Source: Acidimicrobiaceae bacterium
Lineage (GTDB): Bacteria; Actinomycetota; Acidimicrobiia; Acidimicrobiales; UBA8190
NCBI GenBank assembly: GCA_003151475.1
Contig: PLXQ01000017.1
Location: 1 to 64,000, forward strand
Direction of reading: 5' to 3'
Length of the DNA: 64,000 nt
Part shown: in pieces, positions 1-64,000 of the stretch
Position numbering within the stretch: the first letter of the stretch is position 1
How the letters are laid out: the number at the start of each line of letters is the position of its first letter
Made by a program: the position numbers and the translations under genes
Notes under the pieces: model-generated
What the model was told of the DNA's origin: nothing
The model's input: the letters and a program-made list of their open reading frames with translations, nothing else
Databases searched by the model: none

Positions 1-900
1 ACTTCGGTGCTGGGTGCCCCATACCGCCGGTTTGCTGCGTGCTGCGTACTGCCCGACGTTCGGCGCTACTGTTCGGATCGTAATGGCCGTCATTCTGGCG
101 CGTCGACGGCACCCACAGCACCGGCTGCCGAGCGCGGTTCCGCACGCTCTTCGGGCGGGGCAGGCGGCCTCCCGTGCTTACTCCTGTTGATGCCCCCGGA
201 ATCAGGCACTTTCGGGCTACCTACAACCCGAGATGTGCATCTCTAAGGAAGGGTGATCGGCCCAGCAGAGGTCCGGGAAATCACTCAATTCTGCAAAATG
301 TGAGTTGAGTCGTCGACATGGGCAGAATAGTCGTGACGCGAAACGGTTCGTCCAGGAGCCTCGCTAGCGTGCTGCGGTTGCCTCGATCTCCACCTAGTTC
401 CGGGTAGGCGAGACGACTCACACCAATGAGTGTCATTGCTGGAAGATTCGGTGCCAGCGCCTCGCTCACGGAGCCGTACGCGGCCAAGAGTGCGTCCACG
501 TCCGTCGTGGGACTACCGAGGACACCGTCGTCCGGTCCTTCTCCACCCAAGACGCACTCGTGCTCGAGCAGGTGATGACCGGGATTGTCACCGGCGAGAT
601 GCTGGGGTTTCCGGGCCACGGCAGCCGGAGGCACTGATCGATCCCGTGACGGAGCGCAACAAATCAGACGGCTCTCGCGAGTCTCTAGGCCCGCCGAGGG
701 AGCCGGCAATGCGTCCCGAAAGCCGGACCGCATCCTGCACTGCCCAGGCTCTCGGGGCAACGCCCGCGCACCCGTAAACCGATCGGTCTACGGATCACGA
801 AGAGCTGGCGCGGCTACCTCGGTGCTCGCGAAAGTTGCGGCGCCTGGAACAACACGAGTGGGGCATCCCAACGGGAGCGGAATCCTGCAGTTCAGCTCGG
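1..900. other. No intact gene seen; degenerate or intergenic DNA
   Basis: Open frames on both strands here overlap each other, have biased composition and show no recognisable domain. The only family-like trace is a short plus-strand fragment (listed separately). The stretch lies downstream of the minus-strand SRPBCC/NTF2 operon, and I found no convincing promoter, RNA or terminator in it. Confidence 0.5.
521..637 (+). pseudogene. Possible C-terminal remnant of a SnoaL/NTF2-like ester cyclase
   Basis: In this frame the translation contains the stretch TGIVTGEMLGFPGHG before a stop. It resembles the closing strand of SnoaL-like polyketide cyclases, which typically read H-T-G-E-hydrophobic-G-x-P-A-T-G-R. 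No start, no N-terminal half and no ribosome-binding site are visible, so if real it is only a debris fragment. Another NTF2-fold gene lies 0.7 kb away on the other strand, but the two do not look like copies. The resemblance is short and could be chance. Confidence 0.25.
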
Positions 901-1386
901 TCAATGCAAACCGTCGGGGTCCTCTGTCGCAGCCCTCAGGCGCTGGAGCGTTGCCTCCATGTTCGACACGAGGTCAGCTCGGCGATCCTTGATGCCCATG
1001 AGGTATCGGTCCGCAATGCAGTAGTACCAGGGCATGTCGCGGAGCATCTCGAATGATTCCGCGACATTGGTGCCGCCGACAACAGGGTCGAAGCGATAGG
1101 TCCACTTGGTCATGTCCCGACCCCGGTGGCCAGTGACAAAGGCGAACTCTCGTTCCATGTCAGCCACAACGACACGCGGCGTTGTGGACCAGTGGACTAC
1201 CCCACGACGGTTGCTGCCCTTGAATCGGGCACCGACGGTTGGCCCAACTGCCCCATCGATCCACTCGCAACGCTGACACTCTGGGCTCCACTCGCCCATA
1301 CGCCGCACGTCCGACACGGCGTCGTAGAGCTCAGAAGGCGATGCGCGCACTTCGGTGCTTGCCTCTCCCCGCGTTCCGGCCTTCAC
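901..1386 (-). CDS. SRPBCC (START-like) ligand-binding protein
   Basis: A 161-residue protein with the layout of polyketide-cyclase/dehydrase-type SRPBCC proteins. It has an early helix with SPSELYDAVSDVRRMGEWSP, a middle beta region ending in the W-T-Y-R-F strand, and a long C-terminal helix (residues about 125-155). Family members form a deep hydrophobic cavity for lipids, polyketides or cofactors; the ligand here cannot be told. Its ATG overlaps by 4 bp the stop of the upstream NTF2-like gene, so the two are almost certainly cotranscribed and translationally coupled, under the MarR-type regulator encoded divergently. Confidence 0.8.
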   Translation of the reverse strand: MKAGTRGEASTEVRASPSELYDAVSDVRRMGEWSPECQRCEWIDGAVGPTVGARFKGSNRRGVVHWSTTPRVVVADMEREFAFVTGHRGRDMTKWTYRFDPVVGGTNVAESFEMLRDMPWYYCIADRYLMGIKDRRADLVSNMEATLQRLRAATEDPDGLH

Positions 1387-1772
1387 GACGCCTGACCGAG
1401 AACGTCGAGCATCGTATGTGTATCGATGTAGAACTCGGCAGCGGTGACCTTTCCGTTGCGCAGGGTCCAGACGTGCACCTCCGGCATATCGAACTCAGCG
1501 CCATTGGCCAAGACCGTTCCTCGGCTTCGGCCGCACTGGATGACCCGGTCACCAGCTTCGAACATCGCGTCGGCGGTGACGACCGAGTGGACAGTCCCGC
1601 CGAGCGCAATTCCGAAGGTCGCGACACCATCGAGTCCTTCATGACGCCCTCCCCACGGCAGGGCGTCATCCTGGGTCACCACACAGTCGGGGTCGCATAG
1701 TTCCAAGATGCGATCCAGACCCTCCGCCTCGAACGCTCGATAGAGCTCCTGGATGATTTCGATGTTGGACAT
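1383..1772 (-). CDS. NTF2/SnoaL-like small protein
   Basis: A 129-residue protein with the NTF2-like pattern: an N-terminal helix (IIQELYRAFEAEGLDRIL), the C-D-P-D-C-V turn, and a C-terminal sheet containing H-V-W-T-L-R-N-G-K-V. Such cone-shaped proteins bind or isomerise small hydrophobic molecules or serve as accessory subunits; the substrate is unknown. I place the start at 1772 because GGGAGGG lies just upstream at good spacing. The frame stays open beyond that, but the extension is low-complexity. It is first of a two-gene operon with the SRPBCC gene, and its promoter region holds a palindrome that suits the divergent MarR regulator. Confidence 0.8.
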   Translation of the reverse strand: MSNIEIIQELYRAFEAEGLDRILELCDPDCVVTQDDALPWGGRHEGLDGVATFGIALGGTVHSVVTADAMFEAGDRVIQCGRSRGTVLANGAEFDMPEVHVWTLRNGKVTAAEFYIDTHTMLDVLGQAS

Positions 1773-1803
1773 CGGCCCTCCCATGTCCTTCGGTTTCCTA
1801 AGT

Positions 1804-1816
1804 TTCGGTAACCGAA
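1804..1816. promoter_or_regulatory. Palindrome in the MarR/NTF2 divergent promoter, probable MarR operator
   Basis: TTCGGT-A-ACCGAA is a perfect inverted repeat with 6-bp arms around one base. A further TTCGGT half-site lies 15 bp to the left (1789-1794), as a direct repeat. It sits in the 53-bp gap between the NTF2-like gene and the marR-like gene, where MarR proteins usually bind to repress both directions. Binding itself is inferred. Confidence 0.55.
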
Positions 1817-1825
1817 GTATCATCC

Positions 1826-2305
1826 TTGTTCGTGACCACGTCAAGGGGCCTCCCGAGTGACCGGCTCGCCATAGGTCAGATCCTCGGCCGGCTTCTCTTT
1901 CAGTTCCGGTCCGAGCTTTTCGACAGCGCAGGAGCGGATGGCCGGTTCCACGACATCCGTTTCCCGCATCTTCAGGTGTGGGGGAACATCGGGACCGAAG
2001 GCATCCGATTGACCGACCTGGCTGCAACGGCCCAACTGAGCCTGGCGGCCTGCTCTGAACTCGTCGACGAACTCCAAGGTCTCGGCTACCTCGAACGCCA
2101 GCCCGATCTGTCCGATGGCCGGGCAAAGCTGATCTTTCCGACGGCCAAGGGCCGAGAGGTCCTCGACGCCGCCGGGAAACCCGTGGCCGATCTCGAGCAA
2201 CGATGGCGCGAGCAACTCCCACCTGGAACATTCGATCGAGCGTGCCACACCTTCAACGACCTCATTGGAGCCTTTGCTAACGAAGGCAAGCTCCGCGGGA
2301 GCTGA
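1826..2305 (+). CDS. MarR-family transcriptional regulator
   Basis: A 159-residue winged-helix protein. The recognition region reads GIRLTDLAATAQLSLAACSE (about residues 57-76), followed by a short wing with P-D-L-S-D-G-R-A-K-L, the usual D-x-R-x-K wing signature of MarR proteins. MarR proteins form dimers and release DNA on binding phenolic or lipophilic ligands. The start is TTG at 1826 or GTG at 1832; neither has a strong Shine-Dalgarno. It is divergent from the NTF2/SRPBCC pair with a palindrome between them, so it most likely autoregulates and controls that pair. Confidence 0.8.
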   Translation: MFVTTSRGLPSDRLAIGQILGRLLFQFRSELFDSAGADGRFHDIRFPHLQVWGNIGTEGIRLTDLAATAQLSLAACSELVDELQGLGYLERQPDLSDGRAKLIFPTAKGREVLDAAGKPVADLEQRWREQLPPGTFDRACHTFNDLIGAFANEGKLRGS

Positions 2306-2338
2306 CCAACAAGTCGGCGGTGGACCGGTGGTTCATGG

Positions 2339-3094
2339 GTGCCGATGTCGAACTGTGTCCGGGTGCCCGGCGGAACGAGAGCGACTGGTCGCAACGCCAC
2401 CTACCGCTACTACACCTGTGGCGGACGACAGCGCTATGGATCGAAGACGTGCTCCGCCGACCGGCTTCCCGCTGAGGCCCTCGATGATGCCGTGGTGCGG
2501 TCGCTCCTTGCCGCCTACGAGGACACCGAACTGTTTGCCAACGCCGTGGCCGAAGCCCACGGGCGTGCCCAGCTCGGACACTCACGCCACCAAGGCGAGT
2601 TGGCTGCACTCGACGCTGAGCTGGCCAAGGTCAATGCCGGGATCGACCGCTACCTCCGGGCCTTCGAGACCGGGGCGATGCCCGAGGCGATCTGCGGCGA
2701 ACGAGTGAAGGCCCTGGGCTCCGAGTCAACGGCCCTGCGAGCCCGTCGTGAGGTCCAGTCGGACGAAATGGACGAGGCCGACCTGACCGCCCCATCACCT
2801 GGGGAACTGTCGGCGCTCCGTGACCGGGTGGCCGAGGCGCTGGCCAGCGGTGACCCTGCCCCGGTCAAGACCCTGCTCCAGGCGTTGATCCACGAAATCC
2901 GGGTGGACAGCCGACAGGCCATCCAGCCGATCTTCCGTGTTCCATTGGGCGGGGGCCACCCTGGGGACGATGCGGTTCGCGCACCGTCCCGGTCGGTCGG
3001 TGGGCGCAGAGGGACTCGAACCCCCGACCTCAGCCGTGTGAACCCGTTCAATCCTGGCAAACGAGACGACAGTCCTAGACGTCAGGCGGCATGA
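2339..3094 (+). pseudogene. C-terminal fragment of a large serine recombinase
   Basis: The translation begins inside the recombinase zinc-ribbon region (TYRYYTCGGRQRYGSKTC, with the second cysteine pair intact). It continues through the coiled-coil arm (ELAALDAELAKVNAGIDRY) to the usual tail (LLQALIHEIRVDSRQAIQPI). The N-terminal catalytic resolvase domain with its serine, and the recombinase domain, are absent, and the first zinc cysteine pair is degraded. An intact member would be 450-550 residues. The coding sense ends just before a 42-bp copy of the tRNA-Val 3' end; the last 30 or so codons are read through that tRNA copy. This is a dead integrase left at an attachment site. Confidence 0.75.
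3001..3042 (-). repeat. Partial copy of the tRNA-Val 3' end (candidate attachment site)
   Basis: These 42 bases are identical to 4744-4785, the 3' 42 nt of the intact tRNA-Val(CAC); identity extends one base further left. They contain the T arm, the 3' acceptor strand and part of the anticodon arm, in the same orientation as the tRNA. The sequence diverges abruptly at 3043. Such a tRNA 3' duplication is the classic footprint of an integrated element, here about 1.74 kb between the copies. Confidence 0.8.
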
Positions 3095-3301
3095 CGAGCA
3101 AGAGCGCAGGACCGGGACGACGGCCGACGACACGAGACGACGCGAGTTGTAGGACAAATCCTAGGACGAGGAAGACGGCCGCGATCAGCCGGCGATCGGG
3201 AAGATCGATCAGACTCGGATTTCAAACGGGGCTTGCCGCCGGGGCTCGGCCTTGGTGCCAAATGGTCCCCATCGATCGGCTCCGACGGTGCGATTGGTGT
3301 C

Positions 3302-3424
3302 ATGACCGATGCCTCCCGGGCGACCGAGAAGACGATTCCCGCACTCGACGCCGAGGATCGTGCCTGGCTCGACGAGCAACTCCGGCGCTACACCGAGTTG
3401 CTCAGCTATCTCCGCGAGCATTGA
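3302..3424 (+). CDS. Small acidic helical protein, unknown
   Basis: A 40-codon frame starting at ATG 3302 and ending at TGA 3422-3424. The product is acidic and strongly helical, with a D-A-E-D-R-A-W-L-D-E-Q-L-R-R-Y core and a C-terminal LLSYLREH. The amphipathic pattern looks like real protein rather than a shadow frame. Short helical proteins of this type are common beside integrases on actinobacterial mobile elements, which suits its position between the tRNA-Val copies, but I cannot name the family. The ribosome-binding site is weak. Confidence 0.35.
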   Translation: MTDASRATEKTIPALDAEDRAWLDEQLRRYTELLSYLREH

Positions 3425-3928
3425 AGCGACCTTCGCTCGATTTGGCCGTCGCGTTCAATCACTGCCCCGCGTTACCGTCGTCGATCAGCTCCGTGGCCGT
3501 CATCTCGCTCCCAGCTGGTGCCTCGTACGTGGCGCCTTCGGGCACGCTGGTGCGAATGTTTGTGAATGGCGTGCCCGTCTATCCCGTCTCCGGCCCCCTT
3601 GGTTCCATCGAGTGGGCTATCCCCTCGCTTGGCGTCGAGATCGGCGGAACTGGGTCGGACGCAGACCGGGCCCTCCATACACTTCGCCATCCTTAGAAGG
3701 CGCACTCGATGCCTATCAACTGTCGCTGCGCCAGGCATTCCTCCTAGCCACCGGAGGTTCGTACCACGCCCAGCGGTGGTGTTCGCGGTCGGTCCTGAAG
3801 GGCACCAAATGTCGCTCGCGTCGCTCGATCCCGGTTTGGACTCGGCGCTGCGGGCTCGCGATCACGGGCCGAGAGCGGCGAAGATACGCGTACATCGGTA
3901 TCGTGAACAAAGGCTCTTGCCCGACGCG

Positions 3929-4315
3929 CTACCTCTTTTGACACCCCTTTGCATTGCCGTTCCCAAGGGGTCTGTGACGGTTGTGGGACAGAATCTGACC
4001 GGCGTCGACGTCCGCATCAGGATGCACATCGGGCAGCCGCGCCCGACCAGCGTCGTTGTCGTGAGAAGGCGGCAGCGTTGACGGAGACGAGGCAGTGGAA
4101 GTGGCTGTGGCTGTGGCTGTGGCTGTGGCTGTGGCTGTGGCTGTGGTGAGACTCCCAAGACCGCGGGCGCAGGCGAGAGTCTTGGTACTCGCGCTGGGAG
4201 TACCAACGGAAGTGGATCGGCCGGCCGAGCACGCCGCCAGGAACACGGAGCCACCAAGGAGAGAGAGCGAGACGGCAGTGGGCGCGATCCAACGGATACC
4301 GAAGGGAAGACGCAC
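3929..4315 (-). CDS. Putative lipoprotein with a Thr-Ala repeat linker
   Basis: GTG start at 4315 with AGAAGGACG upstream at good spacing. Residues 1-30 form a signal peptide (basic start, hydrophobic SLSLLGGSVFL) ending in the lipobox L-A-A-C, so the mature protein would be lipid-anchored outside the membrane. A Thr-Ala dipeptide linker of about 7-8 units follows, encoded by the hexanucleotide array at 4101-4142. The roughly 50 residues after the linker have unusual composition and match nothing I know, so the gene may be frameshifted or truncated after the linker. It lies inside the decayed element beside tRNA-Val. Confidence 0.4.
   Translation of the reverse strand: MRLPFGIRWIAPTAVSLSLLGGSVFLAACSAGRSTSVGTPSASTKTLACARGLGSLTTATATATATATATATSTASSPSTLPPSHDNDAGRARLPDVHPDADVDAGQILSHNRHRPLGNGNAKGCQKR
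4101..4142 (+). repeat. Hexanucleotide tandem repeat, 7 x GTGGCT
   Basis: Seven perfect GTGGCT units, followed by another GTGG. On the minus strand it encodes the Thr-Ala linker of the putative lipoprotein. Because the unit is 6 bp, copy-number change would lengthen or shorten the linker by two residues without changing frame. Confidence 0.9.
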
Positions 4316-4743
4316 GATCTCGTCCTTCTACGCGGGTACTTTGTTCGGAGAGTTCTTTCTGTTTCCCCTTGCACACTAGAGCCGAGATCGTCCTGTGAAG
4401 TGGCGGTGCGGCTGTTTGCCTTGCGGTCACCAGAATCGGGCCATCGCCTCGTGCTCGGTATTGCTCTGAGAGCCGTGGTTTGCGAGCGGGCCGCCGGTAG
4501 ACCAGGGTCGAGCCACGTCCCGCCCCGGCTGCAGTAGCCATTCGCGGGCCCTGACAGTGGTGCGTGCGGCCTGCGCGTACTAGACCCATGCGCACCGTCT
4601 CCGCCACCAGACCCTGCCGACTACGTCCCGGCCCCCCGATTTCACACGTTCCACTTCGACTCGTTCGCGCGATCATCGCGCGATCCGAAGACGGCGAGTT
4701 CGGGCAGGGAGCGGAAGATAGCCTCTCACCAGGGAGTTTCGAG

Positions 4744-4817
4744 TGGGCGCAGAGGGACTCGAACCCCCGACCTCAGCCGTGTGAAGGCTGCGCTCTAACC
4801 AGCTGAGCTATGCGCCC
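4744..4817 (-). tRNA. tRNA-Val (CAC)
   Basis: Read on the minus strand from 4817: acceptor GGGCGCA, D arm with AGCTCAGCTGGTTAGAGC, anticodon stem CAGCC/GGCTG around loop TTCACAC (anticodon CAC), and a T arm with GGTTCGAGTCC, closing with TGCGCCC and discriminator A. The acceptor stem pairs fully and the gene is 74 nt with no encoded CCA. Its 3' 42 nt are duplicated at 3001-3042, so it has served as an integration site. Confidence 0.95.
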
Positions 4818-4912
4818 GCAAATCTGACAACGCGATTCTGACCAATTGCCGACAAAGGATTATGTCACGAGCGACATCGGCGTCTTCCGCCGCCAGCGCG
4901 GACAGCTTCTGA

Positions 4913-6325
4913 TCAGGATCCGATGGGGGCGATCTCGTCGAAGCCGAGGGCGGTCTCCAAAGCGGCCGCCGATCGGATGACGACCAGATCGGCGTGCTGG
5001 GGACCCACCAGCTGAAGCCCTATGGGGAGACCGTCGACGCTCAATCCGGCACAGACCGATGCTGCCGGCGAGCGGGTCATGTTGAACGGATAGGTGAAGC
5101 GCACCCAGTTGGCGTCCAGGGCGCCATTGATCATCCCGCTTCCGTCGAGGCCACGCGGCGGTGGCTGGCCGGCGCAGGTGGGAGTCACGAGCAGGCGCAC
5201 ATCGTGGAAGAGATCCACCAACCGGGTGTTGAGACGGTGACAGGCGTCCTCGGCCCGCACGACATCGAGGACGGTCAGGCTCTCGGCTGCCCACTCCATG
5301 GACGCGGCCAGAACGGGATCGATGCGCTTCCATACATCTGTGCCGCGGTAGGGCGCCAGCGTGCGCAGGTTGTAGGCCATGGCCAACGTCAGCCAGTCCC
5401 TCACCGGATCCTCATCGAAGACGGGCTCGATCTCCACCACCTCCACGCCGAGCGACTCGAGGACGGCGACGGCACGCGTGCAGACCTTCAGGACCTCGTC
5501 GTCCACCGGCGCGTAACCGAGCGTCGGCGACCAGGCCACGCGCACGGGCATCTTGGCGTCGAGCAACGCCGCCGGCCACGACGCTTCGGGACGGGGAAGG
5601 GAGCGGAGATCGGTGGCATCGGGCCCCACTACGACGTCGAGGGCGGCCACCACATCGACCAGGCGGCGCGCCATAGGGCCCTTCGTCGACAGATGCTGCC
5701 AGTCCGGCGGCTCGGCACCGCCGGACGGAACCCGGCCGAGCGAGGGCTTCATGCCACTCAGGCCGCAGCACGACGACGGGATACGGATCGAGCCCCCGCC
5801 GTCGGAGCCCGTGGCCAGGGGAACCATGCCCGAAGCGATGGCGGCGGCACTCCCCCCGGAGGACCCTCCGGGGCTGTGCTCGAGGTTCCAGGGGTTGCGG
5901 GTGGCGCCGAATACCTCGTTGTCGGTGTCGCCCTTCCAGCCGAGCTCGGGGGTATTGGTCTTCCCGATCACGATGCAGCCCGCCGCTTTGAGCCGGGCCA
6001 CCAGCGACGAGTCCACAGTGGCGGCGGCGCCGCCGGCGAACACCGGCGACCCGTGGGTGGTGACGAAACCGGCGGCGTCCTCCAGGTCCTTCACGCCGAT
6101 GGGGATGCCCGCCAGTGGCCCGGGATCGCGCCCGGCCGCCACCATGTCGTCGACCTGCGCCGCCGCTTCGAGAGCGGCGGTTTCATCAACGGCCACGAAG
6201 GCGTTCACCGATGGGTTGAGGGCGTCGATCCGTTCCAGGGCGTGGGTCACGAGCTCCCGGGCACCTGTGCGGCCGGCCCGGACGTCGTCGGCCAATGCTG
6301 TGACAGACACTCGGCGAAAGTCCAT
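4913..6325 (-). CDS. Amidase signature-family hydrolase
   Basis: A 470-residue cytosolic amidase of the GatA/FAAH type, which hydrolyses carboxamides through a Ser-cisSer-Lys triad. Lys79 lies in IPIGVKD, the cis-serine lies in SPGGSSGGSA (residues 151-160), and the nucleophile is Ser179 in DGGGSIRIPSS. Length is normal for the family. Without gatB and gatC nearby it is probably a stand-alone amidase, not the transamidosome subunit; the substrate is unknown. I chose the ATG at 6325 because the family consensus begins within a few residues; an in-frame start 36 nt upstream adds only a Cys/Arg-rich tail. It ends 95 bp from the tRNA-Val gene. Confidence 0.9.
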   Translation of the reverse strand: MDFRRVSVTALADDVRAGRTGARELVTHALERIDALNPSVNAFVAVDETAALEAAAQVDDMVAAGRDPGPLAGIPIGVKDLEDAAGFVTTHGSPVFAGGAAATVDSSLVARLKAAGCIVIGKTNTPELGWKGDTDNEVFGATRNPWNLEHSPGGSSGGSAAAIASGMVPLATGSDGGGSIRIPSSCCGLSGMKPSLGRVPSGGAEPPDWQHLSTKGPMARRLVDVVAALDVVVGPDATDLRSLPRPEASWPAALLDAKMPVRVAWSPTLGYAPVDDEVLKVCTRAVAVLESLGVEVVEIEPVFDEDPVRDWLTLAMAYNLRTLAPYRGTDVWKRIDPVLAASMEWAAESLTVLDVVRAEDACHRLNTRLVDLFHDVRLLVTPTCAGQPPPRGLDGSGMINGALDANWVRFTYPFNMTRSPAASVCAGLSVDGLPIGLQLVGPQHADLVVIRSAAALETALGFDEIAPIGS

Positions 6326-6465
6326 GGCCCAGACGTAGCACGGTTCGAACCGACGTGTCACCGTGGGCGAGGTCCGATCTCATCATCGGCCCGGCGTCTG
6401 TCACAAGTGGCCCCGTAAACGCGGCCAGGTAGACAGAGCGTGAAGCCAGGCGGCAACCTGGCACG

Positions 6466-7386
6466 ATGGCTCCTGCTCCCCCGTCCACCGCTGGCGACAC
6501 CGCTTCCGCCGTTCTCGATCACGTCGCCATCGCCGTCGAAAAATGGGCCGACGCCTGGCCGCGCTACGTGCACCAACTGGGCGGCGCCTGGCATTCGGGA
6601 GGGATCAACAGCGGCTTCAGCCCCGCCCAGCTGAGCTTCGCCAACGGAGCCAAGGTCGAGGTTCTCCAGCCCTGGGAGCCCGAGAACAACCCCTTCCTGC
6701 GCCGGTTCCTCGATCACAGCGGTCCGGGGCCCCATCACCTGACGTTCAAGGTCCCCGACATCCATGGCGCTCTCGAGCGCGTCAAGGACGCCGGGTTCGA
6801 ACCGGTGAACGTCCGTCTGTCTGATCCCGTGTGGCAAGAGGCGTTCCTGCATCCGAAGCAGGCCACCGGGGTCGTCGTCCAATTGGCCCAGGCCGAGTTC
6901 GAGTGGATCTCCCCCGCTCCCGAGGGTTTCCCCGAACCCGACATGCCGGCCGCTTCGCTGCACCATGTCACTCACGCCGTACGCCACCTCGACAAGGGAC
7001 TCGAGCTCTTCCACGAACTGCTCGGTGGTGTCATCACGGCCCAGGGGACGGGACCGGGAGAAGCCTGGGAATTCGTCGACCTCGCCTGGCCCGGTCCGCT
7101 CGGTGTCCGGCTGGTGGCACCCACCGGCGATGCCGGGCCCACCACGGCGCTTCGTCTGTGGCTCGGTGACCGCCAAGGGCGCGTCCACCATCTCGCCTTC
7201 GAGTTGCCCGGTCCGCTGCCGGTGTCGGCGTCCGGCCCTGCCGACGACGGAGCTGTTCGGGCGGGAGAGATACCGGGCGTCATCGCCGGCTCGGGATCGG
7301 TTCAGGTCGTCGAGGCCGGGGACAACCTGGGCACCGGACTCGTTCTGCGGGCTTCTTCCTGGGGCGGAGGGGCCGACAGCACCTGA
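6466..7386 (+). CDS. Two-domain VOC (glyoxalase/bleomycin-resistance fold) protein
   Basis: A 306-residue protein with two vicinal-oxygen-chelate modules. The first starts at about residue 16 (VLDHVAIAVEKW) and includes GPGPHHLTFKV near residue 90, like methylmalonyl-CoA epimerase-type domains. The second starts around residue 165 (LHHVTHAVRHLDKGLELF) and includes GRVHHLAFEL. Metal-ligand histidines are present at the expected strand starts, so it could be an epimerase, lyase or dioxygenase-like enzyme; the reaction cannot be fixed. It is divergent from the amidase and precedes a membrane protein by 15 bp. Confidence 0.75.
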   Translation: MAPAPPSTAGDTASAVLDHVAIAVEKWADAWPRYVHQLGGAWHSGGINSGFSPAQLSFANGAKVEVLQPWEPENNPFLRRFLDHSGPGPHHLTFKVPDIHGALERVKDAGFEPVNVRLSDPVWQEAFLHPKQATGVVVQLAQAEFEWISPAPEGFPEPDMPAASLHHVTHAVRHLDKGLELFHELLGGVITAQGTGPGEAWEFVDLAWPGPLGVRLVAPTGDAGPTTALRLWLGDRQGRVHHLAFELPGPLPVSASGPADDGAVRAGEIPGVIAGSGSVQVVEAGDNLGTGLVLRASSWGGGADST

Positions 7387-7401
7387 CTACGCTGGCGGGC
7401 A

Positions 7402-8331
7402 GTGGGCAAGGACGGCGACAACTCGAAGGACACAGACTCCGGGAAGGGCGCCGTCCCCAAGCTCACTGTCGGTCAACGCGTCCTGACCGCCCTGCCCAAC
7501 CTGCAACGGCAGCCGAAACAGAGACCGGTCACCCCGCCCCGGCGCGACACCCGAGGTGCGGGTCAGGGTGCAAACGGCGCCGGCAGGTCCGACGCCGGAG
7601 ATGTCGTCGAACCGGACGAAGTGCTCGCCCCCGGATCGGACCCGACGGCGTCGGGCGGCAAGCTGCGTGACTCGTTCAGCAGGTCGGCCGCACCCCGACA
7701 GCCACGGGGCGCACCGTCGGGGATGTCCAGGGAACAACTGACCGACATCATCAAGCGGCTCGACGATCGTGAGCGGTTCCTGGCCTTGGTCTCGGCCCCC
7801 CTGGGCGTGGTGGTCGGGCTCCTTCTCACCATCGGAGCGATCCACTACAACCCGCCCGTGCACGTGAAGAACCACGTGAGCACGGGGGTGATCCTGTTCG
7901 AGGGCGGCGCCCGTGTGCTGCTGTCGGGCATCTTGGTCCTGGCCACGGTGACGCGTCGCCGGTCGTTCGTAGCCTTCGCCCTGCTCTTCTTAGGCACCTC
8001 CATGGGGTTCCCCTTCGCCCTGCCCTTCTGGGCACTCGGCATCTGGTTGATCTTCCGGGTCTTCAAGTGGCAGAGGGAGCTCACCACCTTGACCGGGGGT
8101 GCCGCCCGGAGCCGGGCCGAGCCGAGGAGCCGGGCCACCATCACCACCAGCCCGGCGGCCCGGGGACGAGAAAGTGCCGAAGCGCGCCGGCGGGCCCGAG
8201 CCGACCGCACGGGTGCGCGCTCAGGTGGGCGCGGCGCCAAGAACAAGAAGAAGCCCGAACCACCGGGGCCGCCGCCCTCCAAGCGCTATACGCCCCCGAA
8301 TACCGTCCGGCCCAAGCCGCCTATCCCGTAA
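7402..8331 (+). CDS. Membrane protein with charged, disordered termini
   Basis: A 309-residue protein (GTG start at 7402) with a Pro/Arg/Gly-rich N-terminal 100 residues and a short helical segment (SREQLTDIIKRLDDRERFLAL). About four transmembrane segments follow, between residues 128 and 225, and then a basic tail rich in Arg, Lys and Pro. The tail ends in GPPPSKRYTPPNTVRP. I do not recognise a catalytic domain. Proteins of this shape are usually small actinobacterial membrane proteins of unknown role. It follows the VOC gene by 15 bp and is probably cotranscribed with it. Confidence 0.7.
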   Translation: MGKDGDNSKDTDSGKGAVPKLTVGQRVLTALPNLQRQPKQRPVTPPRRDTRGAGQGANGAGRSDAGDVVEPDEVLAPGSDPTASGGKLRDSFSRSAAPRQPRGAPSGMSREQLTDIIKRLDDRERFLALVSAPLGVVVGLLLTIGAIHYNPPVHVKNHVSTGVILFEGGARVLLSGILVLATVTRRRSFVAFALLFLGTSMGFPFALPFWALGIWLIFRVFKWQRELTTLTGGAARSRAEPRSRATITTSPAARGRESAEARRRARADRTGARSGGRGAKNKKKPEPPGPPPSKRYTPPNTVRPKPPIP

Positions 8332-8382
8332 CGGCTCGCCGGCTCACACGGGTTCCGTCAGCCGACCCGTCGAGCGGTGTGA

Positions 8383-9054
8383 TCAGGCGGCGGTGTCGCC
8401 CCGGGAGGCGTTGTCGCCCGGCGAGGCGTTGTCGCCCGGCGAGGCGGTGCCCACGAAGAGCGCCGAATGGAGCAGGCTCAGGATCTCCTGGCGGCGGCGG
8501 ACCAGGGACCGGGCCGATGGCTCCTCACCCAGCGCTCGCAGGACCTCGACCTCGGTGATCATCCCCACCACGGTCGAGTAGATGGCCAGCAGGAGCAGGC
8601 GCGGTTCGTGGCGGCGCATGGCCCCGCTGTCCATCTCCGCCTGGAGAAAGGTCGACGCCCGTGAGACGAGGGGGTCGAGGGCGAGGGTGAGGCGGGTGGC
8701 CGCCGGGGGGCCCAGTCGTCCCACCTCGCGGACGAGGCCCAGGAGCTCGGGACGCCGGGCGGCCAGGCGGAAGACGGAGCGGACGACGGCCTCGATGCGG
8801 GCCCAGCCCGTGCCGGCCCGGGCCAGGGACTCCTCGAGGGCTCCCGAGAGCTCGGCCGCCGAGCGGTCGATCAGGGCCTCGAGCAGGACTTCTTTGGACG
8901 AGAACCAGTAGAGGATGGACTGCTTGCGCATGCCCAGGCTGTCGGCCAGGGCATCGAGGGAGGTCGCCTCGTAGCCGCGGGACCCGAAGGAGACGAGGGC
9001 GGCGTCGAGGATCCGATCAGCCGTCGCCCCCCCGGTCCGTCGACCAGCGCCCAT
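8383..9054 (-). CDS. TetR-family repressor of the acyl-reductase operon
   Basis: A 223-residue TetR/AcrR protein. The N-terminal helix-turn-helix covers residues 10-55 (ATADRILDAAL, then the recognition helix MRKQSILYWFSSKEVLLEALI). The helical C-terminal ligand domain has no diagnostic motif. The last residues contain two perfect copies of a six-residue ASPGDN repeat plus degenerate ones, from an 18-bp tandem repeat. It is divergent from the acyl-reductase operon with only 20 bp between the start codons, and that gap is filled by a perfect 16-bp palindrome. It very probably represses itself and the operon in response to a lipophilic ligand. Confidence 0.88.
   Translation of the reverse strand: MGAGRRTGGATADRILDAALVSFGSRGYEATSLDALADSLGMRKQSILYWFSSKEVLLEALIDRSAAELSGALEESLARAGTGWARIEAVVRSVFRLAARRPELLGLVREVGRLGPPAATRLTLALDPLVSRASTFLQAEMDSGAMRRHEPRLLLLAIYSTVVGMITEVEVLRALGEEPSARSLVRRRQEILSLLHSALFVGTASPGDNASPGDNASRGDTAA
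8405..8440 (+). repeat. 18-bp tandem repeat at the 3' end of the TetR gene
   Basis: Two perfect 18-bp copies (GAGGCGTTGTCGCCCGGC) flanked by degenerate copies on both sides. They encode in-frame ASPGDN units in the disordered tail of the repressor, outside the DNA-binding and ligand domains. Confidence 0.9.
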
Positions 9055-9069
9055 CTACCATATGGTAGA
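9054..9069. promoter_or_regulatory. Perfect 16-bp palindrome, probable TetR operator
   Basis: TCTACCATATGGTAGA is a perfect inverted repeat. It begins on the first base of the TetR start codon and ends 5 bp before the ATG of the acyl-reductase gene. A dimeric TetR protein bound here would block both translation starts and the promoter cores. Either one gene starts later than annotated or both mRNAs are leaderless or nearly so. Confidence 0.7.
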
Positions 9070-9074
9070 CAGAG

Positions 9075-11621
9075 ATGGTGCCCGAGGTGCGCACCCCTCC
9101 CACGAGCCCCGTCGGCGACGGTTCTGAGCCGGCCGGCGACGCCCCCGCTCCCGGCCCGGGCCCTGGTCCGCTGGCCATCGCCGGCGCTCTGGCCGGCACC
9201 CGCATCTTGGTGACGGGGGCCACCGGATTCCTCGGGACGGCCCTGGTGGAACGGCTTCTGCGCCGCGTCCCCGACTGCGAGGTGGTCGTGCTCGTGCGTC
9301 GCACCCGCCGGCTGTCGGCCGCCGAGCGGACCCAGCGCGAGATCGTGCGCAACGACTGTTTCGACCGGCTGCGCGCGGAATGGGGCGAGGGTTTCGCCGA
9401 GCAGATCGGGCGGCGGCTTTCGGCCGTGACCGGTGACGTCGGCCGCGACGGGCTCGGGCTCGATGACGCCGGCCGGGAGATCCTGGCGTCGTGCGACACC
9501 GTGATCCACTCGGCCGCCACCGTGTCCTTCGACGCCCCCCTCGACACGGCCGTCGAGGTCAACCTGCTGGGCCCGTCGCGCGTGGCCGCCGCCATCTCCG
9601 GCGCCGCCCCGGCCCGACGCGCCGCCTACCCCGAGCGCCCCGCCACCCATCTCGTCACCGTGTCGACCGCCTATGTGGCCGGTACCCATCAGGGCGAGGC
9701 CACCGAGACCCTGTACACCGAGGCCATTCAGTCCGGGGCCCGGGCCCGGACACATTCGACGGTCACCACGGAGGTGGACATCTCGGCCGAGATCGATTCG
9801 GCCCGACGGCTGCGCGCCGACCTCGAGTCCGAGTCGCGGCGCCCGGGACAACTGGGCCACTTCACCAAGGTGGCACGCGGCGAACTGGGCGCGGCGGGGA
9901 GCCACGTCCTGGCCGAGCGGGCGGAGAAACTGCGCGACGACTGGGTCAAGAAGCAACTGGTCGAGGCGGGCCGGGCCCGGGCCCAGGCTCTCGGGTGGCC
10001 CGATGCCTACGCCTTCACCAAGGCGCTCGGGGAACGGGCCCTGGTGGGATCGCACCCCGATGTGGCCGTCACGGTGGTGCGGCCCTCGATCATCGAATCG
10101 GCGTTGGCCGAACCCCGGCCCGGTTGGATCCGGGGATTCCGGATGGCCGAGCCGATCATCATCTCCTACGCCCGGGGACTGCTGAAGCAGTTCCCCGGCG
10201 TCCCCGAAGGCGTGGTCGATGTCATTCCCGTCGACATGGTGGTGGCCGCCCTCCTGGCCGTGGCCGCCGCCGGCGCAGATCCCAGCGGAGCGAGCGTCTA
10301 CCAGGTGGCCTCGAGCGCGCGAAACCCCCTGCGCTACGGCGAGCTCGTCGGTCTCGTGCAGTTGTGGTTCACCGAGCACCCCCTCTACGACTCCGACGGG
10401 CAACCGATCATGGTGCCCGAGTGGTCCTTCCCTGGTCGCGGGCGGGTGCAGCGGCAACTGAGGCGAGCCTCGACCGCCTTCGCCGTGGCCGAGAGGGTGC
10501 TCGGGGTTCTGCCCGTACGCGGAGAACGGGCCGATCTGGCGGCGCGCATCGAGGACCAGCACACGCGGGCCGACCGGGCGCTCGGCTATGTCGAGCTCTA
10601 CGGCGCCTACGCCGAGACCGAGGCGCACTTCCGGGTCGACCGGCTGCTGCAGCTGTGGGCCCGGTTGGACGGCTCCGAACGCGAGGCCTTCTGTTTCGAC
10701 CCCGGGGTCATCGAGTGGTCCCACTACGTGAGCGACGTCCATCTGCCGTCCATCGTCGACCACGCCCGGGTGCGCTCGACGCCGGCCCGCTCCACCATGG
10801 TCAGCCGTTCGGAGCGGGCCAAGACGGCCATCTTGTCGCCCGACCGGCACCTGGCCGCCTTCGACCTCGAGAACACGCTTATCGCCTCCAACGTCGTCGA
10901 GTCCTACGCCTGGTTGGCCAGCCGGCACCTCCCCGCCGGGGAACGCGTCGCCCTGACGGCCCGGCTCGTGCGCGAAGCACCGGCGCTGCTGGCGCTCGAC
11001 CGCCGCGACCGCGGGGACTTCTTACGCAGCTTCTACCGGCGCTACGAAGGAGCGTCGCAAGAGCTGCTGCGCCACGACTCGTGGGAGCTGTTCCACCACA
11101 TGCTGCTGACCAAGTCCTTCCCGGCCGGCTTCGCCCGGGTGCGGGCCCATCGCGCTCTCGGGCACAAGACGGTGCTCATCACCGGTGCCCTCGACTTCGT
11201 GATCGAGCCCCTGCGGCCGCTGTTCGACGAGGTGGTGTGCGCCTCGCTCGGGGTCGACGCCGACGGGCACTTCACCGGGCGGCTCGACGAGCGGCCCCCC
11301 ACCGGCGAAGCCCGCGCCCTGATCCTGGCCCGGTATGCGGCGGACAACGGGCTCGATCTCGGTGAGTCGGTGGCCTACGCCGACTCCACGTCGGACCTGC
11401 CCCTGCTCGAGTGCGTGGGCTTCCCCGTGGCCGTGAACCCCGAAGCGCGCCTGGCCGCGGTGGCCCGGCGGCGGGGCTGGCACGTGGAGCAGTGGGACAA
11501 AGCCGGCGGCGGCGGGCGTCCCGCCGTGCCCATGGGTCCTCTCGACCACGGCGTGTCGCGCTGGTGGACACGGCTCGAAGGCATGGTCGACACCCTGACC
11601 GCCGGGGTGGGTGACCGGTGA
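9075..11621 (+). CDS. Fatty acyl reductase-like (SDR) protein fused to an HAD-IB domain
   Basis: An 848-residue two-domain protein. After a Pro/Gly-rich leader, residues 40-560 form an extended SDR of the thioester-reductase/fatty-acyl-CoA-reductase type: NAD(P)-binding GATGFLG (48-54) and active site Y312-x3-K316 (YAFTK). Such domains reduce acyl-CoA or acyl-ACP to aldehyde or alcohol. Residues about 590-820 form an HAD-IB hydrolase like SerB, with motif I FDLENTLI and a late D-S-T-S-D-L-P-L-L motif. The second motif-I aspartate is replaced by glutamate (D597-x-E599), so phosphatase activity is uncertain. It is first gene of an operon; the next start overlaps its stop by 4 bp. Likely role: making a fatty aldehyde or alcohol for a lipid product (inference). 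Confidence 0.85.
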   Translation: MVPEVRTPPTSPVGDGSEPAGDAPAPGPGPGPLAIAGALAGTRILVTGATGFLGTALVERLLRRVPDCEVVVLVRRTRRLSAAERTQREIVRNDCFDRLRAEWGEGFAEQIGRRLSAVTGDVGRDGLGLDDAGREILASCDTVIHSAATVSFDAPLDTAVEVNLLGPSRVAAAISGAAPARRAAYPERPATHLVTVSTAYVAGTHQGEATETLYTEAIQSGARARTHSTVTTEVDISAEIDSARRLRADLESESRRPGQLGHFTKVARGELGAAGSHVLAERAEKLRDDWVKKQLVEAGRARAQALGWPDAYAFTKALGERALVGSHPDVAVTVVRPSIIESALAEPRPGWIRGFRMAEPIIISYARGLLKQFPGVPEGVVDVIPVDMVVAALLAVAAAGADPSGASVYQVASSARNPLRYGELVGLVQLWFTEHPLYDSDGQPIMVPEWSFPGRGRVQRQLRRASTAFAVAERVLGVLPVRGERADLAARIEDQHTRADRALGYVELYGAYAETEAHFRVDRLLQLWARLDGSEREAFCFDPGVIEWSHYVSDVHLPSIVDHARVRSTPARSTMVSRSERAKTAILSPDRHLAAFDLENTLIASNVVESYAWLASRHLPAGERVALTARLVREAPALLALDRRDRGDFLRSFYRRYEGASQELLRHDSWELFHHMLLTKSFPAGFARVRAHRALGHKTVLITGALDFVIEPLRPLFDEVVCASLGVDADGHFTGRLDERPPTGEARALILARYAADNGLDLGESVAYADSTSDLPLLECVGFPVAVNPEARLAAVARRRGWHVEQWDKAGGGGRPAVPMGPLDHGVSRWWTRLEGMVDTLTAGVGDR

Positions 11622-12874
11622 AGGGCCTGCTCGTCGAGCGCAGCGTCCCGCGCTTCGCCGCCGCCCGGCTGGTGTCGTCCATCACCGGTTCGGGGACGAG
11701 CGCCGGGGTGGGACCGCTGCGGCTCACCGACGTCGAGGCGCCGGCTCTGCCCGGGCCCGGCTGGTACCGGGTGCGGCCGCTTCTGGCCGGGATCTGCGGC
11801 TCAGACCTGGCCACACTCGACGGGCGCAGCTCGAGGTACTTCGAGGACATCGTGAGCTTCCCCTTCGTCCCCGGCCACGAAGTGGTGGGTGTGGTGGAGG
11901 AGGCCTACGCCGCGCCCGACAGTTCCGACGCGCCGCGTGCGCTGCACGGCCCGGCGCTGGCGCCGGGGACGCGGGTGGTGGTGGAGCCGGTACTCGGATG
12001 CATCGCCCGCGGGATCGATCCCCCCTGCGCCTCCTGCGCCGAGGGACGGGTGGGGGGCTGTCAGCGCATCGCTTTCGGCCATATCGCGCCGGGGCTGCAG
12101 ATCGGTTTTTGCGCCGACACCGGCGGGGGCTGGTCCCAGGCTGGCCTGGTGGCCCACGGCGTGCAGCTGCACCCGGTGCCCGAGGCGCTGTCGGACGACG
12201 ACGCCGTGATGATCGAACCGACGGCCTGTGCCGTGCACGCGGCGTTGGCCGCCGGGGTCGAGCCCGGAGACACCGTCGCCGTTCTCGGCGGGGGCACGGT
12301 GGGGCTCACCACCACCGCCGCGCTGCGGCAGCTGGCCACGCCCGGCACCTTGCTGGTGGGGGCCAAATACGGCCACCAGCGGGAGCTGGCCGGCGAGCTC
12401 GGTGCCGACCTGGCCGTGAGCCCCGAACAACTGACGCGGGCCGTCCGTCGGCGGTCGCGCTCGCTCACGAGCTCAGGGCATCTGAGCGGCGGGGCCGACA
12501 TCGTGGTCGACTGCGTGGGCAGCGCCGAGTCGATCAGCCAGTCACTCGCCATGGTGCGACCGCGCGGTCGGGTGGTGCTGGTGGGGATGCCGGGCAAGAC
12601 CAGCCTGGACCTGGCCTCGCTGTGGCACCGCGAGGTGTCGTTGGTCGGCGCCTATGCCTACGGCTGCGAACGGTCCGGCGCCGCCGATCGCCGGACGTTC
12701 GACATCGCCATGGAGGTGGTGGCCGCCGCCCAGCTCGGTCGGCTGGTGTCGGCCCGCTACCCCCTCGAGCGCTTCGAGGAGGCGGTGAGCCACGCCGGCG
12801 CCGCCGGACGGCGCGGGGCCACCAAGATCGTGTTCGAGATGCATCCACGCAGCCCGAAAGGACCGGCATCATGA
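11618..12874 (+). CDS. Zinc-type medium-chain alcohol/polyol dehydrogenase
   Basis: A 418-residue MDR oxidoreductase. Catalytic-zinc motifs are GICGSDLATLDG (near residue 60) and PGHEVVG (near 88). A cysteine cluster (C-x5-9-C-A-S-C-x6-G-C) occupies the structural-zinc lobe, and the coenzyme-binding GGGTVGL lies in the Rossmann domain (about 226-232). It oxidises alcohols or reduces ketones with NAD(P); the substrate is unknown. The GTG start overlaps the stop of the acyl-reductase gene (GTGA), and its own stop overlaps the next start (ATGA), so the three are translated as a coupled set. That suggests successive steps of one pathway. Confidence 0.85.
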   Translation: MKGLLVERSVPRFAAARLVSSITGSGTSAGVGPLRLTDVEAPALPGPGWYRVRPLLAGICGSDLATLDGRSSRYFEDIVSFPFVPGHEVVGVVEEAYAAPDSSDAPRALHGPALAPGTRVVVEPVLGCIARGIDPPCASCAEGRVGGCQRIAFGHIAPGLQIGFCADTGGGWSQAGLVAHGVQLHPVPEALSDDDAVMIEPTACAVHAALAAGVEPGDTVAVLGGGTVGLTTTAALRQLATPGTLLVGAKYGHQRELAGELGADLAVSPEQLTRAVRRRSRSLTSSGHLSGGADIVVDCVGSAESISQSLAMVRPRGRVVLVGMPGKTSLDLASLWHREVSLVGAYAYGCERSGAADRRTFDIAMEVVAAAQLGRLVSARYPLERFEEAVSHAGAAGRRGATKIVFEMHPRSPKGPAS

Positions 12875-14457
12875 GCCCCAGACCGGGATTCGTCCTCGAG
12901 GTGGACCGCTCCACGCCGCCCACCTTGTTCTGGCACGGCGAGGGCTTCCGGCTCGAGAAGCTGCCCACCGGCAGCCGTGTGCTGTACGCACCCGAGCCCC
13001 TCGATCCGCTCGAGGATCCCGTCGGCAGTATCCGCCGGGCGCTTCTGCAGCCGATGGGCGACGCCGAGCCCCTGCCGGAGCTGTTGCGACCGGGGATGAA
13101 GCTGACCATCGCCTTCGACGACGTATCGCTGCCGCTTCCTCCCATGCGCTCGCCCGACGCCCGGCAGCTCGTGATCGAGCAGGTCCTCGATCTGGCCGCC
13201 GAGGCCGGGGTCGACGACGTCGTGCTGATCTGTGCGTTGGCGCTTCACCGTCGGCTGACCGAAGCCGAGATGCGTCACTGTGTGGGCGACCGGATCTACG
13301 ACGCCTTCGCACCGCAGGGGTTGCTGCAGCAGCACGATGCCGAGGACGCCGACAACTTGATCCACCTGGGCCTGACCGACCACGGCGAGGACGTGGAGAT
13401 CAACAAGAGGGCGGCCACGTCGGATCTGCTCGTCTACGTGAACATCAACCTGGTGGCCATGGACGGGGGCCACAAGTCGGTGGCCACGGGGTTGGCCAGT
13501 TACCGGAGCCTGCGCCATCACCACAACGCCCGGACCATGCAGCAGAGCCGGTCCTTCATGGACCAGCACCGCTCGGAGCTGCACACCTCGAACTGGCGGA
13601 TGGGTCGGTTGATCGCCGAGAGCGGCGTGAAGGTGTTCCAGATCGAGACCACGCTGAACACCGACACCTTCCCGCCGCAGATGCGCTTCTTGGAGCGGCG
13701 CGAGTGGGAGTGGTCGGGACGCGACCGCGCCGGCTTCCTGGCCACCTCGACGGCACTGAAGCGCACACCCGACCGTCTGGCCCGGCAGATCCTGCACTCG
13801 GTGCGCTCTCCCTACCGGATGACGAGCGTGCAGGCGGGAGAGGTCGAGGCCGTCCACGCGCAGACCACCGAGAACGTCTACCGGCAGCAACTGGTGGCCG
13901 TGGAGGGCCAGACCGACATCTTGACGCTCGGGCTTCCCTACATCTGCCCCTACAACGTGAACTCGATCATGAACCCCATCCTGGTGGCCTGTCTCGGGCT
14001 CGGTTACTTCTTCAATATGTACAAGGGCCGGCCCCTCGTGCGTGAAGGCGGGGTGGTCATCATGAGCCATCCGACACCGTGGGCCTTTCATCCCGGGCAC
14101 CACCCGAGCTACATCGACTTCTTCGAGCAGGTGCTGTCGGAGACCACCGACCCGGCCGAGGTGGGCAAGTACGAAGAGGCCTATGCCACCGACCCCTGGT
14201 ACGTCCATCTGTACCGGACAGGCAACGCCTATCACGGGGTGCATCCTTTCTACATGTGGTACTGGTGCGCGCACGCCCTCGAGCATCTGGGGGCCGTCAT
14301 CATCGTGGGCGGCGACCGCGCCGCCGTGCGCAGGCTCGGCTTCACACCGGCCTCGACTATGGCCGATGCCCTCGAGATGGCCACCGATGTGGTGGGGCGC
14401 GATCCGTCTCTCACCCATTTGCACTCGCCGCCGCTGATCATGGCTGACGTGTCGTGA
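12871..14457 (+). CDS. LarA-like protein (lactate racemase N-domain/DUF2088)
   Basis: A 528-residue protein related to the nickel-pincer racemase LarA. The N-terminal strand reads TIAFDDVSLPLP (near residue 80), corresponding to the LarA D-x-S/T-R-P motif. H126 lies in ALHRRLTEAE, matching the LarA T-H-R region, and GGHKSVATG (H201-K202) matches the G-G-x-K region that carries the pincer lysine. It is about 100 residues longer than LarA and lacks the usual SGGxKxxxPG text, so it is a divergent member. It may racemise or dehydrate a 2-hydroxy acid; larB, larC and larE are not in the window. It is coupled to the dehydrogenase upstream by an ATGA overlap. Confidence 0.75.
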   Translation: MSPRPGFVLEVDRSTPPTLFWHGEGFRLEKLPTGSRVLYAPEPLDPLEDPVGSIRRALLQPMGDAEPLPELLRPGMKLTIAFDDVSLPLPPMRSPDARQLVIEQVLDLAAEAGVDDVVLICALALHRRLTEAEMRHCVGDRIYDAFAPQGLLQQHDAEDADNLIHLGLTDHGEDVEINKRAATSDLLVYVNINLVAMDGGHKSVATGLASYRSLRHHHNARTMQQSRSFMDQHRSELHTSNWRMGRLIAESGVKVFQIETTLNTDTFPPQMRFLERREWEWSGRDRAGFLATSTALKRTPDRLARQILHSVRSPYRMTSVQAGEVEAVHAQTTENVYRQQLVAVEGQTDILTLGLPYICPYNVNSIMNPILVACLGLGYFFNMYKGRPLVREGGVVIMSHPTPWAFHPGHHPSYIDFFEQVLSETTDPAEVGKYEEAYATDPWYVHLYRTGNAYHGVHPFYMWYWCAHALEHLGAVIIVGGDRAAVRRLGFTPASTMADALEMATDVVGRDPSLTHLHSPPLIMADVS

Positions 14458-14472
14458 TGGCGGTCACACGGG

Positions 14473-14522
14473 GATGGGGGCCGAGTGAGATGGGGACCGA
14501 GATGAGATGGGGACTGAGATGA
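14473..14522 (+). repeat. Three tandem 16-17 bp repeats before the acyltransferase gene
   Basis: Three consecutive units at 14473-14488, 14489-14505 and 14506-14522 share GATGGGGxCYGAG(A)TGA. They fill most of the 60-bp gap between the LarA-like gene and the acyltransferase, and the last unit contains the chosen ATG. Each unit offers a G-rich tract and an ATG, so they multiply possible ribosome-binding sites and starts. Confidence 0.75.
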
Positions 14523-15454
14523 GCGGTGCCTCGCGTCTGCTTGGTCGGGTGCAGCGGGGCCGGGCCGACGGTTTCCCGTGGTCGGCACCGCACTGGCCCG
14601 GCGCCGTCGAGCGGGCCGCGCCGGACAGAAAACTCGGCGTCGACTACGACACCCAGTGGTCCCGACGGTATCCGGCGCGCCTCGTGCGGGCCATGCTGCT
14701 CGACAACGTGTCGCGTCCCCTGGCCCATCTCGTCGCCGCGCCCGCCGTGGTCGGGGCGGAGATGCTGGAGCTGGTCGAGACGCCGGTCATCTTCGTGGCC
14801 AACCACGCCAGCCACGTCGACACCGGGTTGCTCCTCTCCATCTTGCCCCGGCGTTTCCGGCACCGAGCGGTGGTGGCGGCCGCCGCCGACCACTTCTTCG
14901 ACCGCCGGTGGAAAGCGCATCTGTGGGCTCTCGGCCTCGGAGCCATCCCCATCGAACGGCACAAGGTGAACCGCCGGTCGGCCGACACCGCCGCCGCTCT
15001 GCTCGACGAGGGATGGAACCTGATCATCTTCCCCGAAGGCGGTCGCTCCCCCGACGGCTGGTTCCAGGAGTTCCGCGGCGGCGCCGCCTACTTGGCCCGG
15101 CGTACCGGTCGACCCGTCGTCCCCGTCCATATCGACGGCACCAGACAGATACTGGCCAAGGACGGCGGGCCGTTGCGGCGGCACCGGACCCGTATCTCGT
15201 TCGGCACGCCGCTCACCGCCGCTGAGGGGGAGGACGCCCGGCGCTTCGGGGTCCGGATCGAGACGACCATCGCCACCATGGCCGACGAGGGCCGCTCCGA
15301 CTGGTGGACGGCCCGGCGCCGCGCCGCGGCGGGCACGACGCCGTCGCCGCGCGGTCCCGACGCCGCCGCCTGGCGTCGGGCCTGGGCCCTCGGTCCCGGT
15401 CCCGGTGACGACCCCGAGGCCGACGAGGGCCGCTGGGCCGTATCGCGCCACTGA
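14519..15454 (+). CDS. PlsC-type 1-acylglycerol-phosphate acyltransferase
   Basis: A 311-residue acyltransferase of the glycerophospholipid family. The H-x4-D motif is NHASHVDT (about residue 98) and the phosphate-binding motif is FPEGGRS (about 171), followed by the conserved R-R-T-G-R-P-V-V-P-V-H block. It would esterify an acyl group to a lysophospholipid or similar alcohol at the inner membrane face. The C-terminal 60 residues are Ala/Arg/Pro-rich and probably disordered. The start is ATG 14519; an ATG 12 nt upstream is in frame. It is last of the TetR-controlled operon, so the pathway plausibly ends in acylation. Confidence 0.85.
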   Translation: MSGASRLLGRVQRGRADGFPWSAPHWPGAVERAAPDRKLGVDYDTQWSRRYPARLVRAMLLDNVSRPLAHLVAAPAVVGAEMLELVETPVIFVANHASHVDTGLLLSILPRRFRHRAVVAAAADHFFDRRWKAHLWALGLGAIPIERHKVNRRSADTAAALLDEGWNLIIFPEGGRSPDGWFQEFRGGAAYLARRTGRPVVPVHIDGTRQILAKDGGPLRRHRTRISFGTPLTAAEGEDARRFGVRIETTIATMADEGRSDWWTARRRAAAGTTPSPRGPDAAAWRRAWALGPGPGDDPEADEGRWAVSRH

Positions 15455-15484
15455 GCCGCCGCCCCGATGGCACCGGTTACCGGG

Positions 15485-17629
15485 TCAGGAACGACGCGTC
15501 CGCACCAAGCGCCGCCAGGCGAGAGCGGACCCCCGCGCCGATGCAGCACGAGCCGCCGGCGGCGCTGACAGGCGTTCGCCGTGCAGTGCCTCTTCTTCCC
15601 CGTCCTCGAGGGCGCGCAACGCCGTTCCCGTGGCCAGGGTGAGCAGCACATCGGCCAGGGTGGGATTGCGGGCCAGCACCGGACCATGCAGATAGGTGCC
15701 GACGATCTTGCCCGCCCATGCCCCGTCGGTGCCCGAGCCGGGTCCGTTGCCGTCGCCCGAGACCACCCGGGCGAACGGGCGCGCCGTCGGACCGAGAGAG
15801 GTCACCCCGCCGTGGTTCTCGAAACCGGTGAGCGTTTCCAAGGCGGCCGTGGGCGGCGGCGCCAGCTCCGACGGTGCCGCCAATGGTTCAGCCACCACCT
15901 CACCCACCGAGCGCGGACCCGTTCCCTTCACCGTGTCGAGATCGAGCAGACCGACGCCGTCGTAGCGACGGCCGTCGGGACCGGGGAACGAGCGTCCCAT
16001 GATCTGGTAGCCGGCGCATACGGCGAGGACGGTGGCGCCGCCGGCCACCGCTCTCCCGAGCGCGCCCTGCGCCAGTCGCTGCGCCGCCTGGATCTGCGGT
16101 CCGTCCTCGCCGCCGCCGATGCAGTAGATGTCTCCCCCCTCGGGCAGTGCGGTGCCGGACAGAGCCATCACGAGCTCGACCGGGATATCGCGCCAGGCGG
16201 CGCGCGCAGCAAGCACCCGGCCGTTGCCGGCGTCGCCGTAGGTGCCGAGAAGATCGGGGTAGATCACCACCACCCGCAGCGCCGAGGAACCGCCGCTCGG
16301 GGCCGAGGCCGGCGCCGAGACGACGGGCGGCACACGGCGTGCAGGCACTTCGGCCCCCGCCGGGCGGTCACGGCGAGGTCCCCCGTCAGCGTGGGCCACC
16401 AGAAGCCGGCGCATATCCTGAAAAGCGGTGTAGTTGCCGACGTATTCGACCGACGCGGCGCCGGCGGCACCGAGGGCCTCGAGCTGATTCTCGACCGTCC
16501 GGTGCGCTATACCGGCGTAGCGGAGCCGGACGGCGAGGTCGCGCCGGCGATCGCCGGTGGCCACCACCTGTCGGCCGGCTAACCGTTCGAAGTCGACATC
16601 CCATAACCACGACGGATCGTGACCGTCGGCGATCCGGGCGTTTATGCCGATCACCACGGGGTCGGTCCCCCCGTCGAGCAGATCGAGCAGCTCCGTCCAA
16701 CCGGCCGGGTTCTTGGCCAGAAGCAGCCGCGCCCGGGTGCCGTCATGATCGACGAGGGAGAAGCGTCCTTCCACGTCGCGCACGGCGGCCATGGCATGAA
16801 GGGCATCGGCGACGTCCACCCCGAGGACGCCGGCGGCGATGACGGCGATGGCGGCATTGGCCCGGTTGGCCCGGCTCGGTAGTCGCAGCTCGAGCGGCCA
16901 CCGCCTCCCGTCGGCCGTCACCAGCTCGTTATCGACCAGACGGGCGTCGGCCTGCGGACGGGAGAAGCCGCACACACAGGACCATCCCGAGCCGTCGTCG
17001 GTGAAAGCGACCTGCCCGTCACACGAGGGGCAGCCCACAGCGTCGTTGCGCCACAGCATCCCGGCCGCCACCCAGATCACCTTGCGCGCCGACCCGGCCG
17101 CCCACACCACGAGCGGGTCATCGGCGTTGGCCACCACCGTGGTCTCGAGCCCCGACAGTTCCCGGCGCCACCGCTCGGCCACCAACCGCACCTCGCCCAC
17201 CCGGTCGAGCTGATCGCGCGACAGGTTCAGAAGCGCCACCACCCGGGGCGCCGTGGCCTTGGCCACCGCCCCCAGATAGGCCTCGTCCACTTCGAGCACG
17301 GCCGGCGTCCCCGCTGCGGCGGCGGCCAGCGCCACCGCCAGTCCCGGGGGCAGGTTGGCGCCCGCCGCCGAGGTGGCCACCCGCCCGGGGCCACCGAGAG
17401 CGGCGGCCAGCAGATGGGTGGTCGTGGTCTTGCCGTTCGTCCCGCTCACGAGCGCCACGGGCCGGTCGGCGGCGAGCACGGACAACAGGTCGGGGGCGAT
17501 GAGGAGCCCCACCCGGCCACCGATCACCGATCCCCCACCGAAACCCAACCGGCGCGAGGCACCGCTTACAGCCACCGCCGCCCTCCCCGCCCACCGGGCC
17601 CGCGACGGTATGCGTCTGGCCGGACTCAC
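15485..17629 (-). CDS. murT-gatD: Fused MurT-GatD lipid II isoglutaminyl synthase
   Basis: A 714-residue fusion of two enzymes usually encoded by adjacent genes. Residues 1-412 are MurT: P-loop GTNGKTTT (63-70), a four-cysteine ribbon (C200, C203, C218, C220), and the D-V-D-F-E segment near 344-348 where the family has its catalytic aspartate. A Pro/Ala linker follows. Residues 451 to about 680 are GatD, a class-I glutamine amidotransferase with nucleophile C538 in LAVCAGYQ and H648 in TYLHGP. The complex amidates the D-glutamate of lipid II to D-isoglutamine at the membrane, supporting cross-linking. GTG start at 17629 overlaps the stop of the HAD-PlsC gene. The fusion is unusual. Confidence 0.9.
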   Translation of the reverse strand: MSPARRIPSRARWAGRAAVAVSGASRRLGFGGGSVIGGRVGLLIAPDLLSVLAADRPVALVSGTNGKTTTTHLLAAALGGPGRVATSAAGANLPPGLAVALAAAAAGTPAVLEVDEAYLGAVAKATAPRVVALLNLSRDQLDRVGEVRLVAERWRRELSGLETTVVANADDPLVVWAAGSARKVIWVAAGMLWRNDAVGCPSCDGQVAFTDDGSGWSCVCGFSRPQADARLVDNELVTADGRRWPLELRLPSRANRANAAIAVIAAGVLGVDVADALHAMAAVRDVEGRFSLVDHDGTRARLLLAKNPAGWTELLDLLDGGTDPVVIGINARIADGHDPSWLWDVDFERLAGRQVVATGDRRRDLAVRLRYAGIAHRTVENQLEALGAAGAASVEYVGNYTAFQDMRRLLVAHADGGPRRDRPAGAEVPARRVPPVVSAPASAPSGGSSALRVVVIYPDLLGTYGDAGNGRVLAARAAWRDIPVELVMALSGTALPEGGDIYCIGGGEDGPQIQAAQRLAQGALGRAVAGGATVLAVCAGYQIMGRSFPGPDGRRYDGVGLLDLDTVKGTGPRSVGEVVAEPLAAPSELAPPPTAALETLTGFENHGGVTSLGPTARPFARVVSGDGNGPGSGTDGAWAGKIVGTYLHGPVLARNPTLADVLLTLATGTALRALEDGEEEALHGERLSAPPAARAASARGSALAWRRLVRTRRS

Positions 17630-19155
17630 CTAGGGCGGTGTCCGGGCGGGTAGGTCCGGGCCAGCTCCTCGTCGCTGGGCCGGCCCGACAACTGCGCGTC
17701 GTCGGGTAGCAGCGCCACGATGGCCTGCATCACCGCCGCGCTGTCGGCCACGGCGTCGTCGAGCCCGAGCCGGACGGGGGCGCCGACACGCACACCGATG
17801 GCCGGGGGCTTCGTGACGGTGGTGATGTTCGGCACCCGTGCCGAGCGGGGCCAGACCTTCTCGGTCCCCCACAGTCCAATAGGGATGACGGGTGCTCCCG
17901 TCATCGCCGCCAGCCGGGCCGTCCCCGTCTTCGCCCGAAGCACCGGATCGAAAAAGGCAGCGCCCCGGGGAATGGTGCCCTGGGGCAGTATCACCACCAG
18001 CTCTCCCGCCTCGAGGGCGCGTTGGGCGTCGCGCAGCGGTTGATCCGAGCCGCTGCCGCGGTCCACCGAGATACCTCCGAGGGCGCGCGCCATCTGTCCC
18101 ACCACCGGCGCGTCGAACAGCTCGCGCTTGGCCAGGAAACGCACCGGCCGTCCGGCGCGGGCGGCCACGATGGCCAGGGCCACGACGTCGAAGTAGCTCC
18201 GGTGGTTGGACGCCAACAGCGCCGGTCCGCGCCGGGGGATGTTGTCGAGGCCGGCGATGTCGAAACGGGCGTAGGGGAACGACTCGGGCCGGACGAACGG
18301 CCGCAGCATGTGATACGGCTCGAGTCCCGCGACCTTCGGCACCCCCGGCGGCCGGTCCCAGTACTCCACGGGCCAGTGCCGCAACCGGGCCAACACCCGC
18401 AGCCTGCGGTCGGGGTTGACGGCGTGGGGATGGCCGACGGCACCGAGCAACGGCGTGTCGAAGATGCTGTCGGAGTAGGCATGGCTCTGGGCCAGATCGA
18501 CTCCCGCCTGGCCGGCCCAGCGCCGCACCGCCGCCAACTTCCCCGAGGCCCAGGCGAAGTCACCGTCGATCCCGCCGCTGTAGCGACCGTCGCGCCGGGC
18601 GTAGCGAGTCCCCACCACGTCGTCGAAGCCCGCCAGTTCGGCGAAGGGGGCCACCAGGTCGACGGGCGAGGTGGTGGCCAGCACCAGCAACCGCCCATCG
18701 GCGCGGTGTCCGGCCAGCACGGCCGGGGCGTAGGGCTGGACCAGCGCCGCCAGCTCCGCCGCCGCCCGTTCGCCGGCCCGGCACACGGCGTCCACATCCC
18801 AGCCGCTCGTGAACTTCGGCGCGGCGCGCACCATGGCCATGAAGGCGAGGCTCTCGCCCTGGGCTTGATAGAGCTTGTAGAGCAGGCTCTCCCCGGGCAG
18901 CGACGGCCGGCCGTCGTACAGACCCTCGGCCCGCATGGCCGCACTCAGCACCAAGCCGCTTGCCCCGAGCAGCAGCGTCCGGTCGAGGTCGACGAAGACG
19001 GCGCCCTGGCTGCCCCGGGCCGGGGTCTTGGTGTCGGACGTGCCGGTCTTGGTGTCGGACGTGCCGGTCTTGATATCGGTCTTGGCCTTGACCCTCTTCT
19101 CGGCGACGGGGGCACCGACAACGTGTGGCTTGCTGGATTTACGCGCCGTGGCCAT
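17626..19155 (-). CDS. HAD-IB phosphatase/PlsC acyltransferase fusion
   Basis: A 509-residue bifunctional protein with the same domain order as M. tuberculosis Rv2483c (annotated PlsC). A repetitive Lys/Thr/Asp-rich leader precedes an HAD-IB domain with intact D56-x-D58 (VDLDRTLL), and D-S-I-F-D-T-P-L-L near 229. The acyltransferase domain carries NHRSYFD (H318, D323) and LPQGTIPRG, a variant of the usual FPEGT. It probably makes phosphatidic acid from lysophosphatidic acid; the HAD activity is unknown. I chose ATG 19155 because everything upstream is low-complexity. It is coupled by 4-bp overlap to murT-gatD, linking membrane lipid and cell-wall synthesis. Confidence 0.88.
   Translation of the reverse strand: MATARKSSKPHVVGAPVAEKRVKAKTDIKTGTSDTKTGTSDTKTPARGSQGAVFVDLDRTLLLGASGLVLSAAMRAEGLYDGRPSLPGESLLYKLYQAQGESLAFMAMVRAAPKFTSGWDVDAVCRAGERAAAELAALVQPYAPAVLAGHRADGRLLVLATTSPVDLVAPFAELAGFDDVVGTRYARRDGRYSGGIDGDFAWASGKLAAVRRWAGQAGVDLAQSHAYSDSIFDTPLLGAVGHPHAVNPDRRLRVLARLRHWPVEYWDRPPGVPKVAGLEPYHMLRPFVRPESFPYARFDIAGLDNIPRRGPALLASNHRSYFDVVALAIVAARAGRPVRFLAKRELFDAPVVGQMARALGGISVDRGSGSDQPLRDAQRALEAGELVVILPQGTIPRGAAFFDPVLRAKTGTARLAAMTGAPVIPIGLWGTEKVWPRSARVPNITTVTKPPAIGVRVGAPVRLGLDDAVADSAAVMQAIVALLPDDAQLSGRPSDEELARTYPPGHRPR
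19025..19066 (+). repeat. Two perfect 21-bp tandem repeats in the HAD-PlsC leader
   Basis: GTCTTGGTGTCGGACGTGCCG occurs twice in perfect tandem, followed by a degenerate third unit at 19067. On the minus strand it encodes an in-frame seven-residue GTSDTKT repeat in the disordered N-terminal leader. Confidence 0.9.
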
Positions 19156-19402
19156 GGACCGAGACGTTACCGTCGTCGTCGTCACCGGAGCCGGGTCGAA
19201 AAGGCGACGGCGCGGTGGCGAAACCGGATCCGGAGCTGTTCGTTTTGGGGCCGGACGCGGCGAAGGGACCGGATAGGGGGAAAATCCGGTCCCTTCGCAC
19301 CGACTCGACAGGGATGGCGGGGGGGTGTCCATTCCCTGGGGTCTGGGACCTATTTTGCGCTTTCGCGCACAATCAGTCAAACAGCTATTACAGATTTATG
19401 GT

Positions 19403-19417
19403 ATCTCTAATAGAGAT
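19403..19417. promoter_or_regulatory. Inverted repeat over the lysR start, probable autoregulatory site
   Basis: ATCTCTA-A-TAGAGAT is a perfect inverted repeat with 7-bp arms, in an AT-rich island of otherwise GC-rich DNA. It has the T-N11-A form of LysR boxes and its right arm supplies the first two bases of the chosen ATG. A regulator bound here would cover the translation start, which suits negative autoregulation. Confidence 0.6.
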
Positions 19418-20384
19418 GGAGATCAGGCACCTGCGAGCCCTGGTGGCCGTCTCGGAGCACGGCTCGTTCTCGGCCGCCGCCGACGCCCTCGGGACCGTCC
19501 AGTCCAATGTCTCGGCCCACGTGGCCCGGCTCGAGAAAGAACTGGGAACACTCCTGGTCGACCGGTCGGCGGGCCGGCTCACGGCCGAGGGCGAGGTCGT
19601 CGCCGCCCGGGCCTACCGGATCCTGGGCGAGATCGAGGCCGTCACCGCCGACCTGGGAGCGCTGCGCGAAGAGGTCGGCGGCACCGTCCGGGTGGGCATG
19701 ATCGGGACCACGGCGCGCTGGATCACCCCGGTGCTGCTGGCCGATCTTTCGGTCAAGCATCCGAAGCTCCACCTGGTGGTGGCGGACGGGACCACCTCGA
19801 GCCTCGAACCGCAGCTCGCTGCCGGCCGGTTCGACATGGCCATTCTCACCCTGCCTATCCCGGGACGCGACCTGACCTTCGAGTCACTCTTCGAGGAGGA
19901 CCTCGTCCTCGTCGTCCCCGTCGACGACGATCCCCTGGTGGGCGTGAACCGCATCGCCCTCACCGACCTGAGCCGCTTCGACCTGCTTCTGCCCGCTCCC
20001 GGAACCGCCTTCCGGACCGAGATCGACTCGGCGGTGAAGCCTGCCGGCGTGGAGCTGCGACCGCGGGCCGAGCTCGACGGCGTCCGGCTCCTCGCCTCTC
20101 TCACCTTCGAGGGCTATGGCCCGGCCATCCTCCCCGCCACCGCCGTGCCCCCCCATCTCCGGCCCCGGTTCCGCTCGGTGGGCATCGACGACCTTCCCCC
20201 CCGCCATGTGGTCCTGGCCCAGCGCACCCGGGGCATGCCCTCGGCCGGGGCCCGGGCCGTGATCCAGACCCTGCGCCACCTCTTGACCGACCCCGGGCGT
20301 CTACCCGAAGGTGTGCGGGTGGTGGCCCCCGCCGCCGCCCGGGCCGAGGGATCGCTCCGCGTGGTGGGAATGCCCAACGGCTGA
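19416..20384 (+). CDS. LysR-family transcriptional regulator
   Basis: A 322-residue LysR-type regulator. The N-terminal winged helix (IRHLRALVAVSEHGSFSAAA, recognition helix TVQSNVSAHVARLE) is followed by a linker helix and a periplasmic-binding-protein-like effector domain (VGMIGTTARWITPVLL onward). The start is ATG 19416, where the family consensus MEIRHLRAL begins; an in-frame ATG 18 nt upstream is less likely. The gene overlaps a palindromic LysR-like box at its start and is divergent from the HAD-PlsC/murT-gatD operon by 260 bp, so it might regulate that operon, but no second site proves it. The ligand is unknown. Confidence 0.88.
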   Translation: MEIRHLRALVAVSEHGSFSAAADALGTVQSNVSAHVARLEKELGTLLVDRSAGRLTAEGEVVAARAYRILGEIEAVTADLGALREEVGGTVRVGMIGTTARWITPVLLADLSVKHPKLHLVVADGTTSSLEPQLAAGRFDMAILTLPIPGRDLTFESLFEEDLVLVVPVDDDPLVGVNRIALTDLSRFDLLLPAPGTAFRTEIDSAVKPAGVELRPRAELDGVRLLASLTFEGYGPAILPATAVPPHLRPRFRSVGIDDLPPRHVVLAQRTRGMPSAGARAVIQTLRHLLTDPGRLPEGVRVVAPAAARAEGSLRVVGMPNG

Positions 20385-20450
20385 GTGCGTCACCGGGCGC
20401 GCGTCGCATTCACCCGGGTCGCGACAGAGTCGCCTGGGTAGAGTCGCCCC

Positions 20451-21674
20451 GTGCACGCTTCCGTTGTCGCCCCTTGCTCTGTCCCTTCACGCCGTCGACG
20501 TCGCTTCGCCATCGGCCTCGGCACGGTCGGTGCCGTCGCCCTCGTCACGTCGGCCTGTTCGTCGACGCACCTGGCCACGATCACGGCGACGGGGCCGCAC
20601 GACGCCGTCCCGGCCACGCCGACGAGTCACACCGACACCGCTTTCGCCGCCGCCGGTCCGTATAAGGCGGGGGTGGCCTTCGAGACGACGCCGGCCGGCG
20701 ACACTGTCGTCGTCTACTACCCCGTCGACGCATCGGCCGCCGCCGGCCAGGCCACGTACACGATCAACCTGCTGCGGTGGTTCACCGGTTCGCCCACAGC
20801 ACCCATTCCCGCCGGCCTCCCCTCGACCCTTCCCACCATGCTGGCCACCAGCGCCTATGAGAACGTGCCCATCAGTGCCAAGGGCCCCTTCCCGGTGGTG
20901 CTCTTCAGCCACGGCTACGGCGGCTACCCCGAGCAGTCGAGCTTCCTCACCGACCACCTGGCCACCTGGGGCTTCGTGGTGGTGGCACCGGACCACCGCT
21001 CGCGCGACCTGAAAGCCGTGGTGGGCGGCACCACCGGCAAGGGCCAGAACGACGTCACCGACCTCCGCCAGGCGCTCAGCCTCGTGAAAACGATGAACGC
21101 CACAGCGGGCAGCCTGCTCGATGGCAAGCTCGATCTCACCCGGGTGGCATCTCTCGGGCACTCGGCCGGCGGCGGTGCCGCCATCACGGTGGCCGACGAC
21201 AGCGATATCCGGACGTACATCGGCCTGGCTCCGGCGGCGGGAACGCCTCCGCCGCGCAAGCCCGGGCTGATCATGCAGGGCACGACCGACAAGGTGGTGA
21301 AGCCGGGCGGGACACTCACCCTCTACGGCACGTTGGCCAACCCGAAACGGTTGGTGTTGATCGACGACGCCGGCCACAACGTCTTCGACGACGGCTGCAC
21401 CATCGGGGCCGCCCAAGGTGGGTTGGTGGCCTTCATCAAGACCCTGAACCTGCCGTCGGCCTTCGCGTCCATCGCCACCGACGGCTGTTCGGCTCCCGAT
21501 ATCTCGCCGCCGACGGCGTGGCCGCTGATCAACCAGATCGTGACCGCCCAGCTGCGCTACGGCCTCGGCATCGACACCACACCTGTCGGGCTCGACAACG
21601 GCGTCGACCACGCCTTCTCCGGCGTCACCGCCTCGGTGAGCACGGCCGACAAGGTCACCAGCCTGAAGGGCTGA
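20451..21674 (+). CDS. Lipoprotein alpha/beta hydrolase (chlorophyllase/PAF-AH-like)
   Basis: A 407-residue exported hydrolase. GTG start at 20451; residues 1-36 are a signal peptide with a twin-basic region and the lipobox V-T-S-A-C, so it is probably anchored outside. The oxyanion region is LFSHGYGGYP (about 150), the nucleophile elbow is LGHSAGGGAA (about 225), and the likely histidine lies in DAGHNVFDD (about 307). This architecture is shared by dienelactone-hydrolase-like and platelet-activating-factor-acetylhydrolase-like esterases. A Gly-rich linker follows the lipobox. It resembles the second exported hydrolase of the window at 58274. Confidence 0.85.
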   Translation: MHASVVAPCSVPSRRRRRFAIGLGTVGAVALVTSACSSTHLATITATGPHDAVPATPTSHTDTAFAAAGPYKAGVAFETTPAGDTVVVYYPVDASAAAGQATYTINLLRWFTGSPTAPIPAGLPSTLPTMLATSAYENVPISAKGPFPVVLFSHGYGGYPEQSSFLTDHLATWGFVVVAPDHRSRDLKAVVGGTTGKGQNDVTDLRQALSLVKTMNATAGSLLDGKLDLTRVASLGHSAGGGAAITVADDSDIRTYIGLAPAAGTPPPRKPGLIMQGTTDKVVKPGGTLTLYGTLANPKRLVLIDDAGHNVFDDGCTIGAAQGGLVAFIKTLNLPSAFASIATDGCSAPDISPPTAWPLINQIVTAQLRYGLGIDTTPVGLDNGVDHAFSGVTASVSTADKVTSLKG

Positions 21675-21680
21675 ACGGTT

Positions 21681-22304
21681 CTACCGCTGAGCATCACGGT
21701 CCGGGGGGCGCGGCTCGCGCCACATGAGCCAGAGGGTGGGGCCGCGCGGGGTGGTGATCTCCCCCGTGACCTCGAAACCGTGGCGGGCGTAGAAGGCGAG
21801 ATTCCTCTCCTTGGACGACTCGAGATAGGCGGGAAGGCCATCGGCATCGAGCCGGTCGAGGACGATACGCAGCAGGCTCGAGCCGACACCGTGGCCCTGC
21901 CGGTCGGGGTCGGTGCCCAAGGTGCCGAGATACCAGTGCTCCTGGCGGGGCCGGGCCCGTTCGTAGGCGGCCAGCAGATGGAGCACGTCGGCTGTCTTTC
22001 TCCCCCAGACCGACAGATAGGGCACGACGGGCAGGATGCGGACGAGGTCCATGGCGCCGGGGCGGGGCATGGTCGGGGGGGCCCAAAGCGCGGCGCCGGC
22101 GCAGTCGGGCGTCGTCCACACCTCGCCGTGACGGAGATAGGTGTGCCGCAGCTGGATGGCGAAGAACCGAGCCAGTCCCGTTGCTCTCGTACGCGGCCCG
22201 CCAAAAAGATAGAGCGAGAGGGGATCGTCGTCGAAGGCGCGCGCCAACAGCGCCGAGAGAACACTCACGTCGTCGGCCGAAGCCCGCAGCGCGGCGCTAT
22301 TCAA
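21681..22304 (-). CDS. GNAT-family N-acetyltransferase
   Basis: A 207-residue acyltransferase with the GNAT core. Strand 4 reads HWYLGTLGTDPDRQGHGVGSSLL (about residues 120-142), with the Q/R-x-x-G-x-G/A pyrophosphate loop; NLAFYARHGFEV follows near 169. It would transfer acetyl from acetyl-CoA to an amine; the substrate is unknown. The apparent start is TTG 22304, which falls in the first unit of a 17-bp repeat; a GTG about 12 codons downstream is an alternative. It is third in a minus-strand set after the ureidoglycolate-lyase-like and AlgH genes. Confidence 0.82.
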   Translation of the reverse strand: MNSAALRASADDVSVLSALLARAFDDDPLSLYLFGGPRTRATGLARFFAIQLRHTYLRHGEVWTTPDCAGAALWAPPTMPRPGAMDLVRILPVVPYLSVWGRKTADVLHLLAAYERARPRQEHWYLGTLGTDPDRQGHGVGSSLLRIVLDRLDADGLPAYLESSKERNLAFYARHGFEVTGEITTPRGPTLWLMWREPRPPDRDAQR

Positions 22305-22431
22305 TCGACTGTGCCGTCCAATTGACCGTGCCGTTCAATCGACTGTGCCGTTCAATCGACTGTGCCGTTCAATTGACTGTGCTGTTCCGTGCTCGTCAAT
22401 TGACGGTGCTGGTCAATTGACTCAATTGACC
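22302..22431 (+). repeat. 17-bp tandem repeat array between algH and GNAT genes
   Basis: Five contiguous 17-bp units of consensus CAATYGACYGTGCYGTY occupy 22302-22386. They are followed by a 10-bp spacer, a sixth unit at 22397-22413 and two truncated 9-bp units to 22431. The unit core (GTCAATTGAC where complete) is a 10-bp palindrome. The array starts at the GNAT start codon and ends over the algH stop codon, so it fills the intergenic space of the presumed operon. There are no unique spacers, so it is not a CRISPR. Confidence 0.9.
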
Positions 22432-23027
22432 GAGGGATGGGGCGGGTAGGCGGCCAGAAGGGCGAGCTTGCCCCCCTGGCGCTGGAGGACGTCGTGCCAC
22501 AGCGCCCCGGCATCGGCGGTGAAGACGTCGGCCTCCACGGCGTCGAGGACGATCCAGGCGCCTTCGGCCAGCTCCTCTTCCAGTTGGTCGGGCGACCATC
22601 CGGCGTAGCCGGCGAACATCCGGACACCCAAGACGTTCACCGGCTGCTCGCCGGGGACGATGGCCAGGTCCACGGTGCCCACGCCATCCAAGACGATCCT
22701 CCACAGCGACTCGTCGATCTCGTCGGCGTCGGTGCGGGCCAGACCGATGACGGCGTCGGGCGAGACGGGGCCGCCGCGGAAGACGACGCCCGGGGGAGAG
22801 GCCAGCGCCTGGTCGCTCCAGGGCTCGAGGATCTCGTCGACGGGCAGTCCGGTGGGGCGGTTCAGCACGACGCCGAGCGCGCCCTCGGGTCCGTGGTCGA
22901 GCATGAGGATGACGGTCCGGTCGAAATTGGGGTCGCCGAGCTGGGGGGATGCCACGAGCAGCCGACCGGTGAGACCGTCGGCGTCGTCGGCGTTCTCCGC
23001 CCTGGACTCCGGCGCGTCTTCCCCCAT
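22422..23027 (-). CDS. YqgE/AlgH family protein (UPF0301)
   Basis: A protein of about 201 residues with the AlgH signature. It has LLVASPQLGDPNFDRTVILM near the start, then VLNRPTGLPVDEIL, VFRGGPVSPD and the late FAGYAGWSPDQLEEEL. The biochemical role of the family is unsettled; in Pseudomonas it was linked to alginate regulation. I use ATG 23027, with an alternative GTG 42 nt upstream that adds a charged leader. Its stop lies inside the 17-bp repeat array. It is flanked on the same strand by the ureidoglycolate-lyase-like gene and a GNAT gene. Confidence 0.9.
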   Translation of the reverse strand: MGEDAPESRAENADDADGLTGRLLVASPQLGDPNFDRTVILMLDHGPEGALGVVLNRPTGLPVDEILEPWSDQALASPPGVVFRGGPVSPDAVIGLARTDADEIDESLWRIVLDGVGTVDLAIVPGEQPVNVLGVRMFAGYAGWSPDQLEEELAEGAWIVLDAVEADVFTADAGALWHDVLQRQGGKLALLAAYPPHPSVN

Positions 23028-23071
23028 CCCTTGATCATGCCCGCGGTCAGAGGAGAGGACGGTGACCACCG

Positions 23072-23578
23072 TCAGGGTGCGACGCGTACCTCGATGCCGA
23101 AAGAGCGCGAGCCCAGGTCGACCTTGGTGTTGTCCTCGGCGTAGCGGAGTCCCTGGACGTTGTAGAGAGTCACCGCGCGCTCTCCCACGGGGAACGGACC
23201 CCAGTGCCAGGTCCCCTGGTGCAAGACGAAGGAGTCGAGGGGTTCGAGGAAAAAGGCGCGGACGGCGTCGAGTTGGGCGGGGTCCGAGAAATCCAGCTCG
23301 GCCGGGGCCACGGCGATGACCGAGGGGACGTCCAGGGTGAGAAGGGCTTGGGTGTGGCTGTCGTGGCGGAACATCTCGTTACACAGAAGCCCGTCGGGGG
23401 TGTGATCGATCTCCGCCGGCGTGTGGGAGATGACGTTCAGGTGGACGTCGTTCCACTCGAAGGTCAACCGCTCGGCGCCGTCGGCCGGATCGGTGTCGGT
23501 GACGGGGATCCAGCCGAAACGCGCCCAGGCCTCGGCGGTGAGCGGCTCGGCCACGATGCTCCTGGCGATGTCGGCCAC
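23072..23578 (-). CDS. Ureidoglycolate lyase-like protein
   Basis: A 168-residue protein of the ureidoglycolate lyase (AllA-like) cupin-type fold. Family features visible are the late LHQGTWHWGPFPVG (residues 118-131), where the conserved H-x3-W-H lies, and the following strand ending in VDLGSRSFGIEV. AllA releases glyoxylate and urea in purine breakdown, but no other allantoin genes are nearby, so a related organic-acid function is possible. GTG start at 23578 is preceded by GGGAGAGAG at about 10 bp. It heads a minus-strand set with algH and a GNAT gene, and is divergent from a cupin gene. Confidence 0.78.
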   Translation of the reverse strand: MADIARSIVAEPLTAEAWARFGWIPVTDTDPADGAERLTFEWNDVHLNVISHTPAEIDHTPDGLLCNEMFRHDSHTQALLTLDVPSVIAVAPAELDFSDPAQLDAVRAFFLEPLDSFVLHQGTWHWGPFPVGERAVTLYNVQGLRYAEDNTKVDLGSRSFGIEVRVAP

Positions 23579-23661
23579 GGCTCTCTCTCTCCCTTGATCT
23601 ACGCTGACGTCGCCGTCAGTCTACGGAGGCTGGTCGGTCGCCGGGTGAGGAGGGCACGAGC

Positions 23662-24045
23662 ATGGACGTCCGCAGTATCGAGGACGTGGAGCCGGTCATC
23701 GAGCACAACGGGACGGTCCCCGTCTGGTGGTTGGTGAAGTCCCGCGAGATGAAGGAGATCACCGACGGGGGGTACCTCGAACTGGTGAACGAGTTCGAGG
23801 TGGCGGGGGGCGGTTTCGTCGACCCGCACTCGCATCCCACCCACGAGTTCTATTACGTGATGTCGGGCCGGGGGATCATGACCATCGAGGGCGAGGACCA
23901 GACCATCTCCCAGGGCGATCTCGTCCACATCCCGCCTGACAAGGTGCACTCGCTCCGGCCGGTGAGCGACCACGCCCCCATCCACTGCTTCTGCTTCGCC
24001 GTGGGCGTGAAGGGCGCGGGGCCGATCGACTACACGAATCACTGA
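23662..24045 (+). CDS. Single-domain cupin protein
   Basis: A 127-residue cupin. Motif 1 is visible as DPHSHPTHEFYYVMSGRG (H-x-H-x3-E-x6-G) and motif 2 as GDLVHIPPDKVHSL (G-x5-P-x4-H), supplying the usual three His and one Glu for a metal. Small cupins include isomerases, dioxygenases and sugar or hydroxyacid-binding proteins; the substrate is not evident. It is followed at 76 bp by a 2-hydroxyacid dehydrogenase on the same strand and lies divergent from the ureidoglycolate lyase-like gene, so a role in small organic acid metabolism would fit. Confidence 0.85.
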   Translation: MDVRSIEDVEPVIEHNGTVPVWWLVKSREMKEITDGGYLELVNEFEVAGGGFVDPHSHPTHEFYYVMSGRGIMTIEGEDQTISQGDLVHIPPDKVHSLRPVSDHAPIHCFCFAVGVKGAGPIDYTNH

Positions 24046-24121
24046 TGGCAGATGCAGTGGCGCTCGCCACCGGCGTTCTGCCGTCCTCTCTCCGCTGACC
24101 CCGACCAGAAACGCTATCGCC

Positions 24122-25072
24122 GTGGCCCGGATCCTCGTCACCCGAGTCATGCCCGAGGGGGGTCTCGATCCTCTGGTGACAGCGGGCCACGAGATCGTGC
24201 AGCGGGCCGGTGACACGCCCTACAACCACGCCGAGCTCGTCGCCGCCGTGGTCGACGTCGATGCCGTGGTCTGCCTGCTCACCGACCGGATCGACAGCGC
24301 GGTCCTCGCCTCGGGGGCCGAAGGGCGACTGCGGGTGGTGGCCAATGTCGCCGTCGGCTACGACAACATCGACATCGAGGCGGCACAGCATCTCGGCATC
24401 GCCGTCTGCAACACCCCCGGGGTCCTCGACGAGACGACGGCGGATCTCGCCTTCCTTCTCATTCTGAGCGCCAGCCGGCTCGGGTCCGAGGCCGAACGCG
24501 ACGTCCGGTCCGGGGCCTGGAAGGGATGGGGGGTGCGGCAGTACCTGGGGCGCGACGTCCACCATGCGGTGCTCGGCCTCGTCGGCTACGGCCGGATCGG
24601 CGCCGCCGTCGCCCGGCGGGCGGCCGGATTCGGGATGAAGGTTCTGCACCACGCCCGCCACGACACCGGCGTCCCCGGCTACACCGCCTCGCTCGATGCC
24701 CTACTCGAACAGGCCGACATCGTGAGCCTCCATGTCCCTCTGAACGAGGACAGCCGCCATCTGATCGGCGCCCGCCAACTCGAGCTCATGGGTCCCGACG
24801 CTGTGCTCGTGAACACGGCCCGCGGCCCGGTGGTGGACGAGGAGGCGCTGGCCCAAGCACTGCACGCCGGCACCATCTTCGCTGCCGGGCTCGACGTCTA
24901 CGAACGTGAGCCCGAGATCCACCCTCGGCTGCTTGACGCCCCCCACACTGTTCTCCTGCCCCATATCGGCAGCGCCACCCAGGCCACCCGGGCGCAGATG
25001 GCCCAGATGGCGTGCGAGGCAGTGTGCGCCGTACTCGACGGGAATCGGCCCCCCAATCTCGTGACTTCCTGA
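24122..25072 (+). CDS. D-2-hydroxyacid dehydrogenase (glyoxylate/hydroxypyruvate reductase-like)
   Basis: A 316-residue NAD(P)-dependent D-isomer-specific 2-hydroxyacid dehydrogenase. The nucleotide-binding motif is LGLVGYGRIGAAVARR (about 151-166) and the catalytic Arg lies in NTARGPVVDEEAL (about 227-239). The Glu lies in the YEREPEIHP segment (about 260) and the His in LLPHIGSAT (about 279). It resembles GyaR/glyoxylate reductases in length and in the VGYDNID segment. Glyoxylate as substrate would match the upstream ureidoglycolate-lyase-like gene, whose family releases glyoxylate, but that link is inference. GTG start at 24122. Confidence 0.9.
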   Translation: MARILVTRVMPEGGLDPLVTAGHEIVQRAGDTPYNHAELVAAVVDVDAVVCLLTDRIDSAVLASGAEGRLRVVANVAVGYDNIDIEAAQHLGIAVCNTPGVLDETTADLAFLLILSASRLGSEAERDVRSGAWKGWGVRQYLGRDVHHAVLGLVGYGRIGAAVARRAAGFGMKVLHHARHDTGVPGYTASLDALLEQADIVSLHVPLNEDSRHLIGARQLELMGPDAVLVNTARGPVVDEEALAQALHAGTIFAAGLDVYEREPEIHPRLLDAPHTVLLPHIGSATQATRAQMAQMACEAVCAVLDGNRPPNLVTS

Positions 25073-25144
25073 GCGCAGCCGTCGACGGCGCTTTCAGCCG
25101 CCGCATGCGTCGGCGTGCCCAATCGGAGCGCCCAATCGGAGGGC

Positions 25145-25807
25145 TCAGTCGGTGTGCTGGTGGATCTCCACCGGTGAGGGATCGAGGTCGAGCAACTCGA
25201 CCGTGGTGGCGCCGGCCTGGAGGTCGCGGAAGAGTCCTTCCTCCTTGTCGGCCCGGGCCCGCCCGGCGGCCAGGACGTCCTCCAGGGCGTCGCCGGGGAC
25301 GACAGTGACGCCGTCGGCATCGGCTACCACCCAGTCGCCGAAGTGGACCTCGACCCCGCCGACCGTGGCGCGATCCCCGATCGAACCTGGGGCCTGCTTG
25401 GCCGCCCCGCGCAGGGCCACGGTGGTGGAGAAGGCGGCGAAGCCGTGGGACTCGAGGGCAGCCACGTCGCGCACTCCCCCGTCGATGATGAGCCCGGCCA
25501 GTCTCCGGGCTTCGGCGCCCGTCGTGAGGACTTCGCCCCAGTAACCGAACTCCTCCTCGTCCCCCACGTCAACCACCAGAGCGGAGCCGGCGGGGGCGGT
25601 TGTCACCGCCACGTGGATGGCCAGGTTGTCCCCCGGCGTGCAGCGCACCGGATAGGCGGGAGCCGAGATCCGGGCTCCCTTCCAGACAGGCCGGAGGCGC
25701 GGCCGCATGGGCCGGCCGCCGCTCTCGCCCAGGGTGGCGGCACCGAGAACCAGAAGGGCGGCGGCCGAGGCGTGACGCGCGGAGTTGGAATAATCGTTCG
25801 GGTTCAT
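25145..25807 (-). CDS. RraA-family aldolase/decarboxylase-like protein
   Basis: A 220-residue protein of the RraA/4-hydroxy-4-methyl-2-oxoglutarate aldolase family. Conserved elements are the G-D-N-L-A-I-H segment (residues 59-65), GLIIDGGVRDVAAL (about 110) and the late FGDWVVADADGVTVVPGDAL (about 161-180). The arginine-aspartate pair of the metal site (G-G-V-R-D) is present, so it may act on oxaloacetate-type or hydroxymethyl-oxoglutarate substrates. A possible alternative is the RNase-E regulator role of E. coli RraA, less likely in actinobacteria. Its ATG overlaps the DUF4031 stop by 4 bp. Confidence 0.85.
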   Translation of the reverse strand: MNPNDYSNSARHASAAALLVLGAATLGESGGRPMRPRLRPVWKGARISAPAYPVRCTPGDNLAIHVAVTTAPAGSALVVDVGDEEEFGYWGEVLTTGAEARRLAGLIIDGGVRDVAALESHGFAAFSTTVALRGAAKQAPGSIGDRATVGGVEVHFGDWVVADADGVTVVPGDALEDVLAAGRARADKEEGLFRDLQAGATTVELLDLDPSPVEIHQHTD

Positions 25808-26088
25808 GGCGCGAGCGTAGAGCGCCGCAGTCGACGAGCCCGGGCCGCCTGGCGCCAGGTCACGGCCACCGCACCGCGGGCTATGGCCTCCTCGCGCAGG
25901 CGGTCGGTCACGTCGTAGTGGTCGCGGAGCCGATCATGGCTATGGCCCTGGAACCAGACCCGGCGCATACCGAGGGTCTCGGCGAAGGCATGGAGCTCTT
26001 CGGTGGTGTCGGCCGTCAGATGCGACCAGCGCGCCGTGACCGGGCCCACCGTGGCTGGCTGGCGCCAGTCGTCGACATAGACGGTCAC
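25804..26088 (-). CDS. DUF4031 domain protein
   Basis: A 94-residue protein that begins with MTVYVDDWRQPA and contains TEELHAFAETLGM and the helix DRLREEAIARGAVAV, matching the small DUF4031 family. Function is unknown; members occur widely in actinobacteria, often beside unrelated metabolic genes. It sits between an LLM oxidoreductase (12 bp upstream) and an RraA-like gene (4-bp overlap), so the three form one transcription unit. Confidence 0.85.
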   Translation of the reverse strand: MTVYVDDWRQPATVGPVTARWSHLTADTTEELHAFAETLGMRRVWFQGHSHDRLRDHYDVTDRLREEAIARGAVAVTWRQAARARRLRRSTLAP

Positions 26089-26100
26089 CGCCGTGTTCCC

Positions 26101-26991
26101 TCAGCCCCGGGCGGCGACACCGGCCGACACCTCGGCCATGGCGGCCAGCTGTTCCATGTAGTGCGCCCGCGAGCGGTGGCGGAATCGCAGGCTCAGCGCG
26201 GTGGCACCGAGTGCGGCGTAGGAGCGCACGGTGGTGGCCGCGGCGTCGGGGTCTCCAGCCGGATCGAGGGCCGGCTCGGGGGCGAGCACCACATCGAAAC
26301 GCTCGGCCCGTCCGGCCCGGGCCGCCGCCACCTCCTCATGGCCGAGCATGGCCGCCAACTCGTCGTGGCCGAGCCCGAAAGGGATCCAGCCGTCGCCGAG
26401 CTCGAGGGCCCGGCGCAGAGAGCGACGGGTGCGTCCCCCCACCCAGATCGCGAGGTGCCGCTCGAAGCCGCTCGGTTCGACGAAGAATCCCGAGTAGCGG
26501 TAGTGACTTCCGCTGTAGCTGGGCCGGCTCTGTCCGAATGAGGCCCGGATGGCCCGCAGGGCGTCGTCCGCCCTATCGCCGCGTCCGTCGAACTGCGCTC
26601 CCAGGAGTTCGAACTCGGCCTGGAGCGATCCCACCCCCGCCCCCAGGATGACGCGGCCGCCGCTGGCCATGTCGAGGGTCCCGTAGCGCTTCACGATCTC
26701 GAGAGGGTGGTGGTAACCGAGAACGAGGACGTGGGAGAGCAACCCGATGGTGGTGGTCGAGGCGCCCACGAAGCTCAACGTGACGAGGGGATCCCAGTAC
26801 CGTCCGCCGCGCACCGACGCCACCTCTTCGGGGATGGCGATGTGCTCGGGACACGAGACCCAGCCATAGCCCAGTCGTTCCGCCTCCTGGGCCAGGGCAA
26901 CCACGTCGGCCATGGTGCCGTCGCGCTCCCAGGCCGGGGCCTCGAAACGGGGATTCAAATTGACGATGGGGGTGACGATGCCGAGTTGCAC
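26101..26991 (-). CDS. LLM-class F420-dependent oxidoreductase
   Basis: A 296-residue TIM-barrel protein of the luciferase-like monooxygenase superfamily. Visible family elements are WVSCPEHIAIP near residue 50, the LDMASGGRVILGAGVG block near 105-120 and the late GGRTRRSLRRALELGDGW near 185-202. In actinobacteria this subgroup usually uses reduced coenzyme F420 instead of FMN; the substrate is unknown. GTG start at 26991 is preceded by an ideal AGGAGG. It heads the operon with DUF4031 and RraA-like genes, 43 bp downstream of the TauE-type transporter. Confidence 0.88.
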   Translation of the reverse strand: MQLGIVTPIVNLNPRFEAPAWERDGTMADVVALAQEAERLGYGWVSCPEHIAIPEEVASVRGGRYWDPLVTLSFVGASTTTIGLLSHVLVLGYHHPLEIVKRYGTLDMASGGRVILGAGVGSLQAEFELLGAQFDGRGDRADDALRAIRASFGQSRPSYSGSHYRYSGFFVEPSGFERHLAIWVGGRTRRSLRRALELGDGWIPFGLGHDELAAMLGHEEVAAARAGRAERFDVVLAPEPALDPAGDPDAAATTVRSYAALGATALSLRFRHRSRAHYMEQLAAMAEVSAGVAARG

Positions 26992-27034
26992 GGGCCTCCT
27001 CGAGGAAACGCTCGTCGAGCGTATGCGACCTTCC

Positions 27035-27784
27035 CTACGCCAGCAGCACCACGGCGGCGGTCACACCGACGATGATGATGAGGACACGCAACAGAGGTGC
27101 GGGGAAGCGACGGCCGAGCACACCGCCGACCTGTCCCCCGACGATCGACCCGACGGCGATCAGGCCGGCTGCCTCCCAGGCGATGTGGGTCACGCTGATG
27201 AACACCAGCGCGGATACGCCGTTGGCGCACAGGGCCAGGACGTTCTTGGCCGCATTCAGCCGCTGCAGTTGATCGTCCAGGAAGATCCCGAGAAGCGACA
27301 TGAGGATCACGCCTTGGGCGGCGCCGAAGTAACCGCCGTAGACACCGGTGACGAAGATGCAGGCGAACAGCGGCACCCCGCCGTGAAGCACTGGCTTCTC
27401 GCGCTCGGCCAGTCGACGCGACAGCCGGGGCTGCAGCGCCACCAAGACGCAGGCCACGAGGATGAGCACGGGCACGACATGACGAAAGACGCTCCCGGGC
27501 AGCGCCAGCAACAAGATGGCGCCGGTGATGCCACCGGCGATCGACGCCGTGCCGAGGACGAGCAACCGCGGCCGCTGGCCCTCGAGCTCGTGGCGGTAGG
27601 CGATGGCCCCGCTCAACGACCCGGGCGCCAGGCCCACCGTGTTGCTCACGTTGGCAACGATGGGGCTGAAGCCAAAGGCAAGCAGAGTGGGGAAAGTGAT
27701 CAGTGAGCCTGACCCCACGATGGTGTTGATGGTCCCCGCCACGAGCCCGACACCCACAATGGCCAGGGCTTCGAGGACGGACAT
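27035..27784 (-). CDS. TauE/SafE-family membrane exporter
   Basis: A 249-residue polytopic membrane protein with about seven or eight hydrophobic helices. Near the start it has the family motif GTINTIVGSGSLITFP (residues 17-32), and a second inverted half has FVTGVYGGYFGAAQGVIL. TauE/SafE proteins move sulfite, sulfoacetate, taurine-derived or other organic anions across the inner membrane; the substrate here is not known. It lies upstream of the LLM-DUF4031-RraA set on the same strand and could be cotranscribed with it. Confidence 0.9.
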   Translation of the reverse strand: MSVLEALAIVGVGLVAGTINTIVGSGSLITFPTLLAFGFSPIVANVSNTVGLAPGSLSGAIAYRHELEGQRPRLLVLGTASIAGGITGAILLLALPGSVFRHVVPVLILVACVLVALQPRLSRRLAEREKPVLHGGVPLFACIFVTGVYGGYFGAAQGVILMSLLGIFLDDQLQRLNAAKNVLALCANGVSALVFISVTHIAWEAAGLIAVGSIVGGQVGGVLGRRFPAPLLRVLIIIVGVTAAVVLLA

Positions 27785-27934
27785 GGGCAGGGTCTACCGG
27801 AGTGGCGCGCAGGGCTCAAGACTGGGCTCGGCCGGGGGCCCGACTTGGGCCCGGCGCAGGCGGTATCCGACCGGCTCGGACTACTATTAATGGGAACCTG
27901 GGGCCGGGGGCAGGCCAGGTGTAGGGGGGCTGGC

Positions 27935-28930
27935 GTGCTGGGTGGACTGCGGCGTGGGACTGTGCCGCGACGGACAAGGTGGGGCCGTGGGCTGTCAGTG
28001 GCGACTGTCGGGTTCGTCGCCGCCGGTGCCCTGGTGGTCGTCGGAGCCACCCCGGCCGTGGCTCGTAAGACGTCATCGCCCAGCCACCACCAGCGGGCGT
28101 TCACCCAGCCGGCCGAGAATACGACGGTGAACTCCGTCTGCCAGCCCAAACCGAACAAGCCCTGTCCCCACACCAATAACGTGTGGTCGGGCTACGTCTT
28201 GAGCCCCGAGTCGGGTCATCAATTCACCACGGTGAGCGCGTCGTGGGTCCAGACGGCGGTGACATGCCCGAAGTCGAACGCGTGGGCGCTGTTCTGGACC
28301 GGGATCGACGGATGGAGCCAGATCGGCAATGCCACCGTCGAGCAGGGCGGGAGCTCGGCACAGTGCACGGGCACCGGCCCGCCGGACTACGAAGCGTGGT
28401 GGGAGATGTACCCCACCAATGACGTGCAGACTGTGTTTCCCATCTCCGTCCGTGACCACATCAATGCGCAAGTCGTGTTCTCATCGGTCGACGACAGTTA
28501 CACGGTGACTGTCTCCGATGTCACGAGTGGCCACTCATTCTTCGTCGTCTGTTCCGTGCCCGACAACTCGTACACGATCACCGTCGACGGCGTCACCACC
28601 GGACCGACGTCCTTCGCCGCCACCACCTCCAGTGCCGTGCTCTGCCCCGTCAGCAGCCCGTGTATGAACGGCTCGGCCGAGTGGGTGGTCGAGGCACCCG
28701 GCGGTAACAACGGATCGCTCTACCCCCTGGCCCATTTCCGTCCGCTCGTATTCAAGTCGGCCTTCGCGGCGGACAACGCCGGAGACAGTGGGCCCATCAC
28801 CACGAACGGCTGGCTCTTCTCGGCCATCGACCTGGCCACGGTCTCGGGGATCGAGGAAGCGAACGTGATGCCGCTCATGAAACAGGGCACCTCGTTCCGG
28901 GTGGTGTGGAGTCGCGGCCAGGGTCAGTAG
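27935..28930 (+). CDS. Secreted G1-family (eqolisin) glutamic peptidase
   Basis: A 331-residue exported acid protease. GTG 27935 has AGGGGGG upstream. Residues 1-44 are a signal peptide ending in P-A-V-A. The mature protein begins after a Ser/His/Gln-rich pro-segment; NNVWSGYVLSP (81-91) matches the G1 N-W-A-G-Y start and WALFWTGIDGW (117-127) the core. Catalytic residues are Q137 (ATVEQGGS) and E249 (GSAEWVVE). G1 peptidases hydrolyse proteins at low pH with a Gln-Glu dyad. A duplicated-looking DDSYTVTV/DNSYTITV insertion lies at about 187-218. Promoter region holds a TACTATTAATG AT-rich patch. Confidence 0.85.
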   Translation: MLGGLRRGTVPRRTRWGRGLSVATVGFVAAGALVVVGATPAVARKTSSPSHHQRAFTQPAENTTVNSVCQPKPNKPCPHTNNVWSGYVLSPESGHQFTTVSASWVQTAVTCPKSNAWALFWTGIDGWSQIGNATVEQGGSSAQCTGTGPPDYEAWWEMYPTNDVQTVFPISVRDHINAQVVFSSVDDSYTVTVSDVTSGHSFFVVCSVPDNSYTITVDGVTTGPTSFAATTSSAVLCPVSSPCMNGSAEWVVEAPGGNNGSLYPLAHFRPLVFKSAFAADNAGDSGPITTNGWLFSAIDLATVSGIEEANVMPLMKQGTSFRVVWSRGQGQ

Positions 28931-28951
28931 GCCCCACTGTCTCTTCGCGGT

Positions 28952-28975
28952 GCCGGTAACCGGCGCTGTCAGCGC
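28952..28975. terminator. Paired inverted repeats between convergent genes, possible bidirectional terminator
   Basis: Two perfect short inverted repeats sit side by side: GCCGGT-A-ACCGGC (28952-28964) and GCGCTG-T-CAGCGC (28963-28975). They occupy the 38-bp gap between the peptidase gene and the enoyl-CoA hydratase gene and run over the latter's stop. No T tract follows, so termination would be non-canonical. Confidence 0.45.
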
Positions 28976-29754
28976 GGCGCCGTCCGCCAGCTGCCGCCGG
29001 CGTAGTTGTTCAATCCGGCGGCGATGTCTCCGTCTCTGAGGGTGGACATGCCGTGGTCGTATTCGATGGCCAACGCGTCGGTGAGCGACAGGGGCCATTG
29101 CTGATACGACGACAGACGGTCGCTGCGCAGTGCCTCCTGCGGGAGAGACGCCATCTGCCGGGCCAGAGCCTGGGCTTCACCGAGCGCCTTCCCGCGGGGT
29201 ACGAGCCGATTGGCCATGCCCATGCGTAGGGCTTCGTCGCCCGAGACGCCCCGGCCGGTGAGGATGAGATCGAGGGCGTGGCTGTGGCCGAGGAGCCGAC
29301 TGAGACGCACCGTCCCCCCGTCCATGAGGGGGATCCCCCAGCGCCGGCAGTAGACACCGAAGACGGCGTCGACTGCCGCCACCCGCAGGTCGCACCAGAC
29401 GGCGAGCTCGAGGCCCCCGGCCACGGCGTGGCCTTCGACGGCGGCGATCACCGGCTTGGACAGAAGCATCCGGGTGGGACCGACCGGGCCGTCACCGTCG
29501 GGCTCCACTCGATTCACCCGTTCCCACCCGGGCTCGCGCATGGCCTTCAAGTCGGCACCGGCGCAGAAAGTCTCCCCCGCACCGGCGAGAACGGCCACCG
29601 ACGCACCCTCATCGGCGTCGAACTGCCGAAAGGCGTCGGCCAGCGCCGCCGCCGTGGGTCGGTCGATGGCATTGGCCACGTCGGGGCGGTCGATGGTGAT
29701 GGTGGTGACCGGGCCGTCTAACTCGACGTGCACGGTGGGCATGCTCGACATCAC
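28969..29754 (-). CDS. Enoyl-CoA hydratase/isomerase family protein
   Basis: A 261-residue crotonase-fold protein. The first oxyanion-hole region is AGAGETFCAGADLKAM (about 58-73) and the second is AAVEGHAVAGGLELAVWCDL (about 103-122). The usual second catalytic acid position falls in CRRWGIPLMDGGTVRL (about 135-150), where the glutamate typical of hydratases is not obvious, so it may be an isomerase, hydrolase or other crotonase variant. Its ATG overlaps the phytanoyl-CoA dioxygenase-like stop by 4 bp, which suggests acyl-CoA side-chain breakdown under the divergent PadR regulator. Confidence 0.9.
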   Translation of the reverse strand: MMSSMPTVHVELDGPVTTITIDRPDVANAIDRPTAAALADAFRQFDADEGASVAVLAGAGETFCAGADLKAMREPGWERVNRVEPDGDGPVGPTRMLLSKPVIAAVEGHAVAGGLELAVWCDLRVAAVDAVFGVYCRRWGIPLMDGGTVRLSRLLGHSHALDLILTGRGVSGDEALRMGMANRLVPRGKALGEAQALARQMASLPQEALRSDRLSSYQQWPLSLTDALAIEYDHGMSTLRDGDIAAGLNNYAGGSWRTAPR

Positions 29755-30521
29755 GACAAGACCGGAACGTCGACCTCTTCGATCAGCTTGCGGGGGTGCC
29801 GTCCGTCGACGTAGCCGATGAACGGCGGATGGATGTTGTAGCCGAGAAGCTCCTGCAGTCGTTCGGGCAGGGCGGCGGCGACGGCAGGCGGGACCACGAG
29901 GACGTGGTTCTCGACGGGCCGCAACCAGCCCACCGCGTAGTGCAGCACGACGCCGAGTCGGTTGGCCTCGCTGTTGTTTGCCCCTCCCCCGTGCCAGACA
30001 CTGCCCGGGTAGATGAGTGCCGTCCCGGCCGGGATCTCGACCGTGGTGGTGGGGGTATCGGGGCCGGGGCGCTCATCGGTCCACCGGTGGCTCCCGGGCA
30101 CGATCCGGGTGGCGCCGTTGGTGGCGGTGAAGTCCTGCAGCGGCCACATGACGTTGACCACCACCTCGGCGTGCGGACGGGGCAACGGGTAGATGGCGTC
30201 ATCGGGGTGAAGCGGTTGCGCGCTTTCGCCCGGGCCGATCGAGATTCCGGTCGGCGCGCTCAGCTGGTACTGACCAAGAACCCGGTCGAGCACCCCGAGC
30301 ACGACATCATGGATGGCCAGGGCGTCGAGCGACCGGGTCTTGCCGAAGAGGCCGTAGACCCGACGGGTGCGGTAGCCCTCGAAGTCGCCCCGCCCGACCG
30401 GTGTCTGCTCCACGATGGCTTCAAGTTCGGTCCGGGCCCAGGCCACCTGCTCGGCACTGATGGCGCCGGGGATGGTGGCGTAGCCGTTCTTCGCCAGGGC
30501 GGTCACGATGTCCTCGACCAT
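29751..30521 (-). CDS. Phytanoyl-CoA dioxygenase (PhyH) family protein
   Basis: A 256-residue Fe(II)/2-oxoglutarate oxygenase. The iron ligands fit HPDD (His-x-Asp motif, about residue 105) and the distal histidine in SVWHGGGANNSE (about 175). The 2-oxoglutarate arginine is probably in ANRLGVVLHY (about 188). PhyH proteins hydroxylate acyl-CoAs or other small hydrophobic substrates. It leads a two-gene operon with the enoyl-CoA hydratase. Divergent from it, 111 bp away, is a PadR regulator with a clear operator, so expression is probably ligand-controlled. Confidence 0.88.
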   Translation of the reverse strand: MVEDIVTALAKNGYATIPGAISAEQVAWARTELEAIVEQTPVGRGDFEGYRTRRVYGLFGKTRSLDALAIHDVVLGVLDRVLGQYQLSAPTGISIGPGESAQPLHPDDAIYPLPRPHAEVVVNVMWPLQDFTATNGATRIVPGSHRWTDERPGPDTPTTTVEIPAGTALIYPGSVWHGGGANNSEANRLGVVLHYAVGWLRPVENHVLVVPPAVAAALPERLQELLGYNIHPPFIGYVDGRHPRKLIEEVDVPVLS

Positions 30522-30592
30522 CGCTTGTCCTTCTCGTCGTGGTGCCCGCCGGCTCAGAGCCGCCAGTGGGCTTCCCCGGATTGCCCGTGCGG

Positions 30593-30611
30593 GGTTACCA
30601 TGACAGTAACC
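30593..30611. promoter_or_regulatory. Inverted repeat upstream of padR, probable PadR operator
   Basis: GGTTAC-N7-GTAACC with 6-bp perfect arms lies between the divergent PhyH operon and the padR-like gene, 22 bp before the chosen padR start. Its spacing suits a dimeric winged-helix repressor controlling both directions. Confidence 0.6.
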
Positions 30612-30632
30612 TTCCAGAAGGGAATGTCAAGG

Positions 30633-31160
30633 GTGAGCGAACTCAACGCCACGCAAGGTTCTCTTCTCGGGTTTCTCCACGGGGGACCCAAAACGGGATG
30701 GGAACTCCTCCAGGAGGTCGAAAGCGGTCTTTCGCGCTTCTGGAATGTCACCTCCAGCCACGTCTACCGGGAGCTGCGCACCCTCGAGGACCGCGGGCTC
30801 GTCACGGCCGGCGACCGCGGCATCCGGGCCCGGGTGCCCTTCGCCATCACGGCGTCGGGGCGCCAGGCATTTCGCGCCTGGATCACCGTGGCCCCCGGAG
30901 ACGAACAGATCCGCTTCCCGCTTCTCGTGACACTGTGGTTCGGCCGGTTCCTCGAACCCGAGGTCCTCGACGGGTTCCTGGCCGAGGCGCGCTCCGAGCA
31001 CATGCGCCGCCTCGCCCTCTACCGATCGGTACGCCAGTCACCAGAAGATGATCCGCATCGCGACGCCGTCATCGGTTTCGGCATCGCCTACGAAAAGGCG
31101 ATTGTCGAATGGCTCGGGTCGATGGACCGCAAACAGGACCAGGAACCGGCGGAGACCTGA
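30633..31160 (+). CDS. PadR-family transcriptional regulator
   Basis: A 175-residue PadR/Vir protein. The winged helix occupies residues 1-85 (TQGSLLGFLHGGPKTGWELL, then SSHVYRELRTLEDRGLV). The C-terminal helical part is the Vir-type dimerisation domain (FLEPEVLDGFLAEARSEHM). I chose GTG 30633 because AGAAGGGA lies about 9 bp upstream and the family consensus begins there; ATG 30624 and ATG 30600 are in frame, but the latter sits inside the inverted repeat at 30593-30611. It most likely represses itself and the divergent PhyH/enoyl-CoA hydratase pair. Confidence 0.85.
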   Translation: MSELNATQGSLLGFLHGGPKTGWELLQEVESGLSRFWNVTSSHVYRELRTLEDRGLVTAGDRGIRARVPFAITASGRQAFRAWITVAPGDEQIRFPLLVTLWFGRFLEPEVLDGFLAEARSEHMRRLALYRSVRQSPEDDPHRDAVIGFGIAYEKAIVEWLGSMDRKQDQEPAET

Positions 31161-31216
31161 CGCCGGGCCCTCGTGCCGTCGGCCTCAGAAAATCATGGTC
31201 CGGCAGGGGGGCGCCG

Positions 31217-31921
31217 TTAGGTGTGCGTGAGCCGCCCGACGACGCGGGTGGTGAGGTGGGCCTCTTCGGTGCCGGAGAAGGCTGCCCCCGTGCTCTCGAA
31301 GAGAAATACTGCCGCCACCCGACCCTTGTGCACGGCGATCAGATCGAAGTACGCATTGATCTGATCGGCGGCGTCGGTGAGGGGAAGCAGTACCCGGTAG
31401 CCCAACCGCTGATCGCCGACGGGGGGCACGGGCACGGTTGACGTTCTCGTAGTACCGAGGGTGATCCCGCTCAAGGACGAGTCGCTCGATTGCTTGATTC
31501 CGAGAGCAAAAACGGCGGCAAACGCCTTGGCCAGGCACGAAGGAAGCTGGGGATTCTGGAGAACGGCGAAGTCGCTCACGACCTGGGCTCGGCTGACCTC
31601 ATAGGTGAGTTCGCTCTCGACCACGCCGTGGTCCACATTCGAGAACTCCGGAGCCGACACCTTGGCGCGGTCGTGCTTTATCAGCGGCAAGCTCGTGTTC
31701 AGACATGCCACCAGTTCCTTGTCGATTCCTGGCGTCTTCGGCCCGTTCGGCCGGCGAATCGCCGACCAGCCGGCGGGAAGGTCGGTCAGCCTCAGCAACG
31801 CTGTCCGACCCAGTGCCTTGTCGCCCGACACATTCTGTGCGGTCCCGGGCGATGTACCGGCGCACGCCGTAACGCACACGACCATGCGACAGTGGCCCAG
31901 AACCCCCGCCGTTCTGTTCAT
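31217..31921 (-). CDS. Putative lipoprotein, unknown function
   Basis: A 234-residue exported protein starting at ATG 31921. The short signal ends in C-V-T-A-C, a lipobox-like sequence, so it is likely a lipoprotein. The mature part has the segment LTDLPAGWS (about residue 46), seen in several actinobacterial sensor-like lipoproteins, two cysteines probably forming a disulphide (LVACLNTS and PSCLAKAF), and a C-terminal domain with GYRVLLPLTDAADQINAYFD. No catalytic motif is visible. In-frame starts upstream would add a non-signal-like extension. Confidence 0.7.
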   Translation of the reverse strand: MNRTAGVLGHCRMVVCVTACAGTSPGTAQNVSGDKALGRTALLRLTDLPAGWSAIRRPNGPKTPGIDKELVACLNTSLPLIKHDRAKVSAPEFSNVDHGVVESELTYEVSRAQVVSDFAVLQNPQLPSCLAKAFAAVFALGIKQSSDSSLSGITLGTTRTSTVPVPPVGDQRLGYRVLLPLTDAADQINAYFDLIAVHKGRVAAVFLFESTGAAFSGTEEAHLTTRVVGRLTHT

Positions 31922-32072
31922 GCACACGGCATCGTCGGCGCCGACGAACGAAGATCCGAACGACATTTCTCATGCCTGGGCGCCGGGCATGGTCCAATGA
32001 CGAGTACGACGCACATAAGGCTCACCGCGAGCGATTGCGCCCCCGTGTACGGGGGAGGATTGGGGGTTCCCT

Positions 32073-32483
32073 ATGGGAACCCGTTTGGCCAGGTCGTCTA
32101 TTGTCGATGTTTCCGCCCCGTCGAGCTCTTCCGGGGTTTCGACGGATAAGGACCGGGTTTCCTATGCGGAAACGGTGCCGACAGACGCCACTGCTATCCC
32201 CTCGACGCGCACAGCTCGGACCTGGATGCGGGTCCTCCCCGCCCTGATCCTGCTGGCCGTGACGCTCGTCTTCGTATTTCAGAATCTCCGGTCAGCGAAG
32301 GTGAGCTTCTTCACCGTATCGGGCCGGCTGCCTTTGGCTGTTGCCCTGCTGGCCGCCGCCGCGCTCGGTGCCCTGATTGTGCTGGCCGTGGGATCGCTCC
32401 GCATTCTCCAGCTCCGCAAGTTGATCCACCGCCGCACTGACACCCGGCACGGTGACCGGCCGAGACGCGCCGGAGCTTCATGA
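32073..32483 (+). CDS. LapA-domain (DUF1049) membrane protein
   Basis: A 136-residue protein with a disordered Ser/Thr-rich N-terminal half and two transmembrane helices. The first (VLPALILLAVTLVFVFQN) and the second (RLPLAVALLAAAALGALIVL) are separated by the LapA-type turn N-L-R-S-A-K-V-S-F-F. A C-terminal basic tail follows. LapA-domain proteins help assemble envelope components in Gram-negatives; in actinobacteria the role is unknown. The gene is monocistronic or leads into the frameshifted membrane gene 130 bp downstream. Confidence 0.82.
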   Translation: MGTRLARSSIVDVSAPSSSSGVSTDKDRVSYAETVPTDATAIPSTRTARTWMRVLPALILLAVTLVFVFQNLRSAKVSFFTVSGRLPLAVALLAAAALGALIVLAVGSLRILQLRKLIHRRTDTRHGDRPRRAGAS

Positions 32484-32614
32484 TTTGAGACCGGTGCCGA
32501 CAACACCCCCGTTCATGAGAGCGGGCCGGCGATGATCCGCGTCGTTTCACCACACCGCAGGGGGGCGGAGTCAGCGCATCTTGCGCGGACCGGACACACG
32601 AGAAGGAAGGGACA

Positions 32615-33186
32615 TTCGATTCCCTGATCAGCTTCGGGGCCCTGCTCCTCGTGGCCGTGCTGCTAGCGGCCGGTGCGCTGCTCACATGGGCCATACATAT
32701 ATCGGCAACGAGGTACACAGCCAGCTGGCGGCACAGAAGATCTTTTTCCCGGCGGCCAACAGCCCGGCGGTGGCGGCCCCTGAATTCAGCGCCATGCGCC
32801 AGTACGGCGGTCAGCAACTGACTACCGGGGCCCAAGCCGAGGTGTACGCCGACCACTTCATCGCCAACCACTTGAAGGTGATCGGCGGCGGGCAGACCTA
32901 CGCCCAGCTGTCGACGGCATCCATTGCCGCTCCCACCAACACAGTGTTGGCGGGCAAGGTCGCCACCGTGTTCAAGGGTGAGACGCTTCGGGGTCTGTTG
33001 CTCAACGCCTATGCCTTCGGGACCATCGGCATGATCGCCGGGATCGCCGCCATCGCCGCCTTCGTGGGTGCAGCGCTGTTCTTACTGCTGGCTCTTCTCG
33101 GTCTCTTCCATGCCCGTCGGACGGATCCGACCGAAGAGATCCTTACCGGACAGGAAACGCGCCAACTGGTGACAGCTGGCGTCTAA
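32615..33186 (+). pseudogene. Membrane protein gene with an apparent -1 frameshift
   Basis: One protein is split between two frames. The first encodes a transmembrane segment (FDSLISFGALLLVAVLLAAG, then A-L-L-T-W-A). The second continues HTYIGNEVHSQLAAQKIFFP to a further hydrophobic helix pair near the C terminus. Adding one C in GGGCC(C)AT at about 32690 joins them seamlessly, giving roughly 190 residues. AGAAGGAAGGG at 32601-32611 is a strong ribosome-binding site, but no ATG or GTG follows in the first frame, so the start also looks damaged or miscalled. Function is unknown. This may be a sequencing error, not a real pseudogene. Confidence 0.6.
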
Positions 33187-33200
33187 CCAGATCGGCACAC

Positions 33201-33217
33201 GCTGACCAATGGTCAGC
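33201..33217. promoter_or_regulatory. Inverted repeat downstream of the frameshifted membrane gene
   Basis: GCTGACC-AAT-GGTCAGC is a perfect 7-bp-arm inverted repeat 15 bp after the stop. It could be a transcription-factor site for the padR-like gene 217 bp further on, or a hairpin. No T tract follows. Confidence 0.35.
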
Positions 33218-33227
33218 ACGGGCGAAA

Positions 33228-33262
33228 CGAAGGGGTCTCGGCTACTCGCCGGGGCCCCTTCG
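33228..33262 (+). terminator. Hairpin terminator candidate
   Basis: Outer arms CGAAGGGG/CCCCTTCG (8 bp) enclose an inner stem CGGC/GCCG. The structure lies 42 bp past the stop of the membrane gene. It lacks a T run, as is common for actinobacterial terminators. Confidence 0.5.
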
Positions 33263-33433
33263 TCGTCGGGCCGGTTCTCGAGACGGGCCGGATGGATTGT
33301 CTCGACAGCCGTTATGCACCCCGCCACTTGTGCCGCGTCGTACGCAGTCAACAGGCGATGACCCTCGGTGGCCAGAATCACTTCGTTGCCACGCCCTGGA
33401 GCTGGCCGCCGATAGATCGTCACACGATATAAG

Positions 33434-33820
33434 ATGACCGGCGTGGCCAGAACACCGGCGTCTCGAGCCAAGGCGCAAGCGCAGGGGGTACCCACCGAAG
33501 CGCTCGGCACCTTCGGTCGCTACGCCGGTCCCGCCACGCTGATCCTCTCCAGCCTGGCCGAGGGCGAGAAGCACGGGTACGCCCTGACCAAGGACATCGA
33601 GGAGTTCGCCGGCGTCCGCCTGGCACCGGGCACGCTGTACGAAGCGCTGAGCCGACTCGAAGGCCAGCGCCTGATCGAGGCGCTCGAGAGCCACGACCGG
33701 CGACGGCCCTATCGACTGACGTCCGTGGGGGCCGCCGCGCTGAAAGAACATCTCGCCACCCAAAGACGAGTGGCCGATATCGGACTCCGCCGGCTCTCGG
33801 GGCACTGGGGCCTGGTGTGA
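33434..33820 (+). CDS. PadR-family regulator
   Basis: A 128-residue PadR-type winged-helix protein. After a 25-residue leader the core reads GPATLILSSLAEGEKHGYAL, with APGTLYEALSRLEGQRLIEA as recognition helix and the wing RRPYRLTSVGAAAL. The large C-terminal Vir domain is missing, as in the short PadR subclass. ATG 33434 follows a TATAAG-like -10 element closely, so the transcript may be leaderless; GTG 33443 is an alternative. Its stop overlaps the next start by 4 bp (GTGA), a frequent arrangement of PadR regulators with a membrane partner. Confidence 0.88.
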   Translation: MTGVARTPASRAKAQAQGVPTEALGTFGRYAGPATLILSSLAEGEKHGYALTKDIEEFAGVRLAPGTLYEALSRLEGQRLIEALESHDRRRPYRLTSVGAAALKEHLATQRRVADIGLRRLSGHWGLV

Positions 33821-34818
33821 CCATCTCGGGTAGCGAGACGGCCCGCCGGGCCGAACGGATGCTCCGCTGGTATCCCCAGAGCTGGCGGGCGCGCTACGGC
33901 GAGGAGTTCACCGAGCTTCTCACCGCCGAGCTCTTGGAAAGACCGCGGTCATGGCGCCGACCGGCCAACGTGGCGTGGAGCGGGCTCTTCGCCCGACTGA
34001 CGAGTGCCGGTCTCACCGGGCACACACTCGAGCCTTCTGATCAGGTCCGGGCCAACCTAGCCTCCCTGGGCTGCGCGCTGGCGGTATTTCTCGCCTTCGG
34101 CACGGCCATGTGGTCGCAGTTGACAATCGGCTGGCAGTGGGCGCAGCCGAGCACGATCGGTACCTCGGTCGCCATGATGACGATGTCGGCCGTGCTGCTG
34201 CTCTTTGTCATCATCGGGATACTGGCCATCATCCCCGTCGCCTGGAATGTCCTCACCCGCCTGGCGCAGCGCAGGGCGCCGGAGCTCGCCCGTCCGTCTG
34301 TTTTGTTCTGTCTCGGCATTGTCATGCTGGTCGTGGGGGCCCGGCACTTCGGGAACGGTTGGCCGGGAACCGGCGGCCATCACTGGACCCACCAGGGTCT
34401 AATCCCCGGCGGCGTCGCCGCATTCCTGTGGGCACTGACATTGTCCATCTCGTCGTACTGGGCCCACCCAGGAGCGCTGCTCGGCTTTCCCGGGGCGGAG
34501 GTGGCCTGGATGGTCGCCAGCCCCGTGGCCATGATGTGCGTGGTCGTCGGAGCCACGAAGATCGTCCGCCGGCTCGACATGGCGCCCGCCCTTCTTCGTT
34601 ATGAAGCCTTGCTCGGCGCCGTCGCTTCCTTGGCCATGGCTGCCTTCCTCATCGGCTGCTGCAGTTGGATCGTCGACGGCGGCCCAGGACCGAGGAACCT
34701 TTTCCACGCCGGCGTCATCGACATCGCCGGGCTGGCCACGATGACGGCAGCGGTTGCCGTCGCCTTCCGCACGACACTCGGCGGGCGTCGCGTCGGCCCG
34801 AAGTTCCATCTTTCGTGA
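33817..34818 (+). CDS. PadR-coupled integral membrane protein
   Basis: A 333-residue protein with a soluble N-terminal helical domain (residues 8-60: RRAERMLRWYPQSWRARYGE and following). It resembles the small helical domains found beside PadR regulators in actinobacteria (HAAS-like or permease-prefix-like). About seven transmembrane helices follow to the C terminus. No transporter signature is visible. Translational coupling to the padR-like gene (4-bp overlap) implies that the two act together, probably with the membrane protein sensing an envelope signal. Function is inferred only. Confidence 0.78.
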   Translation: MTISGSETARRAERMLRWYPQSWRARYGEEFTELLTAELLERPRSWRRPANVAWSGLFARLTSAGLTGHTLEPSDQVRANLASLGCALAVFLAFGTAMWSQLTIGWQWAQPSTIGTSVAMMTMSAVLLLFVIIGILAIIPVAWNVLTRLAQRRAPELARPSVLFCLGIVMLVVGARHFGNGWPGTGGHHWTHQGLIPGGVAAFLWALTLSISSYWAHPGALLGFPGAEVAWMVASPVAMMCVVVGATKIVRRLDMAPALLRYEALLGAVASLAMAAFLIGCCSWIVDGGPGPRNLFHAGVIDIAGLATMTAAVAVAFRTTLGGRRVGPKFHLS

Positions 34819-34880
34819 TCGGCCTCGCCATGGGGCGGGGATAGGTGGGAGACTCTTCGGTACATTGGATCGGAGGCACC

Positions 34881-35441
34881 ATGGCGGCAGTAACGGTCTT
34901 TGTCGATGACGCCGTTCTCGGACACCTTCCCCCCGTGTGCGTGAAAGAGGGAGTACCTACCGCCGACACCCTCAGCTTCACTCAGGACGTCAGTCACAGA
35001 ACCGGATCGGGACTCGGAGTGGCCTGGCTTCTCGTTCTTGTCGGCCCCATCGGGTGGCTCGGGTTGTTCGTCATCTCCGCTCTGCGCGGGGGTGAGATGC
35101 TCAGCGTTACCTTGCCGATGTGCGAGGACGCGTACCTTCGCAGTGAGAAGGCGCAACGAACTCGACGGCGGGCCGGTGCCGTCTTTGTGGGCGCCGTGAT
35201 CGCCGCCTTCCTCGCACTGCTTCTCAAGACGACCGACGGCCGCCTTCTGGCCCTGGGACTCGCTGTTGTCGCCTGTGGCGCCTTGGTCAAGATGATTGTG
35301 GCGTCGATCCAGTCCCACCGGCTGTCGGTCCCCCTCGATCTCGACGCCTCGCGTCGCTGGGTGACCTTGAACAGCGTGCACCCGAACTTCGCCGCCGCCG
35401 TCCAGCACAATGAGAGGTCCTCCGTCGGTTCGGCACCCTGA
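34881..35441 (+). CDS. Membrane protein, unknown function
   Basis: A 186-residue protein starting at ATG 34881 with CGGAGG five bases upstream. It has an early hydrophobic helix (GVAWLLVLVGPIGWLGLFVI), a soluble stretch with RSEKAQRTRRRAG, and a second helical hairpin (AVFVGAVIAAFLALLL, then LLALGLAVVACGALV). Its C-terminal soluble tail contains RRWVTLNSVHPNFAAAV, a segment seen in small actinobacterial membrane proteins. No domain can be named. It is 62 bp after the PadR-coupled membrane gene on the same strand. Confidence 0.68.
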   Translation: MAAVTVFVDDAVLGHLPPVCVKEGVPTADTLSFTQDVSHRTGSGLGVAWLLVLVGPIGWLGLFVISALRGGEMLSVTLPMCEDAYLRSEKAQRTRRRAGAVFVGAVIAAFLALLLKTTDGRLLALGLAVVACGALVKMIVASIQSHRLSVPLDLDASRRWVTLNSVHPNFAAAVQHNERSSVGSAP

Positions 35442-35450
35442 TTTCGGGCA

Positions 35451-35615
35451 TCAGGGCTCGACGATGTCGCGGTAGGCCTCGCAGTCGTCGTTGTCACAGA
35501 CGAAAGTCGTATCGATGACGTGAGCGGGATCCTTCGGCAGCGCGGTGACGCCGCAGTACGGGCAGATGGGGGCTCGTCCAACGTCGGCATCATCCTCTTG
35601 GTCGCCGTGCCTCAT
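35451..35615 (-). CDS. Small zinc-ribbon protein
   Basis: A 54-residue protein with two cysteine pairs, CPYCG (near residue 18) and CDNDDC (near 43), which would bind one zinc. The rest is acidic. Its ATG at 35615 overlaps the stop of the upstream membrane-anchored gene by 4 bp, so the two are coupled. Zinc ribbons this small usually mediate protein or nucleic-acid contacts; the partner is unknown. Confidence 0.65.
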   Translation of the reverse strand: MRHGDQEDDADVGRAPICPYCGVTALPKDPAHVIDTTFVCDNDDCEAYRDIVEP

Positions 35616-36142
35616 TGGACCGCACTGTTCTGAACCGGGGGCGGGGCCATGGCCAACACCACCGCAGCCAGGCGCTCGAGTTGCGCCAGGGAGACCTGAA
35701 AGAGGTCGGAACTGAACTGGTATTGGAGCCTCTCTTCGACCAGGAGCGAACGACCGGTCCTGCTCGTTCCGCGCGAGCCGCTGGCATCGCACGCCTCGTG
35801 ACGCGAGATCAAGATCATGGGTCGATGCTTACAGGGATCGCCGTCGAGGACATCGGGGATGGCGAAGCTCACGGACACCGCCTGCGGGTCGGCGCCCTGT
35901 GGGTAGAAGCATCCGAGCAGATCGCTCTCACTGACGACGGACGGCGCTGCCACGCGGGTACCCAATGCCCGGTTGACGGTCGCCACCGTGGGGCAGTTTC
36001 TACTTTTCGGCAAATGAGAGTCGCGGTGCTCAACCACCACGATCAGAAGACCGATGGTGGCGAGCCCGGAGAACAGTACGAGGGCCGTGCTGTACCAGGG
36101 CCACTGCCGTGAACGCCGTAGACGTGGCTCCCTGTCGAGCAC
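35612..36142 (-). CDS. Membrane-anchored exported protein, unknown (DUF3558-like pattern)
   Basis: A 176-residue protein with a basic start, one transmembrane helix (YSTALVLFSGLATIGLLIVV) and an extracytoplasmic domain. That domain has C-P-T-V-A-T-V-N-R-A-L-G and then LLGCFYPQG, a two-cysteine arrangement seen in DUF3558-like actinobacterial envelope proteins. I chose GTG 36142 because GGAGGGAGGAG lies at good distance; a longer frame upstream lacks a ribosome-binding site. The stop overlaps the zinc-ribbon start, so it leads a two-gene operon. Confidence 0.65.
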   Translation of the reverse strand: MLDREPRLRRSRQWPWYSTALVLFSGLATIGLLIVVVEHRDSHLPKSRNCPTVATVNRALGTRVAAPSVVSESDLLGCFYPQGADPQAVSVSFAIPDVLDGDPCKHRPMILISRHEACDASGSRGTSRTGRSLLVEERLQYQFSSDLFQVSLAQLERLAAVVLAMAPPPVQNSAVQ

Positions 36143-36334
36143 ACACTCCTCCCTCCGCCCGTGACCGAGAGCAACGTTAGTGACTGCTAGCGGGGTCTTT
36201 CGGCCAGGGAAGGCCATGGGCTTGTCTGGTGGCGGAGAAGACTTTCTTTCGTTTCATCAAGGATTCGTTGGGACGCTTCGCTACGACCGGGAGAAGCGAT
36301 GCTGGGTTGATGGTCTCGAGGACGAGGAGAGACG

Positions 36335-36628
36335 CTAGGGCTTTGCGCCAGGCGCTTTCTTCGACCTGGGACTCACGGCGTTCTGTGGACGGGCGGTCTT
36401 GTAGCTCACCGCCAACACCGATGAGAGTGGGCCCGCTATCACACGTTGTCGTCCCTTGGCGTCGATCCGTTCCACCAGAATGAATCCCTCTTCGTAGCGA
36501 GGCATTTCTCGGCTGTCATCGCCATAGCTGTAGGGAGACAAGGTGAAACCCAAGCCGTCGCGCCACGCGACCTTGTGCCAACCGTCGGCTAGGAGGACCT
36601 CTCTCACCAGGGTGGGATTGATGGCCAC
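36335..36628 (-). CDS. Small hypothetical protein
   Basis: A 97-residue protein with a mixed alpha/beta pattern: VREVLLADGWHKVAWRDGLG, then FTLSPYSYGDD and the strand EEGFILVERIDAKGRQRVI. The C-terminal tail is basic. I know no family for it. It is 8 bp downstream of another small gene on the same strand, so they form a pair. The pattern of strands and the tight pairing support real coding, but no function can be inferred. Confidence 0.55.
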   Translation of the reverse strand: MAINPTLVREVLLADGWHKVAWRDGLGFTLSPYSYGDDSREMPRYEEGFILVERIDAKGRQRVIAGPLSSVLAVSYKTARPQNAVSPRSKKAPGAKP

Positions 36629-36636
36629 AAGGAGGT

Positions 36637-36858
36637 CTAGGGAAGAGGTCTCGCCGACGACGAGACGAGCGACCGAAGCTCTGCCTCAGTGACGCAGTAG
36701 CTGTTCAACAGGTTCTTGATCATCTGCGGCGATGACGACGCGTCCGACCGGGCCAGCCGGATGGCGGCAGCAATCTGTTTCATCGTGCGACTCAGATCCT
36801 GAGCTCTCTCTGTCTGCCCCGCCGATACCCGCACCACCATGGCCTTGCCCCTTGACAT
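36637..36858 (-). CDS. Small helical hypothetical protein
   Basis: A 73-residue, mostly helical protein: ERAQDLSRTMKQIAAAIRLA, then a helix around SPQMIKNLLNSYCVTEAEL. Start options are ATG 36858 and ATG 36840; the leader around them is a tandem duplication (see repeat). Paired with the gene at 36335. Two small linked genes of this kind can be toxin-antitoxin pairs, but nothing in the sequences supports that call beyond size and linkage. Confidence 0.5.
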   Translation of the reverse strand: MSRGKAMVVRVSAGQTERAQDLSRTMKQIAAAIRLARSDASSSPQMIKNLLNSYCVTEAELRSLVSSSARPLP

Positions 36859-36879
36859 CGCACCTTGCCCCTTGACATC
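36843..36879 (-). repeat. Duplicated leader/start region of the small helical gene
   Basis: CCTTGCCCCTTGACATC occurs at 36843-36859 and again at 36863-36879 (20-bp period), with a degenerate third copy ending near 36899. Read on the minus strand each copy carries an ATG followed by an A/G-rich tract. The copies are in different frames, and only the gene-proximal ATG opens the gene. Confidence 0.85.
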
Positions 36880-37138
36880 TCACATTGCCCGTGGGCATCG
36901 GCACCGGCTCGGCCGATCTGAAGCCATGCAGGGCGGACGGCACCACTGAACGTGGTCGATCGGGGGCCAGCGATACCGCCGGCCGACGTGGCGCCTCTAA
37001 CGGCAGGACAATGTTTCGTCCACTGCCTCTGTTGTCACGTCCGCCGTGACTTTTCGGGTCTTCTCCATCATCACCATCTCTCTGCCCGACGCGACGCGCG
37101 ACGATCCGTACCACGAACGCTGACACTTCTGTGCGCCG

Positions 37139-37657
37139 ATGCGGGAAGCTCTGGGCTGGACCACTACCATCGCTGCCGTGGACATGCTCTCTCTCTCGGC
37201 CCACCTTCCCGAAATTGAGCTCGACCCGGGCGAAACCGTCGTGCAAGAGGGCGGTCCGAGCGGTGCCATCTGGGTCCTCGTCTCGGGCGCCCTCCGGGTT
37301 CGCAAGGGTGACGTGACGGTGAACACGATCACCCTGCCCGGGGCACTGGTGGGCGAGATGTCGGTGCTTCTCGGGACCGACCACGGGGCGACGGTCGAGG
37401 CCACGGTTCCGAGCCGGCTTCGTCGGGCCGACGACGGCCCTGCTCTACTGACCAGGGACCCTGCCATCACCAAGTTGGTGGCCGTCGGATTGGCCGAACG
37501 GCTCAACTACGTCACCACCTACCTGGCCGATTTGAAGCTTCAGTACGGCGACACACCTGGCCTCTCGATGGTGTCTGACGTCCTGAGTGAGTTGGCGCAG
37601 CGACAAGGGCCCGCCGCTCGCCCCGGATCCGCTCGCGACCCCGAACCGGAGTACTGA
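37139..37657 (+). CDS. Cyclic nucleotide-binding (CRP-like effector) domain protein
   Basis: A 172-residue protein built on a CNB beta-roll: LDPGETVVQEGGPSGAIWVL (about 29-48), then VSGALRVRKGDVTVNTI and the phosphate-binding-cassette region GALVGEMSVLLG (68-79). The G-E-M in that cassette suits ligand binding, although the following R-x-A-T/A element reads HGATVEA, so cAMP binding is uncertain. There is no helix-turn-helix, so it is not a DNA-binding CRP. Start ATG 37139; ATG 37184 is an alternative nearer the domain. A similar protein lies at 52161 next to a cyclase gene. Confidence 0.8.
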   Translation: MREALGWTTTIAAVDMLSLSAHLPEIELDPGETVVQEGGPSGAIWVLVSGALRVRKGDVTVNTITLPGALVGEMSVLLGTDHGATVEATVPSRLRRADDGPALLTRDPAITKLVAVGLAERLNYVTTYLADLKLQYGDTPGLSMVSDVLSELAQRQGPAARPGSARDPEPEY

Positions 37658-37674
37658 CACCGCTGGCGACGGGC

Positions 37675-38426
37675 TCAGAATACGGTCCGTGCCGGAGCTT
37701 CGGCGGCGCTCAGCAGAACCTCCTCGGAACCCATCAGCGAGTCCCAACGCGCCCGGCCCTCGGCCAGGTCGAGAACGATGTGGGCCGGCACCGACCCGAT
37801 CTGATGGCCGGCATTGAAAACCCATGTGTCGCCGATGTGGTCGGCCCATGAGCCATCGGGCTTGAAGGGCGATTGGTGCACGTGACCGGTCAGCACGATG
37901 TCGGGTCGGAGCTCGTCGATCCAGCCGACGAGGTCGGCGTCGCCATAGTTGCGGGTGCCCGTCCAGCAGGTCGGCGAACCGAGCGGTGGCCAGTGGTACA
38001 CCCAGACCCACCGAGACGGTCGACGGGCGGCGGCGGTGGCAAGCTGCGCAGCCACGGCGCGTCACGGCCCGCCGGGCCGTCCCACCACGGGCAGATGGTG
38101 ACCAAAGTGTCGTCCAAGAGCAGCGAATCACCGTCGCTGGGGACACCGGCAGAGCGGGCTTCAGCCAGCCACAGCGCCGATTGCTCGCCGCGCTCATCGG
38201 GGCCCGTGAGGTCGTGATTGCCCGAGCTGACAGCCACGTGCCCGGCCGCCTGCAGCATGGCGAGGTAGCGCAAGACCACGGCGCTCTGGGCATCAGGCGA
38301 CACAGCTGAGCTGATGTTGAGACTGTCGCCGGCCACGACCACGAGATCAAAGGCGGGAGCGGCGTTCACGACCCAGTCGAGCTGAGGAAGTGAATAGTGG
38401 AGATCGGAAACGAGGAGGATACGCAC
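37675..38426 (-). pseudogene. Calcineurin-like metallophosphoesterase gene with an apparent -1 frameshift
   Basis: The N-terminal part (GTG 38426, AGGGG upstream) has the metal motifs VSDLHYSLP, VVAGDSLN and SSGNHDLTG. The rest, in another frame, has WVWVYHWPPLGSP and TGHVHQSPF. Together these are the full D-x-H / G-D / G-N-H-D / G-H-x-H set of calcineurin-like phosphoesterases. One added G or C in GCGCC near 38055 joins the frames into about 250 residues. As the downstream half is perfectly conserved, sequencing error is a better explanation than decay. Substrate (nucleotide, phospholipid or other) unknown. Confidence 0.75.
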
Positions 38427-38598
38427 GGCGGCCCCTGATCGGTGAGACCCGGAGCCTAAACGGAGCTCACGGCGGCGGGAGACCGAGGTCGGCGAGGCCC
38501 AGCCCGGTTCGCCCGGGGAGTTCCACGAGAGCGCCACCAGCCGGCGCACCTGTTGTCGGCGTAACCTCCCATCAGCCCAGCCAGAGGAGGTGACGCTC

Positions 38599-39027
38599 AT
38601 GTTCGAAATCGTGGTCGTCGGGGCCGACGGTTCCCCGACAGCGGGTGAGGCCTTTCGCACGGCGATGGAGCTGGTGCGGAGCTCGGGAGGAACGCTCCAC
38701 GTCGTCATGGCCTACAAAGGGTCGGTGACCAGTACCGAGGGACTCCCCGACGAATTCATCGACGGGGTCGGACCAGCCAGTCGCGCCTCGGCTCTCCTCG
38801 ACGATCTGGCATCCCGGGCGCGCGCCCTCGGGGTCAAGGCCGTCACCCACGCGCTGAAGGATGATCCGACCGACGCCATCATCGGCGTGGCCGAGTCCGA
38901 AGGAGCCGATCTCATCGTGGTGGGGAACAAAGGCATGAAGGGGGTACGCCGAATGCTCGGCAGCGTCCCCAACGGGGTTGCTCATCGAGCCCCGTGCTCG
39001 ACCCTCATCGTCCAGACGACCTCATAG
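38599..39027 (+). CDS. Universal stress protein (UspA family)
   Basis: A 142-residue UspA-domain protein. The first strand is FEIVVVGADGSPTAGEAF and the ATP-loop is VVGNKGMKGVRRMLGSVPNG, matching the G-x2-G-x9-G-S pattern of ATP-binding Usp proteins. The C-terminal strand ends in CSTLIVQ. ATG 38599 has GAGGAGG eight bases upstream. Usp proteins support survival under starvation or stress; no specific partner is evident here. Confidence 0.92.
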   Translation: MFEIVVVGADGSPTAGEAFRTAMELVRSSGGTLHVVMAYKGSVTSTEGLPDEFIDGVGPASRASALLDDLASRARALGVKAVTHALKDDPTDAIIGVAESEGADLIVVGNKGMKGVRRMLGSVPNGVAHRAPCSTLIVQTTS

Positions 39028-39134
39028 CCCGGTCGGTTGACCGATTCCGTCGATCAGCCCGGAAAAATTGGGGCTCGCCTGCTGCTGCTCTTTCGTAATA
39101 CTCTGCATACGGCCTGAAGGCGGGGGGATCACGC

Positions 39135-42100
39135 ATGACGCCGACTCGAGGTAACGGCGGTCTGGCGCGCCTTGGTACCCGGCTGACTCTCGTGGCCATG
39201 GTCGGGGCCGGGGCCCTGTTGGTGCAGAGCCCCACAGCTCTCGCCGGCCCCTCCCCCTGTGGCACGCACGGCGTGCTGACGACGGCGGGCTCGACGGCAA
39301 CGTGCACCTACACCACGCAAGGTGAAAACACCTTCACCGTGCCGGCCAACGTGACGAGCGTGAGCATCAAGGCCGTCGGCGCGTCCGGTCTGCCGGGCCT
39401 ACCGGGCGGGGCTGGTGGCGCCGGCGCCACCGTGGCCTCGACTGTGGCTATCCCGACCAGCCAGAGCACTCTGTACGTTGAGGTCGACACGGGCAGTGGC
39501 GTCGGTGGCTTGGCTCCGGCGTCAGGTGGGACCGGAGGTGGCGCTTCCGACGTCCGCACGCAGCCGGCTAGCAGCGGTGGCTTGACGGCGGGATCCAGTG
39601 ACCCGCGCCTGATCGTCGCTGGTGGTGGTGGCGGCGGTGGCGGGGGTGGCGGGGGTAATAGCTTCTTCGGAACGGGTGGCGTCGGCGGATCGGCGGGCCT
39701 TCCCAGCGTCAATGGCGCTGGTGGCGGTTCCTGTGCGCAAGCGCCGGGGGGAACCGGTGGAACCGGCGCCGGTGGCGGCGCGGCCTGCGGCGACGGGAGC
39801 GCAGGCACGCCAGGTGCCGGAGGCGTCGGTGGCACCGGCCTGCCGTTCGGTAACGGTGGCGACGGGGGTGGCGGGGGTGGCGGCGGCTACGTCGGTGGTG
39901 GCGGGGGTGGGGGTGACCCCACGGGCACCAGCGGTGGTGGTGGCGGTGGCTCGAGCTTCTCCGGCGGAACGGGCACCACGATTGCCACGGACGCCACCGG
40001 TGTCCCGCTGATCGCCATCAGCTGGGTCCCCACGTCGACGGCGTCCCCTACCGGCGCCACCGTCTATGTCGCCAACCAGGTAAGTGCGAATGTCCTTCCC
40101 GTCGATGAGATCACGAATATCGCCGGCATCCCCACTCCCAGTGGCGGGTCGCCCATCGACATCTCGATTACCGGCGATGGCAGCACCGCCTGGGTGGCCG
40201 AGTCCTCCCCCGATGCCATCCACCCCATCAATCTGGCCACCGACACGGCTGGATCACCGATCTCCATCCCGGCAACCTCCCCCCTGGCCACCCTCGTGGT
40301 GACGAGCGACGGCACGACGGTGTACGTGGCTGACCAAAGCGGCTCCATCTATGCCGTGGACACGGCCGCGTCTTCCGTCTCTCTGTTCGCCAACGTGGAT
40401 TACACCGACATCGAACGGATGGTGCTCGCCCCGGACGGCTCCAACCTCTATGTGGTCAGCCGAGATCCGCAGAGCTCCGCCGGTGAGGTGTCTGACATCG
40501 CGCTCTCCGTAGGCGGTGAGAATGCCAATACGGTCCCGGTCTCGTTCCCCTCGGACCTGGCCATCAGCCCCGACGGGAGCCTCCTCTACGTCCTGAGCAG
40601 CAGTTGGCAGATCGACGTCATCGGCGCCGTGGGGACCGACGAAGGGTTCACTCAAACACGGACCATCTCTTTGCCGTCCACTGGCGTGGGCAATCCCTCG
40701 GAGATCGCCGTGTCACCCGACGGGGCGAGCGCCTACGTATCGGTCCCGGCCACAAACGGGCCGTCCGACCCCGGCACGATCGACGTCGTGGATCTCAGCG
40801 GCGGCGGTACCGAAGCCGTGGTGGGGGTCGGAATCGACCCCCTGGGCATTGCTGCAACACCCGACGGCGCCTACGTCTATGTCACCAACGAGGTCGACAA
40901 CACCCTCGACAAGATCGACGTGACAACGGACACCGTGGTGAAGACCATCGCCGTCGGAAACCAACCGGGTGCCCTGGCCATCGGCCCGGCGGCATCGTCG
41001 AGCGTGACCGCCTCGTTGTCCGCCGGGTCTCCCACCGTGGCCTCGGTGAACGCTGTGCCCGAGTCGGCACTCCCGGCCGCCGCGGTGGAGGGCGGCGCCT
41101 CGCCGGCCGGCTCCGGCAACGCCGCTTCGGCGCCCTTGCGGTCCATTCCCCTACGGTCGATCTCCCTCGGCTCCATCCCCCTGCGGTCGATCCCCCTGCG
41201 GTCGATCCCCCTGCGGTCCATCCCGGCCGCCGCCCGGGCCTTGTCGACCACGCTGCTGTCGAACCTGCCCCTTGAGTACCCACCCGGTTGCTCGGGCACC
41301 TCGTGTACCGGATGGTCGGGCGTGTTGGCGGGCACGGCGCTGGCCATCAATCCGCTCCAATCCACTTCTCTGGCCGACGTCCTGGCCGACCCGACCGCAT
41401 CGGCGCGCTTCGCGTCGGTGCCTCTGAGCGGTCTCGATGTCTCGAGCACGGCGCTGGCCTCACTACCGCTGGCGGCGGTCGCCCTGGCCGGGACGCCTCT
41501 GCGCTCCATTCCCCTACCCGGGGCGGGCGCCTCCGACAGCGATCGCCTGACGGCGTGGTGCACCCAGCTGGCCAGTATCGGGTTCGACTGCGCAAGCGAC
41601 TTCGGCATCAATCCCAGCGATCCGTCCACCGCGGAGAACGTCGACCTGCTCGCCCTCAGCCTCGCCGGAGTGCCATTGCGGTCGATCCCCTTGCGGTCCA
41701 TCGACCTGACATCGATCGATCTGACGTCCTCGCCCCTGGCCTCTTTACCGCTTCGCTCCATCACCCTGAGCAGCACGTCTCTGGGGTCGATCCCGCTGCG
41801 GTCGATCCCCTTGCGCTCGATCCCGCTGGGCGCCACCCCGCTACGGTCCATCGGCAACCTGTCGTCGGTCATCGACTGCACCCTGGTCGACTGCTCGACC
41901 GCGACGATCAGCGACGCCGTCACCGCCGGCGCCATTTTGTCCACCGCCACTCTGGCGCAACTGGCGACGCTCGACAGCACCGCGCTGGGATCGATTCCCC
42001 TCTCGTCGATCGACATGACGTCGAGCCCCCTGCGGTCGATCCCGCTGCGGTCCATCGACCTCACCTCGAGCCCGCTGCGGTCGATCCCGCTGCGGTCGAT

Positions 42101-45100
42101 CCCCTTGCGATCGATCCCTCTGGGCTCCATCCCGCTACGGTCCATCGGCAACCTGTCGTCGGTCATCGACTGCACCTTGGTCGACTGCTCGAGCGCAACA
42201 CTGGGTGACGCCGAAGCGGCTAACGCCGTGCTTCCCACCGCCACCTTGGCTCAGTTGACCACGCTCGACAGCGTCGCTCTCGGTTCGGTCCCTCTGCGGT
42301 CGATCGACCTCACGACCAGTCCCCTGCGGTCGATCCCCCTGCGATCCATCGGCACCCTCTCGTCGGTGGTCGACTGCACCAAGGTGGACTGCTCGGACAC
42401 GACCACGGCCACCCTCGGTGACGCGGCGGCGGCCAACGCCATCTTGGCCACCGCCTCACTGAACGACCTGGGCGCCTTCCTGGGCACCGCTCTCGGCGAC
42501 CTCGGCACCTACGGCCTCACCACCCTGGCCGATCTCGGGGCCTTCCTGGGAACGACGGTCGGACAACTCCTGGCCGGCATCAACAGCGCAGTCCCGGGCT
42601 TCCCGACTTTGACCCTGAGCGACCTCCTGGCCGGTCTCACGCCTCCGACGTCGTACCCGTGGCAGTCGGTCGACCTCACCACGATCCCGCTAGCCCAGTT
42701 CGAGAGCTCAGGGGGAACCGACACCTACACAGCCGCTCTCACCGTCAACGGGTCTTCGCCGACTCCGGTGAAGGTGACACTAACGCTGCCGGCCGGTTTC
42801 GCCTACCTCGCCGGTAGCGCCACCCTCGACGGAGGAGCGCTGCCTGATCCGGCGTCGACATCGTCACCTCTCGTGTGGGATCCCACAGTCAGCCCCGGAG
42901 CCCACACCCTGTCCGTGCATGTGGCGGCAGGCATCGGCCTCGGACCCGCCACGGCGCGTTTGACGGCACAGATCGGCACCAGCACGGCCGTCACCTCGTC
43001 GACCACGGTGACGGTGATCGACGGCCTGGACCCGAACAGCACACCAGCGTCGGCGTCTCCTTTGGCCACGGACAGCCTCAATCTCGGCTACCTCACCTCC
43101 GCCGGAGACCAAGACTTCTGGTCGGTTTCGGTGAGCCAGGGCGAGGAACTGGCCTTGTCACTGTCGAACCTTCCTGCCGACTACGACCTCACCCTGTTCG
43201 CGCCGAGCGGTCAGCAGCTACAGGGCGCGCCGGTCCAGCAGGCACCGGGCGTCACCGACGCGCCGCCGTCGCTCACCACTGAGCCCCAACCGGTGCCGGG
43301 AGGAAACGACGTCCCCACCGCGCCGCCTGCCGGCTACCAGCTCTACGCCCAGTCGAACAACCGGGGGACCGACGACGAGACCATCCAGACAACCCCACTC
43401 GACGCCGGCACCTACCTGATCCAAATCACCGGGTACAACGGGGCGTCGAGCCCCCAGCCGTATCTGCTGCGTTCGACGGCGGTGTCGTCGGGGGCGACAA
43501 CGACGTGCCCCGCCATCACCTACCCGAACCCGTTGCCGGCGGCGGCGGCGGCACCGACAATCGCCGCCGGAACGAACACGTTGTTCCTCGTGGACACGCA
43601 GCGACTGCGGGCCGCCTACGGCGACACGGCCGAAAGCCAGGTCATGTCCGCCCTAACGGCTGTGGCCGGCGACAGCGTCGACGGGGTGACGGGAGCGATC
43701 CTTCCCGTGGACAGCAGCAGCGCCGTCCAGAGCGCCTACAGCAGGTGGAACGACGGAGCCCATGCCAATCCCTGTTCCGTGGAGGCGGCCAACGGCGTGG
43801 TGACGGCCATCTCGGCGCTCGTCGACCAGGTCCGCCTCGCCCATCCGAACATCACCAATCTCGTCATCGTGGGCGCCGACGACCAGATCCCGTTCGCCCG
43901 GATCGCCGACGGGGCCACCCAGTCGAACGAACGCGACTACGCGGCGAGCACCTTCCCGGGCGAGAGCAACGTGCTGGCCAACACATTGGCCCAAGGTTTC
44001 TACATGAGTGACGACCCCTACAGCGCCACTCAGCCCCTGGCCGTGGGCAGCGCCACTCTCTACACTCCCCAGCTGGCCGTCGGCCGCCTGGTGGAAAACC
44101 CCACCCAGATCGTCGGGGCCCTCAACCGCTTTGTCTCGAGCCACGGCGTTCTGGACTCCTCGGCGGCACTTTCCACCGGCTACTCGTTTCTCACCTCGGG
44201 CGCCCAGCTGGTGGCGGCCAATCTGTCCAAGGTCAGCGGCCGCAACGTGGCCGACCTCATCAATGGATCTTGGACCCACGCACAGCTCAATCAGGCCCTC
44301 ACAGCCACACCCGTCCCCGGTCTCGACAGCATCAATGCCCATTTCGACTACTCGCGTGCACTCCCTGCCCTCGGAAACACCACCGGCGATCAGAGCGATC
44401 TGTTCACCACCACGGACATCAGGAGCGCGCCCACGAACACCTATGCGGGCCGGTTGCTCTTTTCGATGGGCTGTCACGCCGGTCTGACCGTCGACGATGC
44501 CGAAGTGGCATCGAGCGGGATCACCACGCCGGTCGACGACTGGGCCAAGACCTTCGCCGACAGTGGAGCCCTGTGGGTAGCCAACACCGGCTACGGATAC
44601 GGCGACACCGACACCGTGGCCTATTCCGCCCGTCTCATGGCCGGCTTCGCCAACAACCTCGACGGGTCCGTGAGTGTGGGAGCCGCCCTCACCGACGCCA
44701 AGCAGAGCTACGAAGCGGGCGACACCGTGCTGAGCGCCTATGACCTCAAAGCCATGATGGAGTCCACCTTCTACGGGTTGCCCATGTACCACCTGAACAG
44801 CACCCCGCCGGCGGCCACCCCACCCCCCGTCCCCCCGGTCATCCAGGGCGACCCGATCACGGGGCTGGCGTCGGCGTCGATCTCGCTGAGCCTGCCCATC
44901 GGGGCCGCTGCGGGCGACCTCGGCGTGCAGTCCACCACCGCCGGCCAGTACTACCAGGTGAACGGCTCGAATCCGTACAACGGCCAGACCCAGACAACCG
45001 AGTACCGACCGATCGAGCCGCTGGCTACCGTCGACGTGACCGAACCGTCTTCCCCGCCGGGCGCGCTGGCCCAGGTGGCCCACGGCGCACTCATCACTGC

Positions 45101-48092
45101 GCTCACTTCCACCGACGTCCATCCGATCACACCGGCCGTGGCCCAGCCCGATGTCGACTCGACGGGCAACGGCACACCGCCGGGTCTCGGTATCGACCCC
45201 TTCCCGGCCCAGCTCCAGCGGGTGGCGACCTACCAGAGCATCGGCACTGCCGGCGTCACCCAGCACCAACAGTTCGACTTCGTGGCCGGACAGTTCCTGC
45301 CCGACCCGAGCAACCCGGGACAGGGCAACCAACGGTTGTTCACCTCCGTGAACGCGTCGGTGCTGTACCAGGATCCGTCCAACACCGACTTCACCCCGGC
45401 CACCATCGAAACCACCGAGGCGTTCGTGGAGAGCGGTCGCTCCGACTTCGTCGTCAACGCCTCCGACCCGGGTGCGCCCATCAAACGGGTCCTCGTTCTG
45501 TACTCCGACGGGGCGTCTCCGGGTACCTGGACCGCCCTCGATCTCGCCTCGTCCGACGGCCAGCACTGGAGCGGCGCGGGGACGGCCACACCCAGCGGCA
45601 AGATCGCCTACTTCGTGCAAGTGGTGGACGCGGCCGGGAACGTGGCCGTGTCCTCCAACAAAGGCGCCTATTTCCCCGCCTTGGCTGTGCCCGGCGCGTC
45701 GGGCGGCATCGGAATCGACCTGGGGGGATCACCACAGGTCGGCGACTACTTCACCGGCCCGGTGACAGCCACCGTCAGTGGGCCGTCCGGCCTCAGCTTC
45801 ACCCTCGACGGCTCCCCGGCCCAACCGGTCCCGCCGGGCGGTCTGATTCCCGTCACCGGCGACGGCGCCCACCAGATCACGGTGACCGACAGCGCAGGTG
45901 ACACCGAAAGCCAGCTGATCCGTATCGATACCCTGCCGCCGGTGTTGTCCACGTCGGAAAGCCCGCCCCCGGTTGGCACCCGGCCCGGGTACCTGGCCCC
46001 GGGGGCGACCGTGAAGGTCGCCGCCACCGATGCGGGTTCGGGCGTCGCCTCGGTCACCTACAGCGAGAACGGGGGGCCCTCGATCCCGTTGGGCGCTTCG
46101 TCAGGAACGATCACCGTGGCCACCTCGGCCACCATCGTGATCACGGCGAGGGACCAAGTGGGCAACGTCGGCACCACCACGGTGGTGGCCAATGTCGACA
46201 GCGCCGCGCCAACCGCCGCTTGCACGGTCCCATCAGTCGCGTGGACGAACCACGACGTGTCGGTTGTGTGCGCCCTCTCCGACACCCAGTCGGGTCTCGC
46301 CAATCCCGAGCAGGCGACCACCACCCTCTCCACCAGCGTGCCGGCGGGGACGGCCACCGCCAGCGCCAGCACGAGCGCCGCCACTGTGTGCGACAAGGTC
46401 GGCAACTGCGGCGGGGTCGGGCCCTTCGGACCCTTCGAGGTGGACAAGAGTGCCCCGTCGGTAACGGCCCTCACGTCGATGACGCCCTCAGCGTCAGGCT
46501 TCGTCAAAGAGGGGTCGGCGCTCAACGTCTCGGGTAGCGATACCGGGTCGGGAGTGAAGACGATCACCTATCTGGCCACGGGCGCCCAAGCCGGCAGCGG
46601 CAACATATTCGCCGCCGGAGCCACCGACCCGCTCTCGGTGGCAACGTCACTGCTCCTCACGGCCCAAGGAACGACCACATTCGTATTCACGGCCACCGAC
46701 CTCGCCGGCAACGTCTCGTCTACGGCCACCGTAACGGTGAACGTCGACGCCACAGCGCCCACGGTCACGTGCGCAGTCCCGCCCGTCGCCTGGTCGGGCC
46801 ACGACGTGTCGGTGCCCTGCATCGTCACCGACGCCCTGTCGGGTCTCGCCTCTCCCTCGCAGTCGACAACCACGGTGACGACCACGGTTCCCGCCGGCAC
46901 AGCGACGGCGGCGGCGTCCACGAACACGGCGACGGTGTGTGACGAGGTCGGCAATTGCGCGACCGTGGGCCCGTTCGGCCCCTTCGAGGTGGACAAGAGT
47001 GTGCCGTCGGCGAGCGCCACCACTACCCCGGCGCCGTCGGCGTCAGGATGGGTACCAGGGACGACGATGCTCAATCTCGCAGCCACCGACACCGGCTCCG
47101 GCGTGCTGTCGATCACGTACACGCTTACGGGAGCACAGAGCGGGGGGGCCACCATTGCCGGCGCCTCGGGATCGGTGGCACTCACCACGGCCGGCACCAC
47201 GACCGTGCAAGTACACGCCACCGACAAGGTCGGCAACGTGTCGCCGACCACCACCCTGATCGTGAAGGACGACAAGCTCGGTCCCACCATCACCTGTACC
47301 CCGCCGACGTCCGCCACCTGGTCGGCGACCGATATATCGGTGCCATGCACGGCAACCGATAGCCAAGCGGGACTGTCCGCAGCATCTCCCACGCCGCAGT
47401 CGCCGTGGGGTTTCAGCTTGTCGACCAGTGTGGCGGTGGGGACAGAAACGGCCACCGCAACCACGGGCACCTTGAAGGTGTGCGACGAGGTGGGTAACTG
47501 CACGACGGCCGGTCCGTATGGGCCGTTCAAGGTAGACAAGAAGGCCCCGACCATCACCATCACCGCGCCCGTGGCGGGTTCCACCTACTTCGTGGGCCAG
47601 TCGGTGAAGGCGGCGTACACCTGCGGTGACGCCGGTTCGGGCCTGGCCTCTTGTACGGGCACGGTGACCAACGGCGCCGCCATTGCGACGAACACGGTGG
47701 GGTCCTACACCTTCACGGTGACAGCCAAGGACAAGGCCGGCAACACGGGGACGCAGACGGTGTCCTACACCGTGGCCAACAGGCTGTGCGCCGTGATCAG
47801 CCCGGCCCCGCAGTCTTCCTCGGCTGTGCTCTTCACCGTGCGGCTGTGCGACAGCCAGGGCCACAACCTGACCACCAACAAGACCGTCCTGACCGCAGCG
47901 CGGGTCGATGCCTCGGGAGCGCCGGTGTCGGTGATTCCGGATCCGAAAAACACCTTCTTCTTCGTTCCCGTCGTAAACACCGACATCTACATCCTGCAGG
48001 ACTCGAAGCTGGCTTCGGGCAGCCATATTCTCTACGTCACCGTGGCGGGCGACCCCGCCCTGCACCCGATCTCATTCACCGTGTCTCACTAG
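39135..48092 (+). CDS. Giant secreted multidomain protein: PLRSI repeats plus C25-like peptidase
   Basis: 2985 residues, ATG 39135 with a GGGGGGA site upstream. Order: signal peptide (1-37, ending A-L-A); glycine-rich domain (about 156-276); YVTN-type beta-propeller (about 306-619); PLRSI pentapeptide region (667-1072) with three inserted S-S-V-[IV]-D-C-T modules; leucine/glycine-rich helices; a DUF11-like domain (about 1194-1292); a PPC-like domain (about 1296-1446). Next is a caspase-fold peptidase resembling family C25 (about 1456-1889), with likely dyad H1736 (NAHFDYS) and C1780 (SMGCHAG). Then come OmpL47/Ig-like repeats (about 2209-2889), each with FGPFEVDK-type ends. No C-terminal anchor is visible. 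It is probably secreted or surface-held; role unknown (protease, adhesin or self-processing). Confidence 0.85.
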   Translation: MTPTRGNGGLARLGTRLTLVAMVGAGALLVQSPTALAGPSPCGTHGVLTTAGSTATCTYTTQGENTFTVPANVTSVSIKAVGASGLPGLPGGAGGAGATVASTVAIPTSQSTLYVEVDTGSGVGGLAPASGGTGGGASDVRTQPASSGGLTAGSSDPRLIVAGGGGGGGGGGGGNSFFGTGGVGGSAGLPSVNGAGGGSCAQAPGGTGGTGAGGGAACGDGSAGTPGAGGVGGTGLPFGNGGDGGGGGGGGYVGGGGGGGDPTGTSGGGGGGSSFSGGTGTTIATDATGVPLIAISWVPTSTASPTGATVYVANQVSANVLPVDEITNIAGIPTPSGGSPIDISITGDGSTAWVAESSPDAIHPINLATDTAGSPISIPATSPLATLVVTSDGTTVYVADQSGSIYAVDTAASSVSLFANVDYTDIERMVLAPDGSNLYVVSRDPQSSAGEVSDIALSVGGENANTVPVSFPSDLAISPDGSLLYVLSSSWQIDVIGAVGTDEGFTQTRTISLPSTGVGNPSEIAVSPDGASAYVSVPATNGPSDPGTIDVVDLSGGGTEAVVGVGIDPLGIAATPDGAYVYVTNEVDNTLDKIDVTTDTVVKTIAVGNQPGALAIGPAASSSVTASLSAGSPTVASVNAVPESALPAAAVEGGASPAGSGNAASAPLRSIPLRSISLGSIPLRSIPLRSIPLRSIPAAARALSTTLLSNLPLEYPPGCSGTSCTGWSGVLAGTALAINPLQSTSLADVLADPTASARFASVPLSGLDVSSTALASLPLAAVALAGTPLRSIPLPGAGASDSDRLTAWCTQLASIGFDCASDFGINPSDPSTAENVDLLALSLAGVPLRSIPLRSIDLTSIDLTSSPLASLPLRSITLSSTSLGSIPLRSIPLRSIPLGATPLRSIGNLSSVIDCTLVDCSTATISDAVTAGAILSTATLAQLATLDSTALGSIPLSSIDMTSSPLRSIPLRSIDLTSSPLRSIPLRSIPLRSIPLGSIPLRSIGNLSSVIDCTLVDCSSATLGDAEAANAVLPTATLAQLTTLDSVALGSVPLRSIDLTTSPLRSIPLRSIGTLSSVVDCTKVDCSDTTTATLGDAAAANAILATASLNDLGAFLGTALGDLGTYGLTTLADLGAFLGTTVGQLLAGINSAVPGFPTLTLSDLLAGLTPPTSYPWQSVDLTTIPLAQFESSGGTDTYTAALTVNGSSPTPVKVTLTLPAGFAYLAGSATLDGGALPDPASTSSPLVWDPTVSPGAHTLSVHVAAGIGLGPATARLTAQIGTSTAVTSSTTVTVIDGLDPNSTPASASPLATDSLNLGYLTSAGDQDFWSVSVSQGEELALSLSNLPADYDLTLFAPSGQQLQGAPVQQAPGVTDAPPSLTTEPQPVPGGNDVPTAPPAGYQLYAQSNNRGTDDETIQTTPLDAGTYLIQITGYNGASSPQPYLLRSTAVSSGATTTCPAITYPNPLPAAAAAPTIAAGTNTLFLVDTQRLRAAYGDTAESQVMSALTAVAGDSVDGVTGAILPVDSSSAVQSAYSRWNDGAHANPCSVEAANGVVTAISALVDQVRLAHPNITNLVIVGADDQIPFARIADGATQSNERDYAASTFPGESNVLANTLAQGFYMSDDPYSATQPLAVGSATLYTPQLAVGRLVENPTQIVGALNRFVSSHGVLDSSAALSTGYSFLTSGAQLVAANLSKVSGRNVADLINGSWTHAQLNQALTATPVPGLDSINAHFDYSRALPALGNTTGDQSDLFTTTDIRSAPTNTYAGRLLFSMGCHAGLTVDDAEVASSGITTPVDDWAKTFADSGALWVANTGYGYGDTDTVAYSARLMAGFANNLDGSVSVGAALTDAKQSYEAGDTVLSAYDLKAMMESTFYGLPMYHLNSTPPAATPPPVPPVIQGDPITGLASASISLSLPIGAAAGDLGVQSTTAGQYYQVNGSNPYNGQTQTTEYRPIEPLATVDVTEPSSPPGALAQVAHGALITALTSTDVHPITPAVAQPDVDSTGNGTPPGLGIDPFPAQLQRVATYQSIGTAGVTQHQQFDFVAGQFLPDPSNPGQGNQRLFTSVNASVLYQDPSNTDFTPATIETTEAFVESGRSDFVVNASDPGAPIKRVLVLYSDGASPGTWTALDLASSDGQHWSGAGTATPSGKIAYFVQVVDAAGNVAVSSNKGAYFPALAVPGASGGIGIDLGGSPQVGDYFTGPVTATVSGPSGLSFTLDGSPAQPVPPGGLIPVTGDGAHQITVTDSAGDTESQLIRIDTLPPVLSTSESPPPVGTRPGYLAPGATVKVAATDAGSGVASVTYSENGGPSIPLGASSGTITVATSATIVITARDQVGNVGTTTVVANVDSAAPTAACTVPSVAWTNHDVSVVCALSDTQSGLANPEQATTTLSTSVPAGTATASASTSAATVCDKVGNCGGVGPFGPFEVDKSAPSVTALTSMTPSASGFVKEGSALNVSGSDTGSGVKTITYLATGAQAGSGNIFAAGATDPLSVATSLLLTAQGTTTFVFTATDLAGNVSSTATVTVNVDATAPTVTCAVPPVAWSGHDVSVPCIVTDALSGLASPSQSTTTVTTTVPAGTATAAASTNTATVCDEVGNCATVGPFGPFEVDKSVPSASATTTPAPSASGWVPGTTMLNLAATDTGSGVLSITYTLTGAQSGGATIAGASGSVALTTAGTTTVQVHATDKVGNVSPTTTLIVKDDKLGPTITCTPPTSATWSATDISVPCTATDSQAGLSAASPTPQSPWGFSLSTSVAVGTETATATTGTLKVCDEVGNCTTAGPYGPFKVDKKAPTITITAPVAGSTYFVGQSVKAAYTCGDAGSGLASCTGTVTNGAAIATNTVGSYTFTVTAKDKAGNTGTQTVSYTVANRLCAVISPAPQSSSAVLFTVRLCDSQGHNLTTNKTVLTAARVDASGAPVSVIPDPKNTFFFVPVVNTDIYILQDSKLASGSHILYVTVAGDPALHPISFTVSH
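41133..42350 (+). repeat. Pentapeptide PLRSI-coding repeat region
   Basis: A 15-bp unit (roughly CTGCGGTCGATCCCC) encoding P-L-R-S-I is repeated; I count 21 exact PLRSI copies in several runs, mixed with variants such as DLTSS, SLGSI, PLGSI and PLASL. Runs are separated by copies of a module of about 50 residues containing L-S-S-V-[IV]-D-C-T-x-V-D-C-S. In the pentapeptide-repeat register, I, P, L, R, S would place Ile and Leu inside a right-handed beta-helix. Confidence 0.9.
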
Positions 48093-48122
48093 TGCGGGAC
48101 TTCGGCTGACGGGACGACCGAC

Positions 48123-51100
48123 GTGGCAGCACCGACCCGGCTGACGCCCATGTCCGAGCGCGCAGCCGATCAATCCGAGCGGCTTCGGCCCTATGTGCCG
48201 AGACTGTCCATCGACTGGCTGCGCTCGCAAGCCGACGAGGAGCTCCAGAACATCGAAGCCACCGTGGCCTTCGTTGACGTCTCCGGCTTCACGGCCCTGA
48301 CCGAACGGCTGGCGGCGCGGGGCAAGATCGGTGCCGAGGAAGTCAGTGACCTCATCGGTGGTTGCTTCGCCGAGCTGCTCGACATCGGGTACGAGTACGG
48401 AGCTGAGCTTCTCAAGTGGGGCGGCGATGCCGCGCTGGTGATGTTCCGCGAACCGGACTCGGTGGCCCGGGCTTGTCGCGCCGCCTGGTTGATGACACGG
48501 GCCATGGAGCGCGTCGGCAGGGTCCGAACTTCCATGGGCCCCGTCACCTTGGGTATCTCCGTCGGGGTCCACCGGGGCTGTTTCAACCTCTACCTCGTGG
48601 GGGAGCACCACCGCGAGCTCGTGATAACGGGACCGGCGGCGTCGGAGACAGCTCGGATGGAGGCCATCGCCGAGTCGGGCGAAGTCGTGGTGAGTCCCCA
48701 CACGGCGGCGTCGGTGCCCACCGAGGACCTGGGTCCGGCCAAGGGGGCGGGCATCCTCCTGGTCGCGGCGCCGGAGGCGGCCGTAGCGCCGGCCCGGACC
48801 GCTCCCGATGTCGGGGGAGTCGACGTCGCCCTGTTGCTACCGCCCCCCACCCGGGCCCATCTTCTCGGCGGCGGCGAACAGGCCGAGCATCGCCACGCAG
48901 CGGTGGCCTTCGTCGAGTTCTCGGGCGTCGATGCTCTGAGCGAAACGGAGGGGCCCGAAGCGGTCACCCCGTTTCTCCGCGCCATCGTGCACCGGGCCCA
49001 GGTGGTCGCCGCCGACACCGGGGTGACATTTCACGGCACCGACATCGGCCCTGATGGCGGCAAGATCCTGCTTCTCGGCGGGGTGCCGGTCGTGCGGGGC
49101 AACGACGAGGAGCGGGTCCTGCGCGCCGCGCACGCCGTGGTGGCCGGGGGCGGGGGGAAGTTACGAGTCCGAGCCGGTGTCAACGCCGGCCGGGTCTTCA
49201 TGCACGAGACCGGGCCCCCGCACCGGCGGATCCACTCGTTCTCGGGAGACGCCGTCAATCTGGCTGCCCGGGTGATGGGAAGGGCAGAACCCGGTCAGGT
49301 CCTCGCTACTGCCGCTGTCCTCGACCGGACCAAGGTGATCCTCGCAGCCGAACCGCTCCCGCCATTCACGGTGAAGGGAAAGAGGGAGCCGGTCCAGGCC
49401 TTCGCCGTGGACCATGTGGGCGGCACCCGGTCATTTGCCGAAGCAGACCGGTTGCCGTTCGTCGGTCGGAAAAAGGAGCTTGTCTCCTTGCTCGATGCCG
49501 CTGCCGCCGCCGCCTCGGGATCCGGTGGCGTCGTCGACATCTTGGCTGGTGCGGGCATGGGGAAGTCGCGTCTGGTATCCGAGGCTTCGGCTCGCTGGAC
49601 GCTGCGGACCCTGCGTCTTGCCTGTGAGGAATATGGGCGGTCCACGCCGTACCTTCCTTTCCGCTGGTTGTTACGGGCCGTGATCGGCCTTGACGAGGAG
49701 ACCCCCTCCGACGTCGTGAAGAGCCGACTGCGTTCGGCGGTGTCCGACGCGGTCCCGACGCTCGTGCCCTGGCTCCCGCTCCTCGGTGACGTGCTCGACG
49801 TGTCTCTCCCCGCCACCGCCGAAGTGGAAGCCCTCGAACCACGATTCCTGCGTCGCAAACTGGAGGAGTCGGTCATCGCCCTGTTATCGGCGTTGCTGCC
49901 GGAACCGACCGCCATCGTCTTCGAAGATGCCCACGAGATGGACGACGCTTCCGCTGACCTCGTCCGCCGCCTCTCTCGCCTGGTCATCGATCGGCCGTGG
50001 ATGGTGGTGCTGTCCCGGCGTTCAGACGGCAATCTTCGGACGCTGTCGGAGCTCGCCGGGGTCACGACCCTCACCCTCGAGCCCCTGGACCCCGCATCCG
50101 CTTCCAAGCTCCTGGCCGGCGCCGCTGCTGATGTGGCACTGGCCGGACGCGACCGGGCCCTCATCATCGACCGGTCGGCCGGCAATCCCCTCTTCTTGCG
50201 GGAACTGGCGGGGGCCCTGCGCCATGGTGAATCGATCGACGATATGCCCACCGCCTTGGAGCAGTTGCTGGCCTCTCAGGTCGACCGCCTGGTGCCCGCT
50301 GACCGCCGGGTCCTGCGCTCGGCCGCCGTCCTCGGAGTGCGATTTGACCGGGCCATGCTGGGAGAGCTCCTGGACAACCCCGACTACGCAAGCAACGACC
50401 TGTGGCGCCGGCTCGACCCGTATGTGAACGGCGAAGGTGATGGGCAGATGCGGTTCGCCAATGCCTTGGCCCGCGACGCCGCTTATGAGGGTCTGTCTTT
50501 CAAACGTCGACGTGATCTGCACGGCCGGGCCTTGGAGGGCATCGAGCGGAGGACCTCCACTCCCGACGACCAAGCCGATCTGCTGTCGCTCCACGCGCTG
50601 CACGCCGAACGATTCGACGCGGCATGGCGCTACGCACGGGTGGCCGGGGACAGGGCGGCCGGGCTCTATGCCAACGCCGACGCGGCCACCCTGTACCGGC
50701 GCGCCCTCGACGCGGCACGCAGGCTGCGCCCCGCCGAGCGCCCCGACGTGGCTGCGGTGGCCGAGGCGCTGGGCGACGTCGCCGAGCTCGCCGGCGATTT
50801 CGAATCCGCTCGGGACGCTTACAGCCAGGCCCGCCGACTGCGCCACGATGACGAGGACCGAGCCCGCCTTCTTCGAAAGTCGGGCGTCATCCACGAACGA
50901 TTCGGCCGGTACCGCGAGGCCCTGCGCTGCTACGCCCGAGGTCGGTCCCTGCTGGTCGCCGGGGGCCGGTCAGCGACAGCGGAGGCGGCCGAACTGGCTA
51001 TCGCCTACGCCGGGGTCCGCTTCCGCCAAGGTCGATACCGTGATTGCATCTCCTGGGCCCAGACGGCGGCGGCCGAGGCGGACGGGGCCGCCCATCGATC

Positions 51101-52049
51101 GGGGTTGGCCCATGCCCTCTATCTCGAGGACATGGCCCTCTTCGACCTATCCCAGCCGTCGGGCGAACAAGGGCGCCGAGCCCTTGTCATCTTCGAAGAG
51201 CTCGGCGATCTCGTCGGTCAGGGCAATGTCCTGAACAACATGGGTATCGACGCCTACTACCAGGGACGATGGGACACCGCCCTCGAGCACTACGAGAAGT
51301 CACGGGCCGTACGCCAGAAGGCGGGCGACGTCGTCGGGGTGGCCACGCAGGAGAACAACATCGGCGAGATCCTTTCCGATCAGGGCAAGGGCTCCGACGC
51401 AGACCTGCTCTTTCAATCCGCTCGTGAGGAATGGAGGGCGGCCGACTACCGAGTCGGAGTGGCGTTGGCGACCTCGAACCTCGGGCGTCTGGCGGTGCGA
51501 TCGGGTGATTTCGCATCGGGCACCGGACACCTTCGCGATGCCCTCGACCGCTTCGAGGCGATCGGTTCCACCGTCTACGTGGCCGAGACCCAAGCCCGTC
51601 TGGCCGAGGCCCTGGTTCTGGCCGGAACGACCGAGGAAGCGGACAGGGCGGTTGCCCTGCTTCTCGAGAACATCTCGGCTCTCGACGGTGCCGACCTCCT
51701 CACCTCGGCCGCCCTGCGCCTGAAGGGGGTGGTCCGCGCCCAGGCCGGAGAGTCGCACGAGGCCCTCCTTCTCCTGGCCGACAGCGCCGAGCGGGCCCGG
51801 GCCCTCTCGGGCGATTTCGAGCTGGCTCTGTCTCTGGCCGCCCGGGCCGTGGTGGGAACGGGCGGGGCCGGCCTTGACGATGCCGAATCAGCCCTGGACG
51901 CCGCGGCGGCGTTGACCTTGTTCACGGCTCTGGGCGTGGTCGACATCCCCGTGACTTCGGCCCACGACCGCTGGCCTGCTGCCGGGGAAGCTCTCCTGCA
52001 TTCCGCCAGTCGACAAAAAGGCCGGGAGGGCTCGAGCGGCCCGGGCTGA
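48123..52049 (+). CDS. Soluble adenylyl-cyclase-like protein with tandem cyclase domains, ATPase and TPRs
   Basis: A 1308-residue cytosolic protein with the plan of mammalian sAC. Cyclase domain 1 (about 45-220) has metal aspartates D52 (FVDVSGFTAL) and D102 (LLKWGGDAALV). Cyclase domain 2 (about 260-435) has Glu in place of the first Asp (VEFSG). An AAA/NTPase domain follows with P-loop GAGMGKS (476-482) and the Walker-B-like IVFEDAHEMDD. TPR-like helices occupy about 860-1250. Domain 1 probably carries the active metal site, making cAMP or cGMP from ATP or GTP as a signal. GTG 48123; ATG 48150 is an alternative. It starts 30 bp after the giant protein and precedes a CNB protein. Confidence 0.88.
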   Translation: MAAPTRLTPMSERAADQSERLRPYVPRLSIDWLRSQADEELQNIEATVAFVDVSGFTALTERLAARGKIGAEEVSDLIGGCFAELLDIGYEYGAELLKWGGDAALVMFREPDSVARACRAAWLMTRAMERVGRVRTSMGPVTLGISVGVHRGCFNLYLVGEHHRELVITGPAASETARMEAIAESGEVVVSPHTAASVPTEDLGPAKGAGILLVAAPEAAVAPARTAPDVGGVDVALLLPPPTRAHLLGGGEQAEHRHAAVAFVEFSGVDALSETEGPEAVTPFLRAIVHRAQVVAADTGVTFHGTDIGPDGGKILLLGGVPVVRGNDEERVLRAAHAVVAGGGGKLRVRAGVNAGRVFMHETGPPHRRIHSFSGDAVNLAARVMGRAEPGQVLATAAVLDRTKVILAAEPLPPFTVKGKREPVQAFAVDHVGGTRSFAEADRLPFVGRKKELVSLLDAAAAAASGSGGVVDILAGAGMGKSRLVSEASARWTLRTLRLACEEYGRSTPYLPFRWLLRAVIGLDEETPSDVVKSRLRSAVSDAVPTLVPWLPLLGDVLDVSLPATAEVEALEPRFLRRKLEESVIALLSALLPEPTAIVFEDAHEMDDASADLVRRLSRLVIDRPWMVVLSRRSDGNLRTLSELAGVTTLTLEPLDPASASKLLAGAAADVALAGRDRALIIDRSAGNPLFLRELAGALRHGESIDDMPTALEQLLASQVDRLVPADRRVLRSAAVLGVRFDRAMLGELLDNPDYASNDLWRRLDPYVNGEGDGQMRFANALARDAAYEGLSFKRRRDLHGRALEGIERRTSTPDDQADLLSLHALHAERFDAAWRYARVAGDRAAGLYANADAATLYRRALDAARRLRPAERPDVAAVAEALGDVAELAGDFESARDAYSQARRLRHDDEDRARLLRKSGVIHERFGRYREALRCYARGRSLLVAGGRSATAEAAELAIAYAGVRFRQGRYRDCISWAQTAAAEADGAAHRSGLAHALYLEDMALFDLSQPSGEQGRRALVIFEELGDLVGQGNVLNNMGIDAYYQGRWDTALEHYEKSRAVRQKAGDVVGVATQENNIGEILSDQGKGSDADLLFQSAREEWRAADYRVGVALATSNLGRLAVRSGDFASGTGHLRDALDRFEAIGSTVYVAETQARLAEALVLAGTTEEADRAVALLLENISALDGADLLTSAALRLKGVVRAQAGESHEALLLLADSAERARALSGDFELALSLAARAVVGTGGAGLDDAESALDAAAALTLFTALGVVDIPVTSAHDRWPAAGEALLHSASRQKGREGSSGPG

Positions 52050-52160
52050 CCCGGTGCCGAGGAAATGGACGATCCGACAGCGCGCTTGTACCGTTCGAAG
52101 ATGCCCGTCATTTCCCGGCGGGTTTGGGCCCAGGATATCCGCGGGTCATAGGAGGCGACC

Positions 52161-52508
52161 ATGACAGTCACCGGTTTGTTCAGAAACGCCCAGGACACCG
52201 TGAAGGTTCCCGCTGGGGACGTCGTCTTCCAAGAAGGTGATGCCGGAAGCGAGATGTATGGAATCGTCGAGGGCGAGATCGAACTCCGGACCTCGAACAG
52301 GCTCGTGGCCACACTCCGAGCCGATGACACTTTCGGTGAGATGGCACTCGTCGACTCCTCTCCCCGGATGGCGACGGCGGTGGCGACGGCCGACACGGTC
52401 CTGGCCCTGATCGATCGGCGCCGTTTCTTGTTCCTGGTGCACGAGACGCCCATGTTCGCCCTGCAGGTGATGTCGGAGATGGCAAACCGGTTTCGCGTCC
52501 AGGGTTGA
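52161..52508 (+). CDS. Small cyclic nucleotide-binding domain protein
   Basis: A 115-residue single CNB domain: VPAGDVVFQEGDAGSEMYGI (about 16-35), then the phosphate cassette FGEMALVDSSPRMATAVA (about 58-75). The cassette keeps G-E-M-A-L and R-x-A-T/A, the residues that hold the phosphate and ribose of cAMP, so ligand binding is plausible. There is no DNA-binding domain, so it should act by contact with another protein. ATG 52161 has TAGGAGG nine bases upstream. It follows the cyclase gene on the same strand, which fits a local cyclic-nucleotide circuit. Confidence 0.88.
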   Translation: MTVTGLFRNAQDTVKVPAGDVVFQEGDAGSEMYGIVEGEIELRTSNRLVATLRADDTFGEMALVDSSPRMATAVATADTVLALIDRRRFLFLVHETPMFALQVMSEMANRFRVQG

Positions 52509-52555
52509 GCAGCCTCCGCCGAACGACGACCATTGCCAGAGTCCGGCTCCCTGTT

Positions 52556-52711
52556 TCACGCCGGCAGTGGATCGGGCACCGGCATGGGTTGCGGTCGCGG
52601 GGGCACGCCCGGATCCGGCACCAGCGGAGGTGGCTCAGGGTCGATTGGCTCCGGGTCCACCGGCGGTATGGAGTCACCGGTGATTGAATTCTTTGTCCTG
52701 ATGAGCGCCAT
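52556..52711 (-). CDS. Small proline-rich repeat protein
   Basis: A 51-residue protein with start ATG 52711 and a strong GAGGAGGAGG upstream. After a short N-terminal stretch (MALIRTKNSITGD) the rest is a Pro-Asp/Glu-rich tail with repeated D-P-E-P and P-x-P units ending P-D-P-L-P-A. The composition is like proline-rich cell-wall-spanning or extracytoplasmic linkers, but it lacks a signal peptide. No family is known to me. The clear ribosome-binding site favours a real gene, convergent to the CNB gene. Confidence 0.55.
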   Translation of the reverse strand: MALIRTKNSITGDSIPPVDPEPIDPEPPPLVPDPGVPPRPQPMPVPDPLPA

Positions 52712-52839
52712 AGACATCCTCCTCCTCTGGAGTGGGCCGGGAATCATTCTCTTATCGACCGCCAAGGTGGCCGTCACCGAGCCCGGCAGGGCGCTCCCGG
52801 GTGCGCCGGGCAAGCTCTGAGTCCATGCGTGGAAGCGAT

Positions 52840-53802
52840 TCACGTCCGTAGCGCGGGAAGCAATTCCTTCTCGCACCAGGCCAAGAAGGAGTCCTGGTGT
52901 TGGCCTCCGATCTGCACCAGGGCCACGTCGGTGAAGCCGGCAGCGGAATAGGCCCCAATCGCCTTGACGAACTCGTCCACGTCTGAGCCGCAGGGAATCG
53001 ACCGGGCCACGTCCTCGGGACGCACGTACTTCGACGCCCCCGCGAAGGCAGCCGGTCCCGGTAGCTCAGCGTTGACTTTCCACCCTCCTCCGAACCACCT
53101 GAACAGCGCATGCGCCCTCTCGACAGCGGTGTCGCGGTCGGTGTCGTAGCAGACCGGAACCTGACCCACCCGGGGTTTCCCACGTCCGCCGGCGTTGTCG
53201 AACATCTCCCCTAGGCCGGGATCGGGTTCGACGGCGATCATGACGTCGGCGTAGGCACCAGCCAGCGCGCACGACTGCGCTCCGGAGACGGCGAGTCCAA
53301 TGGGAACCCGTGCATCGGGAAGGTCCCACAATTTGGCCGAATCCACCTGGAAATGCTTCCCCTGGTAGTTGACATAGCCCCCGTCGAACAGAGCACCGAT
53401 GATCTCCACCGCTTCGGCCAACATGGCGTGCCGCGTGTTCACCGGCGGCCATCCGCCGCCCGTCACATGCTCGTTGAGGTTCTCACCCGCCCCCAAGCCC
53501 AGGGTGAAGCGTCCGTCGCAGAGCAGTGCCACCGTGGCTGCCTTCTGGGCCACCACAGCCGGGTGGTAACGCTTGATGGGACAGGTGACATAGGTCATCA
53601 AGCCGATGGAGTCGGTGACCTGGGCAGCGGCGCCGAGCACGGCCCACGCATACGGGGAATGGCCCATGCTGTCCAGCCAGGGGAAATAGTGATCCGAGAT
53701 GACGGCGAACTCGAATCCGATCTCCTCGGCCGACCGTACGTTGGCCACCAGGTCCTTCGGACCCGACTGCTCGCACATAAGGGTGTAGCCGAATTTCGTC
53801 AT
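52840..53802 (-). CDS. F420-dependent LLM oxidoreductase (TIGR03557-like)
   Basis: A 320-residue TIM-barrel LLM protein. The start MTKFGYTLM with AGGAGGAG upstream fixes ATG 53802. The pattern ISDHYFPWLDSMGHSPYAW near residue 37, RFTLGLGAGENLNEHV near 97 and the late DVDEFVKAIGAYSAAGFTDV match the F420-dependent glucose-6-phosphate-dehydrogenase-like group (TIGR03557). It would use coenzyme F420 to oxidise or reduce an unknown substrate. Together with the gene at 26101 it supports an F420-using host. Confidence 0.9.
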   Translation of the reverse strand: MTKFGYTLMCEQSGPKDLVANVRSAEEIGFEFAVISDHYFPWLDSMGHSPYAWAVLGAAAQVTDSIGLMTYVTCPIKRYHPAVVAQKAATVALLCDGRFTLGLGAGENLNEHVTGGGWPPVNTRHAMLAEAVEIIGALFDGGYVNYQGKHFQVDSAKLWDLPDARVPIGLAVSGAQSCALAGAYADVMIAVEPDPGLGEMFDNAGGRGKPRVGQVPVCYDTDRDTAVERAHALFRWFGGGWKVNAELPGPAAFAGASKYVRPEDVARSIPCGSDVDEFVKAIGAYSAAGFTDVALVQIGGQHQDSFLAWCEKELLPALRT

Positions 53803-54101
53803 GTCTCCTCCTTTACCGGAGTGGGGCTCCAGGAAACCCCAGGGAGAGAACTCGCCTGATGCACAGAGAGTCCCTTTGGTCACGATGACCGATCTTTCTC
53901 CCCGTGTCGATCCTTTTGCGGGTCACGACCTTCGCCTCGGCTGCCTGCCCGGGGCGGCTGGGCCCCTTCATGAGTCGGCAGGGCACTTTCCCTTTCTCGG
54001 GGGGACGCCGGCTCTTCGGAGAGCTTGACCGGGTCGGCACCATTCTGGGATACGAGCTTCCCGCTTGACCCTTCCGCGACGTCATCTGATCCAATGGTCG
54101 C

Positions 54102-54925
54102 GTGTACGGGATCGGAACGGTCGCTGGCATGGCCCAAGTCTCGGTGCGGACGCTCCGCTACTACGACGAGCTCGGTCTCCTTCGTCCGCGGTGGACCGAC
54201 CCCGAGACCGGTCATCGTTGGTACGCCCCGGACCAGCTCCACCGCCTGCACCGGATCCTGGCTCTCCGTGATCTCGGGGTTGCCCTCGCCGACATCGGTC
54301 GGCTCCTCGATGAAGCGGTGAGCGGCGAGGAGCTGAGGGGCATTCTCCTTCTGCGTCGAGCCGAGGCCAGTGAACGGGTGGCCCTCGAGGCCGAACGGCT
54401 GATCCGCGTCGAGGCTCGGCTCCAACTACTCACGGAGAAAGACGGGCCCGACTACGACGTCTTCGTCAAGGGGGTCCAGGGATCTGGGCGGCCGTCCTTT
54501 CCGAGCGGGTGGCGGACGTCACTGAGATCGCCGATGCCCATGGGCGTCTGTGGCCCCGCATTCATGCAGCCATGGACGTGTGCGGGATCGAGCGAGCCGG
54601 GCCGTCGGTCGCCGTCGAGACCCCAACCGCCGATCCGGCGTGGCCGATCCAGCTGACAGCCGCTGTTCCGATTCCCGAGGGAACCGTCATCGATGGCAAC
54701 GGCATCACCACTGCTGTGATCCCGGAGCTGGGGCGCGCGGCGGCGACGGTCATCACGGGTGATCCCGAATTCGAAGGTCCCGACTTCGATGGTGGGTGGA
54801 ACGCCCTCCGCCGCTGGGCAAAGACAACAGCGGAAATGGGGACAGGCGAGTTCCGAGAGCTCTACTTGGACTGTGACGGGCCCCGGACGAGCTGGGTCGT
54901 CGAAGTACAGATGGTCCTGTCATAA
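54102..54925 (+). pseudogene. MerR-family regulator with GyrI-like domain, split by an apparent -1 frameshift
   Basis: The first frame (GTG 54102) gives a MerR DNA-binding domain (SVRTLRYYDELGLLRP, then GHRWYAPDQLHRLHRI). A dimerisation helix follows, ending in LLTEKDGPDYDVFVKGV. The second frame, from about 54481, continues IWAAVLSERVADVTEIADA into an effector-binding domain like GyrI/BmrR. Adding one G to CAGGG(G)ATC at about 54483 joins the frames into about 275 residues. Since both halves are well preserved, I read this as a probable sequencing error. Such regulators respond to drugs or lipids. Confidence 0.75.
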
Positions 54926-55390
54926 CGAGCCGGACACCGGCCGGGCTTATCCGGCGCCGCAAGTGTTCCCTTGGCGCCTCAGTTACTCACTCAGCTCGGG
55001 GCTAGCCCACCGCCGTCCGGTCATGGTGTGTCCAAGCATTCGGCCATATCAACGACCGAACAACGACCGAGCCACAGTCGGGTTCTCGGGAGATCTTCAT
55101 GATCCGGTCATGATTGGTTGGGCATCATGTCGTCAAAGGCGGTGAATGACGATTACTCGGTACGACCCAGGATGTTGCCACGCCCCGTATGAGGTGCAAC
55201 GCGCCCATCGCCCTGGCCTCCGCCACCAGCCGGCTCCGGCGATAGGACAACTGATCCAACGATTGAGCGGACCCACGCACGACCGTTCCTATGCGTGCTG
55301 CCCCGTCTCCCGATCCTGGGGTTCGAAACTCACAGGATCCTCACAGGCTACGTACATGGATCACTCAACCTCGCCTGGCAAGGTGACCCG
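54926..55390 (+). other. No confident gene; probable terminator and promoter region
   Basis: No open frame here has a protein-like pattern and recognisable domain. GCCGGA and TCCGGC arms just after the MerR stop (about 54930-54957) could form a terminator. The right end leads into the ferric-reductase operon. I see no RNA gene or clean -35/-10 pair. Confidence 0.45.
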
Positions 55391-56782
55391 GTGACGCCGG
55401 CTATGAAGATAACTCCTGCTCCTCGTAGCGTCACGACAGGCGACGCCCAGGTGCCCCGATCGGGCCACGCGCCTTTGCCGTGGGTCGCCGACGCCTTCGC
55501 CGCACTCGCCGGCCTTGGCCTCGCCGTGACACTGGCCCTCGTCATCACCGGTGAGACACGCGGCTCGCTGGCGGCGCCCGGTGGTTGGCTTATCGCCGGC
55601 GGCCGGTTTGCCGGATTGACGGGTGCCTACCTCATGTTGGTCTTGGTTGTCCTCATCGCCCGCCTGCCCTGGCTCGAGCGGGCCGTGGGCCAGGATCGGC
55701 TCGTCCTTTGGCACCGCCGGATCGGACCGTGGGTTCTTATCCTCATCACCGCCCACGTCGTGCTCATTACCCTCGGGTATTCCAAGCTTGCCAAGGTGGG
55801 GCCACTCCACCAGTTGTGGGTCTTTCTCAGTTCTTATCCCGACCTGCTGGCCGCCGCAGCCGGCTTCTGTCTCGTCATCATGGCCGGGGTCACGTCGATC
55901 AGGATTGCCCGTCGACGCATCAAGTACGAGACGTGGTGGGTGGTTCACCTCTATATGTATCTTGCCCTCTCGCTCGCATTCGCCCACCAGATCGTCACCG
56001 GCGGTTCGTTCATCGGCCATCCCCTGACCCGGGCCATCTGGATAACGATGTGGACAGCGACGGCGGGAATGGTCATCGTATTCCGGATTCTCCAGCCGAT
56101 CGGTCGGAGCCTTCGACACCAACTCAAGGTCTCCTTCGTCCGGGAAGAGGCACCGGGGGTATTCTCGGTCGTCTGCTCCGGGCGACGTCTCGATCGGCTG
56201 GCGGTATCGGGGGGCCAGTTCTTCCAGTGGCGATTCTTCACCAAGGAGCTGTGGTGGCACGCACACCCGTACTCGATCTCGGCGCTCCCGAGTCCTCCGT
56301 ATATCCGACTGACAGTCAAGGGTTTGGGCGATCAGAGTCGCGCCGTCTCCCAGCTCAAGCCGGGAACTCGCGTGGGCATCGAGGGACCCTACGGCGCGTT
56401 TACGCATCACGCCCGTTCTTCTGACCGAGTCGTATTGATAGGCGCCGGAGTCGGATTGACCCCACTGCGCGCTCTTCTCGAGGACCTACCGCCGTGGGTG
56501 GCGGTCTCGGTCATTGTTCGAGCGTCCACGGCGAAGGAGATCGTCCACCGCGACGAGGTCGTTGACCTCGTCGAGCAGCGAGGTGGTCGGTTCCACGAGA
56601 TTATCGGCTCGCGCGAAAAGGTCCGCTTCGATTCCCGTGTGCTCCAACGACTCGAACCCGACATCGCGAGCAGCGACGTATACGTCTGTGGTCCGGAAGG
56701 GTTTAGCAAGAGGGTCATGGTGGCGGCGCAAAAGCTCGGAGTACATCGTGACAACATCCATCACGAAGCGTTTACGTTCTAG
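55391..56782 (+). CDS. Ferric-reductase-like membrane flavoprotein (FRD/FNR type)
   Basis: A 463-residue protein. Residues about 25-250 hold six transmembrane segments with the heme-type histidines (LWHRRIGPWVLILITAHVVL and WWVVHLYMYLALSLAFAHQI). Residues 250-463 form an FAD/NAD(P)-binding ferredoxin-reductase domain, with HPYSISALPSPP (FAD), GIEGPYGAF and GAGVGLTPLRALL, ending in VCGPEGFSKRV. It would move electrons from NAD(P)H across or into the membrane. GTG 55391 (an ATG lies 12 nt on). Together with the FMN-binding protein and ApbE that follow, it forms a transmembrane electron-transfer unit. Confidence 0.9.
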   Translation: MTPAMKITPAPRSVTTGDAQVPRSGHAPLPWVADAFAALAGLGLAVTLALVITGETRGSLAAPGGWLIAGGRFAGLTGAYLMLVLVVLIARLPWLERAVGQDRLVLWHRRIGPWVLILITAHVVLITLGYSKLAKVGPLHQLWVFLSSYPDLLAAAAGFCLVIMAGVTSIRIARRRIKYETWWVVHLYMYLALSLAFAHQIVTGGSFIGHPLTRAIWITMWTATAGMVIVFRILQPIGRSLRHQLKVSFVREEAPGVFSVVCSGRRLDRLAVSGGQFFQWRFFTKELWWHAHPYSISALPSPPYIRLTVKGLGDQSRAVSQLKPGTRVGIEGPYGAFTHHARSSDRVVLIGAGVGLTPLRALLEDLPPWVAVSVIVRASTAKEIVHRDEVVDLVEQRGGRFHEIIGSREKVRFDSRVLQRLEPDIASSDVYVCGPEGFSKRVMVAAQKLGVHRDNIHHEAFTF

Positions 56783-56828
56783 GTCCTGAGGAATCGAACC
56801 CGGTGTCCATTAAATCTGAAGAATCTCG

Positions 56829-57356
56829 ATGAGACGTACGCCCATCGTGATGGCGGCCACGGCGGCAGGGCTCGCTGGCGTTCTCACTTTCCATACAAAG
56901 TCTGCCCCCGTCTCCCTCGGCGCCATTCCCGGGGCATCTGCCACCACGCGCCCTCCGACCACGACCAACGCCGGTGGATCTCCGCCGAATCAAGGCTCCT
57001 CCAGCGGGAGTTCTCCCCCCCAGGCGACCACACCGACGACGGTTCCCCCGACCACTCCGTCGACATCTCCGGCAACGACACGAAGTGCCACCGGCCCACA
57101 GGTTAACTACAGCTACGGCGTCCTTTCGGTCAAGGTCACGGCGAAGGGCAAGCAGATCACCAACATCAACATCGCCTCACTCGACGACGGTGGGAACTTT
57201 CGGTCTCAGTCCATCGATCAGCAGTCGATTCCCCTTCTCGAACAACAGGCGCTACAGGCACAGAGTGCAAATATCCAAGGCGTGTCGGGTGCGAGCTACA
57301 CGAGCGCCGGGTTCACGCAGTCACTCCAAGCGGCGCTGTCCAAGCTCGGCTTCTGA
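56829..57356 (+). CDS. Exported FMN-binding protein
   Basis: A 175-residue protein with an N-terminal signal/anchor (residues 1-22) and a long Thr/Pro/Ser-rich linker (35-88). A compact FMN-binding domain (90-175) follows, with SYGVLSVKVTAKGKQITNIN and SIPLLEQQAL. The flavinylation region is GVSGASYTSAG (151-161), where FMN is likely attached covalently to S156 or T158 by ApbE. Sitting 46 bp after the reductase and directly before apbE, it should accept electrons outside the membrane and pass them to an unknown acceptor. Confidence 0.88.
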   Translation: MRRTPIVMAATAAGLAGVLTFHTKSAPVSLGAIPGASATTRPPTTTNAGGSPPNQGSSSGSSPPQATTPTTVPPTTPSTSPATTRSATGPQVNYSYGVLSVKVTAKGKQITNINIASLDDGGNFRSQSIDQQSIPLLEQQALQAQSANIQGVSGASYTSAGFTQSLQAALSKLGF

Positions 57357-58171
57357 TGACATCCATCCTCTCCACCGTCGGTGAATTGCCCGACGAAGCC
57401 CACGCGATCCATCACCTCGAGCCCGTGATGGGCACCGTAGTGACCATCGACGTCTACGCCAGAGAAGGCATGAGACCCCCCGAGATCACTCTCGGTCTGG
57501 CCCGGGCGCGTGCCACGCTCCGGCGCGCCGACGCCGTTTTCAGCACCTGGAAGGTGGACAGCCCGATGAGTCGTCTGCGCCGGGGGGAGATCACCTGTGA
57601 GGAAGCCCCGGCCGAGGTGGCCTTAGTCCTCGGGCAGTGTGCGATCGCACGCGAGATGTCTCGCGGGTGGTTCGACCCTTGGGCGATGCCTGGGGGTCTC
57701 GACCCGACGGGATACGTGAAGGGATGGGCCGCCCAGCGTGCCCTCACCGCCCTTGCCTCAAGCGGGATGACCGGTGCGATGGTCAACGCTGCCGGAGACA
57801 TCGCCAGTTTCGGGGGTCCCGAGCCCGCCACGCAGTTCAGGATCGGCATCGTCGACCCCTTTGCACGGGGCCAACTGGCCTGTGTCGTCGAGCTCGCCGG
57901 AGCGCTGGCGACATCGGGCAATTACGAGCGCGGCAATCATCTGATCGATCCCCGGACGGGTCGGCCGGCGACTTGCGTCGCCTCAGCCAGCGTCAGTGGC
58001 CCCGACCTCGGTCTCGCCGACGCCCTCGCCACAGCTGTGGCCGTCGCAGGGGAGGCCGCCCTGGACACGATCTCCGCTCTCGATGACTACGAGGCGCTCA
58101 TTATCACTCTCGATGGCAACTGGAGATGGACGGAAGGTTTTCCGTTTGCGTCTCCAGATGCGTCGTCATAA
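57356..58171 (+). CDS. apbE: FAD:protein FMN transferase (ApbE)
   Basis: A 271-residue ApbE-type flavin transferase. Family elements: LEPVMGTVVTIDVY (about 21-34), FDPWAMPGGLDPTGYVKGWA (about 102-121), MVNAAGDIASFGG (about 141-153) and NYERGNHLIDPRTG (about 184-197). It transfers FMN from FAD to a Ser/Thr of flavoproteins. No signal peptide is evident, which is odd because the target domain is outside; it may act before export. ATG overlaps the stop of the FMN-binding gene (TGATG), and that protein is its obvious substrate. Confidence 0.92.
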   Translation: MTSILSTVGELPDEAHAIHHLEPVMGTVVTIDVYAREGMRPPEITLGLARARATLRRADAVFSTWKVDSPMSRLRRGEITCEEAPAEVALVLGQCAIAREMSRGWFDPWAMPGGLDPTGYVKGWAAQRALTALASSGMTGAMVNAAGDIASFGGPEPATQFRIGIVDPFARGQLACVVELAGALATSGNYERGNHLIDPRTGRPATCVASASVSGPDLGLADALATAVAVAGEAALDTISALDDYEALIITLDGNWRWTEGFPFASPDASS

Positions 58172-58273
58172 CCCTCAGACTGATTCGCTTGACTCGACGG
58201 CGATCAAGCCAGTAAGGGTGCGAAGCAATTTGTCACCTTGCAGGTAGCTGCTTCGATCTAAAGGGTACCGAGG

Positions 58274-59317
58274 ATGATCTCGAAGTTGGGTGGCCGAAGA
58301 GACAAACGCAGGTCCTCGCGATCAACAGTTCCTCGCCTCGCGTGGCCGCTGGGTGGGCTCGCCGTAGCCTCCGTTGTCGCCATAGTCGTTGCCGTCTCGG
58401 TGGGGACCAGTGGCTTGGGGATTCGGGCAAGGCAATCGGATGATGTGCATCGGAACCACCTTTCCCGCACGACAACGACAGCGACAGCGACAACCACGCA
58501 ACCGGTACCGCAACCCCCATATGCCATAGAGAGCGAGACAATCACTCTCGACGACCCGACCCGTGATACGCCTGCCCGGGGGGACGTTCCTGGAGCATCG
58601 GGACGGGTGTTGGTCACCGACATCCGCCGCCCGATAGGCCCGAGAGGTCCGCTACCTCTGGTTGTCTTCGCCCACGGATGGAACAGCAACCCCACGGCTG
58701 ACGAAACCCTCCTCGACTCTTGGGCCGCCGCCGGCTATCTGGTGGCGGCCCCCGTGTTTCCTGATTCGACCGACACCCTTCCCGGCACGCCTGTGAGCAA
58801 TTACCCCGAACAGGCGCTCGATCTATCGTTCATCATCACTTCGATGCTCGGAGGTCGGGCCGGACCGGTCGACCCGAACCGCATCGCCGTGGCCGGCCAT
58901 TCCGACGGCGGCACCGACATTGCTCTCCTGGCCCTCAACCCTTCGTACGCCGATCACCGCATAAGGGCTTACCTCTCGCTATCGGGAGAGATCCCAGCGG
59001 GAGTACCTGGGCCGTGGGGTGTGGCGACTCCCGGTTCTCTGCTGGTAGCGGTCGGCACCGATGACCAGTACGGCCTGCTGGTGAGATCGACACAGGTGTT
59101 TGACACGGCGAATACGACCGCCAAAGTTCTGCTTCGTGTAACAGGCGGTGACCACCTGGAGATGTACGTCGGCTCTTCACCGGAAGCCATGGCATTGCGA
59201 GCCGACACCGTGCTCTTTCTGAACGATGCTCTTCGCCCTGCAGGCGCGACCTCCGCCAAGCTCCTTTCAGCCCTGGAACAATCCGGCCAGCCGTCGATTG
59301 TCGTGTCAAACAACTAG
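58274..59317 (+). CDS. Exported alpha/beta hydrolase
   Basis: A 347-residue protein with an N-terminal membrane segment (residues 25-48, LGGLAVASVVAIVVAVSVG) and a Thr-rich linker. The hydrolase domain has oxyanion region VVFAHGWNSNP (about 130) and nucleophile elbow VAGHSDGGTD (about 206). The probable histidine lies in TGGDHLEMYVGS (about 293). It resembles the lipoprotein hydrolase at 20451 in layout and length, so the two may be paralogues. The role is probably esterase or lipase on the outside of the membrane. It follows apbE by 100 bp, with its own ribosome-binding site (AGGATG). Confidence 0.85.
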   Translation: MISKLGGRRDKRRSSRSTVPRLAWPLGGLAVASVVAIVVAVSVGTSGLGIRARQSDDVHRNHLSRTTTTATATTTQPVPQPPYAIESETITLDDPTRDTPARGDVPGASGRVLVTDIRRPIGPRGPLPLVVFAHGWNSNPTADETLLDSWAAAGYLVAAPVFPDSTDTLPGTPVSNYPEQALDLSFIITSMLGGRAGPVDPNRIAVAGHSDGGTDIALLALNPSYADHRIRAYLSLSGEIPAGVPGPWGVATPGSLLVAVGTDDQYGLLVRSTQVFDTANTTAKVLLRVTGGDHLEMYVGSSPEAMALRADTVLFLNDALRPAGATSAKLLSALEQSGQPSIVVSNN

Positions 59318-59504
59318 GCAGGCACCCCACGGATATTGTTGGCACCTTCAGTCGAGACTCGACAGCGCCAACTCGTCCTTCGGAGCGGGTTCGGTTTCCC
59401 ACATTTCAGAGAAGAAAAGCCGCGCCCAGCGGGGAGCCCGGCAACGGGGGACAACGGCTCTGTGTGCCCGGCTTAGCCGTTCGTCTTCAGCGTTTTCTCC
59501 CGGT

Positions 59505-60127
59505 CGAATTTGGTTGGTGGACCTTGAGTCACACAATCAGCTCGACGATCGTCGCTACGGGACGGTGCGAGTGCGGGCCTGGCACAACTGGCACCCGAAA
59601 CTCCATCGCCGGGGACGATGGCCGGGGACGAGATCCCGATCGTGCGCGGCAGTGTGATCCGCGTCGACGTCGAACATCTCCCGAACCCGACCGGGCGCAC
59701 CAAGAAGACGGTGTGGCTGTGGTGGTCAGGGCCTCGTGCGCCCGATCTCAAGCTGTGTTTCCGTGCCTACTTGCGGCGCTTCGACATCGCGCATGCCTAC
59801 CGCTTCGTGAAGAACACCCTCGGGTGGACGACACCGTCGCTGCAGATGCCCGAGCAAGCCGACCGCTGGACCTGGATCGTGATCGGCGCCTATACCCAGC
59901 TCCGATTAGCGCGACAGCTCGTCGACGACCTTCGGCTGCCGTGGGAACGCCGCCTGGATCCAGCACGGCTCACCCCGGCGCGGGTTCGCCGAGGGTTTCG
60001 TCGACTTCGTGCAACGCTGGGCACTCCCGCCAGTCCACCGAAATCCGATACTCCCAGTCCGGGCCGACCGCTCGGCACACGAACGGGACCGCTCAAGCGA
60101 TATCCGGCCATCAAAAAGAGCGCTTGA
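59505..60127 (+). pseudogene. C-terminal remnant of an IS701-like (DDE) transposase
   Basis: The fragment begins in mid-gene (VDLESHNQLDDRRYGTVRVR), then shifts frame at about 59620. It continues IVRGSVIRVDVEHLPNPTGR and AYLRRFDIAHAYRFVKNTLG, followed by WTWIVIGAYTQLRLARQLV, and ends with the basic RRGFRRLRATLGTPASPPK. This is the second half of an IS701-type/NF041680-like transposase. Restoring one G at CGATGG(G)CCGG joins the frames. The N-terminal third, with the first catalytic Asp, and both IS ends are missing, so it is inactive in any case. Confidence 0.7.
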
Positions 60128-60604
60128 CACAGTCCTCAGCGTTTAATCGCAAGCTAAGAACCCAACGATCATCGGCCCCATCATCCGCCTTGACTGACGA
60201 TGTGGGCCTCAGTCTTGTCCGGTAGTCCCGCCAGGATTCGAACCCGTGTCTCCAGTGGATGCAGGTCAGTGCTGTTCTCCCAGGTCAGGAGGGTGGACTT
60301 GTCCTGCCCGTCCACTCGATTCCACCGAGTATTGCCGAAAAGATGGACAACTGGATGGACAACTTTGCAATTCTGGACGCCCAAAATTCAGCACTTCCGT
60401 CCCCGCAAGACAGTCTGCTCACTTCCTCCACACCCTCGTGCAAGAGGTGACCGCCGAGTACCTTCGCGCTCCGTGCCGCTTGTCTGCCCCGAATCACTTC
60501 GCTTCCGGCGAACGATCTGTGTGCCCGAGGGCCGATAGCGGGTGGCAGTGCTCGCGAACATTACAGCGCCCGCAACGGCACATGGGCAGTGCATTCAAAT
60601 GCTG
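60128..60604 (+). other. Non-coding stretch with a tRNA- or tmRNA-like 3' fragment
   Basis: At 60222-60262 the minus strand reads as a T arm (ACGGG, TTCGAAT, CCTGG) followed by acceptor-like GCGGGACTACC. This resembles the 3' end of a tRNA or tmRNA, a common integration target. I could not complete a tRNA around it. About 90 bp further on, GGATGGACAACT-type 12-mers are directly repeated (60342-60364). No gene is convincing. The stretch lies between a transposase remnant and the SET-domain gene. Confidence 0.35.
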
Positions 60605-61183
60605 TCAGCCCGTTGAGGCTGTGCCGGAGTGAGCCAGCCGTATCTCGTTGTCCATCGTGAGCAGATAGGGAGCGACTAGGTCGCCGTAACCTGCCTTTTG
60701 CGCTGCGGTCAGGTCCTTCCAGCCAGTAACCGAGCCACGGCACCGTGGTGCACCACACAGGCACACAGCCGGGAAGTGGTCGATGGTGAAGTTACGCATT
60801 GCGTAGTCGAAGGTCAGTTCCTGCCCAGCGTGGATCTGCTGGCGGGCGACGAGATCGAAGGCTTGCTCATCATTGAGGCGCACACCGCAGTTGGGGTCGC
60901 ATGAGTGGTTGACTTTCGGGCCCAGCCCGCCGTGGCGCGCCCAACGATCTGGACCTACCTGTGTGGCGTGGGAGTCGTTCTCTTTCAGCGCCCCAACCAG
61001 GAAACCGACCATTACTGTCTCGCCAGCAGCGAACGAGCGTGTGGTCAGAACTCCGTCGCCCGTGCCGTCAGCGGTGCAACGCAACGTGACGCCCTCCTCG
61101 TCGGAGCCCTGGGTGAGGTGTGGTCCGCCCTCCGTGAAGTACAGCGATTGGCCACTAAGCGATTCGCTTGCAGCAAGCGGCAA
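60605..61183 (-). CDS. SET-domain protein (protein lysine methyltransferase-like), 5' end uncertain
   Basis: A 192-residue protein with SET motifs: the TTRSFAAGETV start (about 47-57), NHSCDPNCGVR (92-102, cofactor and pseudoknot region), ELTFDYAMRN (122-131) and a post-SET zinc-type C141-L-C143-x4-C148. The residues for S-adenosylmethionine binding are present. It would methylate a lysine; the substrate is unknown and bacterial SET proteins are uncommon. The only start is TTG 61183, just 11 bp from the end of the IS3 element, so the true N terminus and promoter may have been lost to the insertion. Confidence 0.8.
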   Translation of the reverse strand: MPLAASESLSGQSLYFTEGGPHLTQGSDEEGVTLRCTADGTGDGVLTTRSFAAGETVMVGFLVGALKENDSHATQVGPDRWARHGGLGPKVNHSCDPNCGVRLNDEQAFDLVARQQIHAGQELTFDYAMRNFTIDHFPAVCLCGAPRCRGSVTGWKDLTAAQKAGYGDLVAPYLLTMDNEIRLAHSGTASTG

Positions 61184-61194
61184 AGTGGACTTGA

Positions 61195-61210
61195 TCCGGT
61201 TTGACGGACA
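61195..61210 (+). repeat. IS3 left terminal inverted repeat
   Basis: TCCGGTTTGACGGACA, perfectly inverted at 63904-63919. The TGAC core inside is typical of IS3-family ends. Confidence 0.88.
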
Positions 61211-61225
61211 AGTTGCCTGTGCTGA

Positions 61226-61504
61226 TTATGCCGCCTGACGGCGGTGGTTGGCTTCCCACTCGGCCGGACTGCAGTAGTCGAGAGTGCTGTGCAGGCGCCT
61301 GACGTTGTACCAGCCTTCGATGTAGTCGAAGATGGCGCGTCGTAGGCCTTCGCGCGTCGGCCAGGCGCGGGTGTCGATGAGCTCTCGTTTGATGGTGGCG
61401 AAGAAGCTCTCGGCCACGGCGTTATCCCAGCATTCGCCCTTGCGCCCGATCGACAACACGATGCCGTTCACCCTGGCCAGCGCGCCGTAGTCGGCACTCG
61501 TATA
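61226..61504 (-). pseudogene. IS3 orfB, 3' part (disrupted by IS30)
   Basis: C-terminal piece of the IS3 integrase-type transposase: YTSADYGALARVNGIVLSIG, then the DDE glutamate in NAVAESFFATIKRELID, and the end YCSPAEWEANHRRQAA. It directly continues the 5' part that stops at C-Q at 62965. The IS30 insertion separates the second Asp from the Glu of the catalytic triad, so the transposase is inactive. Confidence 0.88.
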
Positions 61505-61509
61505 TTGAC

Positions 61510-62959
61510 TGAGTTCAATCGGTCGTCGCAACACCGGCCTTCTGGAGCAAAAGTACATGCTCGTCGAAGGCTTCGGCGGGAGTCTTCCAATCAAGGGTCT
61601 TGCGGGGTCGGCTGTTGAGCATGGCAGCAACCGCGTCGATCTCTTCAGCATTCCAGCGCGAGAGGTCAGTGCCCTTGGGGAAGTATTGGCGCAGGAGTCC
61701 GTTGGTGTTCTCGTTGCTGCCGCGTTGCCAAGGACTGCGAGGGTCGGCGAAATAGACCGGGATGCCCGTCTCGACTTTGAACGCTGCATGTTGAGAGAGC
61801 TCCTTGCCTCTGTCCCACGTTAGGGATCGGAGGAGCTGCTCTGGGAGGGTGGTCATCTTGGCAGAGAGTGCTTCTTTCATCGTGACCGCTCCATAACCGG
61901 CGAGCGCCGGCCCGTTCTTGACGGTGTGCTTATGTCGATAGCCCTCTTCTCGAGGCAGATGGATCAGCATGGTGAACCTCGTGGTCCGCTCGACCACCGT
62001 GCCGATGGCCGAGCGTTCCAATCCGATGATGAGATCGCCTTCCCAGTGCCCGGGGACGGCACGATCGTCAGCTTCGGCCGGTCGCTCGCTGATCATCACC
62101 TCAGGAGTGACGTGACCCCAGGCTTTCTGTTGTGACCGGGAGCGGGGCACTCGCAAGGCCCGGCCGGTCCGCAAGCAAGCCACCAGCTCGCGCTTGAGGG
62201 CCCCTCGGCCTTGGACGTAGAGCGCCTGGTAGATCGCCTCGTGGCTGATCCGCATGGACTCATCATCGGGGAAATCGACCCTCAGGCGCTTGGAGATCTG
62301 TTGGGGACTCCAGGCCTTCACCCAGCGGCGATCGGCCCGATGGGGCTTGCCCTTTCCGTTCCACTTTGGACCAGGCGGGCCGACAAGTCGACCATCGGGT
62401 GTTTTCTTGACGCCGGACAATTGCTCCTGGACGTAGTTGCGCAGGAACTCGTTGGTGGCCATCTTGGCCACCTTGGGTCTGCGTGCCCGCCGCTCGGCAT
62501 GCCACTGGGCGGTTGACGCCTTGTAGATGGGCGGATACTCCCTCGACGACGCGTTGCGACGCAGTTCCCGGGAGATGGTCGAGGGGCTCCGTCTCAACCG
62601 TCGGGCGATCTCGCGGACGCAGACCTTTTGGGCATACCAGATGGCAATGTCCTCACGCTCTGAGAACGATAAGTAGCGGCCAGTCACTGTCTGAGGAAGG
62701 CAAGGGTTCACGCCACCAGCGTGGCGGAACCACCGGTAGGCGACGGGGGATGAGACCCCCGCCTCCTCGCCCGCATCTTCGGTCTTCAGGCCGCGGGCGA
62801 TCGCCGCCCAGAACCGGACCCGGTCCTGTCGCCACGCCACGCTGGGCCTTCCCGGTGAGGGAATATGCCCCCGATAGAGGCGGACTTCCTTTTGTCGGTT
62901 CCTGTTGCGCATCGCACACCTCTCTTGTCGAGGTGTTGCGACGACCATTTGAATTCACC
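61510..62959 (-). mobile_element. Complete IS30-family insertion sequence inside IS3 orfB
   Basis: About 1.45 kb. The ends are imperfect inverted repeats: TGAGTTCAATCGGTCGTCGC at the left against TGAATTCAAATGGTCGTCGC (reverse complement) at the right, both followed by AACACC. TTGAC flanks it on both sides (61505-61509 and 62960-62964); the uninterrupted site carries one copy. A target duplication of TTG (3 bp, usual for IS30) or TTGAC therefore fits. One intact transposase is inside. Confidence 0.88.
61515..62912 (-). CDS. IS30-family transposase, intact
   Basis: A 465-residue transposase. The N terminus has two helix-turn-helix parts: GLKTEDAGEEAGVSSPVAYR and FSEREDIAIWYAQKVCVREI. The DDE catalytic core shows D in GHWEGDLIIGL, D in LTWDRGKELSQH and E in QRGSNENTNGLLRQ, all with IS30 spacing. 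ATG 62912 has GAGAGG seven bases upstream; the frame opens slightly further. The element looks able to transpose. It is in the same orientation as the IS3 genes. Confidence 0.92.
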   Translation of the reverse strand: MRNRNRQKEVRLYRGHIPSPGRPSVAWRQDRVRFWAAIARGLKTEDAGEEAGVSSPVAYRWFRHAGGVNPCLPQTVTGRYLSFSEREDIAIWYAQKVCVREIARRLRRSPSTISRELRRNASSREYPPIYKASTAQWHAERRARRPKVAKMATNEFLRNYVQEQLSGVKKTPDGRLVGPPGPKWNGKGKPHRADRRWVKAWSPQQISKRLRVDFPDDESMRISHEAIYQALYVQGRGALKRELVACLRTGRALRVPRSRSQQKAWGHVTPEVMISERPAEADDRAVPGHWEGDLIIGLERSAIGTVVERTTRFTMLIHLPREEGYRHKHTVKNGPALAGYGAVTMKEALSAKMTTLPEQLLRSLTWDRGKELSQHAAFKVETGIPVYFADPRSPWQRGSNENTNGLLRQYFPKGTDLSRWNAEEIDAVAAMLNSRPRKTLDWKTPAEAFDEHVLLLQKAGVATTD

Positions 62960-62964
62960 TTGAC

Positions 62965-63559
62965 AGCCGCGGTCCGAATGAAAAATGAGACCCTTCACCG
63001 GACAACGGTTCCTGATGGCCATCTTCAGGGCGTCGGAGACCAGTTCGGTGCGCATGTGGTCGGCCAGGGCCCAGCCCACGACCCGCCGAGACGACAGGTC
63101 GATGACGGTGGCCAGATACGCCCACCCCTCCCAGGTGGCGACGTAGGTGATATCGCCGACATAGCGCCGGTCGATCTCGGCTCCAGGGCCGAAGGCCCGT
63201 TGGATGTGGTCCAGGGCGGCCTCGGCGGCCGGGTCGGCCACCGTCGTCTTGCGCCACCGCTTCTTGCACCGCCCCTCGAGCCCGGCGAAACGCATGAGCC
63301 GGCCCACCCGGCGCTTACCGCAGTCGACACCTTGTTTGCGCAGGGCCCGATGGACGCGGGGAGATCCATAGGTGCCCTTGGACTCGGCGTGGACGGCAGT
63401 GATCTGTTCGGTGAGCTCGGCGTCGGAGCGCTGCTTGGCCGACGGGGTCCCATGCAGGTGCTCGTAGAAGGCGGCACGGGAGACCTTCAGCAGCTCGCAG
63501 CATCGTTTCACGCTGCGACCTGCCACTTTCTCCGCCACGATGAAGGGGTGAACCTTCAT
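62965..63559 (-). pseudogene. IS3 orfB, 5' part (disrupted by IS30)
   Basis: N-terminal part of the IS3 integrase-type transposase. It starts at ATG 63559, overlapping the orfA stop (ATGA), with KVHPFIVAEKVAGRSVKRCC. It goes through KGTYGSPRVHRALRKQGVDC and the first catalytic Asp in VGDITYVATWEGW. It then reaches the second Asp region GLIFHSDRGCQ, where the IS30 insertion cuts in. A fused OrfAB would normally come from a programmed -1 frameshift in orfA. Confidence 0.88.
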
Positions 63560-63873
63560 CGGGTCTCCTCTGCGAAGAAAGCTGTGGCTCGCTTCAGGAT
63601 CTCGACGTCCTCGCGCAGGCGCTTGTTCTCCCGCTTGAGACGGGCCAGCTCCTGGCGCTCCTCGGTGCTGAGCCCGTCGCGTTCGCCGGCGTCGACCTCG
63701 GCCTGCTTCACCCACGACCGCACCGCCGTCTCGGTCAGCTCGAAGTCCTTGGCCACCTGGGCGATTGAGCGGTCACCGGCTCGGCAGCGCTCGACGATGT
63801 CAGCCTTGAACTCCGGGGTGAACGACCGACGAGGACGGGGCTTCTTCCGTTCCATGGTCTCCATTTTGGACAT
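63556..63873 (-). CDS. IS3 orfA (helix-turn-helix protein)
   Basis: A 105-residue OrfA. After a basic start it has RSFTPEFKADIVERCRAGDR and the helix-turn-helix SIAQVAKDFELTETAVRSWV, then the leucine-zipper-like ARLKRENKRLREDVEILKRA. It binds the IS ends and regulates transposition. Intact here, but its partner orfB is broken. The start ATG 63873 has GGAAAGG immediately upstream; ATG 63864 and ATG 63855 are alternatives. Confidence 0.9.
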   Translation of the reverse strand: MSKMETMERKKPRPRRSFTPEFKADIVERCRAGDRSIAQVAKDFELTETAVRSWVKQAEVDAGERDGLSTEERQELARLKRENKRLREDVEILKRATAFFAEETR

Positions 63874-63903
63874 CCTTTCCGGGGCTACGCCCCTGATGTT
63901 GGA

Positions 63904-63919
63904 TGTCCGTCAAACCGGA
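63904..63919 (-). repeat. IS3 right terminal inverted repeat
   Basis: TGTCCGTCAAACCGGA, the perfect inverse of 61195-61210. Confidence 0.88.
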
Positions 63920-64000
63920 GGAAGCCCAAAGACCGAGATGGTTGGGCATGGAGCAAGGGAACCTCTTCCGGTTGGTGTCCTCGGAGGAACGTCTGATTTT
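63920..64000. other. Right window edge, nothing assignable
   Basis: Eighty bases to the window end with no stop-to-stop information long enough to judge. They may belong to the gene or region that the IS3 element entered. Confidence 0.4.

Follow-up and report, generated by a model that had tools for sequence, protein, structure and literature searches.

In the window, the 64,000-nucleotide stretch of DNA that was analyzed as a whole, a gene for a giant protein with an array of exactly repeated short words and a peptidase C25-like domain is followed by a gene for a class III cyclase with AAA and TPR domains (Table 1). In the family to which this pair belongs, the exact words are under constraint at the protein level and switch between relatives, the two genes are linked near-obligately, and the catalytic residues are intact in both partners. 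We tentatively read the giant and its neighbor as a module of a polyprotein pheromone and its TPR-cyclase receptor, with slightly less than even confidence.

Table 1. Features of the giant gene and its partner gene, in nucleotide positions of the window.
Feature	Positions	Strand	Basis or remark
Giant word-array/C25-like protein, 2985 aa, predicted secreted	39135..48092	+	ATG start, open reading frame
Predicted signal peptide, about residues 1-38	39135..39248	+	Hydrophobicity only, and sequence
Gly-rich N-terminal region	39324..40034	+	By eye, borders approximate
YVTN-type beta-propeller, about residues 310-620	40062..40994	+	Profile and PDB matches
Word array, residues 667-1072	41133..42350	+	21 exact PLRSI counted
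TLGDA/LGDL-rich segment, conserved between members	42351..42719	+	
PPC domain, residues 1325-1433	43107..43433	+	Profile match
C25-like caspase-fold peptidase domain, about residues 1476-1905	43560..44849	+	Profile, AlphaFold2, Foldseek
Predicted catalytic His1736 codon	44340..44342	+	Invariant, 43/43
Predicted catalytic Cys1780 codon	44472..44474	+	Invariant, 43/43
OmpL47/Ig-like repeats, residues 2209-2880	45759..47774	+	Profile matches
Partner: 1308-aa class III cyclase (C1+C2)-AAA-TPR, proposed receptor	48123..52049	+	
TPR region of partner, residues 852-1067	50676..51323	+	
Asp1008 codon of partner	51144..51146	+	TPR column covarying with basic words

The preliminary description had seen in the giant an ordered chain of signal peptide, Gly-rich region, beta-propeller, PLRSI repeats, PPC domain, C25-like peptidase and Ig-like repeats, and these parts were found in that order. 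In profile searches with the window protein, the propeller was matched by TIGR02276 (1.5e-8) and PDB 1l0q (6.9e-26), the OmpL47/Ig-like repeats gave a match of 1e-29, and the match to the PPC domain (6e-5) was slightly under the cut-off of Pfam. At least 21 exact PLRSI repeats had been claimed and the count is exactly 21, a repetition far beyond chance, and variable spacer pentads and folded, conserved segments lie among the words. The claim of secretion agrees with the hydrophobic, signal-peptide-like N-terminus, and most of the complete giants have hydrophobic N-terminal segments by a crude hydrophobicity measure. RTX-like GGxGxD repeats were seen at the C-terminal end of the giants in loci L033, L038 and L039, as compared to the Ig-like tail of the window protein. 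Elsewhere in the window (55295-58168, + strand), a gene for a ferric-reductase-like membrane protein is followed by an ApbE-family gene.

Homologs of the giant were identified in 26 of 395 genomes of the class, 28 of 397 genomes of the order and 7 of 396 genomes across the phylum, samples that overlap and include the window's own genome. Family-level searches added further homologs, and extra sampling around G090 and G243 (order) and G668 (class) recovered no new members. In total, about 65 homologous loci were read, in which the open frames of the giants span about 1400-5100 aa where complete. The co-occurrence of the repeat with a C25 domain was confirmed in dozens of Actinomycetota genomes, and literature searches retrieved no description of this combination or of a word/cyclase system, consistent with the preliminary description, which did not recognize it as a described family. 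Protein-level exactness, species-specific word switching and a near-obligate cyclase-AAA-TPR partner gene go beyond that first reading.

The C25-like peptidase domain had been claimed from the sequence of the window protein, and the claim held up. The Pfam C25 profile, PF01364, matched 12 of the 22 family members searched (best match 5.2e-10), and it matched neither the window protein itself nor any protein in a search of the window's own genome. A PDB profile search with query A1 gave no peptidase match, and the gingipains were found by fold comparison only: the AlphaFold2 model of the window domain (pLDDT 82, pTM 0.85) was closest in Foldseek to the gingipains RgpB (3.3e-10, TM about 0.5) and Kgp. 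The His/Cys dyad is invariant in all of the 43 members compared. On profile, fold and dyad, the window domain is classified as C25-like, and it may be proteolytically active. The giants are similar to peptidase C25 in sequence profile, fold and Cys/His residues, but their subfamily is largely missed by Pfam and their domain is combined with a PPC domain and word arrays. A Gly comes after the His in the usual clan CD motif, whereas none follows the predicted catalytic His of the giants.

Nearly every member with a complete N-terminus contains an exact-word array before or inside the PPC domain, with 9-54 exact copies per giant. The word differs by protein and includes PLRSI, PLSSI, PLGAI, GVGHT, QLRQV, PIANL, PLNAF, PISSL, PLAAV, PLSAI, PFSAI, PLRGV, PIRST, PVSSI, QLGAI, PLGAV, PSAFS, PSVFS, PIRFS, PLRSV, PMRST, ALRSI, GLRTF, PLARV, LPSGT and others. 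A period of five is not universal, as demonstrated by periods of 6, 8 and 11-12 in L051, L169, L170, L101 and L106, with words such as SLLNSI and AVLKQI (period 6) and SLSFRGSG (period 8), and with the period of 11-12 in L101 and L106. The words are mostly directly tandem. Single words are also located in the PPC loop of L032, L033, L043, L044 and L095, and whole arrays lie inside this loop in other subfamilies; after the start of the C25 domain, no words were found in the members checked.

Pentads in register with the array are bimodal, being either exact words or spacers at least three residues away, with few intermediates. In L038, for example, 53 pentads are exact, none is at a distance of 1-2 and 61 are at a distance of 3 or more. 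Because words and spacers were separated by this same rule of exactness and distance, the near-zero pN inside words is partly true by definition, and the finding is the bimodality of the pentads rather than the low pN. At the DNA level, the 21 copies of PLRSI in the window occur in 15 different versions and the PISSL copies, of which 53 of 53 are exact, in 43, with TCN and AGY serine codons mixed at both serine positions. Given such scrambling of synonymous codons, DNA homogenization is rejected as the cause of the exact words, although the arrays of L001, L040 and the window seem to have expanded more recently.

We also compared the words of relatives at equal distance. The C25 domains of L038, L090 and L039 are at equal distances from one another (71-72%). 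In L038 and L090, which share the word PISSL, 49 aligned words are kept, 245 aligned residues belong to words that are exact in both giants and just 19 to words of one giant only, and the spacers are 62% identical. L039, which has PLAAV, and L090 are only 21% identical in the aligned words, as compared to 47% in the spacers. L032 and L033, both with PLGAI, behave in the same manner as L038 and L090 (185 versus 23 residues; spacers 62%). Among relatives with equally close C25 domains, either the word is retained or almost every copy of it is replaced, and the spacers change less. Apparent switches in progress were seen in L047 (24 PLGAV and 11 PLSAV) and L171 (8 PLASI and 7 PLSSI). Since the words are kept or switched in concert, we infer a reader of the word outside the array. 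Whether or not the mechanism proposed below is right, the replacement in concert of words that are exact at the protein level without homogenization of the DNA is a pattern that needs explanation.

The candidate reader is the neighboring cyclase. A homolog of the partner adjoins the giant in 48 of 51 resolvable loci, all of them distinct, of which two (L107 and L165) show gaps with a broken frame; 14 further loci end at contig edges. The partner occurs in all four orientations, that is, upstream or downstream and on the same or the opposite strand. The three giants without an adjacent partner (L045, L092 and L122) count against the signaling reading. In 12 genomes searched with the partner, the neighbor of each giant was among the best matches of that genome. 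G157 and G1194 contain two giants that differ in their word, and each giant has a cyclase of its own; in G521, the diverged giants L092 and L093 share the word PIRFS on different contigs, with one neighboring cyclase. In L033, partner-type cyclase genes were observed on both sides of the giant gene.

The open frames of the partners span about 1220-1620 aa, and the TPR repeats of the window partner match PF13424 (5.8e-26). The metal-binding Asp pair in C1 (Asp52 and Asp102) and the transition-state residues in C2 (Asn379 and Arg383) of class III cyclases are present in all of 43 partners, as is the Walker Lys481. The partners appear to be cytosolic, being predicted to lack a signal peptide and, in most cases, a membrane helix. 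An open reading frame with a cyclic-nucleotide-binding domain (PF00027, 5.8e-11) is located a short distance upstream of the module in the window, at 37139-37654 (+ strand), with weak homologs inside loci L097, L050, L103 and L049. It is a possible output partner.

In 22 pairs, four TPR columns had acidic residues in association with an Arg-containing word (p<0.005), and none of 2000 label permutations gave as many columns. Columns outside the TPR domain behaved as expected by chance, and C25 columns showed no association of acid with basic words comparable to that of the TPR domain. The covariation was predicted in advance of the retrieval of new members, a group that also includes some loci retrieved earlier but outside the set of 22 pairs. 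These members were acidic at the best column, Asp1008 (alignment position 1018), in 7 of 8 cases with basic words as compared to 1 of 14 others (p 3.5e-4). The criterion was widened from an Arg in the third position to an Arg or Lys anywhere in the word once the new words had been seen, which weakens the pre-stated prediction. In the strict form, the sole clear new case, L158, failed. In the combined set, the column is acidic in 12 of 15 members with Arg or Lys in the word and in 1 of 29 others, the exceptions being L035, L093 and L158, which have a basic word but not the acid, and L101, which has the acid but a word that is not basic. For L107, a Glu at this column was recorded while the word was unknown, and PIYRL was found later in another frame. 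The PIYRL array and the C25 domain of this locus are in different reading frames, reflecting a frameshift, a split gene or a sequencing error.

After tree correction, five independent contrasts had support, of which about 2.5 were concordant and none was discordant, a result that is not significant. An unrelated control class reached 3e-5 as compared to 6.9e-7 at the best column, and column 826 replicated poorly. A Mantel comparison of word and cyclase similarity over the whole set was null, and that of the word and the TPR part gave a weak correlation (p 0.03). A position of residue 1008 on the concave face of the TPR domain (PMC1261162) is not claimed, since the register of the repeats is ambiguous. 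The charge covariation, with its limited phylogenetic independence, is suggestive of a TPR domain that reads the word.

In the proposed module, the product of the giant gene would be a polyprotein that is secreted and presents its word, here PLRSI, in many exact copies. The word or short multiples of it would be freed by proteolysis, for which the C25-like domain of the polyprotein itself is a possible enzyme. Cells would take the freed words up again, and binding to the TPR domain of the matching cyclase-AAA-TPR protein would change cyclic nucleotide output. The steps of release, import, binding and cyclase activation are what we infer from the gene pair. The tandem words have neither spacers nor a common cleavage residue, which counts against this reading.

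The exact words and their concerted switching require only some co-evolving reader, and the giants are large and predicted to be secreted, with Ig-like or RTX tails. In surface recognition, with variants such as self-assembly, adhesion or kin recognition, the intact array could for these reasons bind multivalently to an extracellular partner that co-evolves with it, and the cyclase would only regulate the system. This leaves the acidic TPR column in members with basic words and the near-obligate linkage in four orientations unexplained, and we consider it unlikely. The apparently cytosolic partner and all of the word/TPR covariation also fit with a checkpoint in which the TPR cyclase binds the unsecreted giant via its words and reports or gates export, in which case neither release nor import would occur. 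Such a checkpoint explains neither the conserved peptidase dyad nor the dozens of word copies, and seems improbable.

No more credible is the model of the preliminary description, a rigid beta-helix that holds the protease, in which the words would build a regular beta-solenoid of the pentapeptide-repeat (Rfr) type and keep the protease at a distance from the cell. A solenoid is possible, given weak matches to designed and natural pentapeptide proteins (4yfo and 2j8k) and to NCBIfam penta_Alr5209 and spacers of which some look like canonical DLSGT pentads. In the AlphaFold2 models, however, the word stretches were non-beta with pLDDT below 50, and Foldseek found no match to their fold. The other periods and the isolated words in the PPC loop, which a solenoid would not predict, argue that solenoid geometry is not the constraint, and the spacers tolerate variation that the words do not. 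The model of a solenoid alone is weakened by these results. That the word is a cleavage site or pseudosubstrate of the C25 domain on the same chain and co-evolves with its pocket is very improbable, in spite of a weak correlation of word and C25 given the non-TPR cyclase part (p 0.04), considering that same-word members of the L038, L090 and L039 triad have no extra C25 similarity, that no C25 acid column is comparable to the TPR column and that the words have no common P1 residue.

The pheromone-receptor reading would imply a type of peptide signaling not previously described in Actinomycetota, with a polyprotein that carries a caspase-fold peptidase and would release dozens of identical words of five to twelve residues, an sAC-like TPR reader and co-switching of the two, a claim that we make with more reserve. 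If true, it adds peptide signals to a phylum for which no systems of this kind are described, links peptides directly to cyclic nucleotide output, and provides dozens of natural word/receptor pairs for the study of signal-receptor co-evolution.

The exact multi-copy words, concerted switching, predicted secretion, conserved peptidase and adjacent, apparently cytosolic TPR protein give the module its likeness to RRNPP systems (RRNPPA; Rap-Phr, PlcR-PapR, AimR-AimP), in which a unit consists of a secreted precursor and an adjacent TPR receptor (PMC10075063). There, precursors of 10-100 aa are secreted by Sec and the mature peptide binds the TPR domain of a receptor of 250-500 aa (PMC10075063), and some Phr precursors contain repeated pheromone copies, up to 8 (PMC11343458, PMC10075063). 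The giant/cyclase pair shares the gene adjacency, the TPR repeats in the partner and the short allele-specific words. The precursor of 1400-5100 aa, with a peptidase of its own and 9-54 exact word copies, and the partner of about 1250-1400 aa (about 1220-1620 aa over all open frames), with cyclase and AAA domains, differ in size from those of RRNPP systems, and for this reason the pair is not filed as RRNPP. It is also found in Actinomycetota, for which signals are described as typically small molecules (PMC10075063).

Pentapeptide-repeat proteins have in common with most giants a period of five and a hydrophobic center, but the words of the giants are exact rather than degenerate, occur with other periods and are not predicted to form a solenoid. 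Soluble adenylyl cyclases of the ADCY10 type have the order C1-C2-NTPase-TPR, with catalytic residues split between C1 and C2. The partner has the same domain order and split, but it is bacterial and linked to a word-array gene, and its proposed ligand is a peptide. Many identical peptides in one chain are also known from eukaryotic multi-copy precursors, such as those of yeast mating pheromone and neuropeptides (cf. PMC5850478), as compared to which the giants are bacterial, have words that are mostly directly tandem, and contain a candidate processing enzyme in the same chain.

Follow-up and report, generated by a model that had tools for sequence, protein, structure and literature searches.

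A pentapeptide-repeat region, the putative arm of probably secreted gingipain-like proteases in Actinomycetota and Chloroflexota

Tandem repeats of the pentapeptide PLRSI mark a giant protein encoded in the 64,000-nucleotide stretch of an Acidimicrobiaceae bacterium analysed here (the window). The best explanation of the data as a whole, to which we give about an even chance, is that the repeat forms a rigid arm on a giant C25 (gingipain-like) cysteine protease that would be secreted. The runs would coil into a slender solenoid, each turn taking up three pentapeptides (15 residues), with side chains 2 and 5 of the unit turned inward and side chains 3 and 4 turned out. Between the runs, modules with paired cysteines would staple the solenoid; by means of the arm, the protease and the domains that accompany it would be kept off the cell or against a target. 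All units of one gene may be kept alike because identical side chains stack along each face. The unit of a gene could be replaced only through a burst of DNA amplification, and the new unit would then be long preserved. A neighbouring cyclase-AAA-TPR signalling protein may be coupled to the production or activity of the protease. More tentatively, and with somewhat less than an even chance, the repeats may represent a second fold of pentapeptide solenoids, in which a turn takes three units and each gene has one private unit, locked by stacking and swapped wholesale; this fold would serve as the disulphide-stapled arm of a protease/cyclase two-gene system common to Actinomycetota and Chloroflexota.

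The repeat is enclosed in frame in a single open frame, P0001 (39135–48092, + strand as all features below; 2985 aa). The limits set by the original prediction are exact, residue 667 being encoded at 41133 and residue 1072 ending at 42350 in one frame. The extent was correct for the repeat region but too short, as the region goes on to ~42700 and is part of a giant, putatively secreted protease. P0001 starts with a candidate signal peptide (aa 1–38, 39135–39248), assigned by inspection from an Arg-rich start, a hydrophobic stretch and an A-x-A motif; a crude signal-peptide pattern was found in 31 of the 34 relatives in which the frame start is present. A beta-propeller-like region (aa 305–650, 40047–41084, bounds by eye) is matched by NCBIfam beta_rpt_yvtn and related models, and by the surface layer protein PDB 1l0q (E 6.9e-26). 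A Leu-rich TLxxL segment, a W-Q anchor and a DUF11-like beta domain (42471–43064) have been named by inspection; they are conserved family-wide, and strands are seen in the model of the relative L036. A PPC domain (aa 1325–1433, 43107–43433; PF04151, E 6e-5, under the curated cut-off) and C-terminal Ig-like/OmpL47-type repeats (45759–47774; NCBIfam NF047446, E 1.1e-29, three stretches) flank the protease domain described below. Plasmid and viral origins were considered and rejected: tblastn against plasmids gave no match, and no relative was confirmed in viral contigs.

When a run had to contain 3 or more units in phase, 43 units were counted in the window, 21 of which are PLRSI. The predicted repeat is real and in frame, and the variants DLTSS, SLGSI and PLASL were all found. 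Position 2 is L in 42 units and M in one, position 4 is S in 36/43. The units are arranged in five runs: 41133–41222 (aa 667–696), 41451–41525 (aa 773–797), 41643–41852 (aa 837–906), 41967–42146 (aa 945–1004) and 42261–42350 (aa 1043–1072). Tandem Repeats Finder detected periods of 15, 45 and 294 bp in the region. The I-P-L-R-S register originally proposed is borne out by alignment to designed pentapeptide-repeat proteins, I corresponding to A, P to D/N, and L to L. In a phmmer search of solved structures the designed protein 4yfo scored E 2.2e-5, the natural HetL (3du1) only E 0.12; a Pfam search of P0001 retrieved no pentapeptide model at E <= 0.01. Membership among pentapeptide repeat proteins is set, according to PMC8145042, at 8 or more contiguous consensus pentapeptides; the third run features 14 contiguous in-phase units, but Pro falls outside the consensus given there for position 2. 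As pentapeptide repeat proteins (PF00805, HetL, Alr5209), the family has a five-residue repeat with a central Leu in register with A-(D/N)-L-x-x, and interruptions which often begin with D. It differs in the Pro at i-1 in most units, the bulky I/V at i-2, the one fixed unit per gene, and interruptions spaced by three units rather than four.

In Actinomycetota the family has a conserved core made by pentapeptide runs, paired-Cys modules, and DUF11-like, PPC and C25 protease domains; the Chloroflexota version features the protease and a run. The protease profile matches 23 of 298 genomes, taken as the family size; a count of 38/298 was not used, as it includes canonical pentapeptide proteins, such as G029:C25, also matched by PF00805. 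Named strains carrying the family are Nocardioides limicola DJM-14, N. marmorisolisilvae KIS18-7 and Ilumatobacter nonamiensis YM16-303; ten named loci were dropped as duplicates of loci on the same contigs. Units were counted in 51 of 86 genes, the other 35 having no qualifying run, and the tree omits 17 of the 86. The 51 genes feature 37 different units; none (0/51) has a second unrelated tandem unit, and in 28 the same unit recurs in runs separated by 25 aa or more. Sister genes may carry other units, as the window (PLRSI), L022 (PLSSI) and L037 (PLASI); a second switch separates L034 and L059 (PIRFS) from L069 (PLRAV). The search for the repeat elsewhere, advised in the original prediction, located it in a homologous protein family and not in unrelated proteins. 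In the literature, no paper was found with two or more of six family unit strings together, and among the papers listed for C25/cyclase/TPR/pentapeptide, gingipain in Chloroflexi, Acidimicrobiia pentapeptides, STAND/caspase/cyclase, three-sided pentapeptide solenoids and eta-helix, none dealt with the present family. The idea that the arm is a protease substrate through its Arg was rejected as not general, the units PLGAI, PLSAI and PISSL having no charged residue.

Units of repeat proteins are usually either homogenised at the DNA level or drift freely. The 21 PLRSI units are encoded by 15 different DNA sequences. Synonymous differences between identical units have a median of 0.84 of the random expectation in 49 genes; the value is 0.75 for codon differences in the window, and therefore some duplication history remains there. 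In the window pN is 0.225 and pS 0.519 over 30 in-phase units, and pN/pS is <1 in 48/50 genes (genes with <6 units were excluded from both analyses). Synonymous sites between identical units being near random, units are kept alike by protein-level selection, as had been claimed for the five-residue period, and slippage alone is ruled out. It is hardly credible that the units are identical merely as a side effect of slippage and gene conversion, with no protein-level selection. The unit switches of sister genes fit such a process, as do the few codon differences in L069 (0.20), L022 (0.32), L034 (0.39) and L037 (0.40); the 49-gene median speaks against it, as does L096, where 23 in-phase units have pS 0.73 and pN 0.012.

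Interruptions of the runs are spaced by three units (15 residues) in 160/320 pairs, against 96.0 (sd 6.9) under the null, and a three-sided coil is therefore suggested. The excess persists when the two interruptions of a pair share no more than 2 of their 5 residues (113/256 against 76.5, sd 6.3) and after merging close kin (14 up, 3 down, p 0.006). Unit identity in 90 family runs is autocorrelated at lag 3 (z +3.6) and not at lag 4 (z -0.2), while 41 canonical pentapeptide runs peak at lag 4 (z +5.5), with a small lag 3 excess (z +2.9). In the window alone 1/3 informative pairs falls at a multiple of three. The sequence periodicity thus suggests three sides rather than the four units per turn of the quadrilateral Rfr coil, L047 (unit PIANL), with interruptions spaced by four, being an exception. 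That the arm is instead an ordinary four-unit Rfr solenoid with an unusual Pro at i-1, its three-unit spacing left by repeated 45-bp duplications, we regard as rather unlikely. The register shared with designed proteins, the 45-bp tandem periods of the window, L047 and a weak overall excess at period 4 (82 against 68.1, sd 6.0, p 0.02) agree with it, as do low-scoring matches to NCBIfam penta_Alr5209 (E 2.4e-4, 21 bits against a cut-off of 125) and, in L045, to Pentapeptide_4 (19.3 bits against 38). It is disfavoured by the lack of a Pfam pentapeptide match in P0001 at the threshold given above, by the survival of the three-unit signal in diverged pairs and merged kin, and by the lag 3 peak of the family against the lag 4 peak of canonical runs. 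A new pentapeptide class, as originally proposed, is plausible, but on a ground which the proposal lacked, a coil period of about three units instead of four. A triangular helix had once been predicted for pentapeptide proteins, and was later found wrong for these (PMC8145042).

Fold prediction had been recommended as a check on the regular helix of strands. The AlphaFold2 model of the window arm (pLDDT 65.7, pTM 0.38) has no regular strands, but short turns of helix and isolated bridges; in three runs of this low-confidence model, bridges are found at Pro residues 15 residues apart. The model gave no Foldseek match at E <= 0.001, and VIA-align found nothing among its four candidates. Judged by the helix of strands that had been asked for, such a model speaks clearly neither for nor against the proposal. 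AlphaFold2 is described in PMC11795689 as over-predicting solenoids for perfect repeats. In L036, a relative with imperfect repeats, arm confidence is low to middling, and the model is useful mainly for the protease. Low confidence, Pro at each fifth residue, and the disorder assigned by other predictors to some such repeats (PMC11795689) would suit a flexible, mostly unfolded Pro-rich linker or stalk, in which composition and length only matter. We hold this to be improbable, as position 2 is nearly invariantly hydrophobic (L in 42/43 in the window), exact unit identity at near-random codons exceeds the needs of composition, and interruptions are in phase.

Cysteines were predicted to occur in pairs within modules of one V-D-C-T-x-V-D-C-S kind. 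The two cysteines per module stand, but modules are of two kinds. One is W-C-x9-C (C809/C819, 41550–41639; both cysteines conserved in 90% or more of the rows aligned). Three are D-C-x4-C, recognised from the sequence at 41853–41966 (C915/C920) and 42351–42470 (C1081/C1086), and at 42147–42260 (C1013/C1018) as a copy made by a ~294-bp duplication (repeat 41781–42351, 1.9 copies), its Cys pair being invariant in 14/14 aligned rows. A further, earlier pair (C719/C724) resides in a block (41280–41414) marked in the family alignment by the motif GW...L.GT...PLQ. Solenoid cysteines are even in number in 43/43 genes and 168/172 are in close pairs (8 Chloroflexota genes excluded), which upholds the predicted pairing; the modules are probably disulphide-bonded. 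In the triangular solenoids of insect antifreeze proteins, too, a coil takes 15 residues, five on each face, and a TxT motif binds ice; TxT is absent from the dominant units of the family. The Knotted Solenoid fold is likewise a triangular coil related to pentapeptide proteins, with conserved Cys pairs; PMC13123833 describes its members as homodimers, often from Brevundimonas, in which disulphides were not observed. The present family is set apart by its long runs on a putatively secreted protease.

A predicted C25 gingipain-like protease domain lies at 43605–44855. His1736 and Cys1780, the putative catalytic pair, are invariant in 13/13 aligned rows. The Pfam C25 cut-off (23 bits) is passed by L045 (48.7 bits) and L098 (24.8 bits); L031 falls under it (21 bits), and L068, L022, L024 and L025 do not match the curated profile. 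P0001 has no C25 Pfam match at E <= 0.01, and aligns over the domain with its relatives. The best Foldseek match of the L036 model is gingipain K (4rbm, E 2.3e-7). P0001 is a candidate C25-type protease, with predicted proteolytic activity. As in gingipains there is a His/Cys dyad; relatives pass the PF01364 cut-off, and the fold of the L036 model matches Kgp. The family differs in its hosts (Actinomycetota and Chloroflexota), the long pentapeptide arm, and the PPC domain ahead of the protease.

P0002 (48123–52049, 1308 aa) features class III cyclase domains, an AAA_16 ATPase and TPRs, identified by Pfam. Such a gene adjoins the protease gene in 48/85 related loci, a pattern which includes the window; 37/85 have no partner, 15 of these with both flanks <1500 bp. 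The 41 loci with gaps <=600 bp include some overlapping frames (negative gaps, as in L033 and L040). The partner was found in 16/18 strong-protease genomes and in 9/280 others. The cyclase domains of P0002 match PADLOC Pycsar cyclase models (best E 6.8e-7). Pycsar pairs a cyclase with a cyclic-nucleotide-sensing effector; here a PycC-like cyclase domain only is present, and P0001 has no PADLOC match. These cyclase matches, and conflict systems described as pairing caspase-fold proteases with STAND and cyclase proteins (PMC7159879), might point to a defence or cell-death pair, in which the cyclase-AAA-TPR protein senses attack and the protease is the effector. This is very unlikely: by inspection P0001 starts with a signal peptide, its domains are of extracellular type and it is itself missed by PADLOC, such scores could come from cyclase homology alone, and viral contigs hold no confirmed relative.

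Many genes, each with its own unit constant in protein and near random in codons, make the family a natural experiment on the interdependence of solenoid units. If three-sided, the coil would be the triangular helix put forward for pentapeptides in 1998, and PLxxI would offer protein design a simple scaffold code. The cyclase gene conserved next to the protease offers a way to test what secreted gingipain-like proteases do in bacteria of the environment.

The giant gene P0001, for a predicted secreted protease, is a single open frame of 2985 aa (39135-48092, plus strand). Its product features a signal peptide, a Gly-rich stretch and a beta-propeller (recognized by profile or inspection), pentapeptide runs with five cysteine pairs and, again by profile or inspection, a DUF11-like domain, a PPC domain, a C25-like protease and Ig/OmpL47-type repeats. 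The original prediction had placed a PLRSI repeat with cysteine modules at 41133-42350; the repeat is confirmed, and these are the first and last bases of the run region. Counting runs of at least 3 units, 43 in-phase units are found; 21 are PLRSI, spelled by 15 different DNA sequences. Other repeats mark the window, as a 17-bp tandem repeat outside P0001 (TTCAATCGACTGTGCCG, 5.2 copies, 22300-22387) and a perfect GTGGCT hexamer array (7.7 copies, 4101-4146).

The P0001 repeat region matched 38 of 298 genomes of the same order (E <= 0.001), some matches being canonical pentapeptide proteins. Fifteen relative-bearing stretches were retrieved. Those that contain the whole core share one arrangement: a first run, the GGW block, a second run, the W-C-x-C module, a third run, the D-C-x-C module, the W-E/Q anchor (absent from some), the DUF11-like domain, PPC and the protease. 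The final cysteine pair is kept in 14/14 aligned rows, the protease His and Cys in 13/13. The Pfam C25 cut-off is passed by relatives L045 and L098, and gingipain K is the best match of the L036 structure model. In a scan of named genomes, the best 80 of 159 relative-encoding stretches derive in majority from Acidimicrobiia MAGs, many from Chloroflexota, others from Ilumatobacter nonamiensis, two Nocardioides species, a Dehalococcoidia and a Thermoleophilia. L069, labelled as a Rhodobacteraceae MAG, falls within Acidimicrobiales relatives in the tree, and its label probably reflects contamination. No description of the family was found in the open-licence papers searched.

P0002, encoding a cyclase-AAA-TPR protein, begins 31 bp downstream of P0001; one further homologue, remote (30% over part), resides in the same genome. 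P0002 homologues and proteases share a stretch in 48 of 85 loci, including Chloroflexota loci whose protease genes are devoid of runs; each of the four possible mutual orientations of the two genes occurs (14, 15, 10 and 9 loci). Within the 298 genomes, the partner (E <= 1e-100) occurs in 16/18 genomes with a strong protease match vs 9/280 others (Fisher p 2e-18), strong meaning E below 1e-110, a limit chosen after a gap was noticed in the list; counting all 23 protease genomes, it occurs in 16 (p 3e-15). Both genes lie on one contig in 14 of the 16. In L067 one frame with two protease-motif matches is flanked by two partner homologues, suggesting a duplicated system.

After removal of 10 duplicate contigs, qualifying runs were found in 51 of 86 genes. 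These feature 37 different units, with P in first position in 28, L/I/V/F/M in second in 36, and I/V/L/S/T in fifth in all. Runs at least 25 residues apart share one unit in 28 of the 51 genes; a second, unrelated tandem unit was found in none. In L024 the PLRSV unit recurs even inside the PPC loop, at the same site as the Chloroflexota runs. The latter are perfect, lie directly before the protease, and are made by different units: SVGRS in L084 (aa 1050-1089), PFQLS in L096 (aa 95-209), PLQNI in L076 (aa 1344-1398). In the otherwise typical L052 (aa 118-162 and 378-442), the usual pattern gives way to the unit GHTGV, with His and without Pro. Close kin carry different units: a fully supported group joins P0001 (PLRSI) to L022 (PLSSI) and L037 (PLASI), at an identity of 65% at best.

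Units interrupting the runs are frequently D-L-x-G/S-T/S. Interrupting units whose last residue is T, S or A, one of three classes tried and the one taken further (all three peaked at period 3), are spaced by multiples of three units in 160 of 320 pairs (null 96.0, sd 6.9). Distances of 3, 9 and 12 are enriched, 6 is slightly raised, 1 and 2 are depleted. Pairs differing at 3 or more residues gave 113/256 (null 76.5, sd 6.3). Close relatives were also merged manually, using pairs that differ at 2 or more residues; of the 17 clusters informative in this test, 14 were up and 3 down for period 3 (p 0.006), 11 up and 6 down for period 4 (p 0.17). P0001 itself contributes 1 of 3 pairs. In L047 (aa 2022-2171), unlike most of the family, interruptions of the PIANL runs are four units apart, which may point to a four-sided member of the family or to duplication of an eight-unit block. 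In a control set from this order, 41 canonical pentapeptide runs with 568 units, central Phe peaks at lag 4 (27 against 13.0), as does unit identity (z 5.5; lag 3 z 2.9), whereas for 90 runs of the P0001 family the maximum is at lag 3 (z 3.6, against -0.2 at lag 4). The proposal of a new pentapeptide class under structural selection is partly supported. The repeat seems to work like a pentapeptide solenoid, but by sequence periodicity it would fall outside the quadrilateral family.

The AlphaFold2 model of the window arm (16 alignment rows; pLDDT 65.7, pTM 0.38) shows helical turns of three residues at LRS; in place of strands it has single bridges. Pro bridges lie 15 residues apart at model positions 18-33, 233-248 and 331-346, only the last in a zone of pLDDT >80; another gap (203-233) measures 30 residues, and cysteine-module bridges are spaced by 5, 10 and 11. 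The model lends weak support, because AlphaFold2 is biased toward solenoids for repeat sequences (PMC11795689). Foldseek gave a single match (E 9.2).

Run-region cysteines are even in number in all of 43 genes (the 51 minus eight Chloroflexota genes with PPC-loop runs), five having zero in the counted stretch, and 168/172 are paired at most 18 residues apart, most commonly 5 or 10. Even counts and close pairing make disulphides likely; in the Knotted Solenoid, conserved cysteine pairs are reported without bonds (PMC13123833).

Codon differences between identical units have a median of 0.84 of the random-codon expectation, computed from codons of the same gene (49 genes); P0001 has 0.441 vs 0.591 expected (20 units). 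Over all in-phase units pN/pS, whose pN is inflated by the two codon groups of serine, is <1 in 48 of 50 genes (median 0.44; P0001 0.43), the exceptions being L051 (1.07) and L069 (1.48). The low-diversity genes L069, L022, L034 and L037 look like recent amplifications. We infer that units would be replaced in bursts, and then conserved for long at the protein level, in this order.

What the first reader, a model, noticed from the sequence alone, without database searches (positions are those of the whole stretch)
60605..61210. Bacterial SET-domain gene abutting the IS3 end
SET methyltransferases are uncommon in bacteria. This one keeps the cofactor and catalytic residues plus a post-SET cysteine set, but its only start is a TTG 11 bp from an IS end. 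It may be truncated, or transcribed from a promoter in the IS.
Basis: partly seen in the sequence, partly recalled or inferred. Interest (0 to 1): 0.52.

Follow-up and report, generated by a model that had tools for sequence, protein, structure and literature searches.

The report
SET methyltransferase gene split by IS3

Summary
The SET ORF is real (Pfam SET, 43 bits). It is not a gene with an odd TTG start. It is the 3' part (192 codons) of a gene interrupted by an IS3-family element.

The IS3 right end is at 61186, two bases from the TTG. Its left end is at 63928. The ends are inverted repeats matching at 22 of 26 positions, with a 3-bp duplication, AAG, on both sides. Beyond the far end lies the missing 5' end: a Shine-Dalgarno, a TTG start at 63956 (- strand) and nine codons, matching the closest homologue L004, which is uninterrupted there. 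Eleven of 13 homologues start at that upstream position, so the window's TTG is an internal codon. An IS30-family element (61510-62957) sits inside the IS3.

No outward promoter was found in the IS end, and the TTG has no better Shine-Dalgarno than random sequence. The coding part shows no decay (dN 0.019, dS 0.27 against L004), so the insertion is probably recent.

The clade is a patchily distributed, stand-alone SET methyltransferase of Actinomycetota without conserved neighbours. Its closest solved relative by profile is BurB, a methionine S-methyltransferase, but BurB membership is inconclusive and the substrate unknown.

The parts
60605..61183 (-). 3' part of the SET gene: 192 codons plus stop, with an internal TTG codon that happens to open the remaining ORF
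   Evidence: DNA match to L004 begins at this TTG, 90.9% over 570 nt
61183..61185 (.). 3-bp target-site duplication AAG, copy 1
61186..63928 (-). IS3-family element, 2743 bp including the nested IS30; orfA 63556-63873, orfB ORF listed from 63715, interrupted, its tail at 61226-about 61509
   Evidence: ends and length; ORFs; Pfam HTH_Tnp_1, HTH_21, rve, rve_2 and rve_3
61510..62957 (-). IS30-family element inserted in the IS3 orfB; terminal inverted repeats 61510-61535 and 62932-62957 (26 nt, 88%); transposase 61515-62948
   Evidence: repeats; HTH_38, weak rve
63929..63931 (.). 3-bp target-site duplication AAG, copy 2
63929..63956 (-). native 5' end of the SET gene: TTG start at 63956 and nine codons (MLHAQPSRS) plus one base, up to the IS
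   Evidence: the far flank aligns with L004 (local score 148, best of 200 shuffles 38)
63957..63969 (-). native Shine-Dalgarno region GGAAGAGGTTCCC, identical in L004
   Evidence: duplex energy -9.4

Best explanation
This is a stand-alone SET-domain, SAM-dependent methyltransferase gene, about 201 codons when intact, that was interrupted after its ninth codon by an IS3-family element, which was later hit by an IS30-family element. Shown: the two IS ends, the 3-bp duplication, the 5' end beyond the IS, and the intact coding remainder. Inferred: the remainder is no longer made, or made very poorly, because its promoter side, Shine-Dalgarno and start lie 2.7 kb away behind the IS. Inferred: the intact enzyme moves a methyl group from SAM to a lysine or a small sulfur substrate in the SET cleft. 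The lost nine residues lie in the poorly conserved N-terminal tail, so any polypeptide still made would keep the whole SET and post-SET core. The lack of decay says that the insertion is recent, or that some function remains.
For: Ends with 22 of 26 matching inverted-repeat positions and AAG on both sides; the far flank aligns to L004 through leader, Shine-Dalgarno, TTG and the first codons. BLAST of the near side against L004 starts exactly at the TTG. 11 of 13 homologous loci read for a leader (L004-L016) start at the upstream position, ten with TTG and one (L015) with ATG. Anti-Shine-Dalgarno energy is -9.4 at the native start and -4.9 at the IS-side TTG; 44.8% of 1000 random window sites are as good as the IS side, 6.3% as good as the native site. 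No promoter-like site on the gene's strand. Window vs L004 dN 0.019, dS 0.27 over 146 codons; of 82 columns invariant in the 11 other rows the window changes 3, and L004 changes the same 3 columns.
Against: No expression data. The 192-codon remainder is intact, so residual expression cannot be excluded. The consensus scan covers sigma-70-type promoters only. The native promoter of this copy is not identified: the TATNCT element found at -40/-41 in 9 of 13 homologues is absent from the window's far side and from L004. The substrate is unknown.
Confidence: 0.85

Rival explanations
1. The insertion left a working gene: an outward or hybrid promoter at the IS3 end drives the remainder, and translation starts at the TTG at 61183.
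For: The ORF is intact and the catalytic core unchanged. The removed N-terminal residues are poorly conserved; the two Pseudonocardia rows L012 and L014 have different N termini.
Against: No sigma-70-type site on the gene's strand; Shine-Dalgarno no better than random.
Confidence: 0.12
2. On the substrate: the intact family is a BurB/MSMT-type methionine S-methyltransferase that makes S-methylmethionine.
For: BurB is the best profile hit among solved structures (E 8e-13, against 1e-10 for ASH1L) and aligns over nearly the whole domain, with similar length (172 aa against about 200) (length from PMC12542666). BurB His72, His93 and Tyr124 align with H72, H93 and Y127, invariant in 13 of 13 rows.
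Against: BurB's SAM contact Arg42 aligns with T (6 rows), K (6) or R (1), and His138 with L in 13 of 13; the Arg133 loop is not alignable with confidence. Single-sequence searches rank histone methyltransferases higher. No DMSP-pathway neighbour was recognised in the neighbourhoods read.
Confidence: 0.25
3. On the substrate: the intact family is a protein-lysine methyltransferase acting on a bacterial DNA-binding or ribosomal protein.
For: NHSCDPN, FDY and the CxCx4C post-SET set are all present; top single-sequence solved hits are H3 lysine-4 and ASH1L enzymes. Archaeal Go1-SET methylates the DNA-binding protein MC1-alpha (PMC3980110, passages).
Against: The printed local alignments to eukaryotic enzymes skip the middle of the domain, between the GxG and NHS halves. 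No substrate is suggested by neighbours.
Confidence: 0.45

Closest known systems
BurB, methionine S-methyltransferase of Burkholderia thailandensis (PDB 9l4t, 9l4v; PMC12542666)
   Same: Small single-domain bacterial SET protein with a post-SET cysteine cluster; best profile match among solved structures; equivalents of His72, His93 and Tyr124 conserved
   Different: Arg42 mostly not kept and His138 not conserved; BurB has L where this clade has N in NHSC; no BurI/BurD/BurE-like neighbour recognised
Bacterial proteins annotated 'SET domain-containing protein-lysine N-methyltransferase' (for example NZ_CP015322, NZ_CP034331, NZ_CP092194)
   Same: Single SET domain, on plasmids
   Different: 30-37% identity; this clade has its own N-terminal tail and leader
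Streptomyces plasmid SET genes (NZ_CP108257, NZ_CP108986)
   Same: 48-52% identity; on linear plasmids; an IS30 transposase gene stands upstream of one
   Different: NZ_CP108986 matches in two pieces and is not annotated as one SET gene
IS3 and IS30 family insertion sequences
   Same: orfA/orfB with a DDE (rve) domain and 3-bp duplication; IS30-type HTH_38 transposase with 26-nt terminal repeats
   Different: nothing unusual beyond the nesting

Membership tests
SET-domain methyltransferase (Pfam PF00856) | Profile score over the curated cut-off | tested here: met
   43.3 bits against 22.4
SET-domain methyltransferase (Pfam PF00856) | GxG, NHSC and DY motifs | tested here: met
   DGTGDG, NHSCDPNC, FDY; conserved in 13 rows apart from single substitutions (motif names recalled)
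SET-domain methyltransferase (Pfam PF00856) | Post-SET cysteines CxCx4C | tested here: met
   C141, C143, C148 invariant in 13 of 13 rows
SET-domain methyltransferase (Pfam PF00856) | Predicted SET fold | tested here: inconclusive
   AlphaFold2 model from 13 close rows has mean pLDDT 49; not searched further
BurB/MSMT methionine S-methyltransferase | SAM contacts Arg42, His72, His93, Arg133, His138 | tested here: inconclusive
   His72 and His93 conserved; Arg42 aligns with T41 (K or R in 7 of 13 rows) and His138 with L142; Arg133 not alignable with confidence
BurB/MSMT methionine S-methyltransferase | Neighbouring DMSP-pathway genes | tested here: inconclusive
   None recognised among the 30 neighbour ORFs scanned by Pfam in 13 of 15 homologous loci, nor in four annotated plasmid neighbourhoods; many held stretches are short and the genes could lie elsewhere
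BurB/MSMT methionine S-methyltransferase | Makes S-methylmethionine | not testable with these tools
   needs an enzyme assay
Protein-lysine methyltransferase | Methylates a protein lysine | not testable with these tools
   needs an enzyme assay
IS3 family element | orfA/orfB with DDE domain, terminal inverted repeats, 3-bp duplication | tested here: met
IS30 family element | HTH_38 plus rve transposase and terminal inverted repeats | tested here: met
   HTH_38 72.7 bits; the rve match is below its cut-off; repeats 26 nt, 88%

The most novel reading that the evidence does not exclude
The intact clade is a horizontally spread, stand-alone SET enzyme that methylates a small sulfur metabolite such as methionine in soil and permafrost Actinomycetota, carried as a gene with its own conserved leader and no pathway neighbours.
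Probability: 0.15. Interest if true: 0.5.

Novelty: new member of a known kind. Interest (0 to 1): 0.2.

Why it matters
It explains the odd start codon without a new mechanism: a textbook IS3 insertion with both gene halves still in place. The useful by-product is a tight clade of small bacterial SET proteins, with a conserved leader and members in isolates (Patulibacter medicamentivorans I11, Pseudonocardia sp. KRD291), whose substrate could be tested directly.

Tried and rejected
Structured leader or riboswitch: 52 columns of leader from 10 loci gave 12 predicted pairs and none with a change on both sides; Rfam found no RNA at the leader in the seven sources searched. Rejected. Viral carriage: no relative in viral contigs or phages. 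Operon function: neighbours differ from locus to locus (transposases, sigma factors, MFS, epimerase, patatin, luciferase-like and others), so no function is read from context. Fold comparison: the model was too poor (mean pLDDT 49) and was not searched. NCBIfam gave no family for three members. A second copy of the tRNA-like 3' end at 60221-60244 was sought by pattern in the assembly and not found. Horizontal spread: the tree of 13 rows has only 2 of 10 inner branches well supported by its own count, so it does not prove transfer by itself; the patchy distribution is the better evidence.

Rows dropped: of 15 loci, A1 used 12 plus the window. L016 (unread residues inside the frame and a frame change after them), L017 (cut off by the contig end) and L018 (33% identity) were left out; L016 was kept for the leader comparison.

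Full report
What is there. The window holds a SET-domain ORF on the - strand, 60605-61183, 192 codons, first codon TTG. Pfam SET matches at 43.3 bits against a cut-off of 22.4, and it is the only SET match in the 4.55-Mb assembly. In the 13-row alignment the DGxGxG stretch, NHSCDPNC, FDY and the CLCG...C cluster are conserved apart from single substitutions.

Why it starts at a TTG beside an IS. The IS3-family element that abuts it runs from 61186 to 63928 (2743 bp). The two ends read TGGACTTGATCCGGTTTGACGGACAA and TGGGCTTCCTCCGGTTTGACGGACAT, 22 of 26 positions alike, and the bases AAG stand on both sides as a target duplication. The first T of the TTG belongs to this duplication, so the distance between TTG and IS is 2 bp, not 11. 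The IS3 is itself interrupted by an IS30-family element at 61510-62957, bounded by 26-nt inverted repeats.

The missing half. Read on the - strand, the DNA beyond the far IS end gives a leader, GGAAGAGGTTCCC, TTG and the codons of LHAQPSRS, then the IS. The leader and start align with the same region of L004 (an Acidimicrobiales MAG; 89% protein identity) at a local score of 148, against a best of 38 in 200 shuffles. On the near side the DNA match to L004 begins exactly at the TTG. So the TTG of the finding is an internal codon (the L in L004's ...SRSLPPAANG...), and the native start is 63956.

Homologues agree. Of the 15 loci found in genome contigs, 13 could be read for a leader; 11 start at the upstream position, ten with TTG and one with ATG, and two Pseudonocardia rows have another N terminus. 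In 11 of 13 the anti-Shine-Dalgarno energy is -9.4 or lower; L007 (-5.5) and L012 (-7.1) are weaker. The window's native site has -9.4, the IS-side TTG -4.9, which 44.8% of 1000 random window sites reach. A TATNCT element stands 40-41 nt upstream of the start in 9 of 13 loci (and at -34 in L005), but not in L004 or on the window's far side, so the promoter of this copy is not identified.

Is it still expressed? The scan of 60400-61700 found one sigma-70-type site, on the other strand and pointing away, with 0.4 expected in shuffles. The coding remainder is unspoiled: dN 0.019 and dS 0.27 against L004 over 146 codons; of 82 columns invariant in the 11 other rows the window changes three, the same three columns as L004. 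The insertion is therefore recent or the remainder still does something; I favour recent and silent.

How rare is it? Pfam SET occurs in 30 of 198 genomes of the class. The close clade is much rarer: in 396 genomes of the phylum 19 match at E <= 0.001, six of these above 200 bits including this genome. Of 17 genomes of the same family only this one has it, and in the relatives search 2 of 60 genomes, this one and one weak match. Relatives at 30-52% identity lie on 14 plasmid records; phages and viral contigs gave none. This patchiness, with different neighbours in each locus, fits a mobile stand-alone gene. The tree places the window with L004 at full support but resolves little else. Several of these loci are short contigs of metagenome bins, so the named host of each is less certain than for the isolates.

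What the intact enzyme may do. In a profile search of solved structures the best hit is BurB (E 8e-13), then ASH1L (1e-10); with single sequences histone methyltransferases rank first and BurB eighth or lower. BurB methylates methionine to S-methylmethionine (PMC12542666; abstract, introduction and results sections read). His72, His93 and Tyr124 of BurB have equivalents here; His138 does not, and Arg42 is T, K or R. So BurB membership is inconclusive. A protein-lysine target is at least as likely. Bacterial SET proteins in free-living species are long known (PMC3980110, passages seen), so the family is not new in kind.

Verdict. Literature searches made; a search for papers with both 'SET domain' and 'Solirubrobacter' found none.

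Noticed in passing
61226-61789: An ORF of 187 aa starts inside the IS30 and runs in frame into the remaining tail of the IS3 orfB; its stop codon at 61226-61228 is in the same frame as the SET ORF.
   Followed up: partly
60221-60244: - strand sequence GGTTCGAATCCTGGCGGGACTACC looks like the 3' end of a tRNA, with no tRNA found here by ARAGORN and no second copy in the assembly; perhaps a remnant of an integration site.
   Followed up: partly
55295-58171: Ferric-reductase-like flavoprotein, FMN-binding-domain protein and ApbE flavin transferase in a row, with a weak chlorophyllase/PAF-acetylhydrolase-like hydrolase (58274-59317) after them.
   Followed up: no
59618-60127: ORF of 169 aa without a Pfam match; by its look possibly a piece of a transposase.
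   Followed up: no
G000:C78:13378-13600: A second, 81% identical piece of the IS3 tail in the same assembly, with a one-mismatch copy of the terminal repeat.
   Followed up: no
L030 and NZ_CP108986 (L052): Other members or relatives of the SET clade also look broken: one with an in-frame TGA, one matching in two pieces and not annotated as one SET gene.
   Followed up: no
L005:772-944: Cobalamin riboswitch upstream of a CbtA cobalt-transporter gene.
   Followed up: no
L006-L011, L013, L015, L016, 40-41 nt upstream of the start: A conserved TATNCT element and leader precede the SET gene in different genomic contexts, as if gene and leader moved together.
   Followed up: partly
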